64,000 bases of DNA. It comes from an uncultured Sphingomonadaceae bacterium. Its GTDB lineage: Bacteria > Pseudomonadota > Alphaproteobacteria > Sphingomonadales > Sphingomonadaceae. Shown in pieces: positions 1-64,000 of the stretch. The notes beneath the pieces are model-generated. The model was given only the letters and a program-made list of their open reading frames with translations. It ran no database searches and was not told the origin of the DNA. A program made the translations under genes and the position numbers. The stretch covers positions 992,001-1,056,000 of the forward strand of contig CANLSQ010000001.1 in NCBI GenBank assembly GCA_947493955.1, read 5' to 3'. How positions within the stretch are numbered: position 1 is the first letter of the stretch; each line of letters opens with the position of its first letter.

Positions 1-1
1 C

Positions 2-658
2 AATATGCCTCCGGAAATTGATGCGCTGTGGCAGAAAGGCATAGAGTGGCTGCAAGACGCCGGCGCGAAGATTGTCGATGTGTCGCTACCGCACACAAAA
101 TATGCACTGCCGGCCTACTATATCATCGCCCCAGCAGAGGCTTCATCCAACCTCGCGCGCTATGACGGTGTGCGATATGGAATGCGCGACCTGCCGGACG
201 GGGCAGGGCTGCAGGATATGTATGCCGCTACCCGCGAATCAGGCTTTGGCCCAGAGGTGAAGCGCCGGATCATGATCGGCACCTATGTGTTGTCGGCGGG
301 CTATTATGACGCTTATTACACGCAGGCCCAGAAGGTCCGGACGTTGATCTCTCAGGATTTCGACAAGGCTTGGGAAAGCTGTGACCTGCTGCTAACGCCA
401 ACCGCACCGAGTGCAGCCTTCGGATTGGGTGAGAAAGCCGATGATCCGCTGGCCATGTATTTGAACGATGTGTTTACGGTCCCAAGCAGCTTGGCAGGAT
501 TACCAGCTATATCCGTTCCGGCAGGACTGGATGGGCAGGGGCTTCCTTTGGGATTGCAGATTATTGGCAAGGCCTTGGATGAGCAAAGTGTGTTTAACGC
601 CGGTCTGGCGATGGAAGAACGCGCTGGCTTTGTCGCGAAGCCGGAGCAGTGGTGGTGA
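2..658 (+). CDS. gatA: GatA, Asp-tRNA(Asn)/Glu-tRNA(Gln) amidotransferase subunit A, C-terminal part
   Basis: This is the C-terminal part of the amidase subunit of the GatCAB complex, which releases ammonia from glutamine to convert Glu-tRNA(Gln) or Asp-tRNA(Asn). The reading frame is open from the window edge, so the start and the Ser-Ser-Lys catalytic region lie upstream. The visible part carries the family's C-terminal signatures, such as [11 protein letters not shown] and the [18 protein letters not shown] stretch followed by [10 protein letters not shown]. The stop at 656-658 overlaps or abuts the gatB start, so the two are translationally coupled. Identification is firm because gatB follows. 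Confidence 0.95.
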
Positions 659-660
659 GT

Positions 661-2157
661 ATGACGGAATCAACATATCGTATCCAGGGCGCAACCGGTG
701 AATGGGAGGTCGTGATTGGCCTTGAAGTCCATGCGCAGATCACCTCCAACGCGAAGCTCTTTTCCGGCGCATCCACTGAATTCGGGGCCGAGCCCAATAC
801 CCAAGTCAGTCTGGTTGACGCTGCCATGCCGGGAATGCTTCCGGTGTTGAATAAGGAATGTGTCCGTCAGGCAGTGCGCACCGGCCTTGCGATCAACGCA
901 CAGATCAACAAATATTCGCGTTTTGATCGGAAAAACTATTTCTACGCCGATTTGCCGCAGGGATATCAGATTTCTCAGCTATATCATCCGATAGTGGGCG
1001 AGGGGAAAATCGAAATTTCGCTCGATGAGAAAGATCCTGATGCCCATGGCAAGACCGTAGGCGTTGAGCGTATTCATATCGAACAGGATGCGGGCAAGCT
1101 GATGCATGACCAACATCCGACGATGAGCTATGTCGATCTTAACCGTTGTGGTGTGGCGCTAATGGAAATCGTTTCCATGCCTGACATGACATCGCCCAAA
1201 GAAGCAGCGGCTTATGTCCGTAAGCTCAGATCCATTCTGCGCTATGTCGGCAGCTGCGACGGCAATATGGAGCAAGGCTCCATGCGTGCGGATGTCAATG
1301 TTTCCGTCCGCAAGCCTGGCGACGAGCTAGGCATTCGGACAGAAACGAAAAACGTTAATTCCCTGCGCTTCATACAGCAGGTCATCGAATATGAAGCCCA
1401 GCGTCAGGTCGATGTGCTGGAGGAGGGAGGCGAGATCGTTCAGGAGACCCGTCTGTTTGATCCGGACCGGAACGAAACCCGCTCGATGCGCTCCAAGGAA
1501 GATGCGCATGATTATCGCTATTTCCCCGACCCAGACTTGCTGCCTCTGGAACTCGAAGATGACTTTATCTTCGATTGCAAAGCGAGCCTGCCCGAGCTTC
1601 CGGACGAAAAGCGGGCACGGTACAAAAATGTTCTGGGTCTAAGCGCCTATAACGCTGCCGTTCTTACCGCAGAGCATGAAACCGCTCTGTGGTTCGAAGA
1701 ATTGCTGGAAACCACCGACGAGCCTGAGAAAATCGCAAGTTCAGCTGCCAACTGGTTGACCTCCGAGCTATTCGGTGCGCTCAACAAAATGGGCCTGTCC
1801 ATTGAGCAAAGCCCGGTATCCCCGCAGCAGGCAGCGGAATTGCTTGGCTTGATTGCTGATGGCACCATTTCCGGCAAAATCGCTAAACAGGTGTTCGAGA
1901 TCATGCTCGAAACCGGTGATGGCGCCGCCAGAATCGTTGAAGAAAAGGGCCTGAAGCAAGAATCCGACACTGGCGCGATCGAAAAAGTCATCGCTGACGT
2001 CATGGCGGCGAACGAAGATAAGGTCGCCGAATATCGCGGCGGCAAGGACAAATTGTTCGGTTTCTTTGTCGGTCAAACCATGAAGGCCATGCAAGGGAAG
2101 GCCAATCCACAAGTCGTGAATGAGCTTCTAAAAAAGACGCTTGGTCCAGCGGGATAA
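661..2157 (+). CDS. gatB: GatB, Asp-tRNA(Asn)/Glu-tRNA(Gln) amidotransferase subunit B
   Basis: GatB is the tRNA-binding and kinase subunit of GatCAB; it phosphorylates the mischarged glutamate or aspartate before amidation. The protein starts with the classic [12 protein letters not shown] motif, has the central [10 protein letters not shown] motif, and ends with the YqeY-like tail domain (about residues 350-498) that contacts tRNA. The start is uncertain: ATG at 661 gives a protein of family-typical length, but GTG codons at 649, 652 and 655 are in frame, and the GGAG at 643-646 is better spaced for GTG 655. It forms an operon with gatA, and no terminator with a T tract follows. Confidence 0.96.
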
Positions 2158-2176
2158 CAAGGCCGGGTAAATTAGC

Positions 2177-2235
2177 GACGCGAACGCGCAAAGCGGGCTT
2201 GCCCTTTGGGCACCTTTCCGCTAGGCGCACGCGTC
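2177..2235 (+). other. Long imperfect stem-loop between gatB and tRNA-Leu
   Basis: A nested inverted repeat of 59 bases. GACGCG (2177-2182) pairs with CGCGTC (2230-2235). Inside it, GCGC pairs with GCGC, AGCGG with CCGCT, and an apical GCCC-TTT-GGGC closes the loop. There is no T tract on either side, so it is not a standard intrinsic terminator. It could be a 3'-end stabiliser of gatB mRNA, a processing site upstream of the tRNA, or one copy of a dispersed palindromic repeat. Confidence 0.6.
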
Positions 2236-2272
2236 AATCAAAATTCGATAGTGATTTGACGGTGTAACTCGT

Positions 2273-2357
2273 GCGGGCGTGGCGGAATTGGTAGACGCGC
2301 CAGATTTAGGTTCTGGTATCTTCGGGTGTGGGGGTTCGAGTCCCTTCGCCCGCACCA
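2273..2357 (+). tRNA. tRNA-Leu (anticodon UAG), CCA encoded
   Basis: A class II tRNA. The acceptor stem GCGGGCG (2273-2279) pairs with CGCCCGC (2347-2353), followed by discriminator A and an encoded CCA (2355-2357). The anticodon arm is CCAGA-TTTAGGT-TCTGG, giving anticodon TAG (UAG), which reads CUN leucine codons. The D-arm region GCGGAATTGGTAGACGC and the T-arm GGGGGTTCGAGTCCC are canonical, and the extended variable arm fits a leucine tRNA. Confidence 0.97.
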
Positions 2358-2410
2358 AAACACCGAAAAACAGGTCGAAATGGAAATAATGAAGGCATTA
2401 AAGGGTAATC

Positions 2411-3967
2411 ATGCAGATTGTTGAAACGCTGAACGAAGGTCTGAAACGGGCCTATGACATCAAAATCTCCGCGAAGGACATTGAAACGCGCGTGGATAAT
2501 GAGGTCAAGAAACTGGCTCCTCAGGTTAACATGCCCGGTTTCCGCAAAGGCAAGGTTCCAGCGAATCTGGTTCGCAAGATGCATAATGATGCCTTGATGC
2601 AGGATGCGCTGAGCAGCACTGTTCAGGAAAGCGTCGAGAAAACAATCGCTGACAACAAACTGCGCCCCGCGATGCAGCCCAGCGTTACCCTGGCTGATGG
2701 CTATGAAGCTGGCAAAGATGCTGAAGTCAAGGTTGAGCTAGAGATCTTGCCAGACGTTCCGACACCATCCGTAGATGGTATCAAACTGGAGCGCCTGCAG
2801 GTCGAAGCAGACGAGAAAACGGTTCAGGAATCGCTCGACAAATTTGCCGAGAGCCAGAAGCAGTTTGAAACAGCACCCAAAAGCCACAAAGCGAAAATTG
2901 GCGACCAGTGCCTGATCGATTTTGAAGGCAAGGTCGATGGCGTACCTTTTGATGGTGGCAAAGGCGAGGGCATGGCGATTGAGCTAGGCTCAGGACGCTT
3001 GATCCCTGGTTTCGAAGACCAGCTGGTTGGCAAGAAAGCCAATGACGAAGTGTTGGTCGAAGTGACCTTCCCGGAAGATTATAATGTCGAGACCCTGAAG
3101 GGCAAAGACGCGACGTTCGACGTCGTGATTGGCGAAGTGCAGACCGCCAAAGCCTCCAAGGCCGATGACGAAATGGCGAAATCCATGGGTCTGGAAGGTC
3201 TCGACCAGTTGCGTGAATTGCTGAAAGGCCAGATCGAACAGGAACTGAACGGCCTGACCCGCACGCACATGAAGCGCAAGTTGCTCGATCAATTGGCCGC
3301 GTCACACGACTTTGAAGTACCTCCAACCATGGTTGAAGCTGAATTCAACCAGATTTGGCAGCAGCTGGAGCAGGAAGCAGCTCAGGAAGAAGATCCTGAA
3401 GCGGCCAAGAAGGAAATGGAAGACGAGAAGGACGAATATCGCGAGATCGCGGTCCGCCGTGTTCGCCTTGGCCTGCTGCTTTCCGAAATCGGACAAGCTA
3501 ATGGCGTGGAAGTTAGCCAACAGGAAATGTCCATGCTGATTCAACAAGCTGCTCAGCAATATCGGGAAGAAGATCGCCAGCGGTTCGTTGAATATATCCA
3601 GCAGGATCAGATGGCAGCTGCGCAGCTGCGTGCGCCGATGTATGAAGATAAAGTCGTCGACTTCCTGTTTGAAAAAGCAGAGATTACTGACAAAACGGTA
3701 ACTCGCGAGCAGTTGGAAGAAGCTATCGAGGCGGAAGACGAAGCGGAAGCCAAGCCAGCCAAGAAAAAGGCACCGGCGAAGAAAGCTGCCGCCAAGAAGC
3801 CAGCTGCTAAAAAGTCGGCAGCCAAGAAACCTGCGGCGAAGAAACCAGCTGCTAAAAAGTCAGTTCCCGCGAAGAAAGCCGCTACTAAAGCGCCAGCCAA
3901 GAAAGCACCGGCGAAAAAGCCTGCGGCTAAGAAACCGGCAGCTAAAAAGCCAGCGGCAAAAAAATAG
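2411..3967 (+). CDS. tig: Trigger factor with Lys/Ala/Pro-rich C-terminal tail
   Basis: Ribosome-associated chaperone with peptidyl-prolyl isomerase activity; it binds nascent chains at the exit tunnel. Visible parts are the N-terminal ribosome-docking domain with GFRKGK at residues 43-48, the FKBP-like domain around 150-240 (GDQCLIDFEGKVDG), and the helical C-terminal chaperone domain to about 440. Unusually, residues 447-518 are a low-complexity tail of repeated KKPAA/KKAPA units, absent from E. coli trigger factor and resembling histone H1-like or nucleic-acid-binding tails. It is a single gene between tRNA-Leu and the convergent clpP2; the usual tig-clpP-clpX order is broken here by inverted clpP2. 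Confidence 0.96.
   Translation: MQIVETLNEGLKRAYDIKISAKDIETRVDNEVKKLAPQVNMPGFRKGKVPANLVRKMHNDALMQDALSSTVQESVEKTIADNKLRPAMQPSVTLADGYEAGKDAEVKVELEILPDVPTPSVDGIKLERLQVEADEKTVQESLDKFAESQKQFETAPKSHKAKIGDQCLIDFEGKVDGVPFDGGKGEGMAIELGSGRLIPGFEDQLVGKKANDEVLVEVTFPEDYNVETLKGKDATFDVVIGEVQTAKASKADDEMAKSMGLEGLDQLRELLKGQIEQELNGLTRTHMKRKLLDQLAASHDFEVPPTMVEAEFNQIWQQLEQEAAQEEDPEAAKKEMEDEKDEYREIAVRRVRLGLLLSEIGQANGVEVSQQEMSMLIQQAAQQYREEDRQRFVEYIQQDQMAAAQLRAPMYEDKVVDFLFEKAEITDKTVTREQLEEAIEAEDEAEAKPAKKKAPAKKAAAKKPAAKKSAAKKPAAKKPAAKKSVPAKKAATKAPAKKAPAKKPAAKKPAAKKPAAKK
3749..3964 (+). repeat. Low-complexity repeat encoding the KKPAA tail of trigger factor
   Basis: This 216-base segment is a degenerate 15-base repeat (codons for Lys-Lys-Pro/Ser-Ala-Ala) forming the basic tail of trigger factor. 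Synonymous codons vary between units, so the repeat is not recent at DNA level. Slippage or unequal crossing-over could still change tail length in steps of five residues. Confidence 0.8.
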
Positions 3968-4029
3968 TCTTTGGTTGATGTTATGGCCGGGCATTGAAGT
4001 ATGTCCGGCCAATAATTCAAAAGGCGAAG

Positions 4030-4641
4030 CTAGAAGCTTACTTCGCTCGCCTTGTTAATAACGGTACCCAAGATACCATATTCTTTGGCTTCGTCTGTCG
4101 ACATCCAATAATCACGATCAATATCTTTGCGCACACGATCAATCGATTGGCCGGTCGCTTCAGCGATTTTCTGCGCGATGCGTTCGCGCATTTTGACGAT
4201 TTCTTCGGCCTGAATGGCTATATCTGACGCCTTGCCACCAGCCCCACCAGAAGGTTGATGGATAAGAAACCGGGTATTGGGTAAACAGAAGCGTTGTTTC
4301 GATGGCACGCCCAGGAAGATATGGGTCGCTATGCTTGCCACCCAGCCTGTCCCCACTACTGCTACGGGAGCGCTGATATATTCGATCAGGTCATGAATCG
4401 TGTCGCCCGATTCCACGTGACCACCCGGTGAATTGATAAGCAACCGGATGGGCTCGTCGCTGACATGATCCAGATAGAGCATCTGTGCGGATACGCGCTC
4501 TGCCAGTTTTTGATCGACACCTCCGAAGATCATCACAGTTCGCGTGTCCAGCATCCGTTTCATCATAAAAGCCATGGGATCAGTTGCTCCATTGTCCTCA
4601 TCGGCGTGAAATTCGGGAATGGATGGCGAATATGATGGCAT
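4030..4641 (-). CDS. ClpP-like serine peptidase, second paralogue (ClpP2)
   Basis: A 203-residue member of the ClpP family, divergent from the canonical clpP copy 220 bases away. The catalytic residues are conserved by alignment: Ser103 in WVASIATH, His128 in LIHQPSGG and Asp177 in DIDRDYW, so it should be active. It differs from canonical ClpP around the nucleophile (VAS-IATHIF instead of AASMGSFLL) and in the N-terminal loop. A good Shine-Dalgarno (AGGAG, read on the minus strand at 4649-4653) supports the ATG at 4641. It may form mixed or separate tetradecamers with the other ClpP; its partner and substrates cannot be read from sequence. Confidence 0.9.
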   Translation of the reverse strand: MPSYSPSIPEFHADEDNGATDPMAFMMKRMLDTRTVMIFGGVDQKLAERVSAQMLYLDHVSDEPIRLLINSPGGHVESGDTIHDLIEYISAPVAVVGTGWVASIATHIFLGVPSKQRFCLPNTRFLIHQPSGGAGGKASDIAIQAEEIVKMRERIAQKIAEATGQSIDRVRKDIDRDYWMSTDEAKEYGILGTVINKASEVSF

Positions 4642-4756
4642 AAATTATCTCCTGCTAAAACGGGCTGTTCCGGTTTGACCACCAGCATAGCCGCGGCTTA
4701 TTTGATGCGCAATGTCATCCGATGACCATAATGGTTTGGAAAAAATCCTTAACCGA

Positions 4757-4786
4757 CTTGAACATTGCTTAAGATACACCGATGTA
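4757..4786 (+). promoter_or_regulatory. Candidate sigma-32 (RpoH) promoter of clpP-clpX
   Basis: CTTGAA at 4757-4762 matches the heat-shock -35 element. CCGATGTA at 4779-4786, after a 16-base spacer, matches seven of eight positions of the heat-shock -10 consensus CCCATNTA. It lies 79 bases before the clpP start. ClpP is a standard RpoH target in proteobacteria and rpoH itself is in this window. This is a motif match only. Confidence 0.55.
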
Positions 4787-4864
4787 GGGCTGAACGGATG
4801 GGGACTCCGGTTCACGGAACCTCCATTTTCATATCCTGATTTTCACAGAAGGCACTAAATTACC

Positions 4865-5491
4865 ATGCATGATCCGATCGTCGACGCTCTTGTTCCCGTC
4901 GTTATTGAGCAATCCAACCGCGGAGAGCGCAGCTTTGACATTTTCTCACGTTTGCTCAGGGAAAGGATTGTCTTCGTAACCGGGCAGGTAGAGGACGGTA
5001 TGGCCTCGATCATCACCGCCCAGTTATTGTTTCTGGAGTCGGAGAATCCGAAAAAGGACATCTATCTTTATATCAACTCGCCAGGCGGTGTTGTAACTGC
5101 CGGCATGGCGATCCATGATACCATGCAATATATCCGTCCTCGCGTTGGTACAGTTTGCGTCGGTCAGGCGGCTTCCATGGGCAGTTTTCTGTTGGCTTCC
5201 GGTGAGCCTGGTATGCGTATGGCGACGACCAATGCCCGGATCATGGTGCATCAACCTTCCGGCGGTGCTCAGGGCATGGCATCAGATATCGAAATTCAAG
5301 CCAAGGAAATCTTGCGAATTCGCAGCCGGATGAACGAGCTTTACGCCAAATATACCGGTAAACCGATCAAAGAGATCGAAAAGGCGATGGACCGGGATAC
5401 CTTCCTGGAGGCTGATGAAGCCAAAGCCTTTGGCATTGTCGATGAAGTTTACGACAAACGGCCAAAACCTGCCGATGAAGATGCTAAATAA
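4865..5491 (+). CDS. clpP: ClpP, ATP-dependent Clp protease proteolytic subunit
   Basis: Canonical 208-residue ClpP, the barrel-forming serine peptidase that works with ClpX and ClpA in cytosolic protein turnover. In Caulobacter-type alphaproteobacteria ClpXP also degrades CtrA. The triad is Ser104 ([10 protein letters not shown]), His129 (IMVHQPSGG) and Asp178 (MDRDTF). The N-terminus carries the usual [19 protein letters not shown] signature. It is followed after 140 bases by clpX on the same strand, and a heat-shock-like promoter lies upstream. Confidence 0.97.
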
Positions 5492-5631
5492 GGCGTTATC
5501 GCGCACCTAAATGAAAATTAAGCCGCTTTTGATAGGCTTATGCATAGCAAAAGATGGTGCGGAAAAAACCGGTAGCATTTTGTATTTTGGAAGTTAGATT
5601 GCAGTTTCTAGCCCAGTTTTAAGGACTTTTT

Positions 5632-6903
5632 ATGACGAAATTGACGGGATCTGATTCGAAGAGCACGCTTTATTGCTCTTTCTGCGGAAAATCCCAGCAT
5701 GAAGTCCGCAAGTTGATTGCCGGACCAACCGTATTCATCTGCGACGAATGTGTTGAGCTGTGCAACGACATTATTCGTGAAGAAACCAAGGGTGCAATTA
5801 CTGGCAAAAAAGATGGTGAAGTACCATCGCCTCAGGAAATCTGCGATGTACTGAACGATTATGTTATTGGTCAGGATCGGGCAAAACGTGTTTTGTCTGT
5901 GGCGGTTCATAACCATTACAAACGTCTCAATCACGCCGCGAAATCCGGTGATATCGAGCTCGCTAAATCAAATATCCTGCTCGTTGGACCAACGGGCTGC
6001 GGTAAAACGCTATTGGCGCAGACTTTAGCAAAAACCTTCGACGTGCCTTTCACCATGGCCGATGCCACGACATTGACCGAAGCAGGCTATGTCGGCGAAG
6101 ATGTCGAGAATATCATCCTCAAGTTGCTGCAATCTTCCGATTACAACGTTGAGAAGGCGCAGCGCGGCATCGTTTATATCGATGAAATCGACAAAATCAG
6201 CCGCAAGGCGGAAAATCCGTCCATTACCCGCGATGTGTCGGGAGAGGGCGTTCAGCAGGCCTTGCTGAAGCTTATGGAGGGAACGACTGCCAGTGTTCCT
6301 CCACAAGGCGGCCGCAAACATCCTCAACAGGAATTCCTGCAGGTCGATACGACGAATATCCTTTTCATCTGCGGCGGGGCTTTTGCAGGTCTGGAAAAAA
6401 TCATTGGTGACAGGCTGGAAGCCAAATCCATCGGTTTTGGCGCGCATGTGGCTGCGCCGGAAGAACGCAAGGTCGGGAAGCTGCTGGCCGAAGGCGAACC
6501 CGAGGATCTCCTGAAATTTGGTCTGATCCCTGAATTTGTTGGCCGGTTGCCGGTTATTGCTACGCTGGAAGATCTGGACATCGACGCACTGGTTCAGATT
6601 CTGCAGGAGCCTAAAAACGCTCTGGTCAAGCAATATGCAAAACTGTTTGAACTGGAAGATGTTGGCCTGACCTTCACCGACGATGCTCTGGTGGCTATCG
6701 GCAACAAGGCGATTGAACGCAAAACTGGCGCTCGCGGCCTGCGGTCCATCGTGGAGAACATCCTGCTCGATACAATGTTCGATCTCCCTGATCTGGAAGA
6801 TGTGGACGAAATCGTTATCGACAAAGATGTGGTAGCTGGCACGAAAGAGCCGGTGAAGGTGATTGCGAAAAGCAGCAAGGCCAAGAAGGAAGACGCGGCT
6901 TAA
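5632..6903 (+). CDS. clpX: ClpX, ATP-binding unfoldase subunit of Clp protease
   Basis: A 423-residue AAA+ unfoldase that recognises substrates (for example ssrA-tagged proteins) and feeds them to ClpP. Features in order: N-terminal zinc-binding domain with Cys15, Cys18, Cys37 and Cys40; Walker A GPTGCGKT at 119-126; Walker B YIDEID at 182-187; the LLKLMEGT pore-region neighbourhood; and sensor 2 in [10 protein letters not shown]. Length and domain order match the family. It probably shares transcription with clpP, although the 140-base gap leaves room for its own promoter. Confidence 0.97.
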
Positions 6904-6948
6904 ACGCTTGGGCCATTCCATTGAAAGTGTAGACTTTCGTTAGCGTTT
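6902..6948 (+). other. Weak stem-loop at the 3' end of clpX
   Basis: AAACGCT (6902-6908) pairs with AGCGTTT (6942-6948), enclosing a second hairpin GAAAGT-GTAG-ACTTTC. It overlaps the clpX stop codon and has no T tract, so it may stabilise or end the clpX transcript inefficiently. The remainder of the gap to 7163 shows no other structure I can name. Confidence 0.35.
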
Positions 6949-7163
6949 CCTTGCGACCGCTTAATCCCGGAAACGGCGACGGGTCTGCCGAAACGTGTTG
7001 AAACGTCTCGTGAAGCAGAGCCGCCACAGGTCACCGCATTTGCCTCACCATCCAAAGCACAAACAGTATTGTTTTGCTCATCTGGATTATTCAACGTTGT
7101 AAATCAGCCAGTCTGGATGCCAAGCTCTGACTAAGGCTGGATCACCATCTTGGGGGCAGTTCA

Positions 7164-8459
7164 ATGGGAAGATACCTGGTACCGCTGTTCGGACTTGCGG
7201 CCATGTTATTGGTGGGCTGGTATGGTTATCGCGCCTTTGTGCAGGAAAACATCCCGCTTCCGCTGACTGAAACTGCCGAAGCAGCGCCTCAGGATCGATT
7301 GCCAACGCTACCCGAGGACTGGCATGGTAAGATTGATTATCTCAGCCTTGATCGACGCATTGCAGCGCTCGTAGCACGTCCCGAAATGGCAGGGCTCGCT
7401 GTCGCTATTGTCGAGAACGGCGAGCTTCGCTTTGTCCAAACCTATGGCGTAACAGATAAGCGCAGCGGCGAGAGGGTAACACCACAGACGGTGTTCCGAT
7501 GGGCCTCCGTATCAAAGGGGGTGGCAGGGTCACTGGCGGCCAAACTATCGGAGGAAGGGGTGCTTGATCTCGACGCCACACTGAACCGCTGGCAGACGTC
7601 GCTGATGCTTCCCAGAGAAGCTATGTCGCAGATCACGTTGGCGCAGCTTATGTCGCATCAGACGGGACTCACCAAAAATGCATATGACCGCAAACTCGAG
7701 GATGGCGAAAGCCCTGGTCTGCTCCGTACAAGGCTGGGAACCGCGCCGTTACAGTGCATGCCAGGAACCTGTCATAGCTATCAGAATATTGCATTTGATA
7801 CCGCCAGCGAGATTTTGGGGCAGGCGGCGGATACCATATATGCCGACGCTGTGCAGATGCAGTTGTTTGAACCGCTTGGTATGGACAGCGCCCGGTTCGG
7901 TATGATCGGTCTAACCGGTGCTGACAGCTGGGCGAGACCGCATCGCGGTGATGAAGTAAGGACCCTGGTGGAGTCATATTGGCGTCTCCCCGCAGCAGCA
8001 GGTGTAAATAGCAATATTGTCGATATGACGCGCTGGCTTCGGGCGCAGTTGGGCGCAAATGAGAATGTCCTGTCTGGCGCTGCGCTGGAACTGGCCCATA
8101 ATCCCTTGGTCAAAACCGGACGGGTTTATGGCGGTGATCTCGCCCGCGCCTTGGCAGAGCCATCCTATGGACTGGGCTGGCGCAGTTTTACCTATCACGG
8201 TCGACGATTGATCGGACATAGTGGTGCGGTGGATGGATATCGTGCGACAATCATATTTGATCCTGCCGCCCGCACCGGAGTGGTTGCGATGTGGAACAGC
8301 GGTTGGGGTATGCCCTTCAGGATACCCTTTTCTGCGCTTGATAGCTATTATGGCAGTGCCTTAGATAGCCAATCTGCAATTGACTGGCTCGACCTTTCCC
8401 ATCTGCCACTTCCGGAGCCGCCACAAGACTCTTTTTTTGACAATCAAACCGGTCCCTGA
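7164..8459 (+). CDS. Membrane-anchored serine hydrolase, class C beta-lactamase/penicillin-binding-protein fold
   Basis: A 431-residue serine hydrolase of the beta-lactamase/esterase/DD-peptidase superfamily. One N-terminal hydrophobic segment (residues 4-20) suggests an uncleaved anchor or signal with a periplasmic catalytic domain. The three active-site motifs are present: Ser115-Val-Ser-Lys118, Tyr206-Gln-Asn208 and His352-Ser-Gly354. The HSG form in place of KTG is typical of the esterase/peptidase-like members, so antibiotic hydrolysis should not be assumed. A GGGGG tract about 8 bases upstream supports the ATG. It converges with mtgA, which suits a peptidoglycan-related role, but the substrate is unknown. 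Confidence 0.85.
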   Translation: MGRYLVPLFGLAAMLLVGWYGYRAFVQENIPLPLTETAEAAPQDRLPTLPEDWHGKIDYLSLDRRIAALVARPEMAGLAVAIVENGELRFVQTYGVTDKRSGERVTPQTVFRWASVSKGVAGSLAAKLSEEGVLDLDATLNRWQTSLMLPREAMSQITLAQLMSHQTGLTKNAYDRKLEDGESPGLLRTRLGTAPLQCMPGTCHSYQNIAFDTASEILGQAADTIYADAVQMQLFEPLGMDSARFGMIGLTGADSWARPHRGDEVRTLVESYWRLPAAAGVNSNIVDMTRWLRAQLGANENVLSGAALELAHNPLVKTGRVYGGDLARALAEPSYGLGWRSFTYHGRRLIGHSGAVDGYRATIIFDPAARTGVVAMWNSGWGMPFRIPFSALDSYYGSALDSQSAIDWLDLSHLPLPEPPQDSFFDNQTGP

Positions 8460-8482
8460 CATCCATTTGCTCCCAAAAACGG

Positions 8483-9187
8483 CTATTTGTAAACGCATCC
8501 GTCCAGACCTTCGCGCATTACCACATTAATCCTTGCGGCGATCGTATTGCCGTAGCGCCGTGTAAAGCCGCTGGCATCGTTTACAGCGCGTTTTTTTGGC
8601 AAGGGCAGGGCGGCGGCTATGCGTGCGGCCTCAATTTTCGTCAGTTCAGAAGCGTCTTTCTTATAGTAACGCTGGGCACCGGCTTGCGCCCCATACGTCC
8701 CGATTCCCGTCTCGGCAACGTTAAGATAGACCTCCATAATCCGCTTTTTCCCCCAGATTTTCTCGATCAGAAACGTGAAATAGGCCTCCAGGCCCTTGCG
8801 GAAATAGCCGCCGCCCTGCCAGAGGAAGACATTCTTGGCGGTTTGTTGTGATATCGTGGAACCGCCGCGGATGCGACCGCCCTGGGCGTTGCGCTTCATG
8901 GCCGAGCGTATGGCTTCGCGATCAAAGCCGTCATGGCTGCAGAATTTGCTGTCTTCAGCAGCGATTACAGCCCGTGTCAGATTGGGAGACATGGATTCCA
9001 GCGGTTCCCAATCCTTGGTGATGCTGTTGTCATCCATGATCATCGTAGCCGTGATCGGGGGCGGCAAGAATGCCATGAGTCCCACCCAGGCAAACGTTAT
9101 CAAAAGGAAATAGACTATCAGCTTGAAAAGCAGCTTAATGAGGCGCGAGGGCAGGGTTTTTGATTTTCGGCGAGATTTTACAGCCAT
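8483..9187 (-). CDS. mtgA: MtgA, monofunctional biosynthetic peptidoglycan transglycosylase
   Basis: A GT51-family glycosyltransferase that polymerises lipid II into glycan strands on the outer face of the inner membrane. One transmembrane helix (about 17-40) precedes the catalytic domain. The catalytic glutamate sits in AAEDSKFCSHDGFD (Glu78) and the second family motif is RGGSTISQQTAKNVFLW. At about 234 residues it lacks a transpeptidase domain. I chose ATG 9187 (MAVKSRRK); in-frame TTG and GTG codons lie just upstream. Confidence 0.95.
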   Translation of the reverse strand: MAVKSRRKSKTLPSRLIKLLFKLIVYFLLITFAWVGLMAFLPPPITATMIMDDNSITKDWEPLESMSPNLTRAVIAAEDSKFCSHDGFDREAIRSAMKRNAQGGRIRGGSTISQQTAKNVFLWQGGGYFRKGLEAYFTFLIEKIWGKKRIMEVYLNVAETGIGTYGAQAGAQRYYKKDASELTKIEAARIAAALPLPKKRAVNDASGFTRRYGNTIAARINVVMREGLDGCVYK

Positions 9188-9202
9188 GGTCACCAAATAA
9201 TG

Positions 9203-9240
9203 AAAAAGCGCCCCGAAAACAAATGCTGTTTCAGGGCGCT
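9203..9240 (-). terminator. Intrinsic terminator of rpoH
   Basis: Read on the minus strand, AGCGCCC (9240-9234) pairs with GGGCGCT (9213-9207), reinforced by GAAA/TTTC, and is followed by a run of T. It lies 32 bases after the rpoH stop, just before mtgA. Confidence 0.85.
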
Positions 9241-9272
9241 AAAATCTTTAGAAATTCTCGGAGGTTGAAGAA

Positions 9273-10181
9273 TCAACCTGCTGTAAGAAGTTGTTTTTCT
9301 CCAGCAATACGCAGCATCGCTTTTTGCAGCTTCTCAAACGCGCGTACTTCAATCTGCCTTATCCGTTCGCGGCTGACTTCATAGACCTTGCTCAGGTCTT
9401 CCAGCGTCTTGGGATCTTCCGACAAACGGCGCTCAGCAAGAATATGCTGTTCGCGTTCGTTCAGCGATTCCATCGCCTCGGTCAGCATATCATGGCGGAA
9501 ATCGGCTTCCTGCGCGTCAGCAATCTGCTGGTCATGCAGCGGCCCGTCATCTTCCAACGTGTCCTGCCACTGGCCACCATCGCCATCTTCCGACAATGGC
9601 ACGTTCAGCGACGCATCGCCGCCCATGGACATGCGGCGGTTCATATTGACTACTTCATGTTCAGCCACGCCGAGATCGGTGGAAATCTTGTTCACATCTT
9701 CAGGTGACAAGTCGCCATCTTCAAACGCTTCAAGGTTATTTTTCATCCGGCGCAGGTTGAAGAAAAGCTTCTTCTGCGCGGCGGTCGTGCCCATTTTTAC
9801 GAGGCTCCAGCTGCGTAACACATATTCCTGTATCGACGCGCGGATCCACCACATGGCATAGGTTGCCAGGCGGAAACCTCTATCGGGTTCAAATTTCTTC
9901 ACGCCCTGCATCAGGCCGACATTGCCCTCCGAAATCAGGTCCGAGACGGGCAGGCCGTAGCCGCGAAAGCCCATGGCGATTTTTGCCACTAGTCGCAGGT
10001 GGGAAGTTACCAACTGGGCAGCCGCTTCCTGATCTTTATGTTCAGAATAGCGTTTTGCCAGCATATATTCTTGTTCGGGTGTTAATAACGGAAATTTACG
10101 TACTTCCGAAAGATAACGGTTCAGGCTCGCGTCCCCCCCTAAGGCAGGGATTTTTGCCGGAACATTGCTATTATTAGCCAT
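9273..10181 (-). CDS. rpoH: RpoH, heat-shock sigma factor (sigma-32)
   Basis: Alternative sigma factor directing RNA polymerase to heat-shock promoters (chaperones, Clp and other proteases). Region 2 is clear (EGNVGLMQGVKKFEPDRGFR, YAMWWIRASIQEY). The RpoH-specific box QKKLFFNLRR at residues 136-145 separates it from RpoD-type factors, and region 4 ends with the helix-turn-helix VSRERIRQIEVRAF. The ATG at 10181 (MANNSN) has an AAGGAAC ribosome binding site and gives 302 residues, a normal length. It lies 75 bases after rluD and ends at a strong terminator. A likely target is clpP at 4865. Confidence 0.96.
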   Translation of the reverse strand: MANNSNVPAKIPALGGDASLNRYLSEVRKFPLLTPEQEYMLAKRYSEHKDQEAAAQLVTSHLRLVAKIAMGFRGYGLPVSDLISEGNVGLMQGVKKFEPDRGFRLATYAMWWIRASIQEYVLRSWSLVKMGTTAAQKKLFFNLRRMKNNLEAFEDGDLSPEDVNKISTDLGVAEHEVVNMNRRMSMGGDASLNVPLSEDGDGGQWQDTLEDDGPLHDQQIADAQEADFRHDMLTEAMESLNEREQHILAERRLSEDPKTLEDLSKVYEVSRERIRQIEVRAFEKLQKAMLRIAGEKQLLTAG

Positions 10182-10255
10182 TTTTGTTCCTTCTCTGGTT
10201 TGCCGCCGGGCCTCATCAAGCACCCATTGGTCTCATTCCATATAGTATCTAATAT

Positions 10256-11209
10256 CTATACACGCAACTTACTGAATAGTTCCTGCATATCGGGTGGAAA
10301 GTTACAGTTAAATAACAGTTTTTCTCCCGTTATGGGGTGAACAAATCCAAGAATAGCAGCATGTAGGGCCTGACGGCAAAATCGAATATCTTTTCTGCCG
10401 GAAAGCAATGATTTTCGACGAGTACCATATAGGGGATCGCCGATAAGACTATACCCGATATGGGACATATGGACCCGTACCTGATGGGTGCGCCCCGTTT
10501 CCAGCGTACATTCCACCAAAGTGGCGCCATTTAGCGGTTCCTTGGTGGTATAATGGGTAGTTGCCGCCTTTCCCTTGTCATCGCCAACCACAGCCATTTT
10601 CTTGCGATCGGTATTGCTGCGCCCGATATTGCCTTCGATCGTTGCCGAAGGCGGATTCGGGCGGCCGTTGCAGATCGCCAGATAACGGCGTTCGATATCA
10701 TGGGCTGCGAATAGCGCCGTCAGGCCCTGATGGGCTTTGTCGGATTTGGCGGCGACCATCAATCCGGAAGTATCCTTATCGATCCGGTGCACGATTCCAG
10801 GTCGCGTGACACCGCCAATGCCCGACAACTGCCCCTTGCAATGATGGAGCAAGGCATTGACCAAGGTTCCGTCGGGATGCCCCGCGGCGGGATGGACGAC
10901 CAAACCCGCCGGTTTATTGACGACAATCAGGTGATCATCTTCGAAAACCACATCGAGGGGTATGTCCTGTGGTTGTGCGGGCCCTTCAATCGGAGCCGGC
11001 ACAGTCAGCGCAAAAGTCTTGCCAGCGCATTTTTTGGAGGAAGGGTCGGTGCAGGTTGCTCCGTCGACAAGCAAGTTGCCGCTTGTGATCAGATTTTTGA
11101 TCCGTTCGCGGGATAGGTCATCGAGAAATCCCGCCAGGGCCGCATCAAGCCGCTGTTTCTTGTCGGTTTCAGGCACGATGCCGGATTTTATGGATTGCCC
11201 CGCTGTCAT
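10256..11209 (-). CDS. rluD: RluD-type 23S rRNA pseudouridine synthase
   Basis: A 317-residue RluA-family pseudouridine synthase; RluD modifies helix 69 of 23S rRNA. An N-terminal S4 RNA-binding domain (about 18-75) precedes the catalytic domain, with the catalytic aspartate Asp144 in HRIDKDTSGL. The C-terminal part carries LIGDPLYG and the QALHA motif common to the family. It is divergent from the JAMM peptidase, with starts only about 16 bases apart. RluD is the best fit by S4 domain and length; RluC or RluA specificity is not excluded. Confidence 0.9.
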   Translation of the reverse strand: MTAGQSIKSGIVPETDKKQRLDAALAGFLDDLSRERIKNLITSGNLLVDGATCTDPSSKKCAGKTFALTVPAPIEGPAQPQDIPLDVVFEDDHLIVVNKPAGLVVHPAAGHPDGTLVNALLHHCKGQLSGIGGVTRPGIVHRIDKDTSGLMVAAKSDKAHQGLTALFAAHDIERRYLAICNGRPNPPSATIEGNIGRSNTDRKKMAVVGDDKGKAATTHYTTKEPLNGATLVECTLETGRTHQVRVHMSHIGYSLIGDPLYGTRRKSLLSGRKDIRFCRQALHAAILGFVHPITGEKLLFNCNFPPDMQELFSKLRV

Positions 11210-11225
11210 CGCCTAGATGTGGGCT

Positions 11226-11657
11226 ATGAAACTGGTCATATCAAGCGCGATATTGGACGATTTACAGCAACTCGCTCGTGAAACGGCTCCTGAGGAAGCC
11301 TGCGGGCTACTCTTTGGTGATGATCGGGTCGTTTCAAGCTTCAGGGTGACCAAGAATGTCGCGAAAAATCCACTTCGCCATTTTGAAATCGATCCCCGCG
11401 ATCTTATTGCTGCGGAGCGGGCAATGCGAGATCATGGCCCCCGAATAGTAGGTTATTATCACTCGCACCCTTCCGGCTCCGTGAAACCCTCAAAAACCGA
11501 TGCCAACATGGCAGCGCCAGATGACCGGATATGGCTGATCATCAACGGTCAAGAAGCAGCTGCTTGGCGGACCTTGGAGAATGGTGAAATATATGATCGC
11601 TTTGATCCAATCACCCTTGATTGCGAAGGCACAAAAGGCCAAACAGCGGACAATTGA
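11226..11657 (+). CDS. M67 family metallopeptidase (JAMM/MPN domain)
   Basis: A 143-residue, single-domain Mov34/MPN+ zinc peptidase. The whole JAMM motif is present: Glu24 in EEACGLLFG, His79-Ser-His81-Pro, then Ser89 and Asp92 at the exact canonical spacing, so it should bind zinc and be active. Bacterial relatives cleave after ubiquitin-like sulfur carriers in cysteine or cofactor synthesis, but no such partner gene is adjacent. ATG 11226 matches the family N-terminus; ATG 11217 is also possible, and neither has a strong ribosome binding site. It is followed by chpT after 27 bases. Confidence 0.9.
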   Translation: MKLVISSAILDDLQQLARETAPEEACGLLFGDDRVVSSFRVTKNVAKNPLRHFEIDPRDLIAAERAMRDHGPRIVGYYHSHPSGSVKPSKTDANMAAPDDRIWLIINGQEAAAWRTLENGEIYDRFDPITLDCEGTKGQTADN

Positions 11658-11684
11658 TTTTTCACAATTTAAGGGCCCATTCCC

Positions 11685-12323
11685 ATGTCTCAATCCGGTG
11701 TCGATCTTGCCGCTTTGCTATGTTCGAAATTATGTCACGACCTATTGAGCCCGGTCGGCGCAATCAACAATGGTCTGGAATTGCTGGAAGACGAAACCGA
11801 CCCTGAAATGCGGGATCGTTGTCTCGATCTGCTTGCGGACAGCGCGCGGGCATCGGCAGACAAGCTGAAATATTTCCGTCTGGCCTTTGGGGCCGCGGGA
11901 GGGTTCGGTGACGAAGTCGATCCTGCCGAGGCAAAACAGCTGGTTGAAAGTCTGGTTGGCGATCAGGGTAAAATTACGCTCGGATGGGCCGTTCAAAGCG
12001 GCACACTACCCAAAAAGGCAATCAAGATACTGTTGAATCTGGCGCTGATCGCAAGAGAAGCGCTGGTTCGGGGCGGGCAGCTTGATGTTGGCGCTGAGCA
12101 GGGCGATAGCGGCATTGAAGTGGTTGTTCGCGCAACAGGACCAAAAATTGCCCTTGATGACGGCATACGCGCCGCGCTTGAGGGAACATTACCGCAGTCT
12201 GAACTCACGGCTCGCACTGCAGCCGCCTGGATGTCGCGTGAATTGTCCTGTGAAAATGGCGGAGATTTAAGGGTTTCCCCTGAATCGGATACAGAGTTGT
12301 TATTGGGCGCAATAGCGGCCTGA
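11685..12323 (+). CDS. chpT: ChpT, histidine phosphotransferase of the CckA-ChpT-CtrA phosphorelay
   Basis: Alphaproteobacterial histidine phosphotransferase of 212 residues. In Caulobacter, ChpT passes phosphate from the hybrid kinase CckA to CtrA and CpdR and so controls cell cycle and motility genes. The phosphorylated histidine is His18 in LCSKLCHDLLSPVGAINNG, in the dimerisation helix. The C-terminal half is the degenerate ATPase-like domain without nucleotide-binding boxes. cckA and ctrA are not in the window. Presence of chpT supports alphaproteobacterial origin. Confidence 0.93.
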   Translation: MSQSGVDLAALLCSKLCHDLLSPVGAINNGLELLEDETDPEMRDRCLDLLADSARASADKLKYFRLAFGAAGGFGDEVDPAEAKQLVESLVGDQGKITLGWAVQSGTLPKKAIKILLNLALIAREALVRGGQLDVGAEQGDSGIEVVVRATGPKIALDDGIRAALEGTLPQSELTARTAAAWMSRELSCENGGDLRVSPESDTELLLGAIAA

Positions 12324-12348
12324 TGCTTTTGGCTTGGAGGGTTTCACC

Positions 12349-13041
12349 ATGGACATGATCTGGACGCCTTCTCCCAATTTCGACGAGCGCAAACTACCGA
12401 TCAGCATATTGGTGATGCACTATACCGGTATGAAAGATGCAGCTTCTGCGATCAACTGGCTAGCCAATCCCGATGCCAAGGTTTCCGCGCATTATGTCGT
12501 GACCGAGGATGGCCAGGTCGTGAATATGGTCAAGGAAGAAAACCGTGCATGGCACGCGGGCAGGGGCTACTGGCGCGGGATTGAAGATGTAAACAGCGCC
12601 AGTATCGGCATCGAAATCGTGAATCCGGGCCACGAATGGGGCTATGTGCCGTTTCCCGAAGAGCAGATGGATGCTGTCACACGGCTCGCCCATGATATTG
12701 TCCAACGCCACGCTATTGTGCCGACCAATGTCATCGGTCACAGCGATCTGGCGCCGTCACGAAAGCAGGATCCAGGCGAACTGTTCGATTGGGATAGGCT
12801 TGCGAGACACGGCATCGCACTCAAAAAACCGCCTCTGAATCTCGGCGAACCGCCATGGACAGATGGCGGTTTTATGTTGGCTCTGGAACGCTTTGGCTAT
12901 GATATTACCGCTGAGAAAGATGCAGTCGTAGCTTTCCAGAGGCGTTTTCGCCCTAAAAACATCGACGGCGTTATCGATGGTGAATGCCGGGCGCTACTAT
13001 TGTCTTTAATGCTCGACAGAGAGCGTGGAATCACTAAATAG
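12349..13041 (+). CDS. N-acetylmuramoyl-L-alanine amidase, AmpD-like, with peptidoglycan-binding domain
   Basis: A 230-residue amidase_2 (PGRP-fold) zinc enzyme cleaving the bond between N-acetylmuramate and L-Ala in muropeptides. Zinc ligands are His24 (LVMHYTGM), His131 (VIGHSDLAP) and Asp141 (KQDPGELFDW). A C-terminal peptidoglycan-binding domain (about 175-222, FQRRFRP...DGVIDG) follows, as in the AmiD/AmpD group. No signal peptide is visible, so a cytosolic recycling role (AmpD type) is likely. GGAGG at 12336-12340 supports ATG 12349 over the upstream TTG. It is followed within 6 bases by rnpB. Confidence 0.92.
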   Translation: MDMIWTPSPNFDERKLPISILVMHYTGMKDAASAINWLANPDAKVSAHYVVTEDGQVVNMVKEENRAWHAGRGYWRGIEDVNSASIGIEIVNPGHEWGYVPFPEEQMDAVTRLAHDIVQRHAIVPTNVIGHSDLAPSRKQDPGELFDWDRLARHGIALKKPPLNLGEPPWTDGGFMLALERFGYDITAEKDAVVAFQRRFRPKNIDGVIDGECRALLLSLMLDRERGITK

Positions 13042-13046
13042 AGCAC

Positions 13047-13423
13047 ACCAGAGGGTCGGCCAGTCGCGGGAATATGGCCAATATTCGCGAGGAAAGTCCG
13101 GGCTCCACGATTTAAAGGTGCCGGATAACATCCGGCGGGCAGGGGAGTGATCGCCTGTTCAGGGACAGTGCAACAGAAAGCAGGTCGCGACGGTTTCGAC
13201 CCCGTGATATTGAAAGGGTGCGGTAAGAGCGCACCGCGGGTCTGGCAACAGCCCCGGCACGGTAAACCCCACCTGGAGCAAAACCAAATAGGGGCGGCAT
13301 ATGGCGATTTCGGCCTGCAGCCCGGGTTGGTTGCTAGAGCGGCGCAGCAATGCATCGCCAAGATGAATGACTGGCTATTCCTTGTAAAAGGATGGACAGA
13401 ACCCGGCTTACAGACCCTCTGGT
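13047..13423 (+). ncRNA. rnpB: RNase P RNA (rnpB), bacterial type A
   Basis: Catalytic RNA subunit of RNase P, which trims tRNA 5' ends. The ends are fixed by a perfect 11-base P1 helix: ACCAGAGGGTC at 13047-13057 with GACCCTCTGGT at 13413-13423. Conserved core elements are visible: GAGGAAAGTCCGGGCTCC near the 5' end, ACAGAAAGCAG in the middle, GGTAAACCCCACC, and AGATGAATGACTG plus the 3' ACAGAACCCGGCTTACAGACC-type region. No protein is expected here; open frames on either strand are incidental. Confidence 0.97.
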
Positions 13424-13471
13424 ACTTGAAATATGGCTGGAACAGGCGCGGCGCCTTTGTTAGAGAGTGAT

Positions 13472-14008
13472 ATGCCAAAAGCAAGACGATCCGATAACTG
13501 GGGCTTTCCCCGCTGGGGCAGCTATGAAAGCTCGCGCGAAACCGAGCAGGTGAAGATTTGCGACCGGCACGGCTGCAACGAAGCGGGTACCTGCCCGGCA
13601 CCCAAATCGCCCAACAGCCCGGATCGCTGGTATTTCTGTGAGAAACATGCGGCGGAGTATAATCGCGGTTGGGACTATTTCGAAGGTCTCGACAAGGAAG
13701 AACGGGCAAAACGGGAAGCTGACGAGCAGCGCGACGCCAACGCCTATCAGGAAGCCAAGCATTATAGCTGGATGGGATCTGGCGACGGTAGCCGGTCGCG
13801 CGACGAGATGACGGCGCTGGAAATATTCGATTTGACACCCGATGTCGATTTCGAGACGGTCAAGAAGGCATGGCGCGCGATGGCCAAGGAATATCATCCC
13901 GATGTCAATCCGGGCGACGAAGAAGCCGCGAAAAAATTTCAGGCAGCACAGGCGGCCTTTGATGTACTGAAAATTGCCGAAGAACGGCGGGTCTGGAAGC
14001 CGGTTTAA
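13472..14008 (+). CDS. J-domain protein with N-terminal Cys/His-rich segment
   Basis: A 178-residue protein ending in a J domain (about residues 115-178) with the HPD motif at 142-144, so it should stimulate a DnaK-type chaperone. The N-terminal part holds Cys30, His33, Cys35, Cys41, Cys56 and His59, which could bind zinc. The linker is charged and helical. It lacks the Gly/Phe and DnaJ zinc-finger regions, so it is a specialised co-chaperone of the DjlA-like or orphan type. Start ATG 13472 (MPKARRSDNW). Convergent with the next gene, overlapping it by 4 bases. Confidence 0.88.
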   Translation: MPKARRSDNWGFPRWGSYESSRETEQVKICDRHGCNEAGTCPAPKSPNSPDRWYFCEKHAAEYNRGWDYFEGLDKEERAKREADEQRDANAYQEAKHYSWMGSGDGSRSRDEMTALEIFDLTPDVDFETVKKAWRAMAKEYHPDVNPGDEEAAKKFQAAQAAFDVLKIAEERRVWKPV

Positions 14009-14415
14009 GGCTCTTCAGTTGTTTCGGTGTCTTTGTTCATTCGGGTTTGTAATTCGGTAATCTCTTCGATCGTGTATCCACCAGAAACCTGAGCCGTGCG
14101 TCCGTATATATATTCATTTAACACGGGCGTACTCAACAGCTTGTCTTCGAAGCAAAGGGCAAATCTCTTCCCAATGCGTCCTTTCTGAACAGCGGCAAAT
14201 TTGTCATAACCAGTTTCGGAAAATTCGATGTTCAGCACTGGTTCGTTTGAATAAGCGCCAAAGCCGATCCCAGCATAATGGATATCGGAAGCCACAAGTC
14301 GCAGCTCAAAATCCTGCTTTGGCTGTGCCGAGCAATCATGTTCATAACTGGGCTCGTCCACTTCAACCTCTGGAGCCTCTGACCAGGCAATTAGAAGTAA
14401 AGCAGGAAAAATCAT
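14005..14415 (-). CDS. Small protein resembling the SecD periplasmic (P1) head domain
   Basis: A 136-residue protein without close functional assignment. It has a short hydrophobic start (MIFPALLLIA), then a region that follows the SecD P1-head pattern: ELRLVASD early, LCFEDKLLSTPVLNEYI, and GRTAQVSGGYTIEEI, comparable with the usual SecD text around DGKVLSAPVI and GGSGQISG. It has no SecD membrane domain. Its ATG overlaps the sufE stop by four bases, so the pair is co-translated. It could be an envelope protein binding something with the P1 fold; function unknown. Confidence 0.7.
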   Translation of the reverse strand: MIFPALLLIAWSEAPEVEVDEPSYEHDCSAQPKQDFELRLVASDIHYAGIGFGAYSNEPVLNIEFSETGYDKFAAVQKGRIGKRFALCFEDKLLSTPVLNEYIYGRTAQVSGGYTIEEITELQTRMNKDTETTEEP

Positions 14416-14819
14416 ACCTGATATCGCTCTGCGGTCTGATTGATCAACGCAATCATGTTCGGGATTCCCTGGGTGCGATTGGAACTGAGCTGGTTTTTCA
14501 GGTCAAACGGTGCGAGCTTTTCCGCAATATCGGTTTTCAGAACAGCATCAATCGGTTGGTCCTGAACGGTTTCTAGAACCAGCGCGATGATACCTTTGGT
14601 AATGGCGGCGTTGCTGTCTGCCAGAAAATGCAGGCGGTCATCATCCTGTTTCGTTGGATAAACCCATACTGAGGCAGAACAACCACGAACCAGTGTTGCA
14701 TCGGTTTTGAGGGCATCGGGCATCGGTTCTAGTTCCTTACCCAAATCAATCAGAAGCCGGTATCGGTCATCAGCTTCCAGAAATTCATATTCTTCTACAA
14801 GATTATCAAATTTGCTCAT
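14412..14819 (-). CDS. sufE: SufE family cysteine desulfuration protein
   Basis: A 135-residue SufE homologue. SufE accepts persulfide sulfur from the cysteine desulfurase SufS and passes it to the SufBCD scaffold for iron-sulfur cluster assembly. The acceptor cysteine is Cys47 in LVRGCSASVW, and the C-terminal LSSNRTQGIPNMI is typical. No other suf gene is in the window. It overlaps the SecD-head-like gene by four bases and follows the last psp-array gene by 54 bases, so read-through from the psp operon is possible. Confidence 0.92.
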   Translation of the reverse strand: MSKFDNLVEEYEFLEADDRYRLLIDLGKELEPMPDALKTDATLVRGCSASVWVYPTKQDDDRLHFLADSNAAITKGIIALVLETVQDQPIDAVLKTDIAEKLAPFDLKNQLSSNRTQGIPNMIALINQTAERYQV

Positions 14820-14873
14820 CCCCGCCCGCTAGCAGGGCAGGGGATTCGCGTCATCCCTTTTTAGGAGCGGTTG

Positions 14874-15104
14874 TTAAAGCTCCACTCCGGCGGCAATCGC
14901 TTCCAGCTTGCGGATGCGTTCTTTTAGGTCCGCAACTTCAATCCGCGATGTAGCACTGGGGGGATTTTCCTCGCGCCTTTGTTCCAATTCCTTGGACTTG
15001 AGGTCAATCCAGTCCCTCCACCCACGCAGAGCGATAAGGGAGACCGCTGTTAGTCCAATCAAGGTAAATGCAGCAATCATCAGGTAAAAACTGGGTTCTG
15101 GCAT
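14874..15104 (-). CDS. Psp-array small membrane protein, member 6 (76 aa)
   Basis: A 76-residue protein with one N-terminal transmembrane helix (about 6-27) and a C-terminal coiled coil. Its end, VADLKERIRKLEAIAAG, carries the LKER-xx-xLExI motif shared by all small proteins of this array and by PspB. It is the last and shortest member and lacks the EIExLR end. It has a GAGGA ribosome binding site before ATG 15104. Probably a distant PspB/phage-shock paralogue of the inner membrane; no specific function can be given. Confidence 0.75.
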   Translation of the reverse strand: MPEPSFYLMIAAFTLIGLTAVSLIALRGWRDWIDLKSKELEQRREENPPSATSRIEVADLKERIRKLEAIAAGVEL

Positions 15105-15146
15105 GATGCTATCCTCTTTCTCTTCCTGCTTCGTTGGGGGACCGTC

Positions 15147-15416
15147 TTATTGGTCCCGCAATTTCTCAATTTCATTTTCCAATTCGCGTGCGCCGCGATC
15201 ATCGGTGGCGATTTTCTCCAGAACAGCGACGCGTTCCTTGAGATATTTGACTTCCTCGCGCAGTCGTCCGGCGTCGGGGTCAGCTGATGGAGTAACAGTG
15301 ATGGCATTGCCATCTTCATCTTCCAAAATTCCGTTTTGTGCTCGATACTTGCTGGTCATAACCTTACCAATGGTAATCACGATAATTATTGCGACGACAG
15401 CTTCTGCCCAACCCAT
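15147..15416 (-). CDS. Psp-array small membrane protein, member 5 (89 aa)
   Basis: An 89-residue protein: one transmembrane helix (about 4-19), a polar linker, then a coiled coil with VKYLKERVAVLEKIATD and a terminal ENEIEKLRDQ. It is nearly identical in its C-terminal half to the neighbour at 15447, which indicates recent tandem duplication. It has an AAGGAA ribosome binding site. By motif and context it belongs with PspB-like envelope stress proteins; precise role unknown. Confidence 0.78.
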   Translation of the reverse strand: MGWAEAVVAIIIVITIGKVMTSKYRAQNGILEDEDGNAITVTPSADPDAGRLREEVKYLKERVAVLEKIATDDRGARELENEIEKLRDQ

Positions 15417-15446
15417 AATTCCTTTTTCCTTCCTATTCCTATTTGC

Positions 15447-15716
15447 TCAACTGTCTCTCAGCTTCGCGATTTCACTCTCTAATTCCCGTGCACCGCGCTC
15501 GTCAGTTACAATTTTTTCCAACGTTGCCACGCGCTCTTTCAGATATTTCATATCTTCCTGCATGCGCCGGCCATCTTCACTTTCCGGTAGCCGCTCGCCA
15601 ATGAGCATCAGCTCTTTTTGCTTTTCCAGCATCTTGCTTTGATGACGGGTCCATATGGCGAGGCCGCCGAGCAAAAATGGTGCAAGGGGTATCAACACCC
15701 ATAGTTCATCGAACAT
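15447..15716 (-). CDS. Psp-array small membrane protein, member 4 (89 aa)
   Basis: An 89-residue protein with a transmembrane helix at about 5-22, a basic juxtamembrane stretch, and a C-terminal coiled coil carrying MKYLKERVATLEKIVTDER and ESEIAKLRDS. Closest relative is the next gene downstream (15147-15416). Its ATG overlaps the stop of the upstream gene by one base (TGATG), giving translational coupling. Presumed inner-membrane partner in the psp system, inferred from motif and operon only. Confidence 0.78.
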   Translation of the reverse strand: MFDELWVLIPLAPFLLGGLAIWTRHQSKMLEKQKELMLIGERLPESEDGRRMQEDMKYLKERVATLEKIVTDERGARELESEIAKLRDS

Positions 15717-15976
15717 CAGTTCAGCTCCTTCACTTCAGGCTCATCGCGCAGACTTTCAATTTGTCCGGCAACATCAAAACCTTTATCCGTAACAATTCGC
15801 TCCAACACGCGCACCCGCTGCTCCAGTTGTTTGTTATTGACAGCATATTGAGCAGCTTTTTCGGCGGATATCTCGGACTGCATCTTCAATATCTTCTGCT
15901 GATGACTGGTCCAAATTGCGAAAACTCCAACGCCGATGCCGGCAAATGGGATCAACAGGGCTAGATATTCAATCAT
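15716..15976 (-). CDS. Psp-array small membrane protein, member 3 (86 aa)
   Basis: An 86-residue protein with an N-terminal transmembrane helix (about 5-23) and a coiled coil ending in LEQRVRVLERIVTDKG and GQIESLRDE. It has the same architecture as its neighbours but an extra acidic end. It sits 10 bases after the upstream gene and overlaps the downstream one by a single base. It is a paralogue within the array; unknown function apart from probable membrane-stress association. Confidence 0.78.
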   Translation of the reverse strand: MIEYLALLIPFAGIGVGVFAIWTSHQQKILKMQSEISAEKAAQYAVNNKQLEQRVRVLERIVTDKGFDVAGQIESLRDEPEVKELN

Positions 15977-15986
15977 ATTGATCTCC

Positions 15987-16307
15987 TTAGTTTTTCGGTG
16001 CGCGCAGGGCTTCGATTTCGTTTGTCAGACGATGGCTATCGTCGGTCACAATCCGCTCAACATTGGCAAGCCGGTCTTTCATCGATCCGATCTCGGCGCG
16101 CAGTTCCGCATTTTCTTGTGTCAGCAGTTTGACGCGTTCCACCGCCTCGTTGTCCGTTTTCGGATAAACCGCTTTGCCCCACTGATTTTCAAGCGGATAG
16201 CCGTTTTTTATCCGCATCCAGGTTGTGGCCACCCATCCCAGTGTTACGACTGCACAAGCAAATCCGATGGGCCACAAAATAGAGGGGTTAGCTAAAATAC
16301 TCTCCAT
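15987..16307 (-). CDS. Psp-array small membrane protein, member 2 (106 aa)
   Basis: A 106-residue protein: transmembrane helix at about 10-28, a short KNGYPLENQWG linker, and a longer coiled coil (about 52-100) with MKDRLANVERIVTDD and NEIEALR. The linker pattern HGYPLEDEWG/NGYPLENQWG is shared with the adjacent upstream paralogue (16307-16606), so these two form a sub-pair. Start and upstream stop overlap by one base (TAATG). Confidence 0.78.
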   Translation of the reverse strand: MESILANPSILWPIGFACAVVTLGWVATTWMRIKNGYPLENQWGKAVYPKTDNEAVERVKLLTQENAELRAEIGSMKDRLANVERIVTDDSHRLTNEIEALRAPKN

Positions 16308-16606
16308 TATCCCTTCTCCCGCAACGCTTCAATTTCATCTGCTGTTCGTTTGGCTGGATCAGTCGCGATCCGTTCCAGAACTGCAAGACGCTCCTGCAAG
16401 CGATCGATCTTACCAACCAACTCTTCATTTTCCGCAGAGAGCAGCTCAATTTTACGATCGGCCTTTGGGTCATCCTTTGCGGTTGTCCCGCCCCACTCAT
16501 CTTCAAGCGGATAGCCATGTTTAGCCCGGATCCAATTATTGATTATATAGCCAGCATAACAAACGGCGATAATGGCGATAACAAATCCCGGTCCACCCCA
16601 ATTCAT
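16307..16606 (-). CDS. Psp-array small membrane protein, member 1 (99 aa)
   Basis: A 99-residue protein with an N-terminal transmembrane helix (about 6-25), the KHGYPLEDEWG linker, and a coiled coil with LQERLAVLERIATDP and DEIEALREKG. It is the array member nearest to pspC and the probable sister of the next gene. Membrane-bound with a cytosolic helix by topology rules; the shared motif matches the PspB helix at 17017, supporting a common origin. Confidence 0.78.
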   Translation of the reverse strand: MNWGGPGFVIAIIAVCYAGYIINNWIRAKHGYPLEDEWGGTTAKDDPKADRKIELLSAENEELVGKIDRLQERLAVLERIATDPAKRTADEIEALREKG

Positions 16607-16633
16607 AGTCAGTCTCCCTAAATTCTGTGTGGC

Positions 16634-17014
16634 TTAGCGCAGTTTTTCAATCTCATTCGAAAGTGCGCGGTTATTACTGGTGTAATATAATTCCATATCG
16701 GCAAGACGGCGGTCAATCTCACGAAAGCGTGATTTAACGTCTCTGGCCGTGCGGCGCGGGGATTGACGGACTCCTTGCCAAAATTCCCGTTCCTCTCTGT
16801 CGCCATAAAGTTCGATCGGTTTGGGATCAGCCGATTTTGCCGCGATCCAATAAGCAACCAAGGTCCATGGAAAGGCGAAAGTCACGGTGGCCATCACGGC
16901 AGCTAACCTGACCCACATAACGTTTATTCCGGTATAGTCGGAAATTCCGGCGCATACTCCGCTCCATTTGGCGCGCTGTTTATCAAGATAAAATTTTGTG
17001 CGGATCGAAGCCAT
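16634..17014 (-). CDS. pspC: PspC domain protein with appended coiled coil
   Basis: A 126-residue PspC-domain protein. The N-terminal part (about 1-60) is the PspC domain: basic start, KWSGVCAGISDYTGINVMWVRL, then a hydrophobic helix to about 58. In enterobacteria PspC senses membrane stress and releases PspA from PspF. The C-terminus (about 85-126) is a coiled coil ending in RLADMELYYTSNNRALSNEIEKLR-like text, the same end motif as the small array proteins, so PspC itself has acquired or donated that module. It starts 2 bases from the pspB stop. Confidence 0.88.
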   Translation of the reverse strand: MASIRTKFYLDKQRAKWSGVCAGISDYTGINVMWVRLAAVMATVTFAFPWTLVAYWIAAKSADPKPIELYGDREEREFWQGVRQSPRRTARDVKSRFREIDRRLADMELYYTSNNRALSNEIEKLR

Positions 17015-17016
17015 GA

Positions 17017-17319
17017 TTAGCGCCTTTCTTTTTTCAAGAGATTATCGAAATTTTCGAGTGTCGGTTTGGGTTCATTGCCTGCACCCGGTAATGCTGACTG
17101 CCGCCAGTCCGGATTGTCTGCTGCCATGATCCGTTCTATTGTCTCCATGCGTTCGTCCAATCGGCGTGCCATGATGTGCAAATCGTCGAGCAGTTGCTCG
17201 TCTTCATTGGTGATGGTTGCGGCCGTTTTCCATTTTGTAACATAATGGAAAATGATCCACGGGAACGCGACAAACAGAGTGACAATCGCAAAAAACGGGA
17301 TAAGATCGTTCGAGTCCAT
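17017..17319 (-). CDS. pspB: PspB, phage-shock envelope stress protein
   Basis: A 100-residue PspB-like protein: N-terminal transmembrane helix (about 7-27), FHYVTKWK, then the leucine-zipper-like helix with MARRLDERMETIERIM. E. coli PspB is about 74 residues; this one has a polar C-terminal extension. PspB acts with PspC at the inner membrane to relieve PspA inhibition of PspF. Its ATG overlaps the pspA stop by one base. The LDERMETIERI segment is the apparent template for the motif repeated in the downstream array. Confidence 0.86.
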   Translation of the reverse strand: MDSNDLIPFFAIVTLFVAFPWIIFHYVTKWKTAATITNEDEQLLDDLHIMARRLDERMETIERIMAADNPDWRQSALPGAGNEPKPTLENFDNLLKKERR

Positions 17320-18002
17320 TATTTGTCACCTTTCTGGTCTGACTTCTTCATGGCCGCCTTCATAGCTTCCAATTCATCATCAACTTTGTCGCTGCTTTCT
17401 AGCGCAGCAATCTGATTTTCTAGTGTCGCCGGCTCACCGCCCATCGTTAGCGCATCGGCACGGCCCTCGGCCTGGTCCACCTGACGTTCCAGATATTCAA
17501 ATTTTGAAAATGCATCATGGACCTTGTCGCCATTATACATTTCACGGATTTTATAGCGGTTCTCGGCGCTTTCGAGCCGGTTTACCAGGCTGCTCTGGCG
17601 AGAGCGTGCTTCCTGCAATTTCTTTTGAAGCTTGGCAATATCACCTTCTGAAGCGCGCAGGGCATCGTCTAGCACCTGAATTTCAACCGTAAGCTGTTCA
17701 GCCATATCAGCGGCTTTGCGTTTCTCGATCAGCGCCGCCTTGGCGAGATCTTCGCGGTCCTTGGAAAGGGCTAGTTGCGCTTTTTCGTTCCAGTCTTCAG
17801 TCAGCTGGTTCAGCTTATCAATATGCCGGCGCATTTCTTTTTGGTCGGCAATGGTCCGTGCGGCAGAAGCGCGAACTTCGACAAGGGTTTCCTCCATTTC
17901 CAGGATGATCATGCGGATCAGTTTTGACGGATCCTCCGCCTTGTCGAGCATGTCCGTGACATTGGCGGCGATGATATCGCGCGTTCTTGAAAAAATACCC
18001 AT
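17319..18002 (-). CDS. pspA: PspA, phage-shock protein A
   Basis: A 227-residue PspA/IM30 family protein, almost entirely coiled coil. It begins with the amphipathic membrane-binding helix MGIFSRTRDIIAANVTDMLD. PspA oligomers bind damaged inner membrane and, when not bound there, inhibit PspF. GGAG eight bases before ATG 18002 fixes the start; the open frame extends further upstream but without support. It lies downstream of a small exported-peptide gene and an intercistronic hairpin, and begins the pspABC-array part of the operon. Confidence 0.95.
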   Translation of the reverse strand: MGIFSRTRDIIAANVTDMLDKAEDPSKLIRMIILEMEETLVEVRASAARTIADQKEMRRHIDKLNQLTEDWNEKAQLALSKDREDLAKAALIEKRKAADMAEQLTVEIQVLDDALRASEGDIAKLQKKLQEARSRQSSLVNRLESAENRYKIREMYNGDKVHDAFSKFEYLERQVDQAEGRADALTMGGEPATLENQIAALESSDKVDDELEAMKAAMKKSDQKGDK

Positions 18003-18095
18003 GGTTAAACTCCGGTAGTTGCTAGCATTGTGCCTGGAATGGTTCGAACGTTCAGGCTGGTCTTCATAAAATTCTACGTCTTCAATCTGGAAAGG

Positions 18096-18142
18096 TGGCC
18101 GGGACCGTACTTCGGCAAGGGGGAATGAAGGAGTCCCGGCCA
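18096..18142 (-). other. Strong intercistronic stem-loop upstream of pspA
   Basis: TGGCCGGGAC (18096-18105) pairs perfectly with GTCCCGGCCA (18133-18142), a 10-base GC-rich stem with a 27-base loop. It lies between the first small gene of the operon and pspA. There is no T tract in the direction of transcription, so it is more likely an mRNA processing or stability element, or an attenuator, than a plain terminator. Confidence 0.6.
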
Positions 18143-18151
18143 TTTCGCCTG

Positions 18152-18334
18152 TCACGCCTTATAGCTGACAGTTGGGGAAATTGTACCATCTTCAGAGATG
18201 GTCGGGCCTTGTGCTTCGGCAGGGCCCACGGCGCTGATCAAAATCGTCAGGCTAAACAGCAACACGGAAATGATGGCAGAAACGTCGGTTCTGCTCAAAT
18301 TCATTAATTTGCCTGTTTTCGTAGCTGCTGACAT
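18152..18334 (-). CDS. Small exported or membrane peptide at the head of the psp operon (60 aa)
   Basis: A 60-residue protein: polar start, a hydrophobic stretch (about 17-37, VSAIISVLLFSLTILISAVG) and the sequence PAEAQG, which looks like a signal peptidase site, leaving a mature peptide of about 20 residues. GGAGG six bases before ATG 18334 supports translation. It is the first gene after the sigma-54 promoter. I do not recognise a family. It could be a secreted peptide or a leader gene for the operon. Confidence 0.6.
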   Translation of the reverse strand: MSAATKTGKLMNLSRTDVSAIISVLLFSLTILISAVGPAEAQGPTISEDGTISPTVSYKA

Positions 18335-18385
18335 GTTGTCCTCCGTTGGTCGATTTCCAGTCCCTTGCGGGTTCGAAACTAACAT

Positions 18386-18401
18386 TGCAGGAGGCGTGCC
18401 A
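18386..18401 (-). promoter_or_regulatory. Sigma-54 (RpoN) promoter of the psp operon
   Basis: On the minus strand the sequence TGGCACGCCTCCTGCA gives GG and GC spaced by exactly ten bases, matching the -24/-12 consensus TGGCAC-N5-TTGC with one mismatch (C for the first T of the -12 box). Transcription would start near 18375, about 40 bases before ATG 18334. The divergent gene encodes the PspF activator that such promoters require. Confidence 0.85.
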
Positions 18402-18407
18402 GTTTTT

Positions 18408-18420
18408 TAACTGGTTGATA
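18408..18420 (-). promoter_or_regulatory. IHF binding site upstream of the psp promoter
   Basis: On the minus strand TATCAACCAGTTA matches every position of the IHF consensus WATCAANNNNTTR. It lies at roughly -34 to -46 relative to the inferred start, between the sigma-54 promoter and the AT-rich pspF side, where IHF bending normally brings the enhancer-bound activator to polymerase. Confidence 0.7.
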
Positions 18421-18500
18421 TATTTAGATAATACAAGTTTTTGGAAAAATGAATATGGTATTAATTGCTATTTAATAGGAATTTGCACTATATATTGGCC

Positions 18501-19544
18501 ATGGAGCGCGAAAATCAGTTTGTTGGGGAGTCCGGAGCTTTCCTTGATGCAGTCGAAAAAGCCAGTCGGGCGGCCACTCTGGACCGTCCCGTACTTGTTA
18601 TCGGAGAGCGCGGTACAGGTAAAGAGCTCATCGCTGAACGTCTCCATCGACTAAGCATGCGTTGGGATGGTCCTTTGGTTACATTAAACTGCGCGGCCAT
18701 GCCCGAAACGTTGATCGAGGCTGAATTGTTCGGCCACGAAGCCGGTGCCTTTACGGGTGCGACCAAGAATAGAGTAGGGCGCTTTGAAGAAGCTGATGGC
18801 GGCACCTTGTTTCTGGATGAATTGGGAACATTGTCTTCTGCGGCGCAGGAGCGATTGCTCCGGGCGGTTGAATATGGCGAGATTACCAGAATAGGATCAT
18901 CGCGACCACAAAAAGTGGATGTGCGGATCGTGGCGGCTACCAATGCCGACCTGCCGAAGATGGCGGACGAAGGGAAATTCCGGGCGGATTTGCTTGATCG
19001 CCTGTCATTTGAAGTCGTGACGCTGCCGCCGCTACGCTATCGTGAGGGGGATGTTCCGGTTTTGGCGGACTATTTCGGGCGACGCATGGCTGCTGAACTG
19101 GAATGGGAACAATGGCCAGGCTTCGGTCAGTTGGCATCCGAAGCGCTGGCGCGTCATCAATGGCCCGGTAACGTCCGTGAACTCCGCAATGTGATCGAAC
19201 GCGCCGTCTATCAGTGGGGTGATTATACGAGGGCTGTCGATCATATCGTCTTTGATCCGTTTGAATCGCCATGGAAACCGAAAGAAATGCCTTCCCGGCA
19301 ATCGCAGCCAGTTGAAACCCAAAGCACGGATGAAAAAGCTGAGCCTGCCCCAGCAGCGCCGTCTGCAGAACCAGAATTTGCGGCTGTTGATGATATGAAA
19401 GAAGCGGTCGAAGCGTTCGAAAAGCGCATCCTTGAAGCAGCACTGGCCAAATCCCGCTATAACCAGCGACAGACCGCCAAAGCGCTCAATTTGACCTATG
19501 ATCAACTCCGACATTCGCTCAAGCGTCACGATTTACTGGGATAG
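18501..19544 (+). CDS. pspF: PspF, sigma-54-dependent activator of the psp operon
   Basis: A 347-residue bacterial enhancer-binding protein without a receiver or sensory domain, as in PspF, whose activity is controlled by PspA. AAA+ domain: Walker A GERGTGKE (35-42), the sigma-54 contact loop GAFTGA (82-87), Walker B GTLFLDEL (101-108) and WPGNVREL. The C-terminus has a Fis-type helix-turn-helix (QRQTAKALNLTYDQLRHSL). A Pro/Ala/Glu-rich linker separates the two. Divergent from the psp operon. ATG 18501 has no evident Shine-Dalgarno; TTG codons upstream are possible but less likely. Confidence 0.93.
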   Translation: MERENQFVGESGAFLDAVEKASRAATLDRPVLVIGERGTGKELIAERLHRLSMRWDGPLVTLNCAAMPETLIEAELFGHEAGAFTGATKNRVGRFEEADGGTLFLDELGTLSSAAQERLLRAVEYGEITRIGSSRPQKVDVRIVAATNADLPKMADEGKFRADLLDRLSFEVVTLPPLRYREGDVPVLADYFGRRMAAELEWEQWPGFGQLASEALARHQWPGNVRELRNVIERAVYQWGDYTRAVDHIVFDPFESPWKPKEMPSRQSQPVETQSTDEKAEPAPAAPSAEPEFAAVDDMKEAVEAFEKRILEAALAKSRYNQRQTAKALNLTYDQLRHSLKRHDLLG

Positions 19545-19566
19545 AATTTGTTAGGACTCTCAACAT

Positions 19567-19601
19567 AGAGTTCTCCAAGTAGTTTTATTGAACAGAACTC
19601 T
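19567..19601 (+). repeat. Inverted repeat upstream of the acyltransferase gene
   Basis: AGAGTTCT (19567-19574) and AGAACTCT (19594-19601) are perfect 8-base inverted copies separated by 19 bases. A related GACTCT lies just before at 19554-19559. No T tract follows. It may be a regulatory site or a weak pspF 3' hairpin. Confidence 0.35.
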
Positions 19602-19646
19602 AAAGGCCTTATCTAAGTTATTCGAAACAATGGGGTGTGAGGGCAT

Positions 19647-21005
19647 ATGAGTGAACGCGGCGAGACGGCAATCAAACGGAACCTATGGACCCGTGCACAG
19701 GATATGGCCCTCAAGGCTCCACCCGAACGCAACCGCTATGTCGATTTTCTGAGAGCCTTTTCCATTCTTGCGGTTGTGATCGGTCACTGGCTGGTAGCAG
19801 CGCCTTATATTGAAGATGGCGCGGTGAAGGGCGGGCATCTGCTGGGTATTTTGCCCTGGACCCAGTGGCTGACTTGGGGCTTTCAGGTTATGCCGGTATT
19901 TTTTCTTGTCGGCGGTTTTTCACACGGACTTTCCTGGTCCGCGAATTTGCGCAACAACGGATCCTATGCGGGATGGTTTACGGGACGACTGCGGCGGTTG
20001 ATTAACCCGGTGCTGCCCCTTTTCCTCATCTGGACAGTCTTCGCTCTGTTTGGCACGGCCATGGGCGTGGACCGCAAGATTGTTGAACTGGCGGCCCAGC
20101 TTGCGCTGATCCCAGTCTGGTTCCTCGCGGTTTACCTGATGGTCGGGGCAGTCGTGCCCTATACATATGGTTTGTGGAAGCGCTTTGGCATGACGTCATT
20201 CTGGGGTCTGGTCGCCGGCGCGATAGCCATCGATGCGATGACCTTTGGGCTGAACGTGCCGCATGTGAATTTTGTGAACTTTGCCTTTGTCTGGCTGGCA
20301 GTGCACCAGTTGGGATATGCGTGGAGCGAGGGATATTTTGCCAAACCGGTCAAAGCCCTGATGTGGGGCATAGGCGGTCTGATAGCACTCGGCCTGCTGG
20401 TCGGTTTAGGCCCTTATCCGGTGGCCATGATCGGCGTACCGGGTGAACCGGTCAGTAATAGTATGCCGCCGACAATTGCGTTGCTCGCACTTGGTATTGC
20501 GCAGACCGGACTGGTTCTCGCCTTGGAACCGATGGGCCGGCGGATGCTCGACAACCTAAAGATCTGGACCGGCGTCGTCCTGCTCAACGGAATGATCATG
20601 ACCACTTATCTGTGGCATTTGACCGCCTTTGTGCTCGTGATGGTGGCGGCCTGGTTGCTGGGAGGTATCGGCCTTGAAGTTGCTCCGGGAAGTGGATCAT
20701 GGTGGCTGACACGCCCAATCTGGTTTGTGCTCTATATCGCTGCTTTGTTGCCGCTGATCATGATTTTTGCCAAATATGAGCAAGCCGGAACGGGCGGGCA
20801 GCGTGAGAGAGCCGATCTGCCTCACTGGAGATTGATTGTCGGGCTGCTGTTCGTTTGTGCTGGCTTGGCAGCGACGGCCGCGATCAGCATTGCCAGCCCG
20901 CTCGGTGTTACAGGCGTAAGGCTGTGGGTGGTCGCAATGCCCTTTATCGGTGCGGCCTTTATCGGTTTCGGTCCGGCCCATAAGATCGCAAAACGGCTCA
21001 ACTAA
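19647..21005 (+). CDS. Integral membrane acyltransferase (acyltransferase 3 family)
   Basis: A 452-residue polytopic membrane protein of the acyltransferase_3 family, which transfers acyl groups to sugars, glycans or lipids. The first helix begins with the family signature RYVDFLRAFSILAVVIGHW (Asp-Leu-Arg and the conserved His). About ten hydrophobic helices follow across the length. The acceptor is unknown; nothing adjacent is a glycan biosynthesis gene. It ends at a shared bidirectional terminator. Confidence 0.85.
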   Translation: MSERGETAIKRNLWTRAQDMALKAPPERNRYVDFLRAFSILAVVIGHWLVAAPYIEDGAVKGGHLLGILPWTQWLTWGFQVMPVFFLVGGFSHGLSWSANLRNNGSYAGWFTGRLRRLINPVLPLFLIWTVFALFGTAMGVDRKIVELAAQLALIPVWFLAVYLMVGAVVPYTYGLWKRFGMTSFWGLVAGAIAIDAMTFGLNVPHVNFVNFAFVWLAVHQLGYAWSEGYFAKPVKALMWGIGGLIALGLLVGLGPYPVAMIGVPGEPVSNSMPPTIALLALGIAQTGLVLALEPMGRRMLDNLKIWTGVVLLNGMIMTTYLWHLTAFVLVMVAAWLLGGIGLEVAPGSGSWWLTRPIWFVLYIAALLPLIMIFAKYEQAGTGGQRERADLPHWRLIVGLLFVCAGLAATAAISIASPLGVTGVRLWVVAMPFIGAAFIGFGPAHKIAKRLN

Positions 21006-21030
21006 CTCGGGTCACTTATGAACAAGATAA

Positions 21031-21056
21031 AAAAGAGGGCCGTAAAGCCCTCTTTT
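21031..21056 (+). terminator. Bidirectional intrinsic terminator
   Basis: AAAAGAGGGC (21031-21040) pairs with GCCCTCTTTT (21047-21056) with a six-base loop. A/T tracts on both sides serve the acyltransferase gene on the plus strand and the PuuD-like gene on the minus strand. Confidence 0.9.
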
Positions 21057-21076
21057 CAAAACCGTTTTAGGCCACA

Positions 21077-21643
21077 TTAGCCACCTAGATTGGCGTTCAC
21101 CATGCAATAGAGCATCGGCAGTGACAGTAGCGTATTGGTCCGTGAGGCCATCAGCGCCACTTTGGCCGCCGAGGCTTTGGCATCTGCATCCGCTTCAACC
21201 ATACCCAATACCTTTTTCTGGTTTGGCCAGATCAGGAACCAGACATTAAACGCCATGACCAGCGCCATCCACATGCCGATACCAATCAGCAGATAGCCTT
21301 CCTGCAGAAGCAGAGCCTGTGTCAGATATCCGGTCAGGTGTGCAACGACCAAACCAGTAATCACCGTGAACAAAGCGGCCCAGCGGAAATAGAACAGAGC
21401 ACTCGGAGCGATATGCTTGGACACTGCCGGTTTGGCCTCATCCGGAATGTTCGGCATTTGCGGGACTTGAACAAAGTTGAAATAGTAGAGCAACCCGATC
21501 CAGAGTACGCCGAAAAATGTGTGCAGCCAGCGGAAGACTCCATTTACCTGGTCACCCAGAGGGCCGATGCCGACAATCACAAGTATGGCGAGTATCAACC
21601 CCACCACCATCACCAAATTCAAATTCCCGAAAAACTTCGCCAT
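21077..21643 (-). CDS. PuuD-like urate hydroxylase membrane domain protein
   Basis: A 188-residue membrane protein with about four to five hydrophobic helices. It has the signature WLHTFFGVLWIGLLYYFNFVQ of the N-terminal domain of the PuuD-type urate oxidase family (Urate_ox_N). Complete PuuD carries a C-terminal cytochrome c domain, which is absent here, and no purine catabolism gene is near, so a true urate oxidase role is doubtful. Start ATG 21643 has a GGGGGAG ribosome binding site. A heme or quinone-linked function is possible. Confidence 0.75.
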   Translation of the reverse strand: MAKFFGNLNLVMVVGLILAILVIVGIGPLGDQVNGVFRWLHTFFGVLWIGLLYYFNFVQVPQMPNIPDEAKPAVSKHIAPSALFYFRWAALFTVITGLVVAHLTGYLTQALLLQEGYLLIGIGMWMALVMAFNVWFLIWPNQKKVLGMVEADADAKASAAKVALMASRTNTLLSLPMLYCMVNANLGG

Positions 21644-21818
21644 TATAATCTCCCCCAGTGTTGTCTGTAACAATGCAGTAATATTATGCCTTCAAGCCAT
21701 TTTTGTCACGGAAAAAGGCTGATCCTATCAGATACGCTCTTATGGACAGTTGCCCCGCAAACCATTTGTCACCATATGCGCTTTCTGAAAGTCATTCTAA
21801 CAATGGAGAAAATTCTCA

Positions 21819-22424
21819 ATGTCCTTTGAACTTCCCCCGCTCCCTTATTCAAAAACCGCTTTTGGAGATCTGATCTCGGAGGCAACGTTCAATTATCACC
21901 ATGGCAAACATCACAATGCCTATGTGACTAAAACCAATGACGCGATCGAAGGCACGGATCATACGGGCAAGAAATTGTCGGAAATCATCAAGACTGCCGA
22001 TGGCGGCCTGTTCAATAACGCAGCACAGGTCTGGAACCACAGCTTTTACTGGCTGTGCCTGAGCCCCGAGAAAAAGGAAATGCCGACAGAATTGAAGAGT
22101 CGCATTGAAGCGGACTTCGGTTCCATTCAGGAGTTCAAGGACAAGTTCAAAGCGGAAGCCGTTGGACATTTTGCGAGCGGTTGGGCCTGGCTGGTGCTGA
22201 ACGGTGACAAGCTGGAAATCACATCGCTGCACGATGCAGACAGCCCGGTTGCTCATGATATGAAACCACTCCTCACCATCGACGTGTGGGAGCATGCCTA
22301 TTATCTGGACTACCAGAATGCGCGTCCCGACTATGTCTCAGCATTGCTCGACAACGCGATTGACTGGGACTTTGTAGCCCAGAACCTTGACGGTGAAGGC
22401 GTAAGTCGCGCTGATCAGGGCTAA
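21819..22424 (+). CDS. sodB: Superoxide dismutase, iron type (SodB)
   Basis: A 201-residue Fe/Mn-family superoxide dismutase removing superoxide in the cytosol. Metal ligands by alignment with E. coli SodB: His27 (NYHHGKHH), His74 (VWNHSFYW), Asp155 and His159 (DVWEHAYY). The Gln69-Gln70-like position reads AAQVWNHSF, as in iron enzymes. No signal peptide. Single gene followed by a strong terminator. Confidence 0.96.
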   Translation: MSFELPPLPYSKTAFGDLISEATFNYHHGKHHNAYVTKTNDAIEGTDHTGKKLSEIIKTADGGLFNNAAQVWNHSFYWLCLSPEKKEMPTELKSRIEADFGSIQEFKDKFKAEAVGHFASGWAWLVLNGDKLEITSLHDADSPVAHDMKPLLTIDVWEHAYYLDYQNARPDYVSALLDNAIDWDFVAQNLDGEGVSRADQG

Positions 22425-22446
22425 GAGCCTCTAAAGAAGAATTACG

Positions 22447-22482
22447 AGACCGCGCTCTTCCTGCGAGGGGCGCGGTCTTTTA
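22447..22482 (+). terminator. Intrinsic terminator of sodB
   Basis: GACCGCGC (22448-22455) pairs with GCGCGGTC (22470-22477), followed by TTTTAT. It overlaps the 3' end of the convergent yciB gene. Confidence 0.88.
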
Positions 22483-23121
22483 TTTGGAGGCAGCTTCTTC
22501 TGTCTCTTCGTCATCCTGCCCAAGATCCAGTCCGTGCCGCATCAGCATCGGTACGTTGGCGATGGCGAAGATAAAGGACAATATAGTGATGCCCCACACT
22601 TTCAGCGTCAGCCACATGTCGAAGGTGAGGGAAAGACGCATGGCTTCGTTCAGTACGGCCATCGCGACAAAGAATATCGCCCAGTTTCGCGATAGTTTGA
22701 GCCAGCCTTCATCCGAAAGCCCTTCATAGGCGGCCTGCAGCAGATATTTTAGCATGGCTTTCCCGCGCAGCAATCCGACACCCAGTATCACCGCAAAGCC
22801 TAGATAGATAATTGTCGGCTTGATCTGGATGAAGCGCGGATCATTGAAATAAATCGTGAGTGCACCAAAGCCGATCACCAAAACCGCTGACAGCCAGAGC
22901 ATGGGGGATATCTTGCCCAGTTTCCATTTGGAAACAATGACCGCAATCACGATAGCCACCATGAAAGCCGCGGTGCCATATATTGCTGACAGCACCGGAT
23001 TGTCGCCCGGAACAGCAAATTTGTAAGTCAGGAAAAAGACCAGCAATGGCCCGAAATCGAGTGCAAAGCCCAAACCCTTGTTTTCCTGTTTCGGTTCTAC
23101 ATTGACGACATCATCACTCAT
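22480..23121 (-). CDS. yciB: YciB/IspZ inner membrane septation protein
   Basis: A 213-residue membrane protein of the YciB (IspZ, septation protein A) family, linked to cell division and envelope synthesis in enterobacteria. It has the family's LDFGPLLVFFLTYKF start, about six hydrophobic helices and the NWAIFFVAMAVLNE motif. The last gene of the dapF-mtaB-ftsY-yciB chain; its ATG overlaps the ftsY stop by four bases. An acidic C-terminal tail is present. Confidence 0.93.
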   Translation of the reverse strand: MSDDVVNVEPKQENKGLGFALDFGPLLVFFLTYKFAVPGDNPVLSAIYGTAAFMVAIVIAVIVSKWKLGKISPMLWLSAVLVIGFGALTIYFNDPRFIQIKPTIIYLGFAVILGVGLLRGKAMLKYLLQAAYEGLSDEGWLKLSRNWAIFFVAMAVLNEAMRLSLTFDMWLTLKVWGITILSFIFAIANVPMLMRHGLDLGQDDEETEEAASK

Positions 23122-24047
23122 TCTTCAATTCCTGCTATGGCCGCTGCCAGGTCATTGGCATCAAAGGGCCGCAAATCTTCAATTGTTTCACCGACACCAA
23201 TGGCATGGATCGGCATTTCAAACTGTTTGGCTGCTGCGACAAGGACTCCGCCGCGCGCTGTGCCGTCCAATTTGGTCATAATCAGGCCGGTCACCTTTGC
23301 CACTTCCTTGAACACTTCAATCTGTGACAGGGCATTTTGTCCCGTCGTCGCATCCAGAACAAGAACAACATCATGCGGGGCTTCCGGATTGAGCCGCCCC
23401 AGAACACGCCGGATCTTGTCCAGTTCATCCATCAATTCGCTGCGGTTTTGCAGGCGGCCTGCTGTATCAACGATTAATACGTCAATGCCGGTGGCCGTGG
23501 CCTGTTTAACGCCTTCATAGACAATGCTGGCGCTGTCACCGCCCTCTTTGCCGCTGATGATCGGCACGCCGAGCCGTTCGGCCCAAACTTTCAATTGTCC
23601 TATCGCAGCTGCGCGAAAGGTATCGCCAGCGGCGAGCATCACACCGTAATCCTGTTCCAGAAACAGATGGGCGAGTTTTGCGATTGTTGTGGTTTTGCCA
23701 GAGCCGTTGACGCCAATTACCAATATGACCTGCGGCCGCGGAAACGCATCAATTTCCAGAGGAACGGCTACCGGCTCCAATATGCCGGCAATTTCGGACT
23801 GGATGATTTCGCGAACCGCATGTTCGCTAAGGCCTTTTTCAAACCGCTCGTTCGAGAGCTTTTCGCGAATGGATGCGGCGGTCGCAGGTCCCAGGTCGGA
23901 AATGATCAACGCATCTTCGATCTCGTCAAGAGTCGCTTCATCCAGTTTTGCCTTGGTCACAAGACCGGTCAGGTTTTCGGTCAATCGGCCAGATGTCTTG
24001 CTGAACCCGCCAAAAAGGCGATCTCTCCACCCCTGTTTTTCACTCAT
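23118..24047 (-). CDS. ftsY: FtsY, signal recognition particle receptor
   Basis: A 309-residue SRP receptor GTPase that docks Ffh-ribosome complexes at the membrane. N domain (about 20-90), Walker A GVNGSGKT (112-119), DTAGR in the G domain and TKLDGTARGG. It lacks the long acidic A domain of E. coli FtsY and starts with a short WRDRLFGGFSKT amphipathic stretch, the form common in alphaproteobacteria. Overlaps both neighbours by four bases. Its partner Ffh is encoded at 28143. Confidence 0.96.
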   Translation of the reverse strand: MSEKQGWRDRLFGGFSKTSGRLTENLTGLVTKAKLDEATLDEIEDALIISDLGPATAASIREKLSNERFEKGLSEHAVREIIQSEIAGILEPVAVPLEIDAFPRPQVILVIGVNGSGKTTTIAKLAHLFLEQDYGVMLAAGDTFRAAAIGQLKVWAERLGVPIISGKEGGDSASIVYEGVKQATATGIDVLIVDTAGRLQNRSELMDELDKIRRVLGRLNPEAPHDVVLVLDATTGQNALSQIEVFKEVAKVTGLIMTKLDGTARGGVLVAAAKQFEMPIHAIGVGETIEDLRPFDANDLAAAIAGIEE

Positions 24048-25309
24048 ACTATTTTTCTTCCGATCAGTTTCCGGTCATCGGACGCAATGACTTCGACAGG
24101 GATGATCTGGCCTTCTGGCATGGTTTCTTCAAAACTGATATGGGCAAAATTTTCTGCATATCCAGCCTTGCCGTTTAACTCGCACAGCACATTTTGCCGG
24201 CTACCGACCAGACTGTCGCGCCAAACCTGTGCGCTTGCGCTTACCTTCTCACGCAAAAGCCGGGCGCGTTCCTTGATAGTGACCCCATTGACCTGGGGCA
24301 TATTGGCCGCAGGCGTGCCCTGCCTCGGGGAATAGGGGAATATGTGGCCATGAATGATGTTGCATTCATCCACAATATCAAGGCTTTTTGCGAACATGGC
24401 ATCGGTTTCGGTCGGAAATCCGGCGATAATATCGGCACCTATGGCTATTTCGGGACGCTTGTCCTTCAGCTGTGCGACAAGCTCTATGGCTTGCTCACGA
24501 CTGTGGCGGCGTTTCATCCGTTTGAGGATCATATTGTCGCCTGACTGCAGCGAAAGATGTACATGCGGCATCATCCGGCTTTCACCCGTCAATATATCAA
24601 ACAGGCGCTCGTCAATTTCCACGCCGTCAACGGAGGACAAGCGCAGCCGTTTAAGTTCGGGAACATGGCCCAGAACCCGCTCGACCAGCAGGCCAAGGCT
24701 AGGGCTACCCGGTAAATCCGGTCCGTAGCTGGTGACATCGACACCCGTCAGCACGACCTCGTTAAAGCCTTGGTCAACCAGCGACTTCACTTGCTCGACA
24801 ACCTGTCCTGCCGGCACGGACCGGCTATTGCCGCGGCCATAGGGGATGATGCAGAAGGTGCAGCGGTGATCGCAGCCATTTTGCACTTCCACAAAGGCTC
24901 GGGACCGCTCGGCAAAGGCGCTGACCATATGCGGTGCGGTTTCCCTTACCTGCATGATATCTGACACCCGTATATCCGGCTTGTTGGTGTCTAGCCCGAA
25001 TTTGAAATTATCGGCCTCATATTTATCGAAATTACCGACCACACCGGATGTCTCGGGCATATCTGCAAACATCTCCGGATCGACCTGTGCGGCGCATCCA
25101 GTTACAACCACAGCTTTGTCCGGATTATCTTTCTTTGCGCGCCGTATGGCCTGACGGGTTTGACGGACCGCTTCGTTGGTGACGGCGCAGCTGTTGACGA
25201 TAACCAATTCATCCGCATTGACCCTGGAGGCATTGATTGTCTGGCGAATTGCTTCGCTCTCAGCGATATTCAGGCGGCACCCCATACTGATAATATCAGG
25301 ACCACTCAT
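24044..25309 (-). CDS. mtaB: MtaB, tRNA threonylcarbamoyladenosine (t6A37) methylthiotransferase
   Basis: A 421-residue radical-SAM methylthiotransferase that converts t6A37 to ms2t6A37 in tRNAs. The N-terminal UPF0004 domain holds the auxiliary cluster ligands Cys11, Cys41 and Cys72; the radical-SAM cluster uses Cys146, Cys150 and Cys153 (CDHRCTFC). A C-terminal TRAM-like end follows. MtaB rather than MiaB or RimO is favoured by the short N-terminus (GCRLN) and the dapF/ftsY context. Four-base overlaps on both sides. Confidence 0.92.
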   Translation of the reverse strand: MSGPDIISMGCRLNIAESEAIRQTINASRVNADELVIVNSCAVTNEAVRQTRQAIRRAKKDNPDKAVVVTGCAAQVDPEMFADMPETSGVVGNFDKYEADNFKFGLDTNKPDIRVSDIMQVRETAPHMVSAFAERSRAFVEVQNGCDHRCTFCIIPYGRGNSRSVPAGQVVEQVKSLVDQGFNEVVLTGVDVTSYGPDLPGSPSLGLLVERVLGHVPELKRLRLSSVDGVEIDERLFDILTGESRMMPHVHLSLQSGDNMILKRMKRRHSREQAIELVAQLKDKRPEIAIGADIIAGFPTETDAMFAKSLDIVDECNIIHGHIFPYSPRQGTPAANMPQVNGVTIKERARLLREKVSASAQVWRDSLVGSRQNVLCELNGKAGYAENFAHISFEETMPEGQIIPVEVIASDDRKLIGRKIV

Positions 25310-26124
25310 GCAAAATCATCCCAGTTGGCTTCGCCAGAGAAGACATAGGTGGTCGGGCCTTGCATCATGATGGACCCACCTTCGTCCCACGTAAGGATAA
25401 GCTTGCCGCCGGGCAGATGCACATTGGCCGGGCTTTGTACTAATCCGCGTCTGATTGCGGCCACTGCCGTTGCACACGCTCCGGTGCCGCAAGCACGGGT
25501 CAAACCGACGCCGCGCTCCCAGACACGCAGGTACAGATCGCCATCTTTTACATGTGCTACGTTTACATTCACGCGTTCGGGAAACAGTGGGTCAACCTCA
25601 ATCATCGGGCCGAGGCGATCCAGTTCAACGGCATCGCTGTCTTCAACGAAGAAGATAACATGGGGATTGCCTACGTTGACCGCTGCAGGGTCCTGTAAAT
25701 CCTCCCAGCCAACCGGCATGTGTAGCGTATCCATGGCATAGGCGAGGGGGATCACATTCCAGTCGAAACGGGGCTCACCCATATCAACAATGGCGCCTTC
25801 ATCCGTAACATGGCCAGAGATCATACCGCCATCGGTTTCAATCGACGTACCATCACCAAGCAATTTCACGACACAGCGGGTAGCATTGCCGCAGGCTTCG
25901 ACCTCACCGCCATCGGCATTGTAAATCTGCATGCGAACATCGGCTTTACCGGAAGGTTTCAGCACAATCAGCTGATCACAACCAATGCCGCTATGCCGAT
26001 TGGCGATGGCTGCTGCTTTGGCCGGAGGCATGGCGAAATCATCAGGCAATTCAGACGCGCGCGCATCGATAATGACAAAGTCATTGCCCAGTCCATGCAT
26101 CTTGTGAAATTGCCCGATAGTCAT
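25306..26124 (-). CDS. dapF: DapF, diaminopimelate epimerase
   Basis: A 272-residue PLP-independent racemase converting LL- to meso-diaminopimelate for lysine and peptidoglycan synthesis. The two catalytic cysteines are Cys78 (EACGNATRC) and Cys212 (RACGTGACAT). The N-terminal FHKMHGLGNDFV is typical. First gene of the overlapping dapF-mtaB-ftsY-yciB chain. A 73-base gap upstream includes an inverted repeat (GCAATAG / CTATTGC) without T tract. Confidence 0.97.
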   Translation of the reverse strand: MTIGQFHKMHGLGNDFVIIDARASELPDDFAMPPAKAAAIANRHSGIGCDQLIVLKPSGKADVRMQIYNADGGEVEACGNATRCVVKLLGDGTSIETDGGMISGHVTDEGAIVDMGEPRFDWNVIPLAYAMDTLHMPVGWEDLQDPAAVNVGNPHVIFFVEDSDAVELDRLGPMIEVDPLFPERVNVNVAHVKDGDLYLRVWERGVGLTRACGTGACATAVAAIRRGLVQSPANVHLPGGKLILTWDEGGSIMMQGPTTYVFSGEANWDDFA

Positions 26125-26197
26125 GATGGGCGATTTAGGGATGACCAGCCGGCAAGTCCAGCAATAGAATTAGTCGGCTATTGCTCTTATTGTTTGT

Positions 26198-27850
26198 TTA
26201 ACCCGCTTTGAGCTGTGGTTGATCGGCTGGTACTTCGGCAGCTTCATCAACCTCGGTTTTGTCCAGCGGCTGCGCTGGCAACAGATTGCGTTGCCCGAGC
26301 ACTTTGCGGGCCTGTTCCATTGAGAGCGGGCGACCATAATGCCAACCTTGACCCTTGGCACAGCCCAGATTGCGCAACTCATTTTCTATTGCTTTGTCTT
26401 CAATACCTTCTGCGGTGATTGGCATACCAAGACTATCACCAAGGCCGGTAATCGCTTTTACGATGGCCGCACTTTCCGGGTTTTCCAAAATCGACGTTAC
26501 GAAGCTGCGGTCGATCTTGATCCGGTCAAAGGGCAGGGCGCGCAAGTGAGCCAGCGAACTATACCCTGTACCAAAGTCATCCAGAGCAATCTGGATTCCC
26601 TGATTTTTGAGACTACCGACAATAGACTGAGCCAGGCTGAGATTTTCAAACAATGAGCTCTCGGTGATTTCAATTTCAAGCCGGTTTGGCGGAAAGCCCG
26701 TTTCCACCAGCAGCTTGACGATTTTTTGCGCCAACCATGGATCAAGCAGTTGAACCGGTGAAATATTGACTGAAACCGTCAGGCTGGGGTCCCAGTGCTT
26801 GGCACTTTCAAATGTCTGTCGCATGATGCTGAGTGAAAGATCACCGACCATGCCGGTTTCTTCTGCAATCGGAATGAAGACTTCCGGCGAAACAAGACCC
26901 TGTGTCGGCGATTCCCAGCGCGCTAGCATTTCAAAACCGGTCAACTTGCCAGTCGCGAGATCAATCTGTTGTTCGAAATAAGGAACAAATTCGCCTGCCG
27001 GAATACCGCTGCGCATGCCGGATTCAAGGGTATTGCGGGTCTGCAGCTCCTGTTCCATCGAAACATCGAACCAGCAGAAACGGTTTCTGCCCTGTTTCTT
27101 GGCGCTATACATCGCGATGTCAGCGCGGCGCATCAGAACATCGACGCCTTCGGATTCAAAGTCGAAACGCGCCATGCCAATCGAGGTGGTGACCACCAGA
27201 TGGTTGCCGTTCTCGACAATCGGCATGGCAATACTGTCAATCAGATCATCAGCAATACGATCCACCATTTCAGGCTGATCCGGGTCAAAAATGAAAGCAC
27301 AGGCAAACTCGTCGCCGCCAAGCCGTGCCAAGAGGTTGTTGGGTGGAATAACTTTTGAAATTCGCGCGGCTACTTCTTTCAGCACGATATCGCCGGCACT
27401 GTGGCCATGGACATCGTTAACGGTTTTGAAATTGTCGAGATCCAGCATCAAAAAGGCGGTGCTTTTGTTTTTACGCTGCGCCGTAGCAATCATATCCGAA
27501 GTCTTTTCGGTCAGAGTCCGGCGGTTCAGGAAACCGGTAAGCGGATCCGTTACCGCCAAAGAATGCGCCCGTTCTTCTGCAGCAGCCCGTTCTGTAACTT
27601 CTGCCGCGAGGTCGCGGTAACGACGCCAGCCAAATAATATGAGGGCGATGTTCAGAAGAAATGCCGAGACGAGCATTTTATCGCTGCCGCCGCCATAACC
27701 GGACAAAGAAGCAATTGCTTCTGTTATAACGGTTCCGCCAGTTCCGACGAACATCAAGATGGCAAATATAACGATCAGGCTGGTCACCACATCTCTGCGC
27801 GCCGACACTGCATATTTGTTGTTGGCCTTGATATTATTTGAATCGGTCAT
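26198..27850 (-). CDS. GGDEF/EAL cyclic-di-GMP protein, membrane-anchored
   Basis: A 550-residue protein with two N-terminal transmembrane helices (about 20-47 and 58-76), a GGDEF domain with intact GGDEF at 178-182, and an EAL domain. The EAL signature reads EML (307-309) in FEMLARW, which keeps the catalytic glutamate; DDFGTGYSSL and KIDRSFV are also intact. No RxxD inhibitory site precedes GGDEF. Both activities are possible; which dominates is unknown. GGAG seven bases before ATG 27850 supports the start. Same strand as dapF, but probably separate. Confidence 0.93.
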   Translation of the reverse strand: MTDSNNIKANNKYAVSARRDVVTSLIVIFAILMFVGTGGTVITEAIASLSGYGGGSDKMLVSAFLLNIALILFGWRRYRDLAAEVTERAAAEERAHSLAVTDPLTGFLNRRTLTEKTSDMIATAQRKNKSTAFLMLDLDNFKTVNDVHGHSAGDIVLKEVAARISKVIPPNNLLARLGGDEFACAFIFDPDQPEMVDRIADDLIDSIAMPIVENGNHLVVTTSIGMARFDFESEGVDVLMRRADIAMYSAKKQGRNRFCWFDVSMEQELQTRNTLESGMRSGIPAGEFVPYFEQQIDLATGKLTGFEMLARWESPTQGLVSPEVFIPIAEETGMVGDLSLSIMRQTFESAKHWDPSLTVSVNISPVQLLDPWLAQKIVKLLVETGFPPNRLEIEITESSLFENLSLAQSIVGSLKNQGIQIALDDFGTGYSSLAHLRALPFDRIKIDRSFVTSILENPESAAIVKAITGLGDSLGMPITAEGIEDKAIENELRNLGCAKGQGWHYGRPLSMEQARKVLGQRNLLPAQPLDKTEVDEAAEVPADQPQLKAG

Positions 27851-27862
27851 GTTTTGCTCCAC

Positions 27863-28142
27863 GACGGCTATCCCCTAATTTTGCAAGCTGCCTATTGCCT
27901 TAATAATTCTCAATTTCTGGTTAATTTTCGCTAAATTAAGGGATTTCTAGGGTTGCGAGTCTCTTAAGGATCGACTAGGGGCATCTCAAATAACGACAGA
28001 TTATCTGTTGTGGTTTCAGTTTCGAGTTCAAAAAACTCACACGTCGGTCAGCGAGGTTTCGCCCACCGGCGTTTTTTGCGTTGCCCGGTTTTGGGTTTGT
28101 TTTTAGGCTGATTTCAGCCGGTTTGAGAGAAAGGAAGACGCC
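27863..28142. other. Divergent intergenic region, GGDEF/EAL to ffh
   Basis: 280 bases with promoters presumably in both directions. It is AT-rich near the GGDEF/EAL start. A short perfect palindrome GGCTGA-TT-TCAGCC lies at 28107-28120, just before the ffh ribosome binding site (AAAGGAAG). No gene, tRNA or repeat family recognised. Confidence 0.4.
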
Positions 28143-29606
28143 ATGTTTGACAAGTTAAGCGACCGGCTCGGCGGCGTCTTTGACAAACTGCGTGGCCGTG
28201 GGGCGCTAAAAGAAGAAGATGTTCGCGGCGCGATGCGCGAAGTGCGGATTGCGTTGCTGGAGGCCGATGTTGCGCTTCCGGTTGTAAAGGATTTCGTTGA
28301 AAAAGTTACCGAACAGGCCGTTGGTCAGTCGGTACTCAAGTCCATCACGCCTGGCCAACAGGTCGTCAAGATCGTCAACGACGGTCTGGCGGATATGCTG
28401 GGTGCCGAGGTCAGTGGCCTCGAACTCGCAGTCGCACCACCCGCGATAATCATGATGGTCGGTCTGCAGGGCTCTGGTAAGACAACCACGACGGCCAAGA
28501 TCGCCAAGCGCCTGAAAGACAACGAGAATAAAAAGGTCATGATGGCCTCGCTCGACGTCAATCGTCCGGCGGCACAAGAACAACTGGCGGTATTGGGCGA
28601 GCAGATTAATGCTGCCACGCTGCCAATTGTCGAAGGCCAACAGCCGGTCGAGATAGCCAAACGCGCGCTTCAAGCTGCAAAATTGCAGGGTTTCGACGTT
28701 CTGATGCTCGACACTGCAGGCCGCCTGCATGTCGATCAGCAGTTGATGGACGAAATGAAGGCTGTTGCCGATGTCTCGAAACCGCAGGAAACATTGCTGG
28801 TCGTCGATGCTTTGACCGGTCAGGATGCTGTCAATGTTGCATCCAACTTCTCCGAGCAAGTCGATCTCAGCGGTGTGATCCTAACCCGGATGGATGGCGA
28901 TGCCCGCGGCGGTGCTGCACTTTCGATGCGGGCGGTTACCGGCAAGCCGATTAAATTTGTCGGTGTTGGCGAGAAAATCGACGCGCTGGAAGAATTTCAT
29001 CCGGAACGTGTTGCTAGCCGTATTTTGGGCATGGGCGATGTTGTCAGTCTGGTGGAAAAAGCCGCTGCAACGGTCGACAAGGAAGAATCCGAAGCGCTGG
29101 CCGAGAAAATGGCCAAAGGTCAGTTTGACCTGAATGATTTGCGCTCGCAGCTGCGCCAAATGACCAAAATGGGCGGTCTGGGTGCATTGGCCTCGATGAT
29201 GCCGGGCATGAAGAAGGCCAAGGCGGCGATGGCGGGCGGCGCGATGGACGACAAGGTTCTGGTCCGCATGGACGCGATTATCGGTTCGATGACCAAGGAA
29301 GAACGTGTGCGCCCCGGCTTGCTCAACGCCAAGCGCAAAGTGCGCGTAGCCAAGGGGTCCGGTACCACGGTGCAGGACGTGAACAAGCTCCTGAAAATGC
29401 ATCAGGAAATGTCCAAGGCGATGAAGAAGATCAAGAAAATGGGCGGGATGAAGGGTTTAATGTCGATGTTTGGCGGTGGTGGCGGTGCTGCAGGCGCGGG
29501 CATGGGCGGTCAAAATGGCGGCATGGGTGGAATGCCGGGGCTACCAGACATGTCTCCAGGCGGATTACCACCTGATCTTGCAAATTTATTGAATAAGAAG
29601 AAATAG
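28143..29606 (+). CDS. ffh: Ffh, signal recognition particle GTPase
   Basis: A 487-residue SRP54 protein which binds signal sequences and SRP RNA for co-translational targeting. N domain, G domain with Walker A GLQGSGKT (107-114), DTAGRL and TRMDGDARGG, and a methionine-rich M domain from about 320. The C-terminus is a flexible Gly/Met-rich tail (about 440-480) of the kind seen in alphaproteobacteria. Heads the ffh-rpsP-rimM-trmD-rplS block, as in many proteobacteria. Confidence 0.97.
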   Translation: MFDKLSDRLGGVFDKLRGRGALKEEDVRGAMREVRIALLEADVALPVVKDFVEKVTEQAVGQSVLKSITPGQQVVKIVNDGLADMLGAEVSGLELAVAPPAIIMMVGLQGSGKTTTTAKIAKRLKDNENKKVMMASLDVNRPAAQEQLAVLGEQINAATLPIVEGQQPVEIAKRALQAAKLQGFDVLMLDTAGRLHVDQQLMDEMKAVADVSKPQETLLVVDALTGQDAVNVASNFSEQVDLSGVILTRMDGDARGGAALSMRAVTGKPIKFVGVGEKIDALEEFHPERVASRILGMGDVVSLVEKAAATVDKEESEALAEKMAKGQFDLNDLRSQLRQMTKMGGLGALASMMPGMKKAKAAMAGGAMDDKVLVRMDAIIGSMTKEERVRPGLLNAKRKVRVAKGSGTTVQDVNKLLKMHQEMSKAMKKIKKMGGMKGLMSMFGGGGGAAGAGMGGQNGGMGGMPGLPDMSPGGLPPDLANLLNKKK

Positions 29607-29650
29607 TTTTAGAAATTTAATTTATTATATTGTTTTAGAAAGGTTTATTT

Positions 29651-30181
29651 ATGTCAGTAGCTATGAGAATGGCCCGTGGTGGTTCCAAGAAGCGTCCTTA
29701 TTATAAAATCGTGATCGCCGATGTGCGCGCACCGCGTGACGGCAAGTTTATCGAACGTATCGGTAGCTATAACCCGCTGCTCGCCAAAGATGACGAAAAG
29801 CGCGTTGTTCTGGATCTGGATCGTGCGAAACATTGGTTGAGCGTTGGCGCCAAGCCGTCAGACCGTGTTGCTCGTTTCCTCGATGCTGCTGGTTTGATGA
29901 AGCGCGAAGCGCGGAACAACCCGAACAAAGCCAAGCCTGGCGAAAAAGCGACTGAGCGCGCTGAAGAGAAAGCGGAAAAAGCCGCTGCAGCAGAAGAAGC
30001 TGCCAAGGAAGCCTCAGCCGCTCCTGCTGAGGAAGCGCCAGCAGAAACACCTGCAGAAGAAACGCCAGCTGCTGAAGAAGCTGCTGCAGAAGCGCCTGCC
30101 GAGGAAGCAAAAGCCGAAGAAGCACCTGCTGAAGAGGCTCCTGCTGCAGAAGAAACGACCGAAGAAAAGTCCGAGGGTTAA
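29651..30181 (+). CDS. rpsP: 30S ribosomal protein S16 with acidic Ala/Glu tail
   Basis: The first ~100 residues are ordinary S16 ([19 protein letters not shown], then [11 protein letters not shown]). The protein continues for about 70 more residues of almost pure Ala, Glu and Pro (about 105-176). E. coli S16 is about 82 residues long. Such tails occur on S16 of related alphaproteobacteria, but the length and strong negative charge are notable beside the positively charged tail of trigger factor in the same window. A weak AAAGG precedes ATG 29651. Confidence 0.96.
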
Positions 30182-30184
30182 TCC

Positions 30185-30673
30185 TTGGCCAGTGTTGATC
30201 CGGACACGTCTGTCCCCCTTGCCGTCATCATTGGCGCGCATGGGGTGACAGGCGAGGTCCGGCTCAAGCTATTCTGCGAGGCTCTCGACAGCCTCAAGCA
30301 GTATAAAAGTTATAATGGCGGAAAACTGACGCTGAAATCCGTCAAACCTCACAAGATGGGAGCGATAGCGCGGTTCGCTGAAATTACCGATCGCAATGCA
30401 GCTGAGGCCGCGCGTGGTATCGAACTGGCCATCCCCCGCTCCTCTTTGCCAGCGCTGGATGAGGACGAATTTTATCATATCGATATTATTGGCCTGCGCT
30501 GTGTCTCCGACAATGGCGAGGAACTGGGCAAAATCTTTGCGATCTACGAATTTGGCGCCGGCGATGTCATCGAGATTGAACGTGCCAGCGGCAAGAAATT
30601 CATGGTACCCGTTGGCGCGATCGATATGCGGAACGATCCGGCAATCGTGCTATCGGAATTTGTCGAGCCATGA
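30185..30673 (+). CDS. rimM: RimM, 16S rRNA processing protein
   Basis: A 162-residue 30S assembly factor that binds S19 and aids 16S maturation. N-terminal RimM barrel (VIIGAHGVTGEVRLK) and C-terminal PRC barrel (LGKIFAIYEFGAGDVIEI). The start must be TTG at 30185: no ATG or GTG is available before the conserved region, and GAGGG at 30173-30177 is seven bases upstream. Only three bases separate it from rpsP. Stop overlaps the next ATG by four bases. Confidence 0.93.
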   Translation: MASVDPDTSVPLAVIIGAHGVTGEVRLKLFCEALDSLKQYKSYNGGKLTLKSVKPHKMGAIARFAEITDRNAAEAARGIELAIPRSSLPALDEDEFYHIDIIGLRCVSDNGEELGKIFAIYEFGAGDVIEIERASGKKFMVPVGAIDMRNDPAIVLSEFVEP

Positions 30674-30960
30674 ACGGTCCGATATTCTTTATCGCTTTAA
30701 TTGTTATCGTAGTTGCCTTTCCGGCTTTCATTGGCTGGAAATTTAAGCAAAAATCGGATCAATTTGTCCGTATGGCCAGCACGATAGTGGCAGGACAAGT
30801 CATCCTCACGCCTGGAATATTATGGCTCGCCTATTCCGAAGATCGCAATTTTGGTGATAGTCCGCTGAAAGCTATAATCATATATGCTGCCATGGGTTTG
30901 ATGATTTCCATCATGACTTTTGTGATCATGGAGATCCGGAAAACGAGTCAGGATAAATGA
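30670..30960 (+). CDS. Small membrane protein inserted between rimM and trmD (96 aa)
   Basis: A 96-residue protein with three hydrophobic segments (about 4-22, 38-55 and 67-86). No known family recognised. It overlaps the rimM stop by four bases and the trmD start by four bases, so it is fully integrated in this translation operon, where E. coli and most proteobacteria have rimM and trmD adjacent. The tight coupling argues that it is a real gene. Function unknown. Confidence 0.75.
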
Positions 30961-31703
30961 CCTTCACCGCCCAAATCCTAACGCTATACCCGGAAATGTT
31001 TCCCGGACCGCTCGGCACATCGCTCGCGGGCAAGGCGCTCGACGAGGGCAAATGGGCCTGCAACCCGATCCAGATCCGCGACTTTGCCACCGACAAGCAT
31101 AAGTCCGTCGATGATACTCCGGCGGGTGGCGGTGCGGGCATGGTTTTGCGGGCTGACGTCATGGCATCGGCGGTTGATCATGCGCTGGAACAGCAACCAG
31201 CCGCGCCTATTCTCGCGATGACACCGCGCGGAAAGCCGCTGAAACAGGAGCGTGTACGGGAAATCGCTTCCGGTCCCGGTGTAACCATACTCTGCGGTCG
31301 CTTCGAGGGATTTGACGAGCGGATTTTCGATGCGCGGCCGATTGAAGAGGTCTCGATTGGCGATTATATCCTCTCTGGCGGAGAAATGGGTGCTTTGGTG
31401 CTTTTAGACGCTTGCATTCGGCTGCTTCCCGGGGTAATGGGCGCGTCTTCTAGCGGAGATGACGAAAGTTTTGAAACCGGACTTTTGGAATATCCGCAGT
31501 TTACCCGGCCTCAGAAATGGGAAGGGCGTATTATCCCTGAAGTCTTGCGATCGGGGGATCATGCGAAAATCGCTGCTTGGCGGAAACAAAAAGCAGAGGA
31601 AGACACACGGCTAAGGCGGCCCGATTTATGGGAGCATCACAGGGATGCTCCGGATCAGTCGCCCTCTGGTGCGCGAGGACAGAAAAAGGAAGATCGGTCA
31701 TGA
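30957..31703 (+). CDS. trmD: TrmD, tRNA (guanine-37-N1) methyltransferase
   Basis: A 248-residue SPOUT methyltransferase making m1G37, which prevents frameshifting. The trefoil-knot region is clear ([13 protein letters not shown], then [29 protein letters not shown]). The C-terminal tRNA-binding domain follows. Overlaps the small membrane protein gene and rplS by four bases each. Confidence 0.97.
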
Positions 31704-32089
31704 ACCTGATCCAGACACTTGAGAAAGAAGCTGTAGAAGCATTTGCAGCCTCTAAAGAAATACCGGAATTTCGCGCTGGCGACACGCTGCGCATTGGTGT
31801 TCGCGTCGTTGAAGGCGAGCGCGTTCGTACCCAGAATTTTGAAGGTGTGTGCATTGCACGGACCAATCGCGGCATGGGCTCCAGCTTCACCGTAAGAAAG
31901 ATTTCTTTCGGCGAAGGCGTTGAGCGTGTGTTCCCGCTTTACTCGCCCAACATCGAATCGATAACAGTGGTCCGCCGCGGTGTCGTTCGTCGTGCGAAAC
32001 TTTACTATCTGCGCGGCCGTACAGGTAAACGGGCCCGTATTGCGGAACGCCGCGTGAACCAGCCAGCCAAAGGCGCTGAAGCAAAGTAA
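31700..32089 (+). CDS. rplS: 50S ribosomal protein L19
   Basis: A 129-residue L19, located at the 30S-50S interface. Typical features are [34 protein letters not shown] and the basic end [23 protein letters not shown]. The ATG overlaps the trmD stop (ATGA); the open frame upstream is not coding. The operon ends at a strong terminator 24 bases later. Confidence 0.97.
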
Positions 32090-32113
32090 AGAAAGCTTCA
32101 TAACAAATTCAGG

Positions 32114-32149
32114 CAGCCGGTTCTCCCCAAAAGGAAAACCGGCTGTTTT
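32114..32149 (+). terminator. Intrinsic terminator of the ffh-rplS operon
   Basis: CAGCCGGTT (32114-32122) pairs with AACCGGCTG (32137-32145), followed by TTTT. Confidence 0.92.
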
Positions 32150-32173
32150 CATATTCAGCACAGGAAAAGTTTC

Positions 32174-33199
32174 ATGGGTTACAAAGTTGCAGTTGTTGGT
32201 GCGACCGGAAATGTCGGGCGCGAAATGCTGACCATTCTCGCCGAGCGCGAATTCCCGATCGACGAACTCGCCGCCGTGGCGTCTTCGCGATCACAGGGAA
32301 CAGAGATTGAGATTGGCGATACCGGCAAGATGCTAAAGGTTCAGAATATCGAGCATTTCGACTTTTCCGGATGGGATATAGCGCTTTTCGCTGCTGGTTC
32401 CGGTCCGACCAAGGAATATGCGCCTAAAGCCGCTGCTGCAGGCTGTGTGGTTATCGACAATAGCTCACTTTACCGCATGGACCCGGATGTGCCCTTGATC
32501 GTTCCGGAAGTGAACCCCGATGCCATTGAGGGTTATAAGGCCCGCAACATAATAGCGAACCCCAATTGCTCGACCGCGCAGATGGTTGTAGCGCTGAAGC
32601 CACTTCATGACGCCGCGAAAATCAAGCGTGTTGTCGTGTCGACCTATCAGTCCGTATCGGGTGCCGGCAAAGGCGGAATGGATGAACTGTTCGAACAGTC
32701 CCGTGCGATTTTCGTCGGTGACCCCAATGAAAACCAGGTCTTTACCAAGCAGATCGCGTTTAACGTGATCCCTCATATCGACGTCTTCCTCGACGATGGT
32801 TCAACCAAGGAAGAGTGGAAAATGGTCGTCGAGACCAAGAAAATCCTCGACCCCAAGATCAAGCTGACGGCAACCTGCGTGCGTGTACCGGTCTTTGTCG
32901 GTCACAGCGAAGCGATCCATATCGAGTTTGAAAACGAGATATCTGCAAAAAAAGCGCAAGAAATCCTCCGCGAGGCACCAGGCATCATGCTAGTCGATAA
33001 GCGCGAGGATGAAGGCTATACGACCCCAGTCGAATGTGTCGGTGACAGCGCCACCTATATCAGCCGCGTCCGCGAAGATCCGACCGTGGACAATGGCCTG
33101 ATCATTTGGTGTGTGTCCGATAATTTGCGCAAAGGTGCTGCGCTCAATGCAGTACAGATTGCGGAGCTGTTGGGGCGCAAGCATTTGCAGAAGGGGTAG
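32174..33199 (+). CDS. asd: Asd, aspartate-semialdehyde dehydrogenase
   Basis: A 341-residue NADP-dependent enzyme reducing aspartyl phosphate to aspartate semialdehyde, the branch point to lysine/diaminopimelate, threonine and methionine. N-terminal GATGNVGREML binds NADP; the catalytic cysteine is Cys132 in ANPNCSTAQ; the general-base histidine lies in the VGHSEAIHIE region. Its product is also a substrate of the carboxyspermidine synthase encoded at 59009-60226. Confidence 0.96.
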   Translation: MGYKVAVVGATGNVGREMLTILAEREFPIDELAAVASSRSQGTEIEIGDTGKMLKVQNIEHFDFSGWDIALFAAGSGPTKEYAPKAAAAGCVVIDNSSLYRMDPDVPLIVPEVNPDAIEGYKARNIIANPNCSTAQMVVALKPLHDAAKIKRVVVSTYQSVSGAGKGGMDELFEQSRAIFVGDPNENQVFTKQIAFNVIPHIDVFLDDGSTKEEWKMVVETKKILDPKIKLTATCVRVPVFVGHSEAIHIEFENEISAKKAQEILREAPGIMLVDKREDEGYTTPVECVGDSATYISRVREDPTVDNGLIIWCVSDNLRKGAALNAVQIAELLGRKHLQKG

Positions 33200-33209
33200 G
33201 TTCATCCGG

Positions 33210-33239
33210 AATGTCCGCTGTTTACCGATAGCGGGCATT
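33210..33239 (+). terminator. Hairpin between asd and the convergent GFA gene
   Basis: AATGTCCGCT (33210-33219) pairs with AGCGGGCATT (33230-33239) with one G-U, ten-base loop. No T tract follows, so termination here would be weak or factor-assisted. Confidence 0.4.
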
Positions 33240-33254
33240 AGAAATGGGGTCGAC

Positions 33255-33611
33255 CTAGTCGTGACTGGAACCGTCTGCGAGGCCGATATCTTCCTCAGAT
33301 GGCATTTCTACTCCGTCCAGACAGGCAAAATTTATGCATATTTGCTGTGGGTCACGCCGTCGTTTGTGATGCGTGTAAACACCACAATTCTTGCAGAAGA
33401 AATGTTCAGCAATCATCTTGTTCCATTTGTACGAGGATAGTTGATCTTTGCCGGCAGTCATCTTGAATTGACTTTTGTGCTCTGCTTTCATCGCAATAGC
33501 CTTCTTTTGACAAAGTGAGCAATCACAGCGGTAAACATCCTCAGATATGCTATCCGAATTGAATTCGAACTTCACACTCTGGCAATGACAAGAACCGGTA
33601 TAGGTTTTCAT
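33255..33611 (-). CDS. GFA family zinc protein (first of three)
   Basis: A 118-residue member of the GFA family (glutathione-dependent formaldehyde-activating enzyme fold), a small zinc-binding beta protein. Cysteine pairs: CHC near residues 8-10, CDC and CSLC in the next loop, and FFCKNCG. True formaldehyde/glutathione activity is rarely shown for such paralogues. Start ATG at 33611 (MKTYTGSCHC) follows the family; upstream codons are possible. Convergent with asd. Confidence 0.85.
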   Translation of the reverse strand: MKTYTGSCHCQSVKFEFNSDSISEDVYRCDCSLCQKKAIAMKAEHKSQFKMTAGKDQLSSYKWNKMIAEHFFCKNCGVYTHHKRRRDPQQICINFACLDGVEMPSEEDIGLADGSSHD

Positions 33612-33752
33612 TCTTGGGCACTTTCTCGTCATGATTGTGCTCAATATCAGTAAACTCCGGTATCTGACAGGTAGAATGGCAAAACCCGCTTTTGCTCTCA
33701 AGCCATAGATTGGAACTTGCCTTTATATTCCATCTCGGTGCAGTGAAGCGAC

Positions 33753-34400
33753 ATGACTTTAGAAGCAGACGTGTATTGGTCCTTCCGTTCGCCATACAGC
33801 TATCTTGCGACCCGTCGCTATGTAGCGTTGACCCAGGAATATGATCTCACCATTAACCAGCGCTTTGTCTATCCGCTGGCCATTCGTGAGCCCGATTTCT
33901 TTGAGAAAAACCATCCCAACTGGCTGAGCTATACGTTTCGCGATATTTTCCGTGTGGCGCAGTTTATGGGCATTCCGATGGCACCACCCAATCCCGATCC
34001 GATTGTGCAGGATATTGCCACGCGCAAGATAGCTAAGGAGCAGCCGCACATCTTTCTGCTCACACGGATGGGGCAGGCGGCTTCCCGGCGCGGTAAGGGT
34101 CTGGAGTTTGCCGATGAAGTATCGCGGCTGATCTGGGGCGGCGTGCAGGGCTGGAACGAGGGCGATCATCTAGAGCAAGCGGCCACTCGGTCAGGACTTG
34201 ATCTCGCCGAACTGAAAGCCGAAGCCGAAACGCATGCGGAAGATTTGGACAGCGAAATCGCGGACAATCAGAAAACTCTGGAAGCCGCCGGTCACTGGGG
34301 CGTGCCTACCTTGGTGTTCGACGGAGAACCCTTTTTCGGACAGGATCGGATCGAACTGGCGGTCTGGCGGATGAAACAAAAGGGATTGGCCGAGCGCTGA
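33753..34400 (+). CDS. 2-hydroxychromene-2-carboxylate isomerase family protein
   Basis: A 215-residue DsbA-like/GST-kappa fold protein. It starts with VYWSFRSPYSYLA, where Ser10 and Ser13 occupy the place of the CxxC of DsbA; it ends with GHWGVPTLVFDGEPFFGQDRI, the cis-proline region. Family members isomerise 2-hydroxychromene-2-carboxylate in naphthalene breakdown using glutathione, but no aromatic catabolic genes are near, so the substrate is open. Surrounded by GFA genes, which are also glutathione-linked by family. Confidence 0.87.
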   Translation: MTLEADVYWSFRSPYSYLATRRYVALTQEYDLTINQRFVYPLAIREPDFFEKNHPNWLSYTFRDIFRVAQFMGIPMAPPNPDPIVQDIATRKIAKEQPHIFLLTRMGQAASRRGKGLEFADEVSRLIWGGVQGWNEGDHLEQAATRSGLDLAELKAEAETHAEDLDSEIADNQKTLEAAGHWGVPTLVFDGEPFFGQDRIELAVWRMKQKGLAER

Positions 34401-34518
34401 CATTAGCGCTTTCCGACGTCACAGAAGGCGCACAGCTTGAACCAATGGCAAATTGACTCTGGGCTTTTACTCGGTTCAAAGGCGTAACTTGGCGGGCAAG
34501 AAAGAGGAGAGTTGAGCA

Positions 34519-34968
34519 ATGGAAAGGACATTAACGGGTGGCTGCCTATGCGGAACTGTCCGTTATGAACTCAAGCCCGGTTTTAGGATGCAGCCTTATG
34601 CTTGCCATTGCACGGATTGTCAGCGGCGAACCGGGAGTGCGTTCAGTCTCCACATGGGTGTCATGGCGAAGGATCTGACCATTGAAGGCGAGTTAAATGA
34701 GGGAACATTTGTGCAGCCCAGTGGCGCGATCAGTACCATCACAGGCTGTGCAAAATGTATGAGCCGTATCTATGCTTCGCACGATAAAAGACCGGGTCTG
34801 GCAAGTATCCGCGTCGGCACCCTCGACAATAGCAAGGATGTAAGCCCCGCTGCGCATTTTTGGGTTTTGAGCAAACAGCCGTGGATCACTATTCCCGAGG
34901 GCGTCCCAACTCTCGAAACGCAACCGCAGTCCAGCGAAGAGTGGCTGCAATATGTCGGTCCCGAATGA
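34519..34968 (+). CDS. GFA family zinc protein (second of three)
   Basis: A 149-residue GFA-fold protein with Cys9 and Cys11 (GGCLCGTVRY), Cys28-x-Cys30-x2-Cys33 (CHCTDC) and a TGCAKCMSRIY pair, the expected zinc ligands. GAGGAG nine bases before the ATG. Its stop overlaps the next GFA start by four bases, so the two are made together. Function unknown beyond the family. Confidence 0.9.
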   Translation: MERTLTGGCLCGTVRYELKPGFRMQPYACHCTDCQRRTGSAFSLHMGVMAKDLTIEGELNEGTFVQPSGAISTITGCAKCMSRIYASHDKRPGLASIRVGTLDNSKDVSPAAHFWVLSKQPWITIPEGVPTLETQPQSSEEWLQYVGPE

Positions 34969-35408
34969 GTGATACGCATACCGGAGGCTGCCAATGCGGT
35001 GCGGTGCGCTATCGGCTCAGCGGTTCGATACCGCCCGCCTATGCATGCCATTGCGGGGAGTGCAAGAAGCAAAGCGCAAGTGCTTTTTCAATGTCCATTC
35101 CCATGGCTTATGAAGTTTTGACTGTGACCGGTACAGCGAAGGTGTTTGAAACCACGGCACATAGTGGGAAACGGAAATACAATTATTTTTGCGGGGATTG
35201 CGGAACGCGGCTGTGGCATAGTGGAACCAATCCGCCGTCAGCGATAACGCTGAAAGTCGGCACCTTGGATCACTCAGAGTATATTGCACCAGTCGGTCAT
35301 TTATGGGTTTCCAAAAAACAGGCTGGTATCATGCTGGATCCGGAAACGGATCAGCATCAGACACAGCCAGACAATGTGAGCGCCTGGCGCAATAATTTGG
35401 GGCAATGA
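34965..35408 (+). CDS. GFA family zinc protein (third of three)
   Basis: A 147-residue GFA-fold protein: GGCQCGAVRY, CHCGEC and YFCGDCGTRLWH. It is more like the typical GFA consensus (DCGTRLW) than its upstream neighbour. The ATG at 34965 sits in the ATGA overlap with the previous gene; its stop overlaps the hydrolase start in the same way. Probably one transcript 34519-36712. Confidence 0.9.
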   Translation: MSDTHTGGCQCGAVRYRLSGSIPPAYACHCGECKKQSASAFSMSIPMAYEVLTVTGTAKVFETTAHSGKRKYNYFCGDCGTRLWHSGTNPPSAITLKVGTLDHSEYIAPVGHLWVSKKQAGIMLDPETDQHQTQPDNVSAWRNNLGQ

Positions 35409-36169
35409 TGGTAGATATAAAAAGCTGGGACTTCTCTTCCTTTGACGGGGTGAAACTGAAAATCCATGAAACGGGGCAGGGCCGCGCTGTCATTCTACTC
35501 CATGGACTTTTTTCCAATGCGGAGACCAATTGGATCAAATTTGGCCACGCTGGTCATCTGGCGGAAGCTGGCTTTCAAGTGATCATGCCCGATCTGCGTG
35601 CCCATGGACAAAGCGAGGCGCCACATGAACGCGATGCCTATCCACAGGACGTAATGATCAAGGACGCGCTGGCGCTGATTGAGCATTTTGATCTGCCGGA
35701 TTATGATCTCGGCGGTTTTTCACTCGGCGCCCGGACAACCGCTAAACTGCTCACCACAGAAATTGCACCTGGAAAAGCGATCCTTGCGGGTATGGGGCTG
35801 GAAGGTCTGGCAGGTTGGGATCGGCGGCAAGGCTTCTTCCTCAAGGCGATTGAGCTGCGCGACACGGCAAAACGTGGTGATCCGCATTGGATGGCGATTC
35901 AGTTTATGAAAAGCCAGAAAGTCGATACCGTGGCTGCTGCGCATTTGCTAAAGACATTCTCGGATATGCAACCGGACGCCATAGAGACTATCACGACACC
36001 AACGCTGGTGCTTTGTGGATCGGAAGATCGAGACAATGGCGACCCCGAGGCGCTGGCAAACCTGCTGCCACATGGGCATCATGTCGCGGTACCAGGCACG
36101 CACATGAGCAGTGTTACCGAACCCGAAATGGCGCAAGAGATGGTGCGTTTTTTGAGCGCAGATCAATAA
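35405..36169 (+). CDS. Alpha/beta hydrolase
   Basis: A 254-residue alpha/beta hydrolase fold enzyme. Oxyanion region ILLHGLFSN, nucleophile Ser106 in GGFSLGA, acid in the VLCGSEDRDNGDPEAL strand and His in VPGTHMSSV. No signal peptide. Substrate unknown; the co-translated GFA genes hint at small thioester or detoxification chemistry (esterase), which is only inference. Confidence 0.87.
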   Translation: MMVDIKSWDFSSFDGVKLKIHETGQGRAVILLHGLFSNAETNWIKFGHAGHLAEAGFQVIMPDLRAHGQSEAPHERDAYPQDVMIKDALALIEHFDLPDYDLGGFSLGARTTAKLLTTEIAPGKAILAGMGLEGLAGWDRRQGFFLKAIELRDTAKRGDPHWMAIQFMKSQKVDTVAAAHLLKTFSDMQPDAIETITTPTLVLCGSEDRDNGDPEALANLLPHGHHVAVPGTHMSSVTEPEMAQEMVRFLSADQ

Positions 36170-36184
36170 GGGAGAGAATGACAG

Positions 36185-36712
36185 ATGCCGGGATATATAA
36201 GTTGGCGTAATTTCTGGATTTTCTGGTTGGGCGGTTTCGCGTTGTTCCTCGTTCTGGTGGCAACCGGTGGGCCGCTCATCACAGATGTCGCTCCTACCGG
36301 AATTTTGGATCATCAAAGTGCGGCGACGGCCGAGCGGGTTGATGCCATTCAACTAAGCTGGGCGGAGGCAGGGAAGATGAGTTATGCCAAATGGTCTATG
36401 ATCGGCGATCTTGTGTTTATCGGTCTTTATTCCATTGGCGGGATATTGGGCGGACGTCTGATCTGGCAGGAGGCCAAATCTCCGTCACTCAAGAAGCTTG
36501 GCCTGTTCATAGTGCTGATCTATTTTCTATTCGGGCTGTTTGACTATGTCGAGACGCTGAGTCAGATCACGCAATTATTGCAGGAAAAGGGTAGCGATAC
36601 GCTGGCGGGCATCGCCGCTTTTGCTCGACCGATAAAGATCGCAACCTGGATCATTGGCACAATCGGCATGATCATTGCCCTAATCTGGCACCGACGCGAA
36701 AGACGCGCTTGA
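36185..36712 (+). CDS. Uncharacterised membrane protein (175 aa)
   Basis: A 175-residue protein with about four hydrophobic helices (about 9-29, 69-90, 102-122 and 150-170). No family recognised. It lies 15 bases after the hydrolase gene with GGGAGAG upstream, so it likely ends the GFA-hydrolase operon. No catalytic motif visible. Confidence 0.7.
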   Translation: MPGYISWRNFWIFWLGGFALFLVLVATGGPLITDVAPTGILDHQSAATAERVDAIQLSWAEAGKMSYAKWSMIGDLVFIGLYSIGGILGGRLIWQEAKSPSLKKLGLFIVLIYFLFGLFDYVETLSQITQLLQEKGSDTLAGIAAFARPIKIATWIIGTIGMIIALIWHRRERRA

Positions 36713-36768
36713 CGCTTCCAGGATAAAGTTTCAATTTATACCGAAATAAAAGCCACAGAGGATACATC

Positions 36769-38607
36769 ATGAAAACAGCCGCTTCGATCATCGCTCTTGC
36801 TGCCATAGCGTTCAGCACGCCGGTTCACGCAAAACATCATGAAGGTGGTGAAGTGGCTGATAAAGCCAATCCTACGGCAGATGATGCAAAGAAGTTCGTC
36901 GAGGAAACCGAAAAGAAGATGTTCGATTTTTCGGTCAATGCGGGGCGGATTTACTGGATCAATGCAACTTATATCACCGAGGATACGGATGCCTTGGCAG
37001 CGAAGGTCGGTGCCGAAGGGACTACCATGTCGGTGCAGGCCGCGATTGATGCAGCCAAATTCAACAATGTCGCGGGACTTGATGCGGTAACCACACGCAA
37101 GCTCGACAAGCTGCGCGGCGGTATTGTGCTTCCCGCGCCAACCACGGAGGGCGCCGCAACGGAATTGAACACCATCGCCACCAAATTGAACTCTGCCTAT
37201 GGTAAAGGCAAAGGAACGCTAAAAGGTGAAGAGATTAACGGTTCTGACATCGAAGCGGCCATGGGCACAAATCGTAACCCGAACGAACTCTCCGAAATGT
37301 GGGCAAGCTGGCACAGTAATGTCGGCGCGCCGATGAAGGATGATTATGCGCGCATGGTCGAAATTGCCAATGAAGGCGCAAAGGAATTGGGCTTTGCTGA
37401 TGTCGGTGCGATGTGGCGCTCTGGCTACGACATGCCGGCGGATGATTTTGCCAAGCTAACAGACAAGCTGTGGAACCAGGTGAAGCCACTTTATGATGAA
37501 CTGCATTGTTATACCCGCGACAAGCTAAACGAAAAATATGGTGATGCGGTACAGGCCAAAACCGGCCCGATCCGCGCAGACCTGCTCGGCAATATGTGGG
37601 CGCAGGAATGGGGCAATATTTACGAAATCGTGGCACCTGAAGGTGCTGGTGACATTGGTTTCGATACGACCGAATTGCTGACCTCCAAAGGCTATGATGC
37701 CATGAAAATGGTGAAAGCCGGAGAACAGTTTTTCTCGTCCCTTGGATTTGATCCGCTGCCAGATACCTTCTACAAACGGTCACAGTTTACCAAGCCGGCA
37801 GACCGCGAGGTCGTTTGTCATGCCAGCGCCTGGGATATCGACAATGTCGATGATATCCGCATTAAGATGTGCATCAAGGTCAATGGTGATGATTTTGTCA
37901 CTATCCACCACGAGCTCGGTCATAACTATTATCAGCGCGCCTATAACAAGCAGAGCTATTTGCATCTCGACGGCGCCAATGATGGTTTCCACGAAGCCAT
38001 TGGTGATATGATCGCATTGTCGATCACGCCGGAATATCTGGTGCAGGTCGGCCTGCTGGATGCGGACAAGGTGCCGAGCGCTGACAAGGATGTCGGGCTG
38101 CTTTTGCGTCAAGCGATGGACAAAGTCGCATTCCTGCCATTTGGTCTATTGGTAGACAAATGGCGCTGGCAGGTTTTCTCCGGCGACATAAAGCCCGCCG
38201 AATATACACAGGCATGGCATGATCTGAAGCAGCAATATCAGGGCATCACGCCGCCCGTTGACCGGCCCGCGGACGCGTTCGATCCGGGTGCGAAATATCA
38301 TATCCCGGGCAACACGCCTTACTCCCGTTATTTCCTGGCGCGCATCCTGCAGTTCCAATTCTACAAGGCGGCGTGCGACGCGGCGGGTTGGAAAGGCCCA
38401 CTGCATCGCTGCTCCTTTTACGGCAACAAGGAAGTTGGCGCGCGTTTGAATGCAATGCTGGAACTCGGTGCATCGAAACCTTGGCCTGATGCATTGGAAG
38501 CGTTTACCGGCACGCGCGAGATGGACGGGTCCGCGATGATCAGTTATTTTGAACCGCTGATGGACTGGCTGAAGGAAGAGAATAAGGGCAAATCCTGCGG
38601 ATGGTAG
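36769..38607 (+). CDS. M2 family peptidyl-dipeptidase (ACE-like zinc metallopeptidase), exported
   Basis: A 612-residue homologue of angiotensin-converting enzyme. A cleavable signal peptide (residues 1-21, ending PVHA-KH) sends it to the periplasm. The zinc site is His381-Glu382-x2-His385 (TIHHELGHNYY) with Glu409 as third ligand (FHEAIGD), the full gluzincin set. Other family marks are the chloride/substrate region SRYFLARILQFQFYKA. Such enzymes release dipeptides from C-termini and serve in peptide use in marine and aquatic bacteria. Single gene with its own GAGG ribosome binding site and a terminator. Confidence 0.95.
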   Translation: MKTAASIIALAAIAFSTPVHAKHHEGGEVADKANPTADDAKKFVEETEKKMFDFSVNAGRIYWINATYITEDTDALAAKVGAEGTTMSVQAAIDAAKFNNVAGLDAVTTRKLDKLRGGIVLPAPTTEGAATELNTIATKLNSAYGKGKGTLKGEEINGSDIEAAMGTNRNPNELSEMWASWHSNVGAPMKDDYARMVEIANEGAKELGFADVGAMWRSGYDMPADDFAKLTDKLWNQVKPLYDELHCYTRDKLNEKYGDAVQAKTGPIRADLLGNMWAQEWGNIYEIVAPEGAGDIGFDTTELLTSKGYDAMKMVKAGEQFFSSLGFDPLPDTFYKRSQFTKPADREVVCHASAWDIDNVDDIRIKMCIKVNGDDFVTIHHELGHNYYQRAYNKQSYLHLDGANDGFHEAIGDMIALSITPEYLVQVGLLDADKVPSADKDVGLLLRQAMDKVAFLPFGLLVDKWRWQVFSGDIKPAEYTQAWHDLKQQYQGITPPVDRPADAFDPGAKYHIPGNTPYSRYFLARILQFQFYKAACDAAGWKGPLHRCSFYGNKEVGARLNAMLELGASKPWPDALEAFTGTREMDGSAMISYFEPLMDWLKEENKGKSCGW

Positions 38608-38612
38608 GCATT

Positions 38613-38646
38613 AAAAAAACCGGCGGGAAACATGTGCTCCCGCCGG
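38613..38646 (-). terminator. Bidirectional terminator, strongest for the peroxiredoxin gene
   Basis: CCGGCGGGA (38620-38628) pairs with TCCCGCCGG (38638-38646). On the minus strand it is followed by seven T, after the peroxiredoxin stop; on the plus strand it ends the M2 peptidase gene with CCTTTAAT. Confidence 0.9.
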
Positions 38647-38667
38647 CCTTTAATTGTTTGATCCGTA

Positions 38668-39144
38668 TTAAAGCTGGTCAAGCATATAGTCGGCAGCGCT
38701 AACCTTGAAATCACCGGGTGCTTCGACATTCAATTCTTCAACCACACCGTCATTGACGATCATGGAGAAGCGTTGGCCACGGGTGCCCAAACCAAAGCCG
38801 GAACCATCCATCTCAAGACCTACGGCCTTGGCAAAATCGCCATTGCCATCTGCGAGCATGGTGACATCTTCAGAGCCAGCATCCTTGTTCCAGGCGCCGA
38901 GAACGAAAGCATCATTGACGGCGGTGCAGGCGATTTCATCAACGCCTTTGGCTTTGAGCTCTTCGGCCTTCTCGACATAGCCAGGCAAATGCTTGGCCGA
39001 ACAGGTCGGTGTGTAGGCACCGGGCACTGAGAAAAGGGCCACTTTCTTACCCGCAAAATAGTCTGAGGAACTGACTTGCTCAGGGCCATTTTCTGTCGCT
39101 TTGACAAGGTTTACCTCGGGTATTTTGTCGCCTTTATTGATCAT
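38668..39144 (-). CDS. Peroxiredoxin, Prx5 (AhpC/TSA-like) type
   Basis: A 158-residue thiol peroxidase reducing hydrogen peroxide or alkyl peroxides. The peroxidatic cysteine is Cys48 in VPGAYTPTCSAKHLPGY, the Prx5 signature. One more cysteine (EIACTAVND) could be resolving. It has no signal peptide, so cytosolic. Divergent from yqgE. Confidence 0.93.
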   Translation of the reverse strand: MINKGDKIPEVNLVKATENGPEQVSSSDYFAGKKVALFSVPGAYTPTCSAKHLPGYVEKAEELKAKGVDEIACTAVNDAFVLGAWNKDAGSEDVTMLADGNGDFAKAVGLEMDGSGFGLGTRGQRFSMIVNDGVVEELNVEAPGDFKVSAADYMLDQL

Positions 39145-39293
39145 GTTTGTCGCTCCTTACAAATTTTGGGGATATCGATGTTTGTAATTATGTTGTGGTG
39201 ACAGCATCGTGAAATTGCAAGCAATGTAATGATAATGCTCCGTTTATCGAATTTTCCATGGGCACGGCGTGATAAGTGACTTATGCTAATGAC

Positions 39294-39854
39294 ATGGATG
39301 ATCCGCTCTATTTCTCCGGCCAGTTTTTGCTTGCAACACCGGGCATGGCTGATCCGCGGTTTGCCCGGTCCATCATCGCCATTTGTTCACACGATGAGCA
39401 TGGCGCACTCGGCATCAATATTGGAGAGACATCAACCGACATCAGATTCAACGGCATTTTGGAGCAATTTGACATCGAAGCAGAAGCTTTGGAAGATCGC
39501 GATGTTTTCGTCGGCGGACCGGTTGAGATGCATCGGGGCTTCATTCTCCACAGTCTCGATTTCAATCTGTCGGATACCCTGCAGGTTGGCGATCGCTGGG
39601 GGTTGAGCAGCTCGCTGGATATATTGGGTGCTATCGCCAAAGATCGTGGTCCGAAAAAATGGATCGCGGCGCTGGGTTATTCCGGTTGGGGGGCAGGGCA
39701 GTTGGAGCAAGAACTGACCCAAAACGGATGGTCGGTGACACAAGGGGAGCCAGAATGGCTCTATGAAACCGAGGCCAAAGATAAATGGGAAATGGCCTGG
39801 AAGGCACAAGGGATTGATCCAGGTATGTTGTCGGGTCAATTTGGCAGCGCATGA
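39294..39854 (+). CDS. YqgE/AlgH family protein
   Basis: A 186-residue UPF0301 protein. Signature features are SGQFLLATPGMADPRFARSI, HGALGINI and GGPVEMHRGFILH, and a C-terminal GYSGWGAGQLEQEL. AlgH was linked to alginate regulation in Pseudomonas, but the biochemical role of the family is not settled. ATG 39294 aligns with relatives; GTG 39276 is also in frame. Confidence 0.9.
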   Translation: MDDPLYFSGQFLLATPGMADPRFARSIIAICSHDEHGALGINIGETSTDIRFNGILEQFDIEAEALEDRDVFVGGPVEMHRGFILHSLDFNLSDTLQVGDRWGLSSSLDILGAIAKDRGPKKWIAALGYSGWGAGQLEQELTQNGWSVTQGEPEWLYETEAKDKWEMAWKAQGIDPGMLSGQFGSA

Positions 39855-39990
39855 AATCAGGTGAAGATTACGATTATCCCATAATTATCGCTAGTTGGAT
39901 GCTGAACATCGCTTAACCAACGCCTTTAGAAATTCCCTAAGTCAGAAAGAACAATTGTGTAGTCCTCAATGGGAATAGGGGATTAGGGGT

Positions 39991-40488
39991 ATGTCTAAGT
40001 TTAACAAATCCATTTTGGCCGGGATAATCACAAGCGTCACATTGGCGGGATCCGCTCAAGCAGCCTGCTGGACACCGGCAGCAGCAGATGCCGCTCATGT
40101 TCGTGACCTGCAATCCCGCCTCATGGTTGCCGCGCTACGTTGCGTGAAGTCGGAACATGATGTTCTGCCTCATTATAACCGCTTCGTTCGCGACAAAAAA
40201 CCGGTCTTAAAACTCGGCAATCGAATACTTCGGGGACATTTTGCGAAGGGCCGGAACAAGAAACAGGCGATGAAGCACTATGATCGCTATGCAGTTTCCT
40301 TGGCCAACAAATACGGTGCCGGTTCCGGTGATCTGTCAGAATGCAAAACCATGAAAGATCTGGCAAATTCTGCGGCAGATAGTGACGGCAAGCTTTCATC
40401 GCTGGTCAATATTTCCCAGTTCCACGGATTGTCACCGAATTTGCCCGGTGGTCGCTGTGGGATTGTTATCGCATCAAGCGAAAATTAG
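39991..40488 (+). CDS. Exported protein of unknown function (165 aa)
   Basis: A 165-residue protein with a clear signal peptide (LAGIITSVTLAGSAQA, cleavage before ACWTP around residue 24). The mature part is helical and basic with four cysteines (CWTP, LRCVKSE, SECKTM, GGRCGI) that could form two disulfides in the periplasm. I do not recognise the family. A GGGG-rich leader precedes the ATG. It stands alone before ahcY. Confidence 0.7.
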   Translation: MSKFNKSILAGIITSVTLAGSAQAACWTPAAADAAHVRDLQSRLMVAALRCVKSEHDVLPHYNRFVRDKKPVLKLGNRILRGHFAKGRNKKQAMKHYDRYAVSLANKYGAGSGDLSECKTMKDLANSAADSDGKLSSLVNISQFHGLSPNLPGGRCGIVIASSEN

Positions 40489-40499
40489 TAACTAAATTA

Positions 40500-40525
40500 C
40501 AAATATAAAGACATCTTTATATTTG
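40500..40525. promoter_or_regulatory. Perfect palindromic operator candidate upstream of ahcY (SahR-like)
   Basis: Two perfect 12-base arms (CAAATATAAAGA and TCTTTATATTTG) around CA. The core ATAAAGA-N2-TCTTTAT matches what I recall as the alphaproteobacterial site of SahR, the ArsR-family regulator of the S-adenosylhomocysteine cycle. The two-base loop and lack of a T tract argue against a terminator. It lies 87 bases before the ahcY start. Confidence 0.65.
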
Positions 40526-40611
40526 CTTCCAAAGCCGCAAGAAGCTAAGGAATGATGAAACTGCCGCCCGGGATTTCCTATGCGGCAATTCGTCTTTCAA
40601 GGAGAATGAAT

Positions 40612-42024
40612 GTGGCTACCGCAGCGGATACACAAACGCAGGATTATGTGATAAAGGATATTTCCCTGGCCGATTTCGGTCGTAAGGAAATCGAGATTGC
40701 CGAAACTGAAATGCCTGGCCTGATGGCTTTGCGCGAGGAATTTGGTGCTGAACAGCCTTTGAAAGGCGCACGGATTACCGGTTCGCTGCACATGACAATC
40801 CAAACAGCGGTGTTGATCGAAACACTTCTGGCATTGGGCGCAACGGTCCGCTGGGCTTCCTGCAACATCTATTCAACACAGGATCATGCCGCCGCTGCGA
40901 TTGCCGCTGGTGGAACGCCAGTATTCGCCATCAAGGGCGAAACGCTGGAAGAATATTGGGCTTATGTCGAGCGTATCTTCGATTGGGGTCCGGAAGAAAC
41001 CTGCAATCTGATCCTGGATGACGGCGGCGATGCAACCATGTTCGCGCTTTGGGGTGCACGTGTGGAAGCTGGTGAAGAGCTGTTCACACCTGAAAATGAA
41101 GAAGAGGAAGTCTTTGTTGCGACGCTGAAGCGCTTTGTGGCCGAACGTCCGGGCTATCTGACCAAGACGGTTGAGACCATTAAGGGTGTTTCGGAAGAAA
41201 CCACCACTGGTGTTCACCGTCTCTATGACCTCGCCAAGCAGGGAAAATTGCCTTTCCCGGCGATCAATGTGAACGACAGCGTGACCAAGTCGAAATTCGA
41301 TAACCTTTACGGTTGTAAAGAATCGCTGGTCGACGCCGTTCGCCGTGCGACAGATGTTATGTTAGCCGGTAAAGTAGCCTGTGTGGCTGGCTTTGGTGAT
41401 GTTGGCAAAGGTTCTGCTGACTCCCTCCGCAATGGCGGCGCGCGTGTCATTGTGACTGAAGTCGATCCCATCTGTGCTTTGCAGGCTTCGATGGAAGGCT
41501 ATGAAGTTGTCACCATGGAAGAAGCGACTAAACGCGCTGATATCTTCGTGACCGCCACAGGCAACAAAGACGTGATCACCGTAGACCACATGCGCGAGAT
41601 GAAAGACCGCGCGATTGTCTGCAATATCGGCCATTTCGACAGCGAGATCCAGATTGCCGGTCTGCAGAACATGAAGTGGAACGAGATCAAGCCACAGGTC
41701 GATGAAGTTGAATTTCCGGATGGCAAAAAGCTGATCATCCTGGCGCAGGGACGTCTGGTCAATCTCGGCTGCGCGACCGGTCACCCGAGCTTTGTGATGT
41801 CAGCCAGCTTCACCAATCAGGTGATGGCGCAGATCGAACTGTGGTTGCGGCCAGAGCAGTATAAGAATGACGTTTATGTCCTGCCGAAGCATCTCGACGA
41901 GAAAGTCGCCGAGCTCCACCTTGCGAAATTGGGTGTGCAGCTGACCAAATTGTCGCAGGAACAGGCCGAATATATTGGCGTGACGCCAGAGGGCCCGTTC
42001 AAGCCCGATCACTATCGCTATTGA
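40612..42024 (+). CDS. ahcY: Adenosylhomocysteinase (S-adenosyl-L-homocysteine hydrolase)
   Basis: Splits S-adenosylhomocysteine into adenosine and homocysteine, sustaining methylation. A 470-residue protein with NAD-binding [28 protein letters not shown] and the C-terminal [10 protein letters not shown] and the KPDHYRY end that completes the neighbouring NAD site. The start is probably GTG 40612: AAGGAG at 40599-40604 is seven bases away, whereas ATG 40606 is only one base after it. An ArsR/SahR-type palindrome lies upstream. Confidence 0.96.
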
Positions 42025-42043
42025 GTTCGCGCTATTGATGAAG

Positions 42044-42080
42044 AAACCGGATGGGCTTGAAATGGCTCATCCGGTTTTTT
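42044..42080 (+). terminator. Intrinsic terminator of ahcY
   Basis: AAACCGGATG (42044-42053) pairs with CATCCGGTTT (42068-42077), with TTTTTT in the tail; it also lies just past the stop of the convergent transglycosylase gene. Confidence 0.9.
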
Positions 42081-42083
42081 GTC

Positions 42084-43847
42084 CTAGTTGGCCGTAAAAC
42101 GCGTTTTGTTTTTAGTCGGTTTTCTCGGGAAGACAGGCCATTTATTCTGAGCAAGCGTGCTCAGGCTGGCTGATTTGATTCCGGCTTGCTGTTCATACAT
42201 CCAGTAATTGCGCAATATAATCGAGACATATCCGCGGGTTTCGACAAAGGGAATGCTCTCCATATAGAGAAGCGGGTCGTCTTTATCCTGAACTTCGTTG
42301 TTCCAGCGCTGGACCGATCCTGGACCGGCATTGTAAGCTGCGGCCACCTTGGGCAGCTTGCCGCCGGTGATCGATGAACTACCGAGATATTCGAGATAAG
42401 ACTGACCATATTCCAGATTGGTTGATGGCTCGAACAGTTGCGATTTCTGAAAATTCCGTCCATTTGCACGGGCAATATCACCGGCTGTTCCGGGACGAAC
42501 TTGCATCAAGCCAATAGCATTAGCCGGGCTGACAGCTTTGCTGCGAAAGGCCGATTCCTGCAATGTGTGAGCATAGACAAGGGCTGGGTCCACGCGCCAT
42601 CCACCGTCCGGTTTCCATTTGGGAGCGGGAAAGCGTGCCTGCGCATCGGGTTTAAACCCGCGAGGCGCATGATGGGCGAGCCATAGTTGCGTACGCGGCA
42701 AACTGAGCTCGCGTGCCAGCTTTAACAACGCGGCGTGATCGCTGGAATTGCCAATCCGCGCCTGATGCCGCAAAACTTCGTCAGCGAGGCCATCCTCGCC
42801 AATTTCGACCAGGGCAATTGCAGCTTTAACATTATCATGCTGTTTCAGCGACTTCCAGTCGCTTTTTGCAAATCCCGCATCGGATTTCTTGGTTGCTATA
42901 TCCATGCCCAATGTCTGTGCAGCAAGAAGTCCGTAAAAACTGTCACTACGCTTGGCGGCTATTTGCAGCTTACCTTGCGCCTTTTGCGGCTGACCACAGG
43001 CAATGTCGGAACGAGCGCCCCAATAGAGTCCGGCGGCTTGCAAATCAGCGTTCGCGGCGCGGCGGCCCACATTATCAAAGGCAGCAGCAGCCGTTTGACA
43101 GTCGTTCAAACGCCAGGAAGACAGACCGGCGACCCAGTCGGCATGAGCAACCCAGGGGCCGCTGCCTTTCTGGGCCTTTTGCGCCATGCGTTGAGCGGAT
43201 CTGTCGTCATTTTCGATATAGTATGACCACGCCACTCGCTGTTCCAGTTCTGTGCGCGCATCAGAAGAAAGGACATTCTCGGTCTCGAAAAGCAGCGCCT
43301 CCGCCGATTGCGGGCTATCATTCTTGATGAAACCTAAAATGCGACCGCGAATGGCATTGGCGGCATTGTCTGATTCTATCGCTTTGGGTTTTTTGCGAAT
43401 GGGTAGGCCCGGAACGTAAGAAAGATTACGCCGCTGCGGCAGATTTGGAAGCAATTGAGCGCCGCGCTTCTTTGCCAGACGACCCAACTGGGCAGCCTGC
43501 GGAATATGAGGAGCTTCATTGACCAGAACCAGAAGTGATCCCAATTCGGCGCGGGGAGAATTTGCCGCGAGAAAATATTCTGCCTGAGTAATGGATTTCA
43601 GGGGACCATTAGGCGCATCGGCAATCAAATTCTTCGCCGTGTCCCATTCATTGCCGCCCATCGCTTTGAAAATCGCGCGATAATGTTCGGATTGTTTACG
43701 CTTTAACTGTGATGGAATGTCTTTCGCGATCGACGAGCTTTTGAACAACACTGCGCCGCCATCTTTCGCCAGCGCCGGCGTGAAGGGCAGGGCAATTAGG
43801 GCAGCGGTAGCCGCAAGTTTCAAATTTAAGGAAAACTGGTTTTTCAT
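42084..43847 (-). CDS. Soluble lytic murein transglycosylase (Slt70-like)
   Basis: A 587-residue exported enzyme that cleaves peptidoglycan glycan strands to 1,6-anhydro products. A signal peptide (residues 1-28) is followed by a long alpha-superhelical region and a C-terminal SLT domain with catalytic Glu431 in HTLQESAFRSKAVS, then AIGLMQVRPGTA and AAYNAGPGSVQRW. Its ATG overlaps the stop of the UDG-fold gene by four bases. Confidence 0.94.
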   Translation of the reverse strand: MKNQFSLNLKLAATAALIALPFTPALAKDGGAVLFKSSSIAKDIPSQLKRKQSEHYRAIFKAMGGNEWDTAKNLIADAPNGPLKSITQAEYFLAANSPRAELGSLLVLVNEAPHIPQAAQLGRLAKKRGAQLLPNLPQRRNLSYVPGLPIRKKPKAIESDNAANAIRGRILGFIKNDSPQSAEALLFETENVLSSDARTELEQRVAWSYYIENDDRSAQRMAQKAQKGSGPWVAHADWVAGLSSWRLNDCQTAAAAFDNVGRRAANADLQAAGLYWGARSDIACGQPQKAQGKLQIAAKRSDSFYGLLAAQTLGMDIATKKSDAGFAKSDWKSLKQHDNVKAAIALVEIGEDGLADEVLRHQARIGNSSDHAALLKLARELSLPRTQLWLAHHAPRGFKPDAQARFPAPKWKPDGGWRVDPALVYAHTLQESAFRSKAVSPANAIGLMQVRPGTAGDIARANGRNFQKSQLFEPSTNLEYGQSYLEYLGSSSITGGKLPKVAAAYNAGPGSVQRWNNEVQDKDDPLLYMESIPFVETRGYVSIILRNYWMYEQQAGIKSASLSTLAQNKWPVFPRKPTKNKTRFTAN

Positions 43848-44641
43848 CTACTCGAAATCCTGGTCAGCAATTGCAAATCTCTCCACGCTTCTGCTTTGAA
43901 CTCCGGTCTTTCGATCAAAATTCGCGGATGAAACGTGGCAATTGCCTCGGTTTTGGCTGAAGCATGGTTAACAAATTGTTTATTTTTGCGCGCTGTGAGC
44001 AAGTTTTCGCTAAAAAACAAGTGAGACGGCGTTTCACCAAAGGCGATAATCCGCTTTGGTTGCACCAACTCGATATGATGGAGCATCCGTTTTTTTAGCA
44101 GCTCGTGATATTGTGGTTCAATACGACCGTCATATGAACGGGCTAAAGAGATTGAAGCGGAATAGGTTTTGTCCGAATCGCATTCTATAGCTCTCAGCAT
44201 ATTCGCCAACAGGGCTGCGCTTTTCTGAGAAAAATGTGAATTTTCTTCCAAATTTCCCTGTTCCGGCATTCCAACGATAACCATGATTTCCGGCTCGATG
44301 ACGCCGCTCGGCAAAACATGATTTTGCGACCATTGCGCTTCGATCAGGTTTTCAGGTCGTGATAACCATGCGACAAACTGGTCGTGCTCCGACGGATAAT
44401 TGTCGCTGATGGGATCAGTTGGCGGCTTTGCTTTTGCGAAATCAGGCTTGCTTTCCGTAGGGGCAGTCGGAGCAACTGGTTTTGGCTCCACTAGCTTGAT
44501 GGCAGGAGCTGTATCGCCCAATAGTGCAGATGGTTTATCGTTATAATGCAGATCAACACCCGCCTGGCTCCACCAGTCGCGAAGGCTTTTTATCTGCTTG
44601 GCAGACGTGTTTTCATCAGATGCAGACGCAGAAAAATTCAT
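43844..44641 (-). CDS. Uracil-DNA glycosylase superfamily protein, degenerate
   Basis: A 265-residue protein with a disordered Pro/Lys-rich N-terminal third, then a domain of the UDG superfamily (family 4/5-like). It retains MVIVGMPEQG...NMLRAI, KRIIAFGETPSHLFF and FHPRILIERPEFKAEAWRDL at the family's motif positions. It has only one cysteine, so it cannot hold the 4Fe-4S cluster, and motif 1 is altered (VGMPEQGNLEEN). Activity is uncertain. Co-translated with a lytic transglycosylase, an arrangement I believe is common in sphingomonads. Confidence 0.8.
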   Translation of the reverse strand: MNFSASASDENTSAKQIKSLRDWWSQAGVDLHYNDKPSALLGDTAPAIKLVEPKPVAPTAPTESKPDFAKAKPPTDPISDNYPSEHDQFVAWLSRPENLIEAQWSQNHVLPSGVIEPEIMVIVGMPEQGNLEENSHFSQKSAALLANMLRAIECDSDKTYSASISLARSYDGRIEPQYHELLKKRMLHHIELVQPKRIIAFGETPSHLFFSENLLTARKNKQFVNHASAKTEAIATFHPRILIERPEFKAEAWRDLQLLTRISSR

Positions 44642-44769
44642 CTATGCATAGAGTCATGAGTTGACGAATTGGTCAATTGGCGGGCAAGCATGTTTCTGTC
44701 CAAAGGGTTGCCGTTTGCGGTAGGGCGAATGTAAGAAAATTTTATCGAGTTGAATACAGGAAAAATACA

Positions 44770-46425
44770 ATGAGTGAACGAGAATCTATGCCTTATGACG
44801 TGGTCATTGTTGGTGGGGGACCAGCAGGACTAAGCGCGGCTATCCGCTTCAAACAAATGGCCGATGAAGCGGGCAAGGATCTCTCCGTCTGTATTTTGGA
44901 AAAAGGTTCCGAAATCGGTGCGCATATCCTGTCCGGTGCAGTTATTGATCCAAAAGCACTTGATGAACTGCTCCCCAATTGGCGTGAAGAAGATTGCCCG
45001 ATGGCAGCGGTTCCTGTGACTGACAACCAGCATTGGGTTCTGACCAAGAACAAGAAATTCTCCATTCCGCACATCATGACACCGCCCTTCATGCACAATA
45101 AGGGAACCTATACAGGATCGCTTGGCAACCTGTGCCGCTGGCTTGGTGAGCGTGCCGAAAACATGGGTGTAGAAATTTTTCCGGGATTTGCTGCCGCTGA
45201 AATTCTCTACAACGAAGATGGCTCCGTTAAAGGCGTGGCAACAGGTGACATGGGCGTGGCACGGGATGGCAGCCACAAGCCTGACTATCAGCCAGGTCTG
45301 GAACTCCATGCAAAATATACTTTCTTTGCAGAGGGTGTTCGCGGACATCTCACAAAAATTCTGAAAGAGAAGTTCGCGCTGGATAAGGATAGCCAACCAC
45401 AGATTTACGGCCTTGGTATCAAGGAATTGTGGGATATTGATCCCGACAAGCATGTACCGGGTCGTGTGATTCACAGTCAGGGCTGGCCATTGGGTGAGGG
45501 TTCCAACGGTGGCGGCTTTCTTTACCATCAAGCCGATAATCAGGTGGCTTTGGGTTTCGTGACGTGGCTTAACTATGAAAACCCTTACCTCTCTCCGTTT
45601 GAAGAAATGCAGCGGTGGAAGCAGCATCCTGAAATCCGCAAGATTTTGGAAGGAGGCAAACGTATTTCCTATGGTGCCCGCGCAATTAATGACGGCGGCT
45701 TCCAATCTGTGCCGAAACTTTACTTCCCCGGCGGTGCGCTGATCGGCTGTTCTGCCGGTTTTGTGAATGTTCCGCGGATCAAGGGTACGCATACTGCGAT
45801 GAAAACCGGAATGATGGCAGCAGAGGCGGCTTTTGAGGCCATTGTTGCTGATCGTCAAAGTGATGAATTGGCAGCCTATGGCACGGCTTATGAAAATAGC
45901 TGGGTGCGTGAAGAACTGCGTATTGTTCGCAACGTTCTGCCTGCCGCCGAAAAATATGGCGATTTTCTGGGTTCGATCATCGCTGGCATCAACATGTGGG
46001 CGGAGAATTTCAAAATCAAAATGCCTTTCACGATGAAGCATCATCCGGATCATACGCGTCTGAAACGGGCAGAACATTGTGAACCTATCGAATATCCAAA
46101 ACCCGATGGCGTGATAAGCTTTGATCGTTTGTCTTCGGTATTTTTATCCAATACCAACCATGAAGAAGATCAGCCGGTTCACTTGCAATTGAAGGACGCA
46201 TCTATGCCTGTGGATGTGAATCTACCCGTATTTGCGGGACCATCGCAGCGTTACTGCCCGGCAGGGGTCTATGAATTTGTCGAAGACGATGCCGGCAATC
46301 TGAAATTCCAGATCAACGCGCAGAATTGCGTCCACTGCAAAACCTGTGATATCAAAGACCCGAACCAGAATATCAACTGGGTTGTACCCGAAGGTGGCGG
46401 AGGTCCCAATTACCCCAATATGTAA
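44770..46425 (+). CDS. Electron transfer flavoprotein-ubiquinone oxidoreductase
   Basis: A 551-residue membrane-associated FAD and 4Fe-4S enzyme passing electrons from ETF (fatty and amino acid oxidation) to ubiquinone. FAD-binding VIVGGGPAGLSA (GGGPAG 15-20), the ubiquinone-binding middle, and cluster ligands Cys496, Cys520, Cys523 and Cys526 (RYCPAGVYEF and NCVHCKTCDIKDPNQNINW). ATG 44770 (MSERES) is preceded by AGG about nine bases upstream. The TPR gene begins inside its 3' end. Confidence 0.96.
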   Translation: MSERESMPYDVVIVGGGPAGLSAAIRFKQMADEAGKDLSVCILEKGSEIGAHILSGAVIDPKALDELLPNWREEDCPMAAVPVTDNQHWVLTKNKKFSIPHIMTPPFMHNKGTYTGSLGNLCRWLGERAENMGVEIFPGFAAAEILYNEDGSVKGVATGDMGVARDGSHKPDYQPGLELHAKYTFFAEGVRGHLTKILKEKFALDKDSQPQIYGLGIKELWDIDPDKHVPGRVIHSQGWPLGEGSNGGGFLYHQADNQVALGFVTWLNYENPYLSPFEEMQRWKQHPEIRKILEGGKRISYGARAINDGGFQSVPKLYFPGGALIGCSAGFVNVPRIKGTHTAMKTGMMAAEAAFEAIVADRQSDELAAYGTAYENSWVREELRIVRNVLPAAEKYGDFLGSIIAGINMWAENFKIKMPFTMKHHPDHTRLKRAEHCEPIEYPKPDGVISFDRLSSVFLSNTNHEEDQPVHLQLKDASMPVDVNLPVFAGPSQRYCPAGVYEFVEDDAGNLKFQINAQNCVHCKTCDIKDPNQNINWVVPEGGGGPNYPNM

Positions 46426-48082
46426 ACCAGGTTTTGGCGTATTTATCATTGCCGCATTATTGAGTAGCCCGGCTCTTGCCAAGCGCAGCAATGGAGCTGA
46501 TGCGCTTAACCGATATGTCGAAGCACGATTGGCAGAATCGTCGGACAAACCGGAAGCCGCTGCGGCTATCTATGCAGAAACGCTGAAGGAACAGCCGGAC
46601 AACCTGTTGTTGGCGAGCAAAGCTTACGTAAAAGCGATTGAATCCGGCGATTTTGATCTGGCAATCAAAGCGATCCGGACCTTGGACACACGCGGCGGTA
46701 TTGATGCGGAAATGCCTTTGCTGCTATTTGCCGATGCCTTTTCACGTCGCGACTATAAGGCGGCCGAAATAGCTTCTCTGCAACTTGAATCCTTGCAGAA
46801 TTTTGGTTTTTTAACGCCATTTCTGAACGCTTGGCTTTCCACTGCTGACCGGAAAAGCCCGCTTGCGGATCTTGCGGCTGCCAAAAAAGACACGACCGGT
46901 ACCTATTATCATCAGGAACAGTTGATTTTGCACGCTTTGGCGCGCGGCTACGAAGATGATGTCATGCAACTGATCGATGCAATTGTTGATCGCAATGAAG
47001 CGCGCATGGCGCCGGTGCGTATTGTCATTGCCCGTCATTTCCTAGCCAACGGCGACGAGCAGACCGCTCTGGGAATATTGAATAAAAAACGCACGGGCCC
47101 GGAAAGGAAAATGTTTCAGGATATAGAGCTTGGCAAAGGCAAAGTGTTTTCCCAAAGATCGGATGCGCAGGTCGGAACAAGCTTTCTTCTGCAGCGGCTA
47201 GCATCTGACTTGGGATCCCAGCGGGCCTATTTTCTGGGTTTGGTTAGCGCACAGGCAGCAGCCCGGATTTCACCGGATAATGACTATGGACAGCTTATTC
47301 TGGCTGAGGCTTACGGCAATACCGAAAACAATCAGGCCGCCCGGACAGCACTCAAAGAAATAGCCAGTGACAGTGCCTACGCCTTATTGGCCATCAGCAT
47401 GGAGGTAGCGCGCTATGTTGATGATGAAGATTACACAAGCGCGCAAAAACGTTTGGGCAAAATCACTGACGCCATGCCTGAGACGCCTGAATTGAGGGCT
47501 TTGCTGGGACAACTGCTTCAGGCAAGCGGCAATCACAATGAGGCCGCCACGGCCTTTGAACAAGCTATAGCGTTGGCGGAAAAGAGAGGCGCTCCGGACG
47601 CGTTGCTCGCATCATACTGGCTGTCACTTGGCGCCGCACAGGAACAGGCTGGACTTTGGCCTGCAGGTTTAAACTCACTGAAAAAAGCCGACATGCTACA
47701 ACCTGATTCAGCGAGCATATTGAACTATCTGGGGTATGCGCAGCTGGAACGCCGCGAAAATACCACTTCCGCGATCGCTGCCATTCGCAGAGCACATAAA
47801 CTTCGTTCATCTTCACCCGCAATCACTGATTCTCTGGGCTGGGCCTATTATGTCACCGGTGAACATGAGAAAGCGGTCGGGTATCTGGAGCTGGCCCGGG
47901 CAGGGGAACCGCAAGATCCGACGATAAACGAACACCTAGGTGATGCCTATTGGGCGGTCGGCCGAAAATATGAAGCGCGCTATGCTTGGAAATCAGCAAA
48001 ATTATTCGCTGATGCTGAAGATATGCAGCGCCTGAAGGAAAAAATCGATGTGGGCCTTCGTGCCGATCTTGTTTCTCCTTAA
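46394..48082 (+). CDS. Exported TPR-repeat protein
   Basis: A protein of about 562 residues made mostly of tetratricopeptide repeats, most regular from about 380 to the end (GLNSLKKADMLQPDSASILNY-like units and LGWAYYVTGEHEKAVGYLE). A hydrophobic segment FGVFIIAALLSSPALA near the N-terminus is signal-peptide-like. The start is not clear: no ATG is suitable; GTG 46394 is the best in-frame choice and overlaps the ETF-QO gene by 32 bases, while a GGCGGAGG lies at 46397-46404. It shares one base with the ispE start (TAATG). Likely a scaffold for envelope assembly; partner unknown. Confidence 0.8.
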   Translation: MAEVPITPICKPGFGVFIIAALLSSPALAKRSNGADALNRYVEARLAESSDKPEAAAAIYAETLKEQPDNLLLASKAYVKAIESGDFDLAIKAIRTLDTRGGIDAEMPLLLFADAFSRRDYKAAEIASLQLESLQNFGFLTPFLNAWLSTADRKSPLADLAAAKKDTTGTYYHQEQLILHALARGYEDDVMQLIDAIVDRNEARMAPVRIVIARHFLANGDEQTALGILNKKRTGPERKMFQDIELGKGKVFSQRSDAQVGTSFLLQRLASDLGSQRAYFLGLVSAQAAARISPDNDYGQLILAEAYGNTENNQAARTALKEIASDSAYALLAISMEVARYVDDEDYTSAQKRLGKITDAMPETPELRALLGQLLQASGNHNEAATAFEQAIALAEKRGAPDALLASYWLSLGAAQEQAGLWPAGLNSLKKADMLQPDSASILNYLGYAQLERRENTTSAIAAIRRAHKLRSSSPAITDSLGWAYYVTGEHEKAVGYLELARAGEPQDPTINEHLGDAYWAVGRKYEARYAWKSAKLFADAEDMQRLKEKIDVGLRADLVSP

Positions 48083-48936
48083 TGTTTCAGACAGATCAGA
48101 ATAAAGGCGATAGCGAGATCGCGTGCGCAAAGATCAATCTTGCGCTGCATGTTCGCAAACGTCTCGCCAATGGTTATCATGACATTGAGACTCTGTTTGC
48201 TTTCCTCGATCACGGAGATTTGCTGTTCGTCAAGCCTCGTGATGAAATAACACTGTCGATCAAGGGTCCCTTTGCCAAGGGTTTGAGCGATAAGGACAAT
48301 CTGGTGCTGGATGCCGCCCGTTTGTTGGCCGTTCACACCGGTGAGGCGGTCGGAGCGAGTATTTTCCTCGACAAGCGTTTACCTATTGCCTCGGGAATTG
48401 GCGGTGGTTCCGCTGACGCCGCAGCGACACTTCGCTTGCTCAACCGCCATTGGCGCGCAGGGTTGTCACTATCTGAACTTGCGGAACTTTCTGCCCCGCT
48501 GGGCGCCGATGTGCCTGCTTGCGTTGTCAATCAGACATGTTTGGGAAAGGGAATTGGGCAGGATCTGATGCCCTTAGAAAATGGCGCGCTGGCAGGATAT
48601 TTTGTGCTGCTGGTAAATCCGCTCGTTCCAGTATCGACGGCCGCCATTTTCAGCGATTGGGATGGTGTCGACCAGGGCGCCCTGCCGGCGGGAGACCCCC
48701 TTGATATCGTTTTGTCCGGACGTAATGATTTGCAAAGCCCGGCAGAACGAATTGCTCCCGTCATTAGCGATACTTTATCGAACTTGAATGAAACTGGTGC
48801 AGTGGTTTCAAGGATGTCTGGGTCAGGCGCAACCTGCTTTGCTCTCTATGAAACAGAACGACAGGCAAGGGATGCGGAAAAAATGATCAATGCTAAATTG
48901 CCGGGTAGCTGGACAATGATCGGAGGCCTGAGATGA
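48082..48936 (+). CDS. ispE: IspE, 4-diphosphocytidyl-2-C-methyl-D-erythritol kinase
   Basis: A 284-residue GHMP kinase of the MEP isoprenoid pathway, phosphorylating the 2-hydroxyl of CDP-ME. Conserved Lys17 (ACAKINLAL), ATP loop LPIASGIGGGSADAA (GGGSADAA 107-114) and catalytic Asp143 (LGADVPACV). C-terminal MSGSGATCFALY is typical. Coupled to the TPR gene by a one-base overlap and to the next gene by a four-base overlap. Confidence 0.96.
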   Translation: MFQTDQNKGDSEIACAKINLALHVRKRLANGYHDIETLFAFLDHGDLLFVKPRDEITLSIKGPFAKGLSDKDNLVLDAARLLAVHTGEAVGASIFLDKRLPIASGIGGGSADAAATLRLLNRHWRAGLSLSELAELSAPLGADVPACVVNQTCLGKGIGQDLMPLENGALAGYFVLLVNPLVPVSTAAIFSDWDGVDQGALPAGDPLDIVLSGRNDLQSPAERIAPVISDTLSNLNETGAVVSRMSGSGATCFALYETERQARDAEKMINAKLPGSWTMIGGLR

Positions 48937-49658
48937 TCGAGCCATTTGAAATTTTTGGAGTCCCGCAAGAACGCAGTGTGTTGATCGTGGTCGACCATGC
49001 CGCCAATCATGTACCGGATGACATTGATCTTGGGATTTCGCCGGAATTTCTGAACGATCATATTGCTTATGATATCGGCGTTGCAAACATCGCGCGCTAT
49101 ATGGCCGAAACACCTGGTTACCTGTCGATACTGGGAACAGTTTCTCGCCTTGTGGTCGACCTCAATCGCTTCCCGGATGAAGCAGGCGTAATTCCGGCCC
49201 GCAGCGACGGGGTCGAGATAACCGGTAACGCAATTGGTGACAGGGAAAGAAGTACACGTCTCAACCGGTTCTTTCACCCCTATCATGATCGGGTGGCAGA
49301 GCTGATCCGTGATCTGGATCCGGCACTCACACTGTTTCTTCATAGTTTTACGCCCAAGCTACGATCCGGATTGATGGAGATTCGGCCATGGGAAATCGGT
49401 GTCCTGTACAACGAACAGGAAGCAGCATCGCGTCTGGCAATCCAGCATCTGGAACAGGAAGGACTGGTTGTTGGTGACCAGCAACCCTATTCAGGCAAAG
49501 ACTTGCACGCGACAATGAAAAGGCAGGCAGAGGATATCGGTAAAGCCTATACAGAAATCGAGATTCGGCAGGATTTGATTGCACATGAAACCGGTCAGCG
49601 CCGTTTTTCAGAAATATTGTTACGAATCTGCGATAAAGTACGAACAGGGCTTGCGTGA
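48933..49658 (+). CDS. N-formylglutamate amidohydrolase family protein
   Basis: A 241-residue zinc amidohydrolase of the FGase family; characterised members hydrolyse N-formylglutamate in histidine breakdown. Motifs: LIVVDHAANHVP, VDLNRFPDE near residue 80, and LFLHSFTPKLRSG. No hut genes are present, so this may be the general, non-Hut paralogue common in alphaproteobacteria. ATGA overlap with ispE. Confidence 0.9.
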   Translation: MIEPFEIFGVPQERSVLIVVDHAANHVPDDIDLGISPEFLNDHIAYDIGVANIARYMAETPGYLSILGTVSRLVVDLNRFPDEAGVIPARSDGVEITGNAIGDRERSTRLNRFFHPYHDRVAELIRDLDPALTLFLHSFTPKLRSGLMEIRPWEIGVLYNEQEAASRLAIQHLEQEGLVVGDQQPYSGKDLHATMKRQAEDIGKAYTEIEIRQDLIAHETGQRRFSEILLRICDKVRTGLA

Positions 49659-49718
49659 TAGGCGCAGTTTTGGAAGGAGGATCGGCAATTATAGCCACCT
49701 CTTTTGCAGGACGAATAA

Positions 49719-51440
49719 ATGACCCGGACGTTCGATAAATCCAAATTACCAAGCCGCCATGTCAGTGTCGGCCCGGAACGCGCGCCACAGCGCAGTTATT
49801 ATTATGCCATGGGCATGACGGAAGAAGACATCGCCAAGCCATTTGTTGGCATTGCGTCGGCAGGCAATGATAGCGCGCCTTGCAACACATTGCTGGATGC
49901 GCAGGCGGATATGGCACGTCAAGGCGTCATCGAGGCCGGCGGCACTCCGCGCCGATTCAATACCATTACCGTGACCGATGGTATCGCCATGGGTCATCAG
50001 GGAATGAAATCCTCACTCATATCGCGTGAAGTGATTGCGGACTCGGTCGAAGTCAGTGTGCGCGGCCATTGTTACGACGCATTGGTAACCTATGCGGGCT
50101 GCGATAAAAGCCTGCCAGGCATGATGATGGCCATGCTACGCCTCAATGTGCCTTCGATATTTGTCTATGGCGGCTCCATCTTGCCGGGCCGTTTCCATGA
50201 CGAAGACGTTACTGTTGTCGATGTTTTTGAAGCGGTCGGCCAGCATAGCGCCGGAAACTGCCCGCTACAGGAACTGATTGAGCTCGAAAAAGTCGCGTGC
50301 CCCGGTCATGGCGCATGTGGCGGTCAGTTTACCGCCAACACCATGGCCTGCGTGGCTGAGGCGATCGGATTGTCATTGCCCAACAGCAATATGGCCCCGG
50401 CACCCTATGAAAGCCGCGATGATATGGCGGTCGCGGCAGGACGTCAGGTTATGGATTTGATCGAACGCAACCTGCGTCCACGCGATATCTGCACCAGAGA
50501 GGCCTTTGTGAATGCGGCCCGTATCGTCGCTGCCACCGGCGGATCAACCAATGCGGCCCTCCATCTGCCAGCCATGGCGAGTGAGGCGGGTATAGAATTC
50601 GATCTGTTTGATGTTGCGGAAGCCTTCAAATCGACGCCTTATCTGGCTGATCTGAAGCCGGGCGGCAAATATGTCGCGAGAGACATGCATAATGCTGGTG
50701 GTGTCTATATGCTGATGAAAACCATGATGGACAATGATCTGCTGAACGGTGATTGCATCACGGTCACCGGCAAGACATTAGGCGAAAATATTGAAGAGAT
50801 TACATGGAATAGTGACCAGAAGGTCATATATGATGTGAAGAATGCGATTACCGAAACCGGCGGCGTAGTCGGCTTGAAGGGATCGCTCGCACCGGAAGGT
50901 GCAATCGTGAAAGTCGCTGGAATGGCGCGTTTACAGTTTCGCGGTCCAGCACAAATATTCGAATGTGAAGAAGATGCCTTTGATGCCGTCGAAAAGCGCG
51001 AGATCAAGGAAGGCTCCGTCATCATCATCCGCAACGAAGGCCCGAAGGGTGGTCCGGGCATGCGCGAGATGCTGGCAACCACGGCTGCGCTTTATGGTCA
51101 GGGTATGGGCGAGAAGGTCGCCCTTATCACCGATGGCCGTTTTTCGGGCGCAACGCGGGGTTTCTGCATCGGTCATGTTGGGCCAGAGGCAGCCGATGGT
51201 GGCCCAATCGGTTTGGTCGAAGACGGCGATATGATAAATATCGACGCTGAGGCAGGTACAATCGATCTTGAAGTTGATGAGAAAACCCTGGAAGAACGCC
51301 GTTCACGTTATACGCCTCATGTGAATGATTATGGGTCAGGTGCATTATGGCGCTATGCCCAGAATGTTGGCCCGGCCTATAAGGGCGCTGTTACTCATCC
51401 CGGAGCGAAAGCGGAAAAACATGTCTATGCGGATATATAG
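49719..51440 (+). CDS. ilvD: Dihydroxy-acid dehydratase
   Basis: A 573-residue IlvD/Edd enzyme forming 2-keto acids for valine and isoleucine (and pantothenate). Iron-sulfur ligands lie in [19 protein letters not shown] and [15 protein letters not shown]; Lys and metal sites [17 protein letters not shown] are present. Length suits the shorter alphaproteobacterial form. Terminal 20 bases overlap the lipoprotein gene start. Confidence 0.96.
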
Positions 51441-51861
51441 CGGTTTTGCAGTTATCTTGCTTGTGACAGCATGCGGAAAGCCGGACAATGGAAGACTGGC
51501 CGAAGCAGAAGATAGTGCAGCGGCTCAGGCCGCCGATGACGGCAGGATCGAATGTGCGATCAATGGCGTTAGCGACTTTTCAAGCGGCTGCCAAACGGAA
51601 CGCCTGTCCGGCGAAAATGGCGTAACCCTTATCGTGCGGCATCCCGACGGCGGTTTTCGCCGGTTCAATGTTCTAACCGACGGTCGCGGGTTGGAAGCTG
51701 CTGACGGATCGGAGAAAGCCAGGATCGAGATTGTCGAAGATGACAAGATCCTGGTAAGTGTCGGTTCCGATAAATATCTCATGTCAGCGCGCATGAAGAC
51801 ATCAGACACGGCAGATGCCGCCAATCAAGCGGAAGAACCGGCACCACAAGCCGGGAACTAG
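51421..51861 (+). CDS. Small lipoprotein of unknown function
   Basis: A 146-residue putative lipoprotein. Signal: [18 protein letters not shown] with lipobox VTAC (Cys18). The mature part has Cys residues in [16 protein letters not shown], likely a disulfide, and a [15 protein letters not shown] segment suggesting a beta-rich domain, then an Ala/Glu-rich end. It starts inside the ilvD 3' end and lies seven bases before the NAD(P)HX repair gene. Family not recognised. Confidence 0.75.
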
Positions 51862-51868
51862 GCGCGCT

Positions 51869-53272
51869 ATGCTCAATCATGGGCATATCCTGACTGCTGC
51901 CGAGATGCAGGCTGCCGAACAGCGGCTCATAGATAGCGGAACATCCGTAATCGAGCTGATGCACAGGGCCGGAACCGGGGCCGCTGAATATATCTGGCGG
52001 GCCGCACCACATTGCCCCACTTTGGTGCTCTGTGGTCCCGGCAATAATGGCGGTGACGGATATGTCATTGCCCAGGCGTTGCTTGAAAAAGGGACCGACG
52101 TCGCCATAGCGGCGAGCGGCGAACCTGCGACGGATGCGGCGAAAAACGCAAAATCTCTGTGGCAGGGACAAACATATGCACTGGATGATGCTCGACCGGC
52201 GAAGCAATTTGTCGATTGCCTGTTTGGAACCGGACTCACCCGACCAGTATCCGGCACTCTATTGGATCAACACCAACGGCTGTTCGACGGGGCAGGGCGA
52301 CGGGCAGCGGTTGATTTACCCAGCGGAATCGAAACCGATACCGGCGCGACACTCAATCCGGTTTCCCGATATGACCTGACTATTGCGCTGGGAGCCTTCA
52401 AGCCTGCCCATTATCTTGCACCAGCTTCGGGGTTTATGGGATATCTGGCCAGGGTCGAGATAGGCGTTGATGCAGCCTCAACCGTCCAGTTACTAGCGCG
52501 ACCGACAATAGAGGCGCCTAAGACAGAAGATCACAAATATACAAGAGGGCTTGTTGCTGTTGTCGCTGGCCGCATGCCGGGAGCGGCCAAACTGACTGCC
52601 CTAGCCGCTCAGCGATCAGGGGCTGGCTATGTGAAGATATTCGCTGGCCCTGACTTCTCATCGCCCAATCATAGCATCGTTGTCGAACCTTATGAGAATG
52701 GGATTCAGCTGCAAGAGCAATTATCCGATGACAGGATTACGATCATTGTCATCGGGCCAGGGCTGGGCCGTGACAGTCATGCGGAAAAGCTCTTGGATTT
52801 GGTCTTGGATATCGAAAAGCCGGTTTTGCTCGATGCCGATGCTTTGATTCTTTTGGGCAGTAGGGATCTCAGCGGTCTGAAAGATCGATCATCTCCGGTC
52901 ATCATGACACCGCATACCGGTGAATTTGCGGCAATGTCCGGAAACGGCAAAGGTTCGAAAATCGATCTCACGAAGATACTGGCTATCGATAGCGGTGCTG
53001 TTGTCGTTCACAAGGGCAGCGACAGCGTGATTGCCAATGCTGAAGGCGCGGTGTCTCTGTCACCCTCATCGTCAAGCTGGCTTTCTACAGCAGGAACGGG
53101 CGACGTTCTTGCCGGTATGATCGCAGCCCGCTTTGCGAATGAGAAAGACGCTTTCCTGGCCGCAAAACAGGGGCAGTGGCTGCATGGCCGTGCTGCGAAA
53201 CTCGCCGGGCCCAGTTTTTCACCGGAGATACTCATTGATCATATCCCGAAAGCACTACAAGAGTGCTTATGA
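51869..53272 (+). CDS. nnr: Bifunctional NAD(P)H-hydrate epimerase / ADP-dependent NAD(P)H-hydrate dehydratase
   Basis: A 467-residue fusion for repair of hydrated NAD(P)H. N-terminal YjeF_N epimerase domain (about 1-205) with LCGPGNNGGDGYVIA; C-terminal ribokinase-fold dehydratase domain with VVVHKGSDSVI and the STAGTGDVLAGMIAA anion hole and ATP/ADP site. Start ATG 51869 (MLNHGHILTA). Stop overlaps the next gene by four bases. Confidence 0.95.
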   Translation: MLNHGHILTAAEMQAAEQRLIDSGTSVIELMHRAGTGAAEYIWRAAPHCPTLVLCGPGNNGGDGYVIAQALLEKGTDVAIAASGEPATDAAKNAKSLWQGQTYALDDARPAKQFVDCLFGTGLTRPVSGTLLDQHQRLFDGAGRRAAVDLPSGIETDTGATLNPVSRYDLTIALGAFKPAHYLAPASGFMGYLARVEIGVDAASTVQLLARPTIEAPKTEDHKYTRGLVAVVAGRMPGAAKLTALAAQRSGAGYVKIFAGPDFSSPNHSIVVEPYENGIQLQEQLSDDRITIIVIGPGLGRDSHAEKLLDLVLDIEKPVLLDADALILLGSRDLSGLKDRSSPVIMTPHTGEFAAMSGNGKGSKIDLTKILAIDSGAVVVHKGSDSVIANAEGAVSLSPSSSSWLSTAGTGDVLAGMIAARFANEKDAFLAAKQGQWLHGRAAKLAGPSFSPEILIDHIPKALQECL

Positions 53273-54480
53273 GCACCGAAACCGATTCAAATATCATCTT
53301 GCGTGTTGCAGCCAAAGGCGATGGCGTGACCGCTGATGGCCGCCATGTCGCCTTTTCAGCGCCGCTTGATCGGTTGAGTGAAGAAGGCGGTCTTATAAAA
53401 GGCCCGCATCACGTCGACCCGCCTTGCCAGCATTTCAAGGAATGTGGCGGGTGCAGCCTGCAACATCTGGATGATGAAAGCTATGCGCAATTTGTAATTG
53501 ACCGTGTCGCTTATGCGCTGGAGGGGCAGGAGCTTAGTGTGGGAACATTGCATCCTCCTCAGATTTCAAAACCCAACAGCCGTATCCGGGCCAGCCTGCG
53601 CGCGGCGATGATGGGGAAAAGCTTCAAGCTCGGGTTTAGCGGGGCGGGCAGTCATAGAATTGTTGATCTCAAGCAATGCGAAATCATGCGGCCCGAGCTT
53701 TTTGCCGTGATTGACCCGTTGCGCATTTTTTTGAAATCGGTGGCCCGGCGCAAGCATGACATGAATGTCGAGATCAGTCTGGCCGATCAAGGTGTTGACC
53801 TGTGTGTAAAAAATTATGAGCCGGAAAGTCTCGAACAACGCGAGGCGTTGGCTGCCTTTGCGCAGGCCAATAATCTAGCTCGGCTGTCCGTCGATAATGG
53901 TTATGGTCCCGAAACGCAGTGGGAGCCCGAGCCAGTTACGGTAACATTTAACGGCATAGCGGTGGCCTTGCCGCATAACAGTTTCCTGCAGCCCACAGCG
54001 GAGGGAAAAGCCGCACTGGTCGCCGCGATGCTGGAAACCGTCGGCGATACCAAATTGGTCGCAGATCTCTTTGCGGGTCTTGGTACATTCACATTTGCAC
54101 TCGGTGACAGTCATAAGGTCTATGCCGCGGAAGGGTCCCGGGATGCAATCGGGGCGCTGAAAATGGCCGCGAACCTGTCCGGTCGTCAGATTTTTACGGA
54201 ACATCGTGATCTGTTCCGGCGAGCTCTCAGTCCAGAAGAACTGAACCGGTTTGGAGCAGTGATATTGGATCCGCCTCGTGCCGGTGCGCGGGATCAGATT
54301 GCGCAGATCGCGCAATCGGATGTGCCGAAGATTTGCTACATAAGTTGCAACCCCGCAAGCTTTGCGCGTGACGCAAAACAACTTTGTGATGCCGGGTATA
54401 AGCTGGACGCGTTGTGGCCTGTGGGTCAATTTCTATGGTCGACCCACGTGGAGCTGGTTTCTAGCTTTACCAAGGCATAG
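53269..54480 (+). CDS. 23S rRNA (uracil-C5) methyltransferase, RlmD/RumA family
   Basis: A 403-residue TrmA/RumA-family enzyme methylating uracil C5 in RNA, most probably U1939 of 23S rRNA. A short TRAM-like N-terminus; Fe-S ligands Cys53, Cys59, Cys62 and Cys137; SAM fold from about 250 (LFAGLGTFTFAL); catalytic cysteine in CYISCNPASFARD. ATGA overlap with the NAD(P)HX repair gene. RlmC/RlmD/TrmA specificity is not proven by sequence. Confidence 0.9.
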   Translation: MSTETDSNIILRVAAKGDGVTADGRHVAFSAPLDRLSEEGGLIKGPHHVDPPCQHFKECGGCSLQHLDDESYAQFVIDRVAYALEGQELSVGTLHPPQISKPNSRIRASLRAAMMGKSFKLGFSGAGSHRIVDLKQCEIMRPELFAVIDPLRIFLKSVARRKHDMNVEISLADQGVDLCVKNYEPESLEQREALAAFAQANNLARLSVDNGYGPETQWEPEPVTVTFNGIAVALPHNSFLQPTAEGKAALVAAMLETVGDTKLVADLFAGLGTFTFALGDSHKVYAAEGSRDAIGALKMAANLSGRQIFTEHRDLFRRALSPEELNRFGAVILDPPRAGARDQIAQIAQSDVPKICYISCNPASFARDAKQLCDAGYKLDALWPVGQFLWSTHVELVSSFTKA

Positions 54481-54490
54481 ACGGGATAAT

Positions 54491-55450
54491 CTAGTCCCCG
54501 GACCAGTTCACGCCGGCCTTTGACCGCGTATCAACCGTCAGGTCAAACACGTCCGCTCTGGAATAATGGCCGTCTACGTCGAGTGCAGCCTTTGCTTCCT
54601 TGCCAGCATCGAGATCGATTTCAGTCGCGAGGATCATGTCCTTTTCACCCGCTTCTGCCAGAATAGTGGCATCAGGCGCGACAATGATGCTTTGACCAAA
54701 TTGTAGCTGTGTGTCTGGAATTTCTTTAAAGAGCGCCAGCGCTTCGTCATTGCCACCGACCAGTTTCAGTCCTTCCAGCAAATGATCGCGATGCAACAAT
54801 GTGCCCGCGGCCAGCACATGACACCCGCCCTCAAAGGCATAATGGCGCGAGGCAATCTGATAAGTCTCTCTCACCGTCGGCCAGGCGGCGACATGGACGT
54901 CTTCCCGCAAGTTATGCATTGCAGCGCGAGCAAGCGGCATCCAGTGCTCCCAGCAAATCAGGTTCCCCGCGCGGCCCCAATCGGCTTGATGCACATTGAT
55001 GGTTGAGCCATCACCGCGGTTCCAGATCAAGCGCTCGCCATGGGTAGGGACCAGCTTGCGATGGTTTAAAACCGGCATGTCCGGGCGGAACAGCATCTGG
55101 TTGTTGTAAAGGCTAGAGCGCAGGCGTTCATGCACGCCAATGGAAATGCAGAGCTTCTTCGTATCCGCCAGCTCCTGCAGTGGCGCCAGTCGCGGGTCAT
55201 TTTCGACGATCGCCTGATCCATCAAGATGCGGTGCAGGACCTTGCTGCCCGGATGATCCCACAGCGCGGCGCCGGGTGCCTCATCAAGCCAGATTGGATA
55301 ACCGCCGAGAAACGTCTCTCCAAAGCCAATCATCCGGACGCCTTCGTCGCTGGCCTTGCGGACTAAATCGACGGCCTGTTCAATGCCCTTGTCAATGCAT
55401 AGGGGAACCGGTGCCGCCTGGACTATTGCGACATTCAAGAGATTGGACAT
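54491..55450 (-). CDS. Nitrilase/carbon-nitrogen hydrolase family protein
   Basis: A 319-residue carbon-nitrogen hydrolase close to aliphatic nitrilases and cyanide hydratases. Catalytic triad: Glu45 (GFGETFLGGYP), Lys132 (NHRKLVPTHGER) and Cys166 (NLICWEHWMPL). The CWEHxxP form is the nitrilase signature. Substrate unknown. Convergent with the rRNA methyltransferase gene, 10 bases apart, and 18 bases downstream of a MAPEG gene on the same strand. Confidence 0.9.
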   Translation of the reverse strand: MSNLLNVAIVQAAPVPLCIDKGIEQAVDLVRKASDEGVRMIGFGETFLGGYPIWLDEAPGAALWDHPGSKVLHRILMDQAIVENDPRLAPLQELADTKKLCISIGVHERLRSSLYNNQMLFRPDMPVLNHRKLVPTHGERLIWNRGDGSTINVHQADWGRAGNLICWEHWMPLARAAMHNLREDVHVAAWPTVRETYQIASRHYAFEGGCHVLAAGTLLHRDHLLEGLKLVGGNDEALALFKEIPDTQLQFGQSIIVAPDATILAEAGEKDMILATEIDLDAGKEAKAALDVDGHYSRADVFDLTVDTRSKAGVNWSGD

Positions 55451-55468
55451 GGGGAGGGCCGTTTCTGG

Positions 55469-55903
55469 TTAGTGGAACACCGCAAGCGCTGCATGGATAG
55501 CCAGAGCGATAATACACAGGCTGGACAAAGCAAATACCAAAAAGCGATACATGATCTTGTTCACCGTTGCCTGGATCAGGCTGTGCAGGACGCGTAAGCC
55601 AACATAAGCCCAAGCGATAGTCAGGTTCAGACCATCTCCCTGTCCGACAATCGCCAAAACGATGCAGACGGCGTAGAACAATGTCGGTTCAGCAAGCAGA
55701 TGGTTATAGTTATGTGCCTTCCACTGCACTTCTGGTGGCAGCAGAGCGTCCAGACCACCAGCGGTGGATTCGCGACTCAGTTTGTCCGGATCTACCTTCG
55801 CCTTGTTCATCGCCGGAATGCGTGTGACATACATCCATAACCACATGATCATGGTCCACAATATGAGCGCCACTACAGGCTGTAAGATAGGACTATTTTC
55901 CAT
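55469..55903 (-). CDS. MAPEG family membrane protein (second of two)
   Basis: A 144-residue four-helix membrane protein of the MAPEG family (membrane-associated proteins in eicosanoid and glutathione metabolism). Signature: WKAHNYNHLLAEPTLFYAVCIVLA, then AWAYVGLRVLHSLIQATVN and RFLVF. GGGGGA six bases before the ATG. Paralogue of the upstream neighbour; may act as a glutathione transferase or peroxidase, not shown. Confidence 0.88.
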   Translation of the reverse strand: MENSPILQPVVALILWTMIMWLWMYVTRIPAMNKAKVDPDKLSRESTAGGLDALLPPEVQWKAHNYNHLLAEPTLFYAVCIVLAIVGQGDGLNLTIAWAYVGLRVLHSLIQATVNKIMYRFLVFALSSLCIIALAIHAALAVFH

Positions 55904-55916
55904 TTTATTCCCCCAA

Positions 55917-55960
55917 AAAGATCATATAAAGATCATATAAAAATCATACAAAAGTCGTAA
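55917..55960. repeat. Four tandem 11-base repeats between the two MAPEG genes
   Basis: Units AAAGATCATAT, AAAGATCATAT, AAAAATCATAC and a degenerate AAAAGTCGTAA follow each other without spacing. The first two are identical; the last two run into the 3' coding end of the upstream MAPEG gene (stop at 55944-55946). Confidence 0.8.
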
Positions 55961-56372
55961 AAAACGCATTCATCGCCATGATCAACAGACAGATTGTCGA
56001 TGTTACGAACAGCAGAAAGCGTACATTTACGAGATTGACCGTCGCCTGCCAGATGCTGTGAGCGATCCGCAGCAATACATAGGCCCAGGCCAGATACAGG
56101 TTGATCCCGGTCCCAGCCTCGGCGATCGCCAGGATGATGACCGTGGCGTAAAACAGCGTCGGCTGTTCCATCAGATGGGTATAATTGTGGGACTTCCACG
56201 CAACCTTATCAGGCAATTGCGGATCGACATCCGGACCTCGCCCCCCCGGTTTGGCCGTTATGTCGATACCCATTTTCTTGGCCGCTGGCAGCCGTGTTCC
56301 AGCCATCCAGAAAAGCATCACAAGTGACCAGATGACCAGCAGAGCCGCTGGCGCCAATATTGCAGTGCTCAT
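55944..56372 (-). CDS. MAPEG family membrane protein (first of two)
   Basis: A 142-residue MAPEG protein with the same plan: WKSHNYTHLMEQPTLFYATVIILA, AWAYVLLRIAHSIWQATVN and VRFLLFV. Four hydrophobic helices. Its last codons lie in an 11-base tandem repeat. The order on the minus strand is this gene, the second MAPEG gene, nitrilase, likely one transcript. Substrate unknown. Confidence 0.88.
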   Translation of the reverse strand: MSTAILAPAALLVIWSLVMLFWMAGTRLPAAKKMGIDITAKPGGRGPDVDPQLPDKVAWKSHNYTHLMEQPTLFYATVIILAIAEAGTGINLYLAWAYVLLRIAHSIWQATVNLVNVRFLLFVTSTICLLIMAMNAFFTTFV

Positions 56373-56456
56373 GATAGCTTCCTCCCCTATTCGGCCAAAT
56401 ATGGGGCGGAACCTGCGTTACATATTGTAAATTGTCAAATGCAACTTAGTCGGACG

Positions 56457-57656
56457 TCATGCGCCGGGGAAGGACACCACGTTTTCGTGGTCCGTCCGGT
56501 CGAGATTATCGCCGACATAAACGCTCGCCATGGGCTCATCCGCCACGTCATAATCGTCGATCGATCCATAGCCGTTAAATTTGGTTCGCATCGCCGATCC
56601 ATAGGCGCCGAGCATACCAATCTCGATATAGTCACCGGCCTTTACATCCGCGGGCAGGACAAAGGGGCCCGCCATATGGTCCATGTCGTCGCAGGTGGGA
56701 CCGTAGAAACTATATTCGGTCAAAACCGCGTTGTCCGAATAATTGCCCAGTAGTTGCACTGGGAAGCGCCAGCCAATATGGGCCGCGTCAAACAAGGTGC
56801 CGTAAGCGCCGTCATTAATGTAAAGTTCGTTCCCGCGACGCTGTTCAACCTTCACGATCAGCGAATTATATTCGGCGGCCAGCGCGCGGCCAGGCTCACA
56901 CCAGAGTTCGGCGGAATAGCTGATCGGTAGATCTTCAAACGTCCGGTCAATCGCACTGAAATAATGGTTGAGTGAAGGCGGTGCCATATCGGGATATATG
57001 GACGGAAACCCGCCACCGACATTCACAATATCCACGGTGACTGAAGCCGCAACAATTGCGGTTCGCACGCGTTCCAGTGCGTGGACATAAGCCAGGGGCG
57101 TCATCGCCTGACTGCCAACATGGAAACAGATGCCCAGTTCATCAGCAACTTGACGACTACGCTGCAGCAGCTCGACAGACGCATCGACTTCCACACCGAA
57201 TTTCGATGCCAGGCTGATCTGCGCAAATTCAGACGCCACTTTGATACGAACGCAAAGCGTCAAATCGTCCGCACCATCGGTCGCCCGCTCAATCTTCTCC
57301 AGCTCTTCGATGGAATCGAGCGAAAATACACGCACGCCATGATCAAAATAAGATTCGCGGATGACCGCTTCGGACTTGATCGGATGCATGAAGCACAGCA
57401 CCGCCTCTGGCAGCGTATTGTGGACGACACGTACTTCTTCAATCGACGCGACGTCATAGTGTGTCACGCCTTCATTGAACAAGAGGTTCAAAAGTGCAGG
57501 AGACGGGTTCGCCTTCACCGCATAGAGCGACTTGCCGGGAAACTGTTCGACAAAATAGCGGGCGGCCCGCCGCGCAGCGTGCGGGCGGTTCAGCAAAACT
57601 GGAATATCGGGGCTAAGAGCCTTCGTCAGCTCCTGCGCATCATGGAAATTGTGCAA
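56457..57656 (-). CDS. Ornithine/lysine decarboxylase, PLP fold type III (polyamine synthesis)
   Basis: A 399-residue fold-III (alanine racemase-like) decarboxylase; the family makes putrescine from ornithine (or cadaverine from lysine). PLP Lys48 in SLYAVKANPSP, GGGFPSIYP for phosphate binding, WCEPGRALAAE, and FYGPTCDDMDHMAGPF with the catalytic Cys from the partner subunit. No ATG fits; TTG at 57656 preceded by a GGGGG tract is the best start. It lies with nspC and a carboxyspermidine synthase, so putrescine supply to that route is likely. Confidence 0.88.
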   Translation of the reverse strand: MHNFHDAQELTKALSPDIPVLLNRPHAARRAARYFVEQFPGKSLYAVKANPSPALLNLLFNEGVTHYDVASIEEVRVVHNTLPEAVLCFMHPIKSEAVIRESYFDHGVRVFSLDSIEELEKIERATDGADDLTLCVRIKVASEFAQISLASKFGVEVDASVELLQRSRQVADELGICFHVGSQAMTPLAYVHALERVRTAIVAASVTVDIVNVGGGFPSIYPDMAPPSLNHYFSAIDRTFEDLPISYSAELWCEPGRALAAEYNSLIVKVEQRRGNELYINDGAYGTLFDAAHIGWRFPVQLLGNYSDNAVLTEYSFYGPTCDDMDHMAGPFVLPADVKAGDYIEIGMLGAYGSAMRTKFNGYGSIDDYDVADEPMASVYVGDNLDRTDHENVVSFPGA

Positions 57657-57844
57657 CTCAAGGGACCCCCTTAGATTTAAAGATCGATTGAGCTGCCTTG
57701 CGGAATCGCCATGCTGTATCGTGGTCGGCCATGGGGCAGCGGGGGCGGCTATATGCGCGCCTTTGCAATCTGTAAAGTCTCTATGACCGATAATTATGGC
57801 ACAAATGCGGAATATCATTGCGATGCAGCAATTTCTGCCGGAAT

Positions 57845-59008
57845 TTAACTGAGCCGATCGCGAAATTCCGTCCAGTCAAACGTCTTCACACAGCGCAAAT
57901 CGTCGGTCTCGCTATTCCATAGCCAGATCGAGGGCAGCGGCACGCCATTAAATGTGTTGGTTTTGACCATGGAATAATGGGCTTGATCCAGAAAGGCGAT
58001 CCGCTGGCCAATATGCGCCGGTTCAGGCAGCCAGTAGTCGCCGATAATATCGCCCGCCAGACAGCTTGGTCCGCCAAGCCTGATGGCATTTCCTTCGCTG
58101 GCCTCACCAAGCATCGCAGGTCGATAAGGCGCTTCGATGACATCGGGCATGTGGCAAGTCGCTGAAATATCGGTGATGCCAACTGGCATGTCGTTATCGA
58201 AAACATCCAATATCTCACCGACCAATATACCGGCATCGAGCGCAACCGCTTCGCCTGGTTCGAGATAAATGTCGCAGTCCGATTTGGCCTTGAGGTCAGA
58301 CAGGAATTGCACCAGCGCCTCGCGATCATAATCATCCCGCGTGATATGATGACCGCCGCCAAGATTGATCCAATCGAGCTGATCGAAATAGGGCGCAATC
58401 AGCGGTTCGATCTTGGCCCATGTCTGTTTCAGCGCATCGAAATTCTGCTCACAAAGATTGTGAAAATGGATGCCAGAAATCGCGCTAAAATGCTCTGGCT
58501 GCAATTGTGAAACGGGAAAACCCAATCGGCTATGCCGCTGGCTAGGATCATATTTGGGTGTTTCACCAAGAGCAAGTTCGGGGTTCAGGCGAAGGCCGAT
58601 ATTACAATTGCCCAACCACTGATCAGCCCCACTTTTCCACCTGTCAATCTGCGCTGGATTGTTGAAAGTGACATGATCAGAAAGAGCGGAAATCTCGGCA
58701 ATATCTTCTACTTTATAGGCCGGTGAATAGGTGCTGATTGAGCCATTAAACTGCTCTTTGGCGAGCTTTGTTTCCCACAGTCCTGAAGCACAGAAACCAT
58801 CGAGATATTCATCAATGAGCGGCGCCATAGACCACATTGAAAAGGCCTTTAGCGCGAGCAGCATTTTTGCACCGGATCGTGCTTTTACATCCGCCAATAT
58901 CCCAAGGTTCCGGCGAACAGCCGCTTCATCCACGACAAAGGCAGGCGAGGGGACCCGCGCCAGATCAAAATGCGCAAATGCGCCGGGATCGCCTGCTTTG
59001 GTTTCCAT
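57845..59008 (-). CDS. nspC: Carboxynorspermidine/carboxyspermidine decarboxylase
   Basis: A 387-residue PLP fold-III decarboxylase turning carboxyspermidine into spermidine. PLP Lys54 in LLALKAFSMWS, FHNLCEQNFD, INLGGGHHITRDDYD and DISATCHMPDVIEAPYRP are typical of NspC. Its ATG directly follows the stop (TAG) of the carboxyspermidine synthase gene, so the two are strictly coupled. 188 bases separate it from the ornithine decarboxylase-like gene downstream. Confidence 0.94.
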   Translation of the reverse strand: METKAGDPGAFAHFDLARVPSPAFVVDEAAVRRNLGILADVKARSGAKMLLALKAFSMWSMAPLIDEYLDGFCASGLWETKLAKEQFNGSISTYSPAYKVEDIAEISALSDHVTFNNPAQIDRWKSGADQWLGNCNIGLRLNPELALGETPKYDPSQRHSRLGFPVSQLQPEHFSAISGIHFHNLCEQNFDALKQTWAKIEPLIAPYFDQLDWINLGGGHHITRDDYDREALVQFLSDLKAKSDCDIYLEPGEAVALDAGILVGEILDVFDNDMPVGITDISATCHMPDVIEAPYRPAMLGEASEGNAIRLGGPSCLAGDIIGDYWLPEPAHIGQRIAFLDQAHYSMVKTNTFNGVPLPSIWLWNSETDDLRCVKTFDWTEFRDRLS

Positions 59009-60226
59009 CTAAAATGCCAGAGGAGCGTCCAGCTCTTCCAGCGTCCAGGGCAAGCCATGCTCGTTCAGCATTTCCATAAACGGATCAGGGTCAAATTCTT
59101 CCATATTGAACACACCGTCACCGCTCCATTGACCGAACAGCATCAGCGCCGAACCGATCATCGCCGGCACGCCGGTGGTATAGCTTACGCCCTGATTGCC
59201 GGTTTCTTCAAATGCGGCTTCATGGCTGCAGATATTTTTCACATAGAGCGTTTTCTGTACGCCATCTTTTTCGCCGGTCGCGATCACGCCGATATTGGTG
59301 TTTCCTTTTGTCGTCTCGCCGAGACTGGCCGGTTCAGGCAATACGGCTTTCAGGAATTGCAGCGGTATGATCTCGCGGCCTTCATACATGACCGGATCAA
59401 TGCGGGTCATGCCGACATTTTGCAGCACTTCGAGATGAGTCAAATAGGCATCACCAAAGGTCATCCAGAACCGGATGCGCTTGATTTCCGGGATATGAGT
59501 TTTGAGCGATTCAATTTCCTCATGATACATGAGATACATGTTCTTCGGGCCCACAGCCTCGAAATCAAATTCCTGTTTATGGGATAGAGCAGGGGTTTCG
59601 ACCCATTCGCCGTTCTCCCAGTGGCGCGCCGGGGCCGTCACTTCGCGGATATTGATTTCAGGATTGAAATTGGTCGCAAAATGCTGGCCATGGTCGCCGC
59701 CGTTGCAATCCAAAATGTCGACCGTGTCGATGCGATCAAAATGATGCTTCTTCAGCCAAGAGGTAAAGATGGAAGTCACACCGGGATCAAAACCGGAGCC
59801 GAGCAGTGCCATGATACCGGCTTCCTTGAACCGGTCCTGATAGTCCCATTGCCATTTATATTCGAACTTGGCTTCATCGCGTGGTTCGTAATTGGCGGTG
59901 TCGAGGTAATCGGTATTGGTCGCCAGACAGGCATCCATTATAGGCAAGTCCTGATAAGGCAGCGCCAGATTCACAACGAGAGCAGGTTTCACTTGTTCGA
60001 TAAGCGCGGTCATCGCGGGCACGTCATCCGCATCGATTTGGGCGGTTTCAATAGATACGCCCGTCCGCTCTTTCACGGACTCGGCAATGGCTTCACATTT
60101 GGAAACCGTACGACTGGCCAGCATGATCTCGGAAAACGGGCCTGTTTCTGCGGCTATTAGCTGCGCCATCTTGTGCACTGCCACTGAACTGACACCGCCT
60201 GCACCAATCACCAGAACCTTGCTCAT
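59009..60226 (-). CDS. Carboxy(nor)spermidine synthase, saccharopine dehydrogenase family
   Basis: A 405-residue saccharopine-dehydrogenase-like enzyme that reductively condenses aspartate semialdehyde with putrescine (or diaminopropane) using NADPH. N-terminal Rossmann motif VLVIGAGGVSSVAVHK; YLDTANYEP, GSGFDPGVTSIF and the C-terminal YTTGVPAMIGSALM match the Lys1-type CASDH group. It is directly followed by nspC. ATG 60226 (MSKVLV) gives the Rossmann start. Aspartate semialdehyde comes from Asd (32174). Confidence 0.92.
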   Translation of the reverse strand: MSKVLVIGAGGVSSVAVHKMAQLIAAETGPFSEIMLASRTVSKCEAIAESVKERTGVSIETAQIDADDVPAMTALIEQVKPALVVNLALPYQDLPIMDACLATNTDYLDTANYEPRDEAKFEYKWQWDYQDRFKEAGIMALLGSGFDPGVTSIFTSWLKKHHFDRIDTVDILDCNGGDHGQHFATNFNPEINIREVTAPARHWENGEWVETPALSHKQEFDFEAVGPKNMYLMYHEEIESLKTHIPEIKRIRFWMTFGDAYLTHLEVLQNVGMTRIDPVMYEGREIIPLQFLKAVLPEPASLGETTKGNTNIGVIATGEKDGVQKTLYVKNICSHEAAFEETGNQGVSYTTGVPAMIGSALMLFGQWSGDGVFNMEEFDPDPFMEMLNEHGLPWTLEELDAPLAF

Positions 60227-60279
60227 ATCGCACACTCATTTTGCTAGAGGAATCGAGTAACCGCATATAGAAGGACGCC

Positions 60280-61260
60280 ATGACAGAGCAATTACTTTTG
60301 GACCCGACCCGCAAACCAAGTGCAGCGGGGATCAAGCGAGCCGCTGGCAAGGTTGCCGATATTCTTCCCAAAACGCCTTTATTGCCGCTGACTGTCGAGG
60401 GACAGACAATCTGGTGCAAGGCGGAATGCCTGCAACCTATCGGTGCCTTCAAAATACGCGGTGGCTGGCACCGTCTGACCGATCTCAGTGCAGATCAACG
60501 CAAGTGCGGCGTGGTGGCCTTTTCGAGCGGTAATCATGCGCAGGGTGTGGCCTGGGCAGCGCAACGCCTCGGAGTCAGGGCAACGATCATCATGCCTGCC
60601 GATGCACCACTCGCCAAACTGGAGAATACCAAGAAACTGGGTGCGGAGGTGATCACCTATGATCGTCTTGCCGATTCCCGCGAACAACTGGCGGCAGAAC
60701 TGGCCGGCGAGAGTGGGGCGGTTGTCGTTCCCAGCTTTGATGATCCGTGGATTATTGAAGGGCAGGGCAGCACCGGAGTCGAAATTCGAGAACAGATGAT
60801 TGCTCAGGCCGGAACACCGCCAGACCATCTGGTAGCATGTTGTGGCGGTGGCGGACTGGCGACCGGGATATCAATGGTCAATCCAGAAGCGGACATAACG
60901 GTTGTCGAACCCGAAGGCTGGGACGATATGAAACGATCGCTGGAGGGCGGTAGCATTGTCCCGGTGCAGGATAATCCGCCGCCCACGGAATGCGATGCTT
61001 TGCAGACGCTTTTGGTTTCGCCGCTGACTTTTGATGTTTTGAAAGCGCGGAAGGCTAATGCTGTGGCTGTAACCAAAGCGGAGGTGCATCACGCAATGCG
61101 GGTTGCGTTTGAAAGATTACGTCTGGTAGTCGAGCCCGGAGGGGCAGTGGCTTTGGCAGCGATTTTATCTGGCAAAGCGACTGCGACGGACAGAACAGTG
61201 ATCACAATTTCGGGTGGCAATGTCGATCCGGAACGGTTTGCCGCCATAATAGGTGCTTGA
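60280..61260 (+). CDS. Threonine/serine dehydratase-like PLP enzyme
   Basis: A 326-residue fold-II PLP enzyme of the threonine dehydratase/serine racemase group. PLP Lys58 in GAFKIRGG, SSGNHAQGVAWAA, and the phosphate-binding CCGGGGLATG. It lacks the C-terminal ACT domain of biosynthetic IlvA. Divergent from the polyamine genes by 53 bases. Substrate (threonine, serine or 3-hydroxyaspartate) not decided by sequence. Confidence 0.88.
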   Translation: MTEQLLLDPTRKPSAAGIKRAAGKVADILPKTPLLPLTVEGQTIWCKAECLQPIGAFKIRGGWHRLTDLSADQRKCGVVAFSSGNHAQGVAWAAQRLGVRATIIMPADAPLAKLENTKKLGAEVITYDRLADSREQLAAELAGESGAVVVPSFDDPWIIEGQGSTGVEIREQMIAQAGTPPDHLVACCGGGGLATGISMVNPEADITVVEPEGWDDMKRSLEGGSIVPVQDNPPPTECDALQTLLVSPLTFDVLKARKANAVAVTKAEVHHAMRVAFERLRLVVEPGGAVALAAILSGKATATDRTVITISGGNVDPERFAAIIGA

Positions 61261-61298
61261 AACTTCGGTAAATTGCCATAACCTCTGCGGATTAGGTC

Positions 61299-61868
61299 AT
61301 GCCCCAAACCACTGAAACAGATCGCGCCCGCGCGCAGCTCTCCGCCCTGATCGGTCAGGCCGCTGGCGGTGACCGTCAGGCGTTTCAGGATATATATAAT
61401 CTGACGTCGGCGAAACTTTTTGGTGTTTGCCTCCGTATCTTAAATGATCGCCAGGCATCGGAAGATGCACTGCAGGACGCTTATGTGAAAATCTGGCGCA
61501 ATGCAGGGCGGTTTGATCCGCAGCGGGCCAGTCCGATAACATGGCTGGCAACCATCGCGCGCAACACCGCCATTGATCGAAAACGATCTGGCGGCAATCG
61601 GGTAATGGTTTCGGACGATGCCATTAAAGATATGGCAACGGATGAGCAAAGTGCATTGGATCGGCTGGAAAAACAGGAAGGTGCAGATATTTTGAACAAA
61701 TGCCTCGATAGTCTGGAAGCACGGCAACGTAACGTGATCCGTACGGCTTTCTTTGAGGGGCATAGTTATAATGAGTTGGCGCAAAAACTGGATACTCCTC
61801 TGGGGACCGTCAAAAGCTGGGTTCGCCGGGGATTGAAGCGCTTGAAGGATTGCATGGATGATGGTTGA
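61299..61868 (+). CDS. ECF-type RNA polymerase sigma factor
   Basis: A 189-residue ECF sigma factor. Region 2 DALQDAYVKIWRNAGRFDPQ and WLATIARNTAIDRKRS; region 4 CLDSLEARQRNVIRTAF, SYNELAQKLDTPLGTVKSWVRRGLKRL. The gene overlaps the anti-sigma gene by 11 bases, the usual sign of a cognate pair. It looks like the SigK/RskA-linked group. The likely nearest target is the fasciclin gene downstream. Confidence 0.94.
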   Translation: MPQTTETDRARAQLSALIGQAAGGDRQAFQDIYNLTSAKLFGVCLRILNDRQASEDALQDAYVKIWRNAGRFDPQRASPITWLATIARNTAIDRKRSGGNRVMVSDDAIKDMATDEQSALDRLEKQEGADILNKCLDSLEARQRNVIRTAFFEGHSYNELAQKLDTPLGTVKSWVRRGLKRLKDCMDDG

Positions 61869-62577
61869 CGAAACGGAACCCCTGAAGGATGGCGAAGCGC
61901 CGAATAATGAAACTCTAGCGGCAGAGCTGGTGCTTGGCCTGCTTGATGGTGATGAGAAGGCCACGGCGCTGCGCAAGCAACTATCCGATCCCGCATTTGC
62001 CAAGTCAGTTGATGACTGGAATCGGCGGGTCGATCCATTGTTTCAGGAGTTTCAGGATGTTGAGCCAGCTCCGTCTGTCTGGGATGGCATCGAAAGCCGA
62101 CTGGATGGCGGCACCTTTGACGATACGGTTGTGCAGCTGAAACGTTGGCGAATGGGTGCGATTACCTCGGGCGCGCTGGCCGCCTGTCTCGCGCTTGCTT
62201 TAATTGTTGGCCCGGGGCCCTTTGCGCCAACTTCCGAGTCCCAGTCTGTCGCGGTTGCGCAACTGACTGGCAACATTGAGGGGCTGGTGCTTGCCGTGTC
62301 CTATGACCCCCAGACTGCCGAAATGCGGGTTGATGTTGACGGCATGCCCAAAACGGAAACCGAACCGGAACTGTGGATTGTAGGCCGCGACGGCGTACCC
62401 CGCTCGCTGGGCCAAATCGGCCGCAACGGTATCAGCCAGATGACGGTTCCCAGCGATCACCGGAAGTTAATCAATGCCGCGGCAACATTGCAGCTTTCCA
62501 TGGAACCACCCTCCGAAATACCCCATGCCAAACCTACCAGCGAACCGGTCGCTACCGGCAAGATAACAATTATCTGA
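61858..62577 (+). CDS. Anti-sigma factor, RskA-like, single transmembrane helix
   Basis: A 239-residue protein: N-terminal cytosolic sigma-binding domain (LAAELVLGLLDGDEKA, about 18-85), one transmembrane helix (about 100-118), and a periplasmic RskA C-terminal domain with LWIVGRDGVPRSLGQIG. It lacks a zinc HxxxCxxC motif. Holds the ECF factor at the membrane until a periplasmic signal or proteolysis releases it. The start could be ATG 61858 or 61861. Confidence 0.92.
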   Translation: MMVDETEPLKDGEAPNNETLAAELVLGLLDGDEKATALRKQLSDPAFAKSVDDWNRRVDPLFQEFQDVEPAPSVWDGIESRLDGGTFDDTVVQLKRWRMGAITSGALAACLALALIVGPGPFAPTSESQSVAVAQLTGNIEGLVLAVSYDPQTAEMRVDVDGMPKTETEPELWIVGRDGVPRSLGQIGRNGISQMTVPSDHRKLINAAATLQLSMEPPSEIPHAKPTSEPVATGKITII

Positions 62578-62619
62578 ATTTTTTTGCATCCGTTGGAATA
62601 GTCATTCCGTAACTCCTCG

Positions 62620-62645
62620 CATATCCAGCTTCGGATATGAATTTT
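62620..62645 (+). other. Small hairpin in the fasciclin leader / end of the sigma operon
   Basis: CATATCC (62620-62626) pairs perfectly with GGATATG (62633-62639) over a six-base loop, followed by AATTTTT. This is a possible weak terminator of the sigma/anti-sigma transcript or a leader structure just before the AGGAG of the fasciclin gene. Confidence 0.45.
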
Positions 62646-62659
62646 TAGGAGTTACCCCC

Positions 62660-63211
62660 ATGAAGAATATTCGTTTTTCCAAAGTCGCTGTTGCGCTAGT
62701 CGGTTCGCTGGCCTTGGTGAGTGGCGGCGGTGCTTACGCCAAGCATCATGCAGAAATGTCCTCACAAAACATAGTCGAGAAAGCCGCCAGTACAGATGAT
62801 TTCTCCACTCTTGTGGCCGCAGTCACAGCAGCCGATCTCGCCGGCACCCTATCCAGCGATGGCCCTTTCACGGTTTTCGCACCGCTTAATTCTGCATTCG
62901 CAAAGCTTCCAGCAGGAACGGTCGAAACACTGGTAAAGCCCGAGAATAAAGAAACACTAACCTCGATACTGACCTATCATGTCGTATCGGGCCGTTTCAA
63001 AGCCAAGGATGTCATGGGTCTGATCAAACAGGCACCCGATGGCGTTGCTTCTATTCCAACTGTCCAGGGTGGTGCTTTAAAGGCCTCCATGGGTAGTGAC
63101 GGTTCGCTGATGCTGACTGATGCCAAGGGCGGCACATCAAAGGTCGTGATGGCTGACGTCAACCAGTCCAATGGCGTCATTCACGCCATCGATACAGTTG
63201 TGATGCCTTAA
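62660..63211 (+). CDS. Fasciclin (FAS1) domain protein, exported
   Basis: A 183-residue protein with a signal peptide (residues 1-27, ending GAYA-KHH) and one FAS1 domain (about 36-183): GPFTVFAPLNSAFAKLPAGT (FAS H1-like box) and VVMADVNQSNGVIHAIDTVVMP (H2 box). FAS1 domains mediate adhesion or matrix binding. AGGAG eight bases before the ATG. Downstream of the ECF pair and followed by a strong terminator. Confidence 0.95.
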   Translation: MKNIRFSKVAVALVGSLALVSGGGAYAKHHAEMSSQNIVEKAASTDDFSTLVAAVTAADLAGTLSSDGPFTVFAPLNSAFAKLPAGTVETLVKPENKETLTSILTYHVVSGRFKAKDVMGLIKQAPDGVASIPTVQGGALKASMGSDGSLMLTDAKGGTSKVVMADVNQSNGVIHAIDTVVMP

Positions 63212-63238
63212 CCGACCGAATCCAAATGAATCCCTCCT

Positions 63239-63271
63239 AGCCTGCGGCGCGAACGCGCTGCAGGCTTTTTT
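63239..63271 (+). terminator. Intrinsic terminator after the fasciclin gene
   Basis: AGCCTGC (63239-63245) pairs with GCAGGCT (63260-63266), with GCGCG/CGCGC inside, followed by six T. Confidence 0.92.
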
Positions 63272-64000
63272 CATGAAATCATCTTTTTCAGAGTTTCCAC
63301 GCGATCGGCTTCTTCAGCGGGCTTGTCGGTCCTGATGCGGGATATTCTTGGGAAACGCATAGCCAAACCCGACTTATGGCGTTTGCTTTCATGCACGGAA
63401 TCAAACGCGACTTCCAAAACCATTGTTTTTTCGACTTCGCGGACAGGACCAAAACGATTCAGTGTATGTTGCCTGACAAAACGGTCGAGCATTCTCAGCT
63501 CATCGTCCGTAAAACCTGAATAAGCTTTTCCGACAGGAAAAAGCTCCCCATCTTCCGTCCAGCAGCCAAACGTATAATCAGAGTAGAATGAGGATCTCTT
63601 TCCGGAGCCGCGCTGCGCGTACATCATAACGCAATCTGCCACCAACGGATCGCGCTTCCACTTATACCAAAGACCCGTTTTCCGGCCTGATATATAAGGA
63701 CTATCTTTCCTTTTGAGCATCACGCCTTCAATCGCTGCATCTCTTGCACAGTCCCTGATTTCGCTGAGATGATCAAAATCACGCGCGTCCAGTATCGTTG
63801 ATATGTCGAAGCGCTTGGTATTCAGTTTTGGCACGAATGTTTCGAGCGTGCTCCGGCGGTCAATCCAGCTCCGCTCTCGCAAGTCGTTTTCGCCATCAAA
63901 TAAAATATCATACAGCCTCACAAATGCCGGGTAGTCATTCTGCATCTTTGCCGATACTTTTTTGCGGCCCAATCTTTGCTGCAAGGCATTGAAACTTGCT
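63271..64000 (-). CDS. ATP-dependent DNA ligase, C-terminal part (partial)
   Basis: C-terminal part of an ATP-dependent DNA ligase; the frame is open to the window edge, so the catalytic KxDG lysine lies outside. Motif IV is EGVMLKRKDSPY and motif V is WYKWKRDP, followed by the OB-fold C-terminal domain (about 155 to end). It ends with FPRISRIRTDKPAEEAD, typical of the bacterial ligases linked to a Lhr-like helicase and an exonuclease in repair clusters. Neighbours would be to the right, outside the window. Confidence 0.92.
   Translation of the reverse strand, partial: ASFNALQQRLGRKKVSAKMQNDYPAFVRLYDILFDGENDLRERSWIDRRSTLETFVPKLNTKRFDISTILDARDFDHLSEIRDCARDAAIEGVMLKRKDSPYISGRKTGLWYKWKRDPLVADCVMMYAQRGSGKRSSFYSDYTFGCWTEDGELFPVGKAYSGFTDDELRMLDRFVRQHTLNRFGPVREVEKTMVLEVAFDSVHESKRHKSGLAMRFPRISRIRTDKPAEEADRVETLKKMIS

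Follow-up and report, generated by a model that had tools for sequence, protein, structure and literature searches.

An array of small membrane proteins apparently related to PspB and the PspC tail, encoded behind pspABC in a Sphingomonadaceae bacterium

The window, a stretch of 64,000 nucleotides from an uncultured Sphingomonadaceae bacterium (contig CANLSQ010000001.1), carries a phage-shock (psp) locus on its minus strand, in which six small genes, designated s1 to s6, follow pspA, pspB and pspC. The features of the locus, listed along the psp strand, are as follows.

18465..19544, plus strand: pspF-like activator gene, divergent, start approximate; pspF is annotated at the same place in NZ_CP155749, and GAFTGA is visible
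18386..18401, minus strand: candidate sigma54-type promoter TGGCACG-N4-CTGCA upstream of the psp operon, by motif match
18152..18334, minus strand: small ORF of 60 aa with one hydrophobic segment, between promoter and pspA
17319..18002, minus strand: pspA; TIGR02977 279 bits (cut-off 243), PF04012 132.5 bits (cut-off 33.9)
17017..17319, minus strand: pspB; PF06667 88 bits (cut-off 25.6), TIGR02976 85 bits (cut-off 51.7)
16634..17014, minus strand: pspC; TIGR02978 118 bits (cut-off 104), second half homologous to the array proteins by profile match
16307..16606, minus strand: s1, 99 aa, class a, with a GYPLEDEWG juxtamembrane motif
15987..16307, minus strand: s2, 106 aa, class b, long helix
15716..15976, minus strand: s3, 86 aa, class c
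15447..15716, minus strand: s4, 89 aa, class d
15147..15416, minus strand: s5, 89 aa, class d (second copy)
14874..15104, minus strand: s6, 76 aa, class T, the last and a divergent member, lacking the tail; s1-s5 HMM E 0.013, class profile score 36.4
14412..14819, minus strand: SufE-like gene, array boundary, named from the SufE family protein annotated there in NZ_CP155749

The order, coordinates and lengths (76-106 aa) of the six small genes given by the first-pass annotation are all correct, and the one-base overlaps it had claimed for several genes are present at three junctions (pspA/pspB, s1/s2 and s3/s4). Each of s1-s6 has one hydrophobic stretch (19-residue mean 1.8-2.4), in keeping with their description as single-helix membrane proteins. 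The array genes are hypothetical proteins in one annotated relative record (NZ_CP155749). GAFTGA, seen in the pspF-like gene, is a motif typical of sigma54 activators. The 60-aa ORF also falls inside the interval of the first-pass annotation; ORFs of a size similar to it occur at its position in many relatives, with a hypothetical protein there in S. parapaucimobilis.

The sigma54-type site is the best match on the psp strand between 14000 and 20000, agreeing at 11 of 12 positions. Of 118 related loci, 11 of them outgroup loci, 111 have a site scoring at least 10 upstream of pspA, and the best score inside the arrays is 9; the top sigma54-like site of loci L168 and L169, which overlaps the start of pspA, may be spurious. 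The array genes are tightly spaced in the window and in the related loci, in agreement with an operon-like layout; in the related loci, gene starts were assigned by a rule preferring an ATG close to the stop of the gene before, a choice that tends to shorten the gaps. No terminator-like site was found on the minus strand within s1-s6. Close to the pspC end and the s1 start, the minus strand carries three sigma70-like matches, so a separate array promoter is possible, from a scan that overall did not exceed expectation (6 found, mean 4.4). By layout and promoter match, the array appears to be encoded in the pspABC operon behind the sigma54 promoter, and its genes would be co-transcribed with pspABC.

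The motif L-x2-R-[LVI]-x3-E-[RK]-I-x-[TA]-D, described as common to all six proteins, is exact in s1, s3, s4 and s5, carries one change in s2 (M for the first L) and two losses in s6, whose segment LKERIRKLEAIAAG is without R/K and without D. The E-I-x-x-L-R that was said to follow it in most members is present in s1, s2, s4 and s5, takes the form Q-I-x-x-L-R in s3 and is absent from s6; PspC does end in SNEIEKLR, as had been noted. In the conserved cytoplasmic helix, R, E, T and D are invariant or nearly so. A simple heptad test gave significant signals for s1 (p 0.027), s2 (0.0005) and PspC (0.023) and not for PspB (0.09) or s3-s6 (0.12-0.54), so the statement that all have a coiled coil is unsupported by this test. 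The structure model of s2, of moderate confidence (pLDDT 72), has one helix at residues 8-35 and another at 52-102; the PspC model was set aside (pLDDT 46). Flank charge is negative on the N-flank and positive on the C-flank in classes b, c, d, f and T, approximately neutral in class a and negative in class e. Hydropathy and flank charge by class, together with the s2 model, predict that the array proteins are oriented as PspB, with an N-terminal membrane helix and a cytoplasmic helical tail.

An HMM of s1-s5 searched against the whole genome at E<=10 returned seven matches, namely s1-s5 themselves, pspC (0.0024) and s6 (0.013). In profile-profile comparison the array family scores 42.4 with PspC, 39.9 with PspB and 36.4 with class T (hhalign probability 92-94%), against at most 18.8 for null profile controls (reversed, column-shuffled and PspA). 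The PspC alignment covers PspC positions 44-126, and the cytoplasmic part alone scores 34.8, suggesting that the array family contains the C-terminal cytoplasmic module of PspC. No direct profile link of class T to PspB or PspC was found. These scores and the specificity of the HMM indicate that s1-s5 are clear homologues, and they support the proposed common origin for the more distant s6 as well, less strongly.

None of s1-s6 passes the curated cut-off of any Pfam or NCBIfam model, including the PspB models PF06667, TIGR02976 and NF006993; the best PspB-model scores are 13.1 bits against 25.6 (PF06667, s3) and 16.0 against 51.7 (TIGR02976, s4). The N-terminal PspC domain PF04024 has no match in s1-s6, and TIGR02978 is matched below cut-off at model positions 71-121 by s2 and 74-121 by s3 only. 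Models of PspD and PspG in Pfam and NCBIfam have no match in s1-s6 at E<=1. In Pfam, PspB (E 0.11) ranks for s3 below unrelated coils such as RIC3 (E 0.0028), and s2 matches ZapB (0.0021) and not PspB; single-sequence evidence for a relationship to PspB is thus weak. The idea of a multiplied PspB module is borne out only in part, by the profile link to PspB, whereas the failed PspB cut-offs, a PspC half that matches at least as well, the PspC-type tail of s1-s5 and the solo members elsewhere speak against it. Recent gene conversion between s4 and s5, which are 73% identical over 41 C-terminal residues but 67% over the last 126 bases, was rejected, since the pair differs about equally in six relatives (0.67-0.72). 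Solved structures gave nothing below E 0.2 with the PspC profile, and the matches of the solo-family profile to HP0062 (E 6e-4) and similar short helical proteins were taken as coil similarity.

Every one of 99 genomes sampled from the window's family, the window's own among them, has array-family matches, at 1-8 per genome, a count that can include T or pspC (G168, with 8 matches, has 7 array genes). Two of these genomes, G068 and G137, have array matches but no PspB match. Four paralogue classes recur, with tree supports of 0.81-0.98 (FastTree), and the commonest order is pspC-a-b-c-d-T-sufE. Class a or e precedes b in 73 of 73 named loci and in 19 of 20 further family loci with both; class d is last in 78 of 81 named loci and 26 of 28 further ones; class T is present in 79 of 81, the window included, and array copy number ranges from 1 to 7 across the 81, some having two or three class c or d members; Sphingopyxis accounts for about half of the 80 named loci, which makes their counts non-independent. 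Family alignments and tree took in frames of 70-125 aa; among the 28 fetched family loci, this excluded one frame each in L149 and L164. Each member is under constraint, with dN/dS, where computable, of 0.02-0.22 for s1-s5, 0.03-0.07 for s6 and 0.01-0.09 for the psp genes, rough values given that dS is saturated in many comparisons. A plasmid search found a match in one of 72,556 records, an 880-kb Sphingomonas replicon. The array had been called lineage-specific, which holds once the bacterial family is taken as the lineage; it is not confined to one line within it and, from its presence in 99 of 99 genomes and its recurring classes, looks old and not recent.

Searches within and beyond Sphingomonadales also revealed solo relatives of the s1-s5 type in other families of the order and phylum, mostly away from psp and belonging to no catalogued family. 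Outside the window's family, 37 of 48 order genomes are positive at 1e-3, the weakest best match being 3.4e-5 (G084). Match positions were inspected in 18 of the positive genomes, where solo copies number 1-2 per genome and second or third matches are sometimes PspB itself. Strong solo matches outside the family co-occur with PspB, being found in 10 of 23 genomes with PspB against 0 of 165 without (Fisher p 1e-10, which overstates independence because the ten genomes fall in five families). The cut for a strong match was chosen after seeing the list, and all ten are at 5.1e-13 or better; at 1e-4 there are 12 matches among the 188 genomes, the two dropped being G511 (5.4e-5, no PspB) and G366 (7e-5, PspB itself). 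PspB is present without an array-family match in 6 of 6 genomes of family f154 and 5 of 6 of f158. The class sample yielded matches in 8 of 241 genomes, four of the eight from the window's family, with weak matches over a PspB-like stretch in G328 and G351. Solo relatives outside the class are probably, at a guess, Gammaproteobacteria. The best NCBIfam match is a PspB or PspC model, below cut-off, in all eight solo relatives scanned (the PspB model in four).

Like the array proteins, the solo proteins combine a single membrane helix with a helix bearing [LM]-x-x-R-[VIL]-x-x-LE-[RK]-x-x-TD ... I-x-x-L; unlike them, they occur in 1-2 copies (in the 18 inspected order genomes), mostly away from psp and without a common neighbourhood. 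Regulation like that of pspG, which the available text of PMC9239133 and PMC5596341 describes as a PspF target behind a sigma54 promoter, was considered for the solo genes and rejected: a sigma54-like site of at least 10 lies upstream of 1 of 33 distinct genes (duplicates and psp-linked copies left out), against a background of 10 in 1204 windows. No neighbour is shared by more than four of 20 solo loci, so that, with neither a sigma54 site nor a common neighbourhood, their Psp role is uncertain. Three solo loci of family f8 have a common stretch with a large gene that by sight resembles rpoD, and three others have a similar peptidase-like gene 1-3 kb away.

PspB (PF06667/TIGR02976) resembles the array proteins in its one membrane helix, its short cytoplasmic helical tail with L-x2-R-x4-E-R-I and its operon; the array proteins differ by lacking the P-W-x-I-x-H-Y-x-T-K-W-K region and, in s1-s5, by a PspC-like tail absent from PspB. 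With the second half of PspC (PF04024/TIGR02978) they share the register R-L-x3-E ... T-[SD] ... E-I-E-x-L-R, whereas they are separate genes without the PspC domain (its G-V-C-A-G-I-x-D-Y part). PspD and PspG of enterobacteria are likewise small Psp proteins, of unclear function according to the available text of PMC9239133. A 2024 survey (PMC11237479) mentions, in the parts available, PspB duplicates in psp operons in one phrase and PspC fused to a divergent C-terminal PspB, with AOL22920.1 as an example. These duplicates are, like the array, extra PspB genes in a pspABC operon; the same parts say nothing of array size, classes, order or taxonomic range, nor of a separate family or solo relatives. 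The accessible text of PMC2241609 lists sphingomonad-specific hypothetical genes. Literature searches found no paper on such an array, its classes or its solo relatives.

We give an even chance to the reading that the array proteins are membrane-anchored helical adaptor subunits of the Psp complex, joining PspB and PspC and adding docking sites for PspA. Each would consist of an N-terminal membrane helix and a cytoplasmic helical tail, which in s1-s5 (L-x2-R-[LIV]-x3-E-[RK]-I-x-T-D plus EIxxLR) matches the PspC tail in register and, minus its last part, that of PspB. In the inner membrane the proteins would assemble together with PspB and PspC, and their PspC-like tails may serve as the extra docking sites. 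From a single promoter, a defined set of non-identical subunits could thereby be supplied that holds PspA at the damaged membrane and makes the release of PspF sharper. In the on state, the cytoplasmic tail of Yersinia PspC binds PspA (available text of PMC5596341), and in E. coli the PspA interaction needs the putative leucine zipper of PspC (available text of PMC3068692). The E. coli PspB, according to the same paper, contacts PspC via putative membrane regions, so assembly need not run through the cytoplasmic module. The hetero-oligomeric sensor or PspA scaffold suggested by the first-pass annotation is plausible and is favoured by the recurring classes and order.

The array proteins could instead be PspB-like silencers that pair with the PspC cytoplasmic tail and keep PspA off, setting the threshold and range of inducing signals. 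Their PspB-like topology and the four of eight solo relatives that match the PspB model best are consistent with this, as are cytoplasmic PspB-PspC contacts that, by a paper's title, silence the Yersinia response; the EIxxLR tail, however, is a PspC feature that PspB lacks, and the explanation is considered unlikely. Effectors that act on the membrane themselves, as PspG-like small Psp proteins may, and are merely co-expressed with pspABC would account for solo relatives unlinked to psp, and a stress promoter followed by several small membrane proteins would suit an effector regulon. Homology to PspB and PspC, both signalling proteins, the conservation of R, E, T and D in the cytoplasmic helix and the co-occurrence of solo genes with PspB point the other way, leaving this quite unlikely.

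That the array is a redundant tandem duplication, retained by drift and with a copy number that matters little, agrees with the variable copy number and the doubled or tripled class c or d members, but the same classes, order and last position are seen again and again across the family and dN/dS is low for each member where computable (roughly, with dS often saturated), making drift very unlikely. Almost no weight is given to chance likeness in composition among unrelated small helical membrane proteins: short, charged, helical sequences do invite chance matches, and several weak Pfam matches are eukaryotic coiled coils, yet the genome-wide specificity of the HMM and the null controls contradict it for s1-s5. 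A wider extension of the adaptor reading, tentative and held at somewhat less than even confidence, is that Proteobacteria possess a third, uncatalogued Psp membrane component, a small PspB/PspC-tail protein working with PspBC even if encoded elsewhere, which would have been drawn into the psp operon in the Sphingomonadaceae ancestor and split into non-redundant subunits, together building a hetero-oligomeric platform of defined make-up on which the ESCRT-III-like PspA docks.

The handover of PspA from PspF to the damaged membrane by PspB and PspC is still being worked out, chiefly in enterobacteria, and the diverged tails of one module in recurring order are natural variants for mapping residues that bind PspA against those that bind each other. 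Speculatively, a larger sensor may have been kept because glycosphingolipids replace lipopolysaccharide in many Sphingomonadales (available text of PMC2241609). With relatives in every sampled genome of the family, the array probably belongs to the stress sensor as a built-in extension and is no oddity of a single genome, adding an unnamed protein family to a stress system tied to membrane integrity.

The psp genes in the window run on the minus strand from a sigma54-type promoter, with the following arrangement:

18386-18401, minus strand: sigma54-type promoter at the head of the psp gene run
18152-18334, minus strand: small ORF of 60 aa between this promoter and pspA, with one hydrophobic segment and C-terminal YKA
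downstream of the 60-aa ORF, minus strand: pspA, pspB, pspC, the small genes s1-s6 and a SufE-like gene, in this order
from 18465, strand opposite to the psp genes: divergent pspF-like activator gene

The six small genes that the first-pass annotation had described behind pspABC are thus present. PspA, PspB and PspC pass their curated models, and none of s1-s6 exceeds the curated cut-off of any Pfam or NCBIfam model. Below the cut-off, s2 and s3 match the PspC model over its final ~50 positions, and the PspB tail is matched by s3 and s4; in Pfam, weak matches to unrelated coils rank equally well or better. The Sphingomonas parapaucimobilis counterpart is annotated as pspF, hypothetical, pspA, pspB, pspC, four hypotheticals and a SufE family protein, the first of the four showing 45% identity to s2 and being the only one matched to the window.

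An HMM of s1-s5, searched genome-wide (3.4 Mb, E<=10), recovered s1-s5, the PspC tail (0.0024) and s6 (0.013), with no further matches. In profile-profile comparison, the array family (414 sequences) scored 39.9 against PspB (103), 42.4 against PspC (102) and 36.4 against the s6 type (100), with probabilities of 92-94%; null controls, comprising reversed targets, reversed query, PspA and 40 column shuffles for each of the three targets, reached a maximum of 18.8. The cytoplasmic parts alone scored 34.8 for PspC, 27.7 for PspB and 27.4 for the s6 type. Because direct profile comparison gave no match of the s6 type to PspB or PspC, and only E 0.017 between PspB and PspC, the array family forms the link among the three. 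These results bear out the proposed common origin for s1-s5 and, more weakly, for s6. Multiplication of a PspB module holds as far as kinship to PspB goes, but the PspC tail is equally close and s1-s6 fail the curated models; by sequence comparison, the array proteins are kin to the PspC tail as much as to PspB.

The order pspA-pspB-pspC followed by 1-7 array genes occurs in 81/81 loci, namely the window and the 80 top-ranking loci out of 234 named ones from a PspC search (titles giving Sphingomonadales taxa in 78, class or phylum level only in 2). Among these 81, the s6-type gene is found in 79, the sequence of the other two stopping shortly past pspC, and the SufE-like gene in 76. In 28 further loci of the window's family, taken to be Sphingomonadaceae on the strength of the named titles, 3-7 array genes follow pspC in all; these loci come from 24 genera, with the s6-type gene in 25 and the SufE-like gene in 26. 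In one locus (L160) the SufE-like gene lies ~1.5 kb past the s6-type gene rather than directly adjoining, which may reflect an insertion at the array end. Across 147 genomes of the order (E<=1e-3), all 99 of the family, the window's own included, carry 1-8 matches, and 37 of 48 from other families carry 1-3 weaker ones. The presumed lineage specificity holds at the level of the bacterial family, with matches in every family genome sampled, but the array is more widespread and older than first thought. Two family genomes (G068, G137) have array matches and no PspB match, which may reflect gene loss or a contig break.

A rough, midpoint-rooted FastTree of 175 array proteins (40 of 109 family loci, 98 columns) resolves clades a (s1), b (s2), c (s3), d (s4, s5) and the smaller e and f, with supports of 0.81 to 0.98. 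HMM classification gives a-b-c-d in 44 and a-b-c-d-d in 12 of the 81 loci, and c-e-b within 10 of the 28 further loci. Where both are present, a or e precedes b in 73/73 and 19/20 cases in the two sets, respectively, and d is final in 78/81 and 26/28. Two family loci show unusual orders, d-c-c-b (L154) and d-c-b-a-d (L173). Against four relatives, dN/dS where computable is 0.02-0.22 for s1-s5 and 0.03-0.07 for s6, with dS often saturated. Given these clades, the recurring order and dN/dS, the array appears to be an ancient set to which members were added later, rather than a recent burst.

In the outgroup, 10 of 11 loci carry pspABC with no array behind it; a SufE-like gene comes within 300 bases of pspC, on its downstream side, in four. 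The eleventh (L185, family f8) has pspC, then a PspC cut off past its domain, then one array-type gene, and L268 and L269 of the same family look alike. The truncated second pspC, encoding 72-84 aa with the PspC domain and no tail, is found in the psp operons of outgroup loci from two families:

L185, 5425-5680: second, truncated pspC
L268, 5713-5949: second, truncated pspC
L269, 5733-5975: second, truncated pspC
L181, 5157-5376: second, truncated pspC

The f8 arrangement may be an intermediate state. The truncated pspC and the single array-type gene behind it also have, together, the appearance of one PspC split in two.

Solo relatives, encoded away from psp, occur in outgroup families of the order. 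Relatives are also found in one other alphaproteobacterial family and, beyond the class, in four more families of the phylum. The solo proteins share the motif LEERVRVLERIxTD...EIDxL. All eight that were scanned match a PspB or PspC model best in NCBIfam, each below cut-off, and Pfam places PspB at E<=1 in seven, top-ranked in one. Outside the family, array-type matches occur in 37/43 genomes of the order with PspB vs 0/5 without, and strong matches (5.1e-13 or better, a cut chosen after the list was seen) in 10/23 PspB-positive vs 0/165 PspB-negative genomes of the phylum sample, both figures being weakened by kinship among genomes. A sigma54 site lies upstream of only 1/33 solo genes, and the loci compared share no common neighbourhood. 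In three f8 loci (L267, L270, L271) the solo gene follows a large rpoD-looking gene, with other neighbours also in common.

Among the 112 loci whose sigma54 site is good, 108 have some ORF of 30-90 aa between promoter and pspA; many family ORFs at this position are similar, with one hydrophobic stretch and a final A (often ELA/EIA/LA), and others are clearly chance frames. In published Zymomonas studies, the small gene ZMO1062, ahead of pspA by number, is up with pspA, pspB and pspC in xylose medium (PMC8645129) and changes jointly with pspA with temperature (PMC8237431), and pspA, pspB and pspC are raised under ethanol (PMC3495753).

Work on Yersinia describes an inner-membrane PspB-PspC complex in which, in the on state, the PspC cytoplasmic C-terminal domain binds PspA and frees PspF (PMC5596341). 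Work on E. coli reports PspB self-association and PspB-PspC association via putative membrane regions, and PspA contact requiring the putative leucine zipper of PspC (PMC3068692). From sequence, and from a predicted model for s2, s1-s5 each repeat the PspC-type tail on a single predicted membrane anchor. We therefore favour a role as adaptors that would dock PspA after assembling together with PspBC; the main rival is that they would be PspB-like silencers.

Extra PspB-like genes as such are already known, as a 2024 survey notes PspB duplicates in some psp operons and a divergent C-terminal PspB that PspC can carry (PMC11237479). The main text of another survey (PMC9239133) has no word starting with sphingo, and the array, its classes and the solo family were not found in the literature searched, mostly without subscription papers and without preprints. 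The array is real, more widely spread and older than first thought; it represents a new form of a known stress system, one that includes an uncatalogued component whose function we infer.
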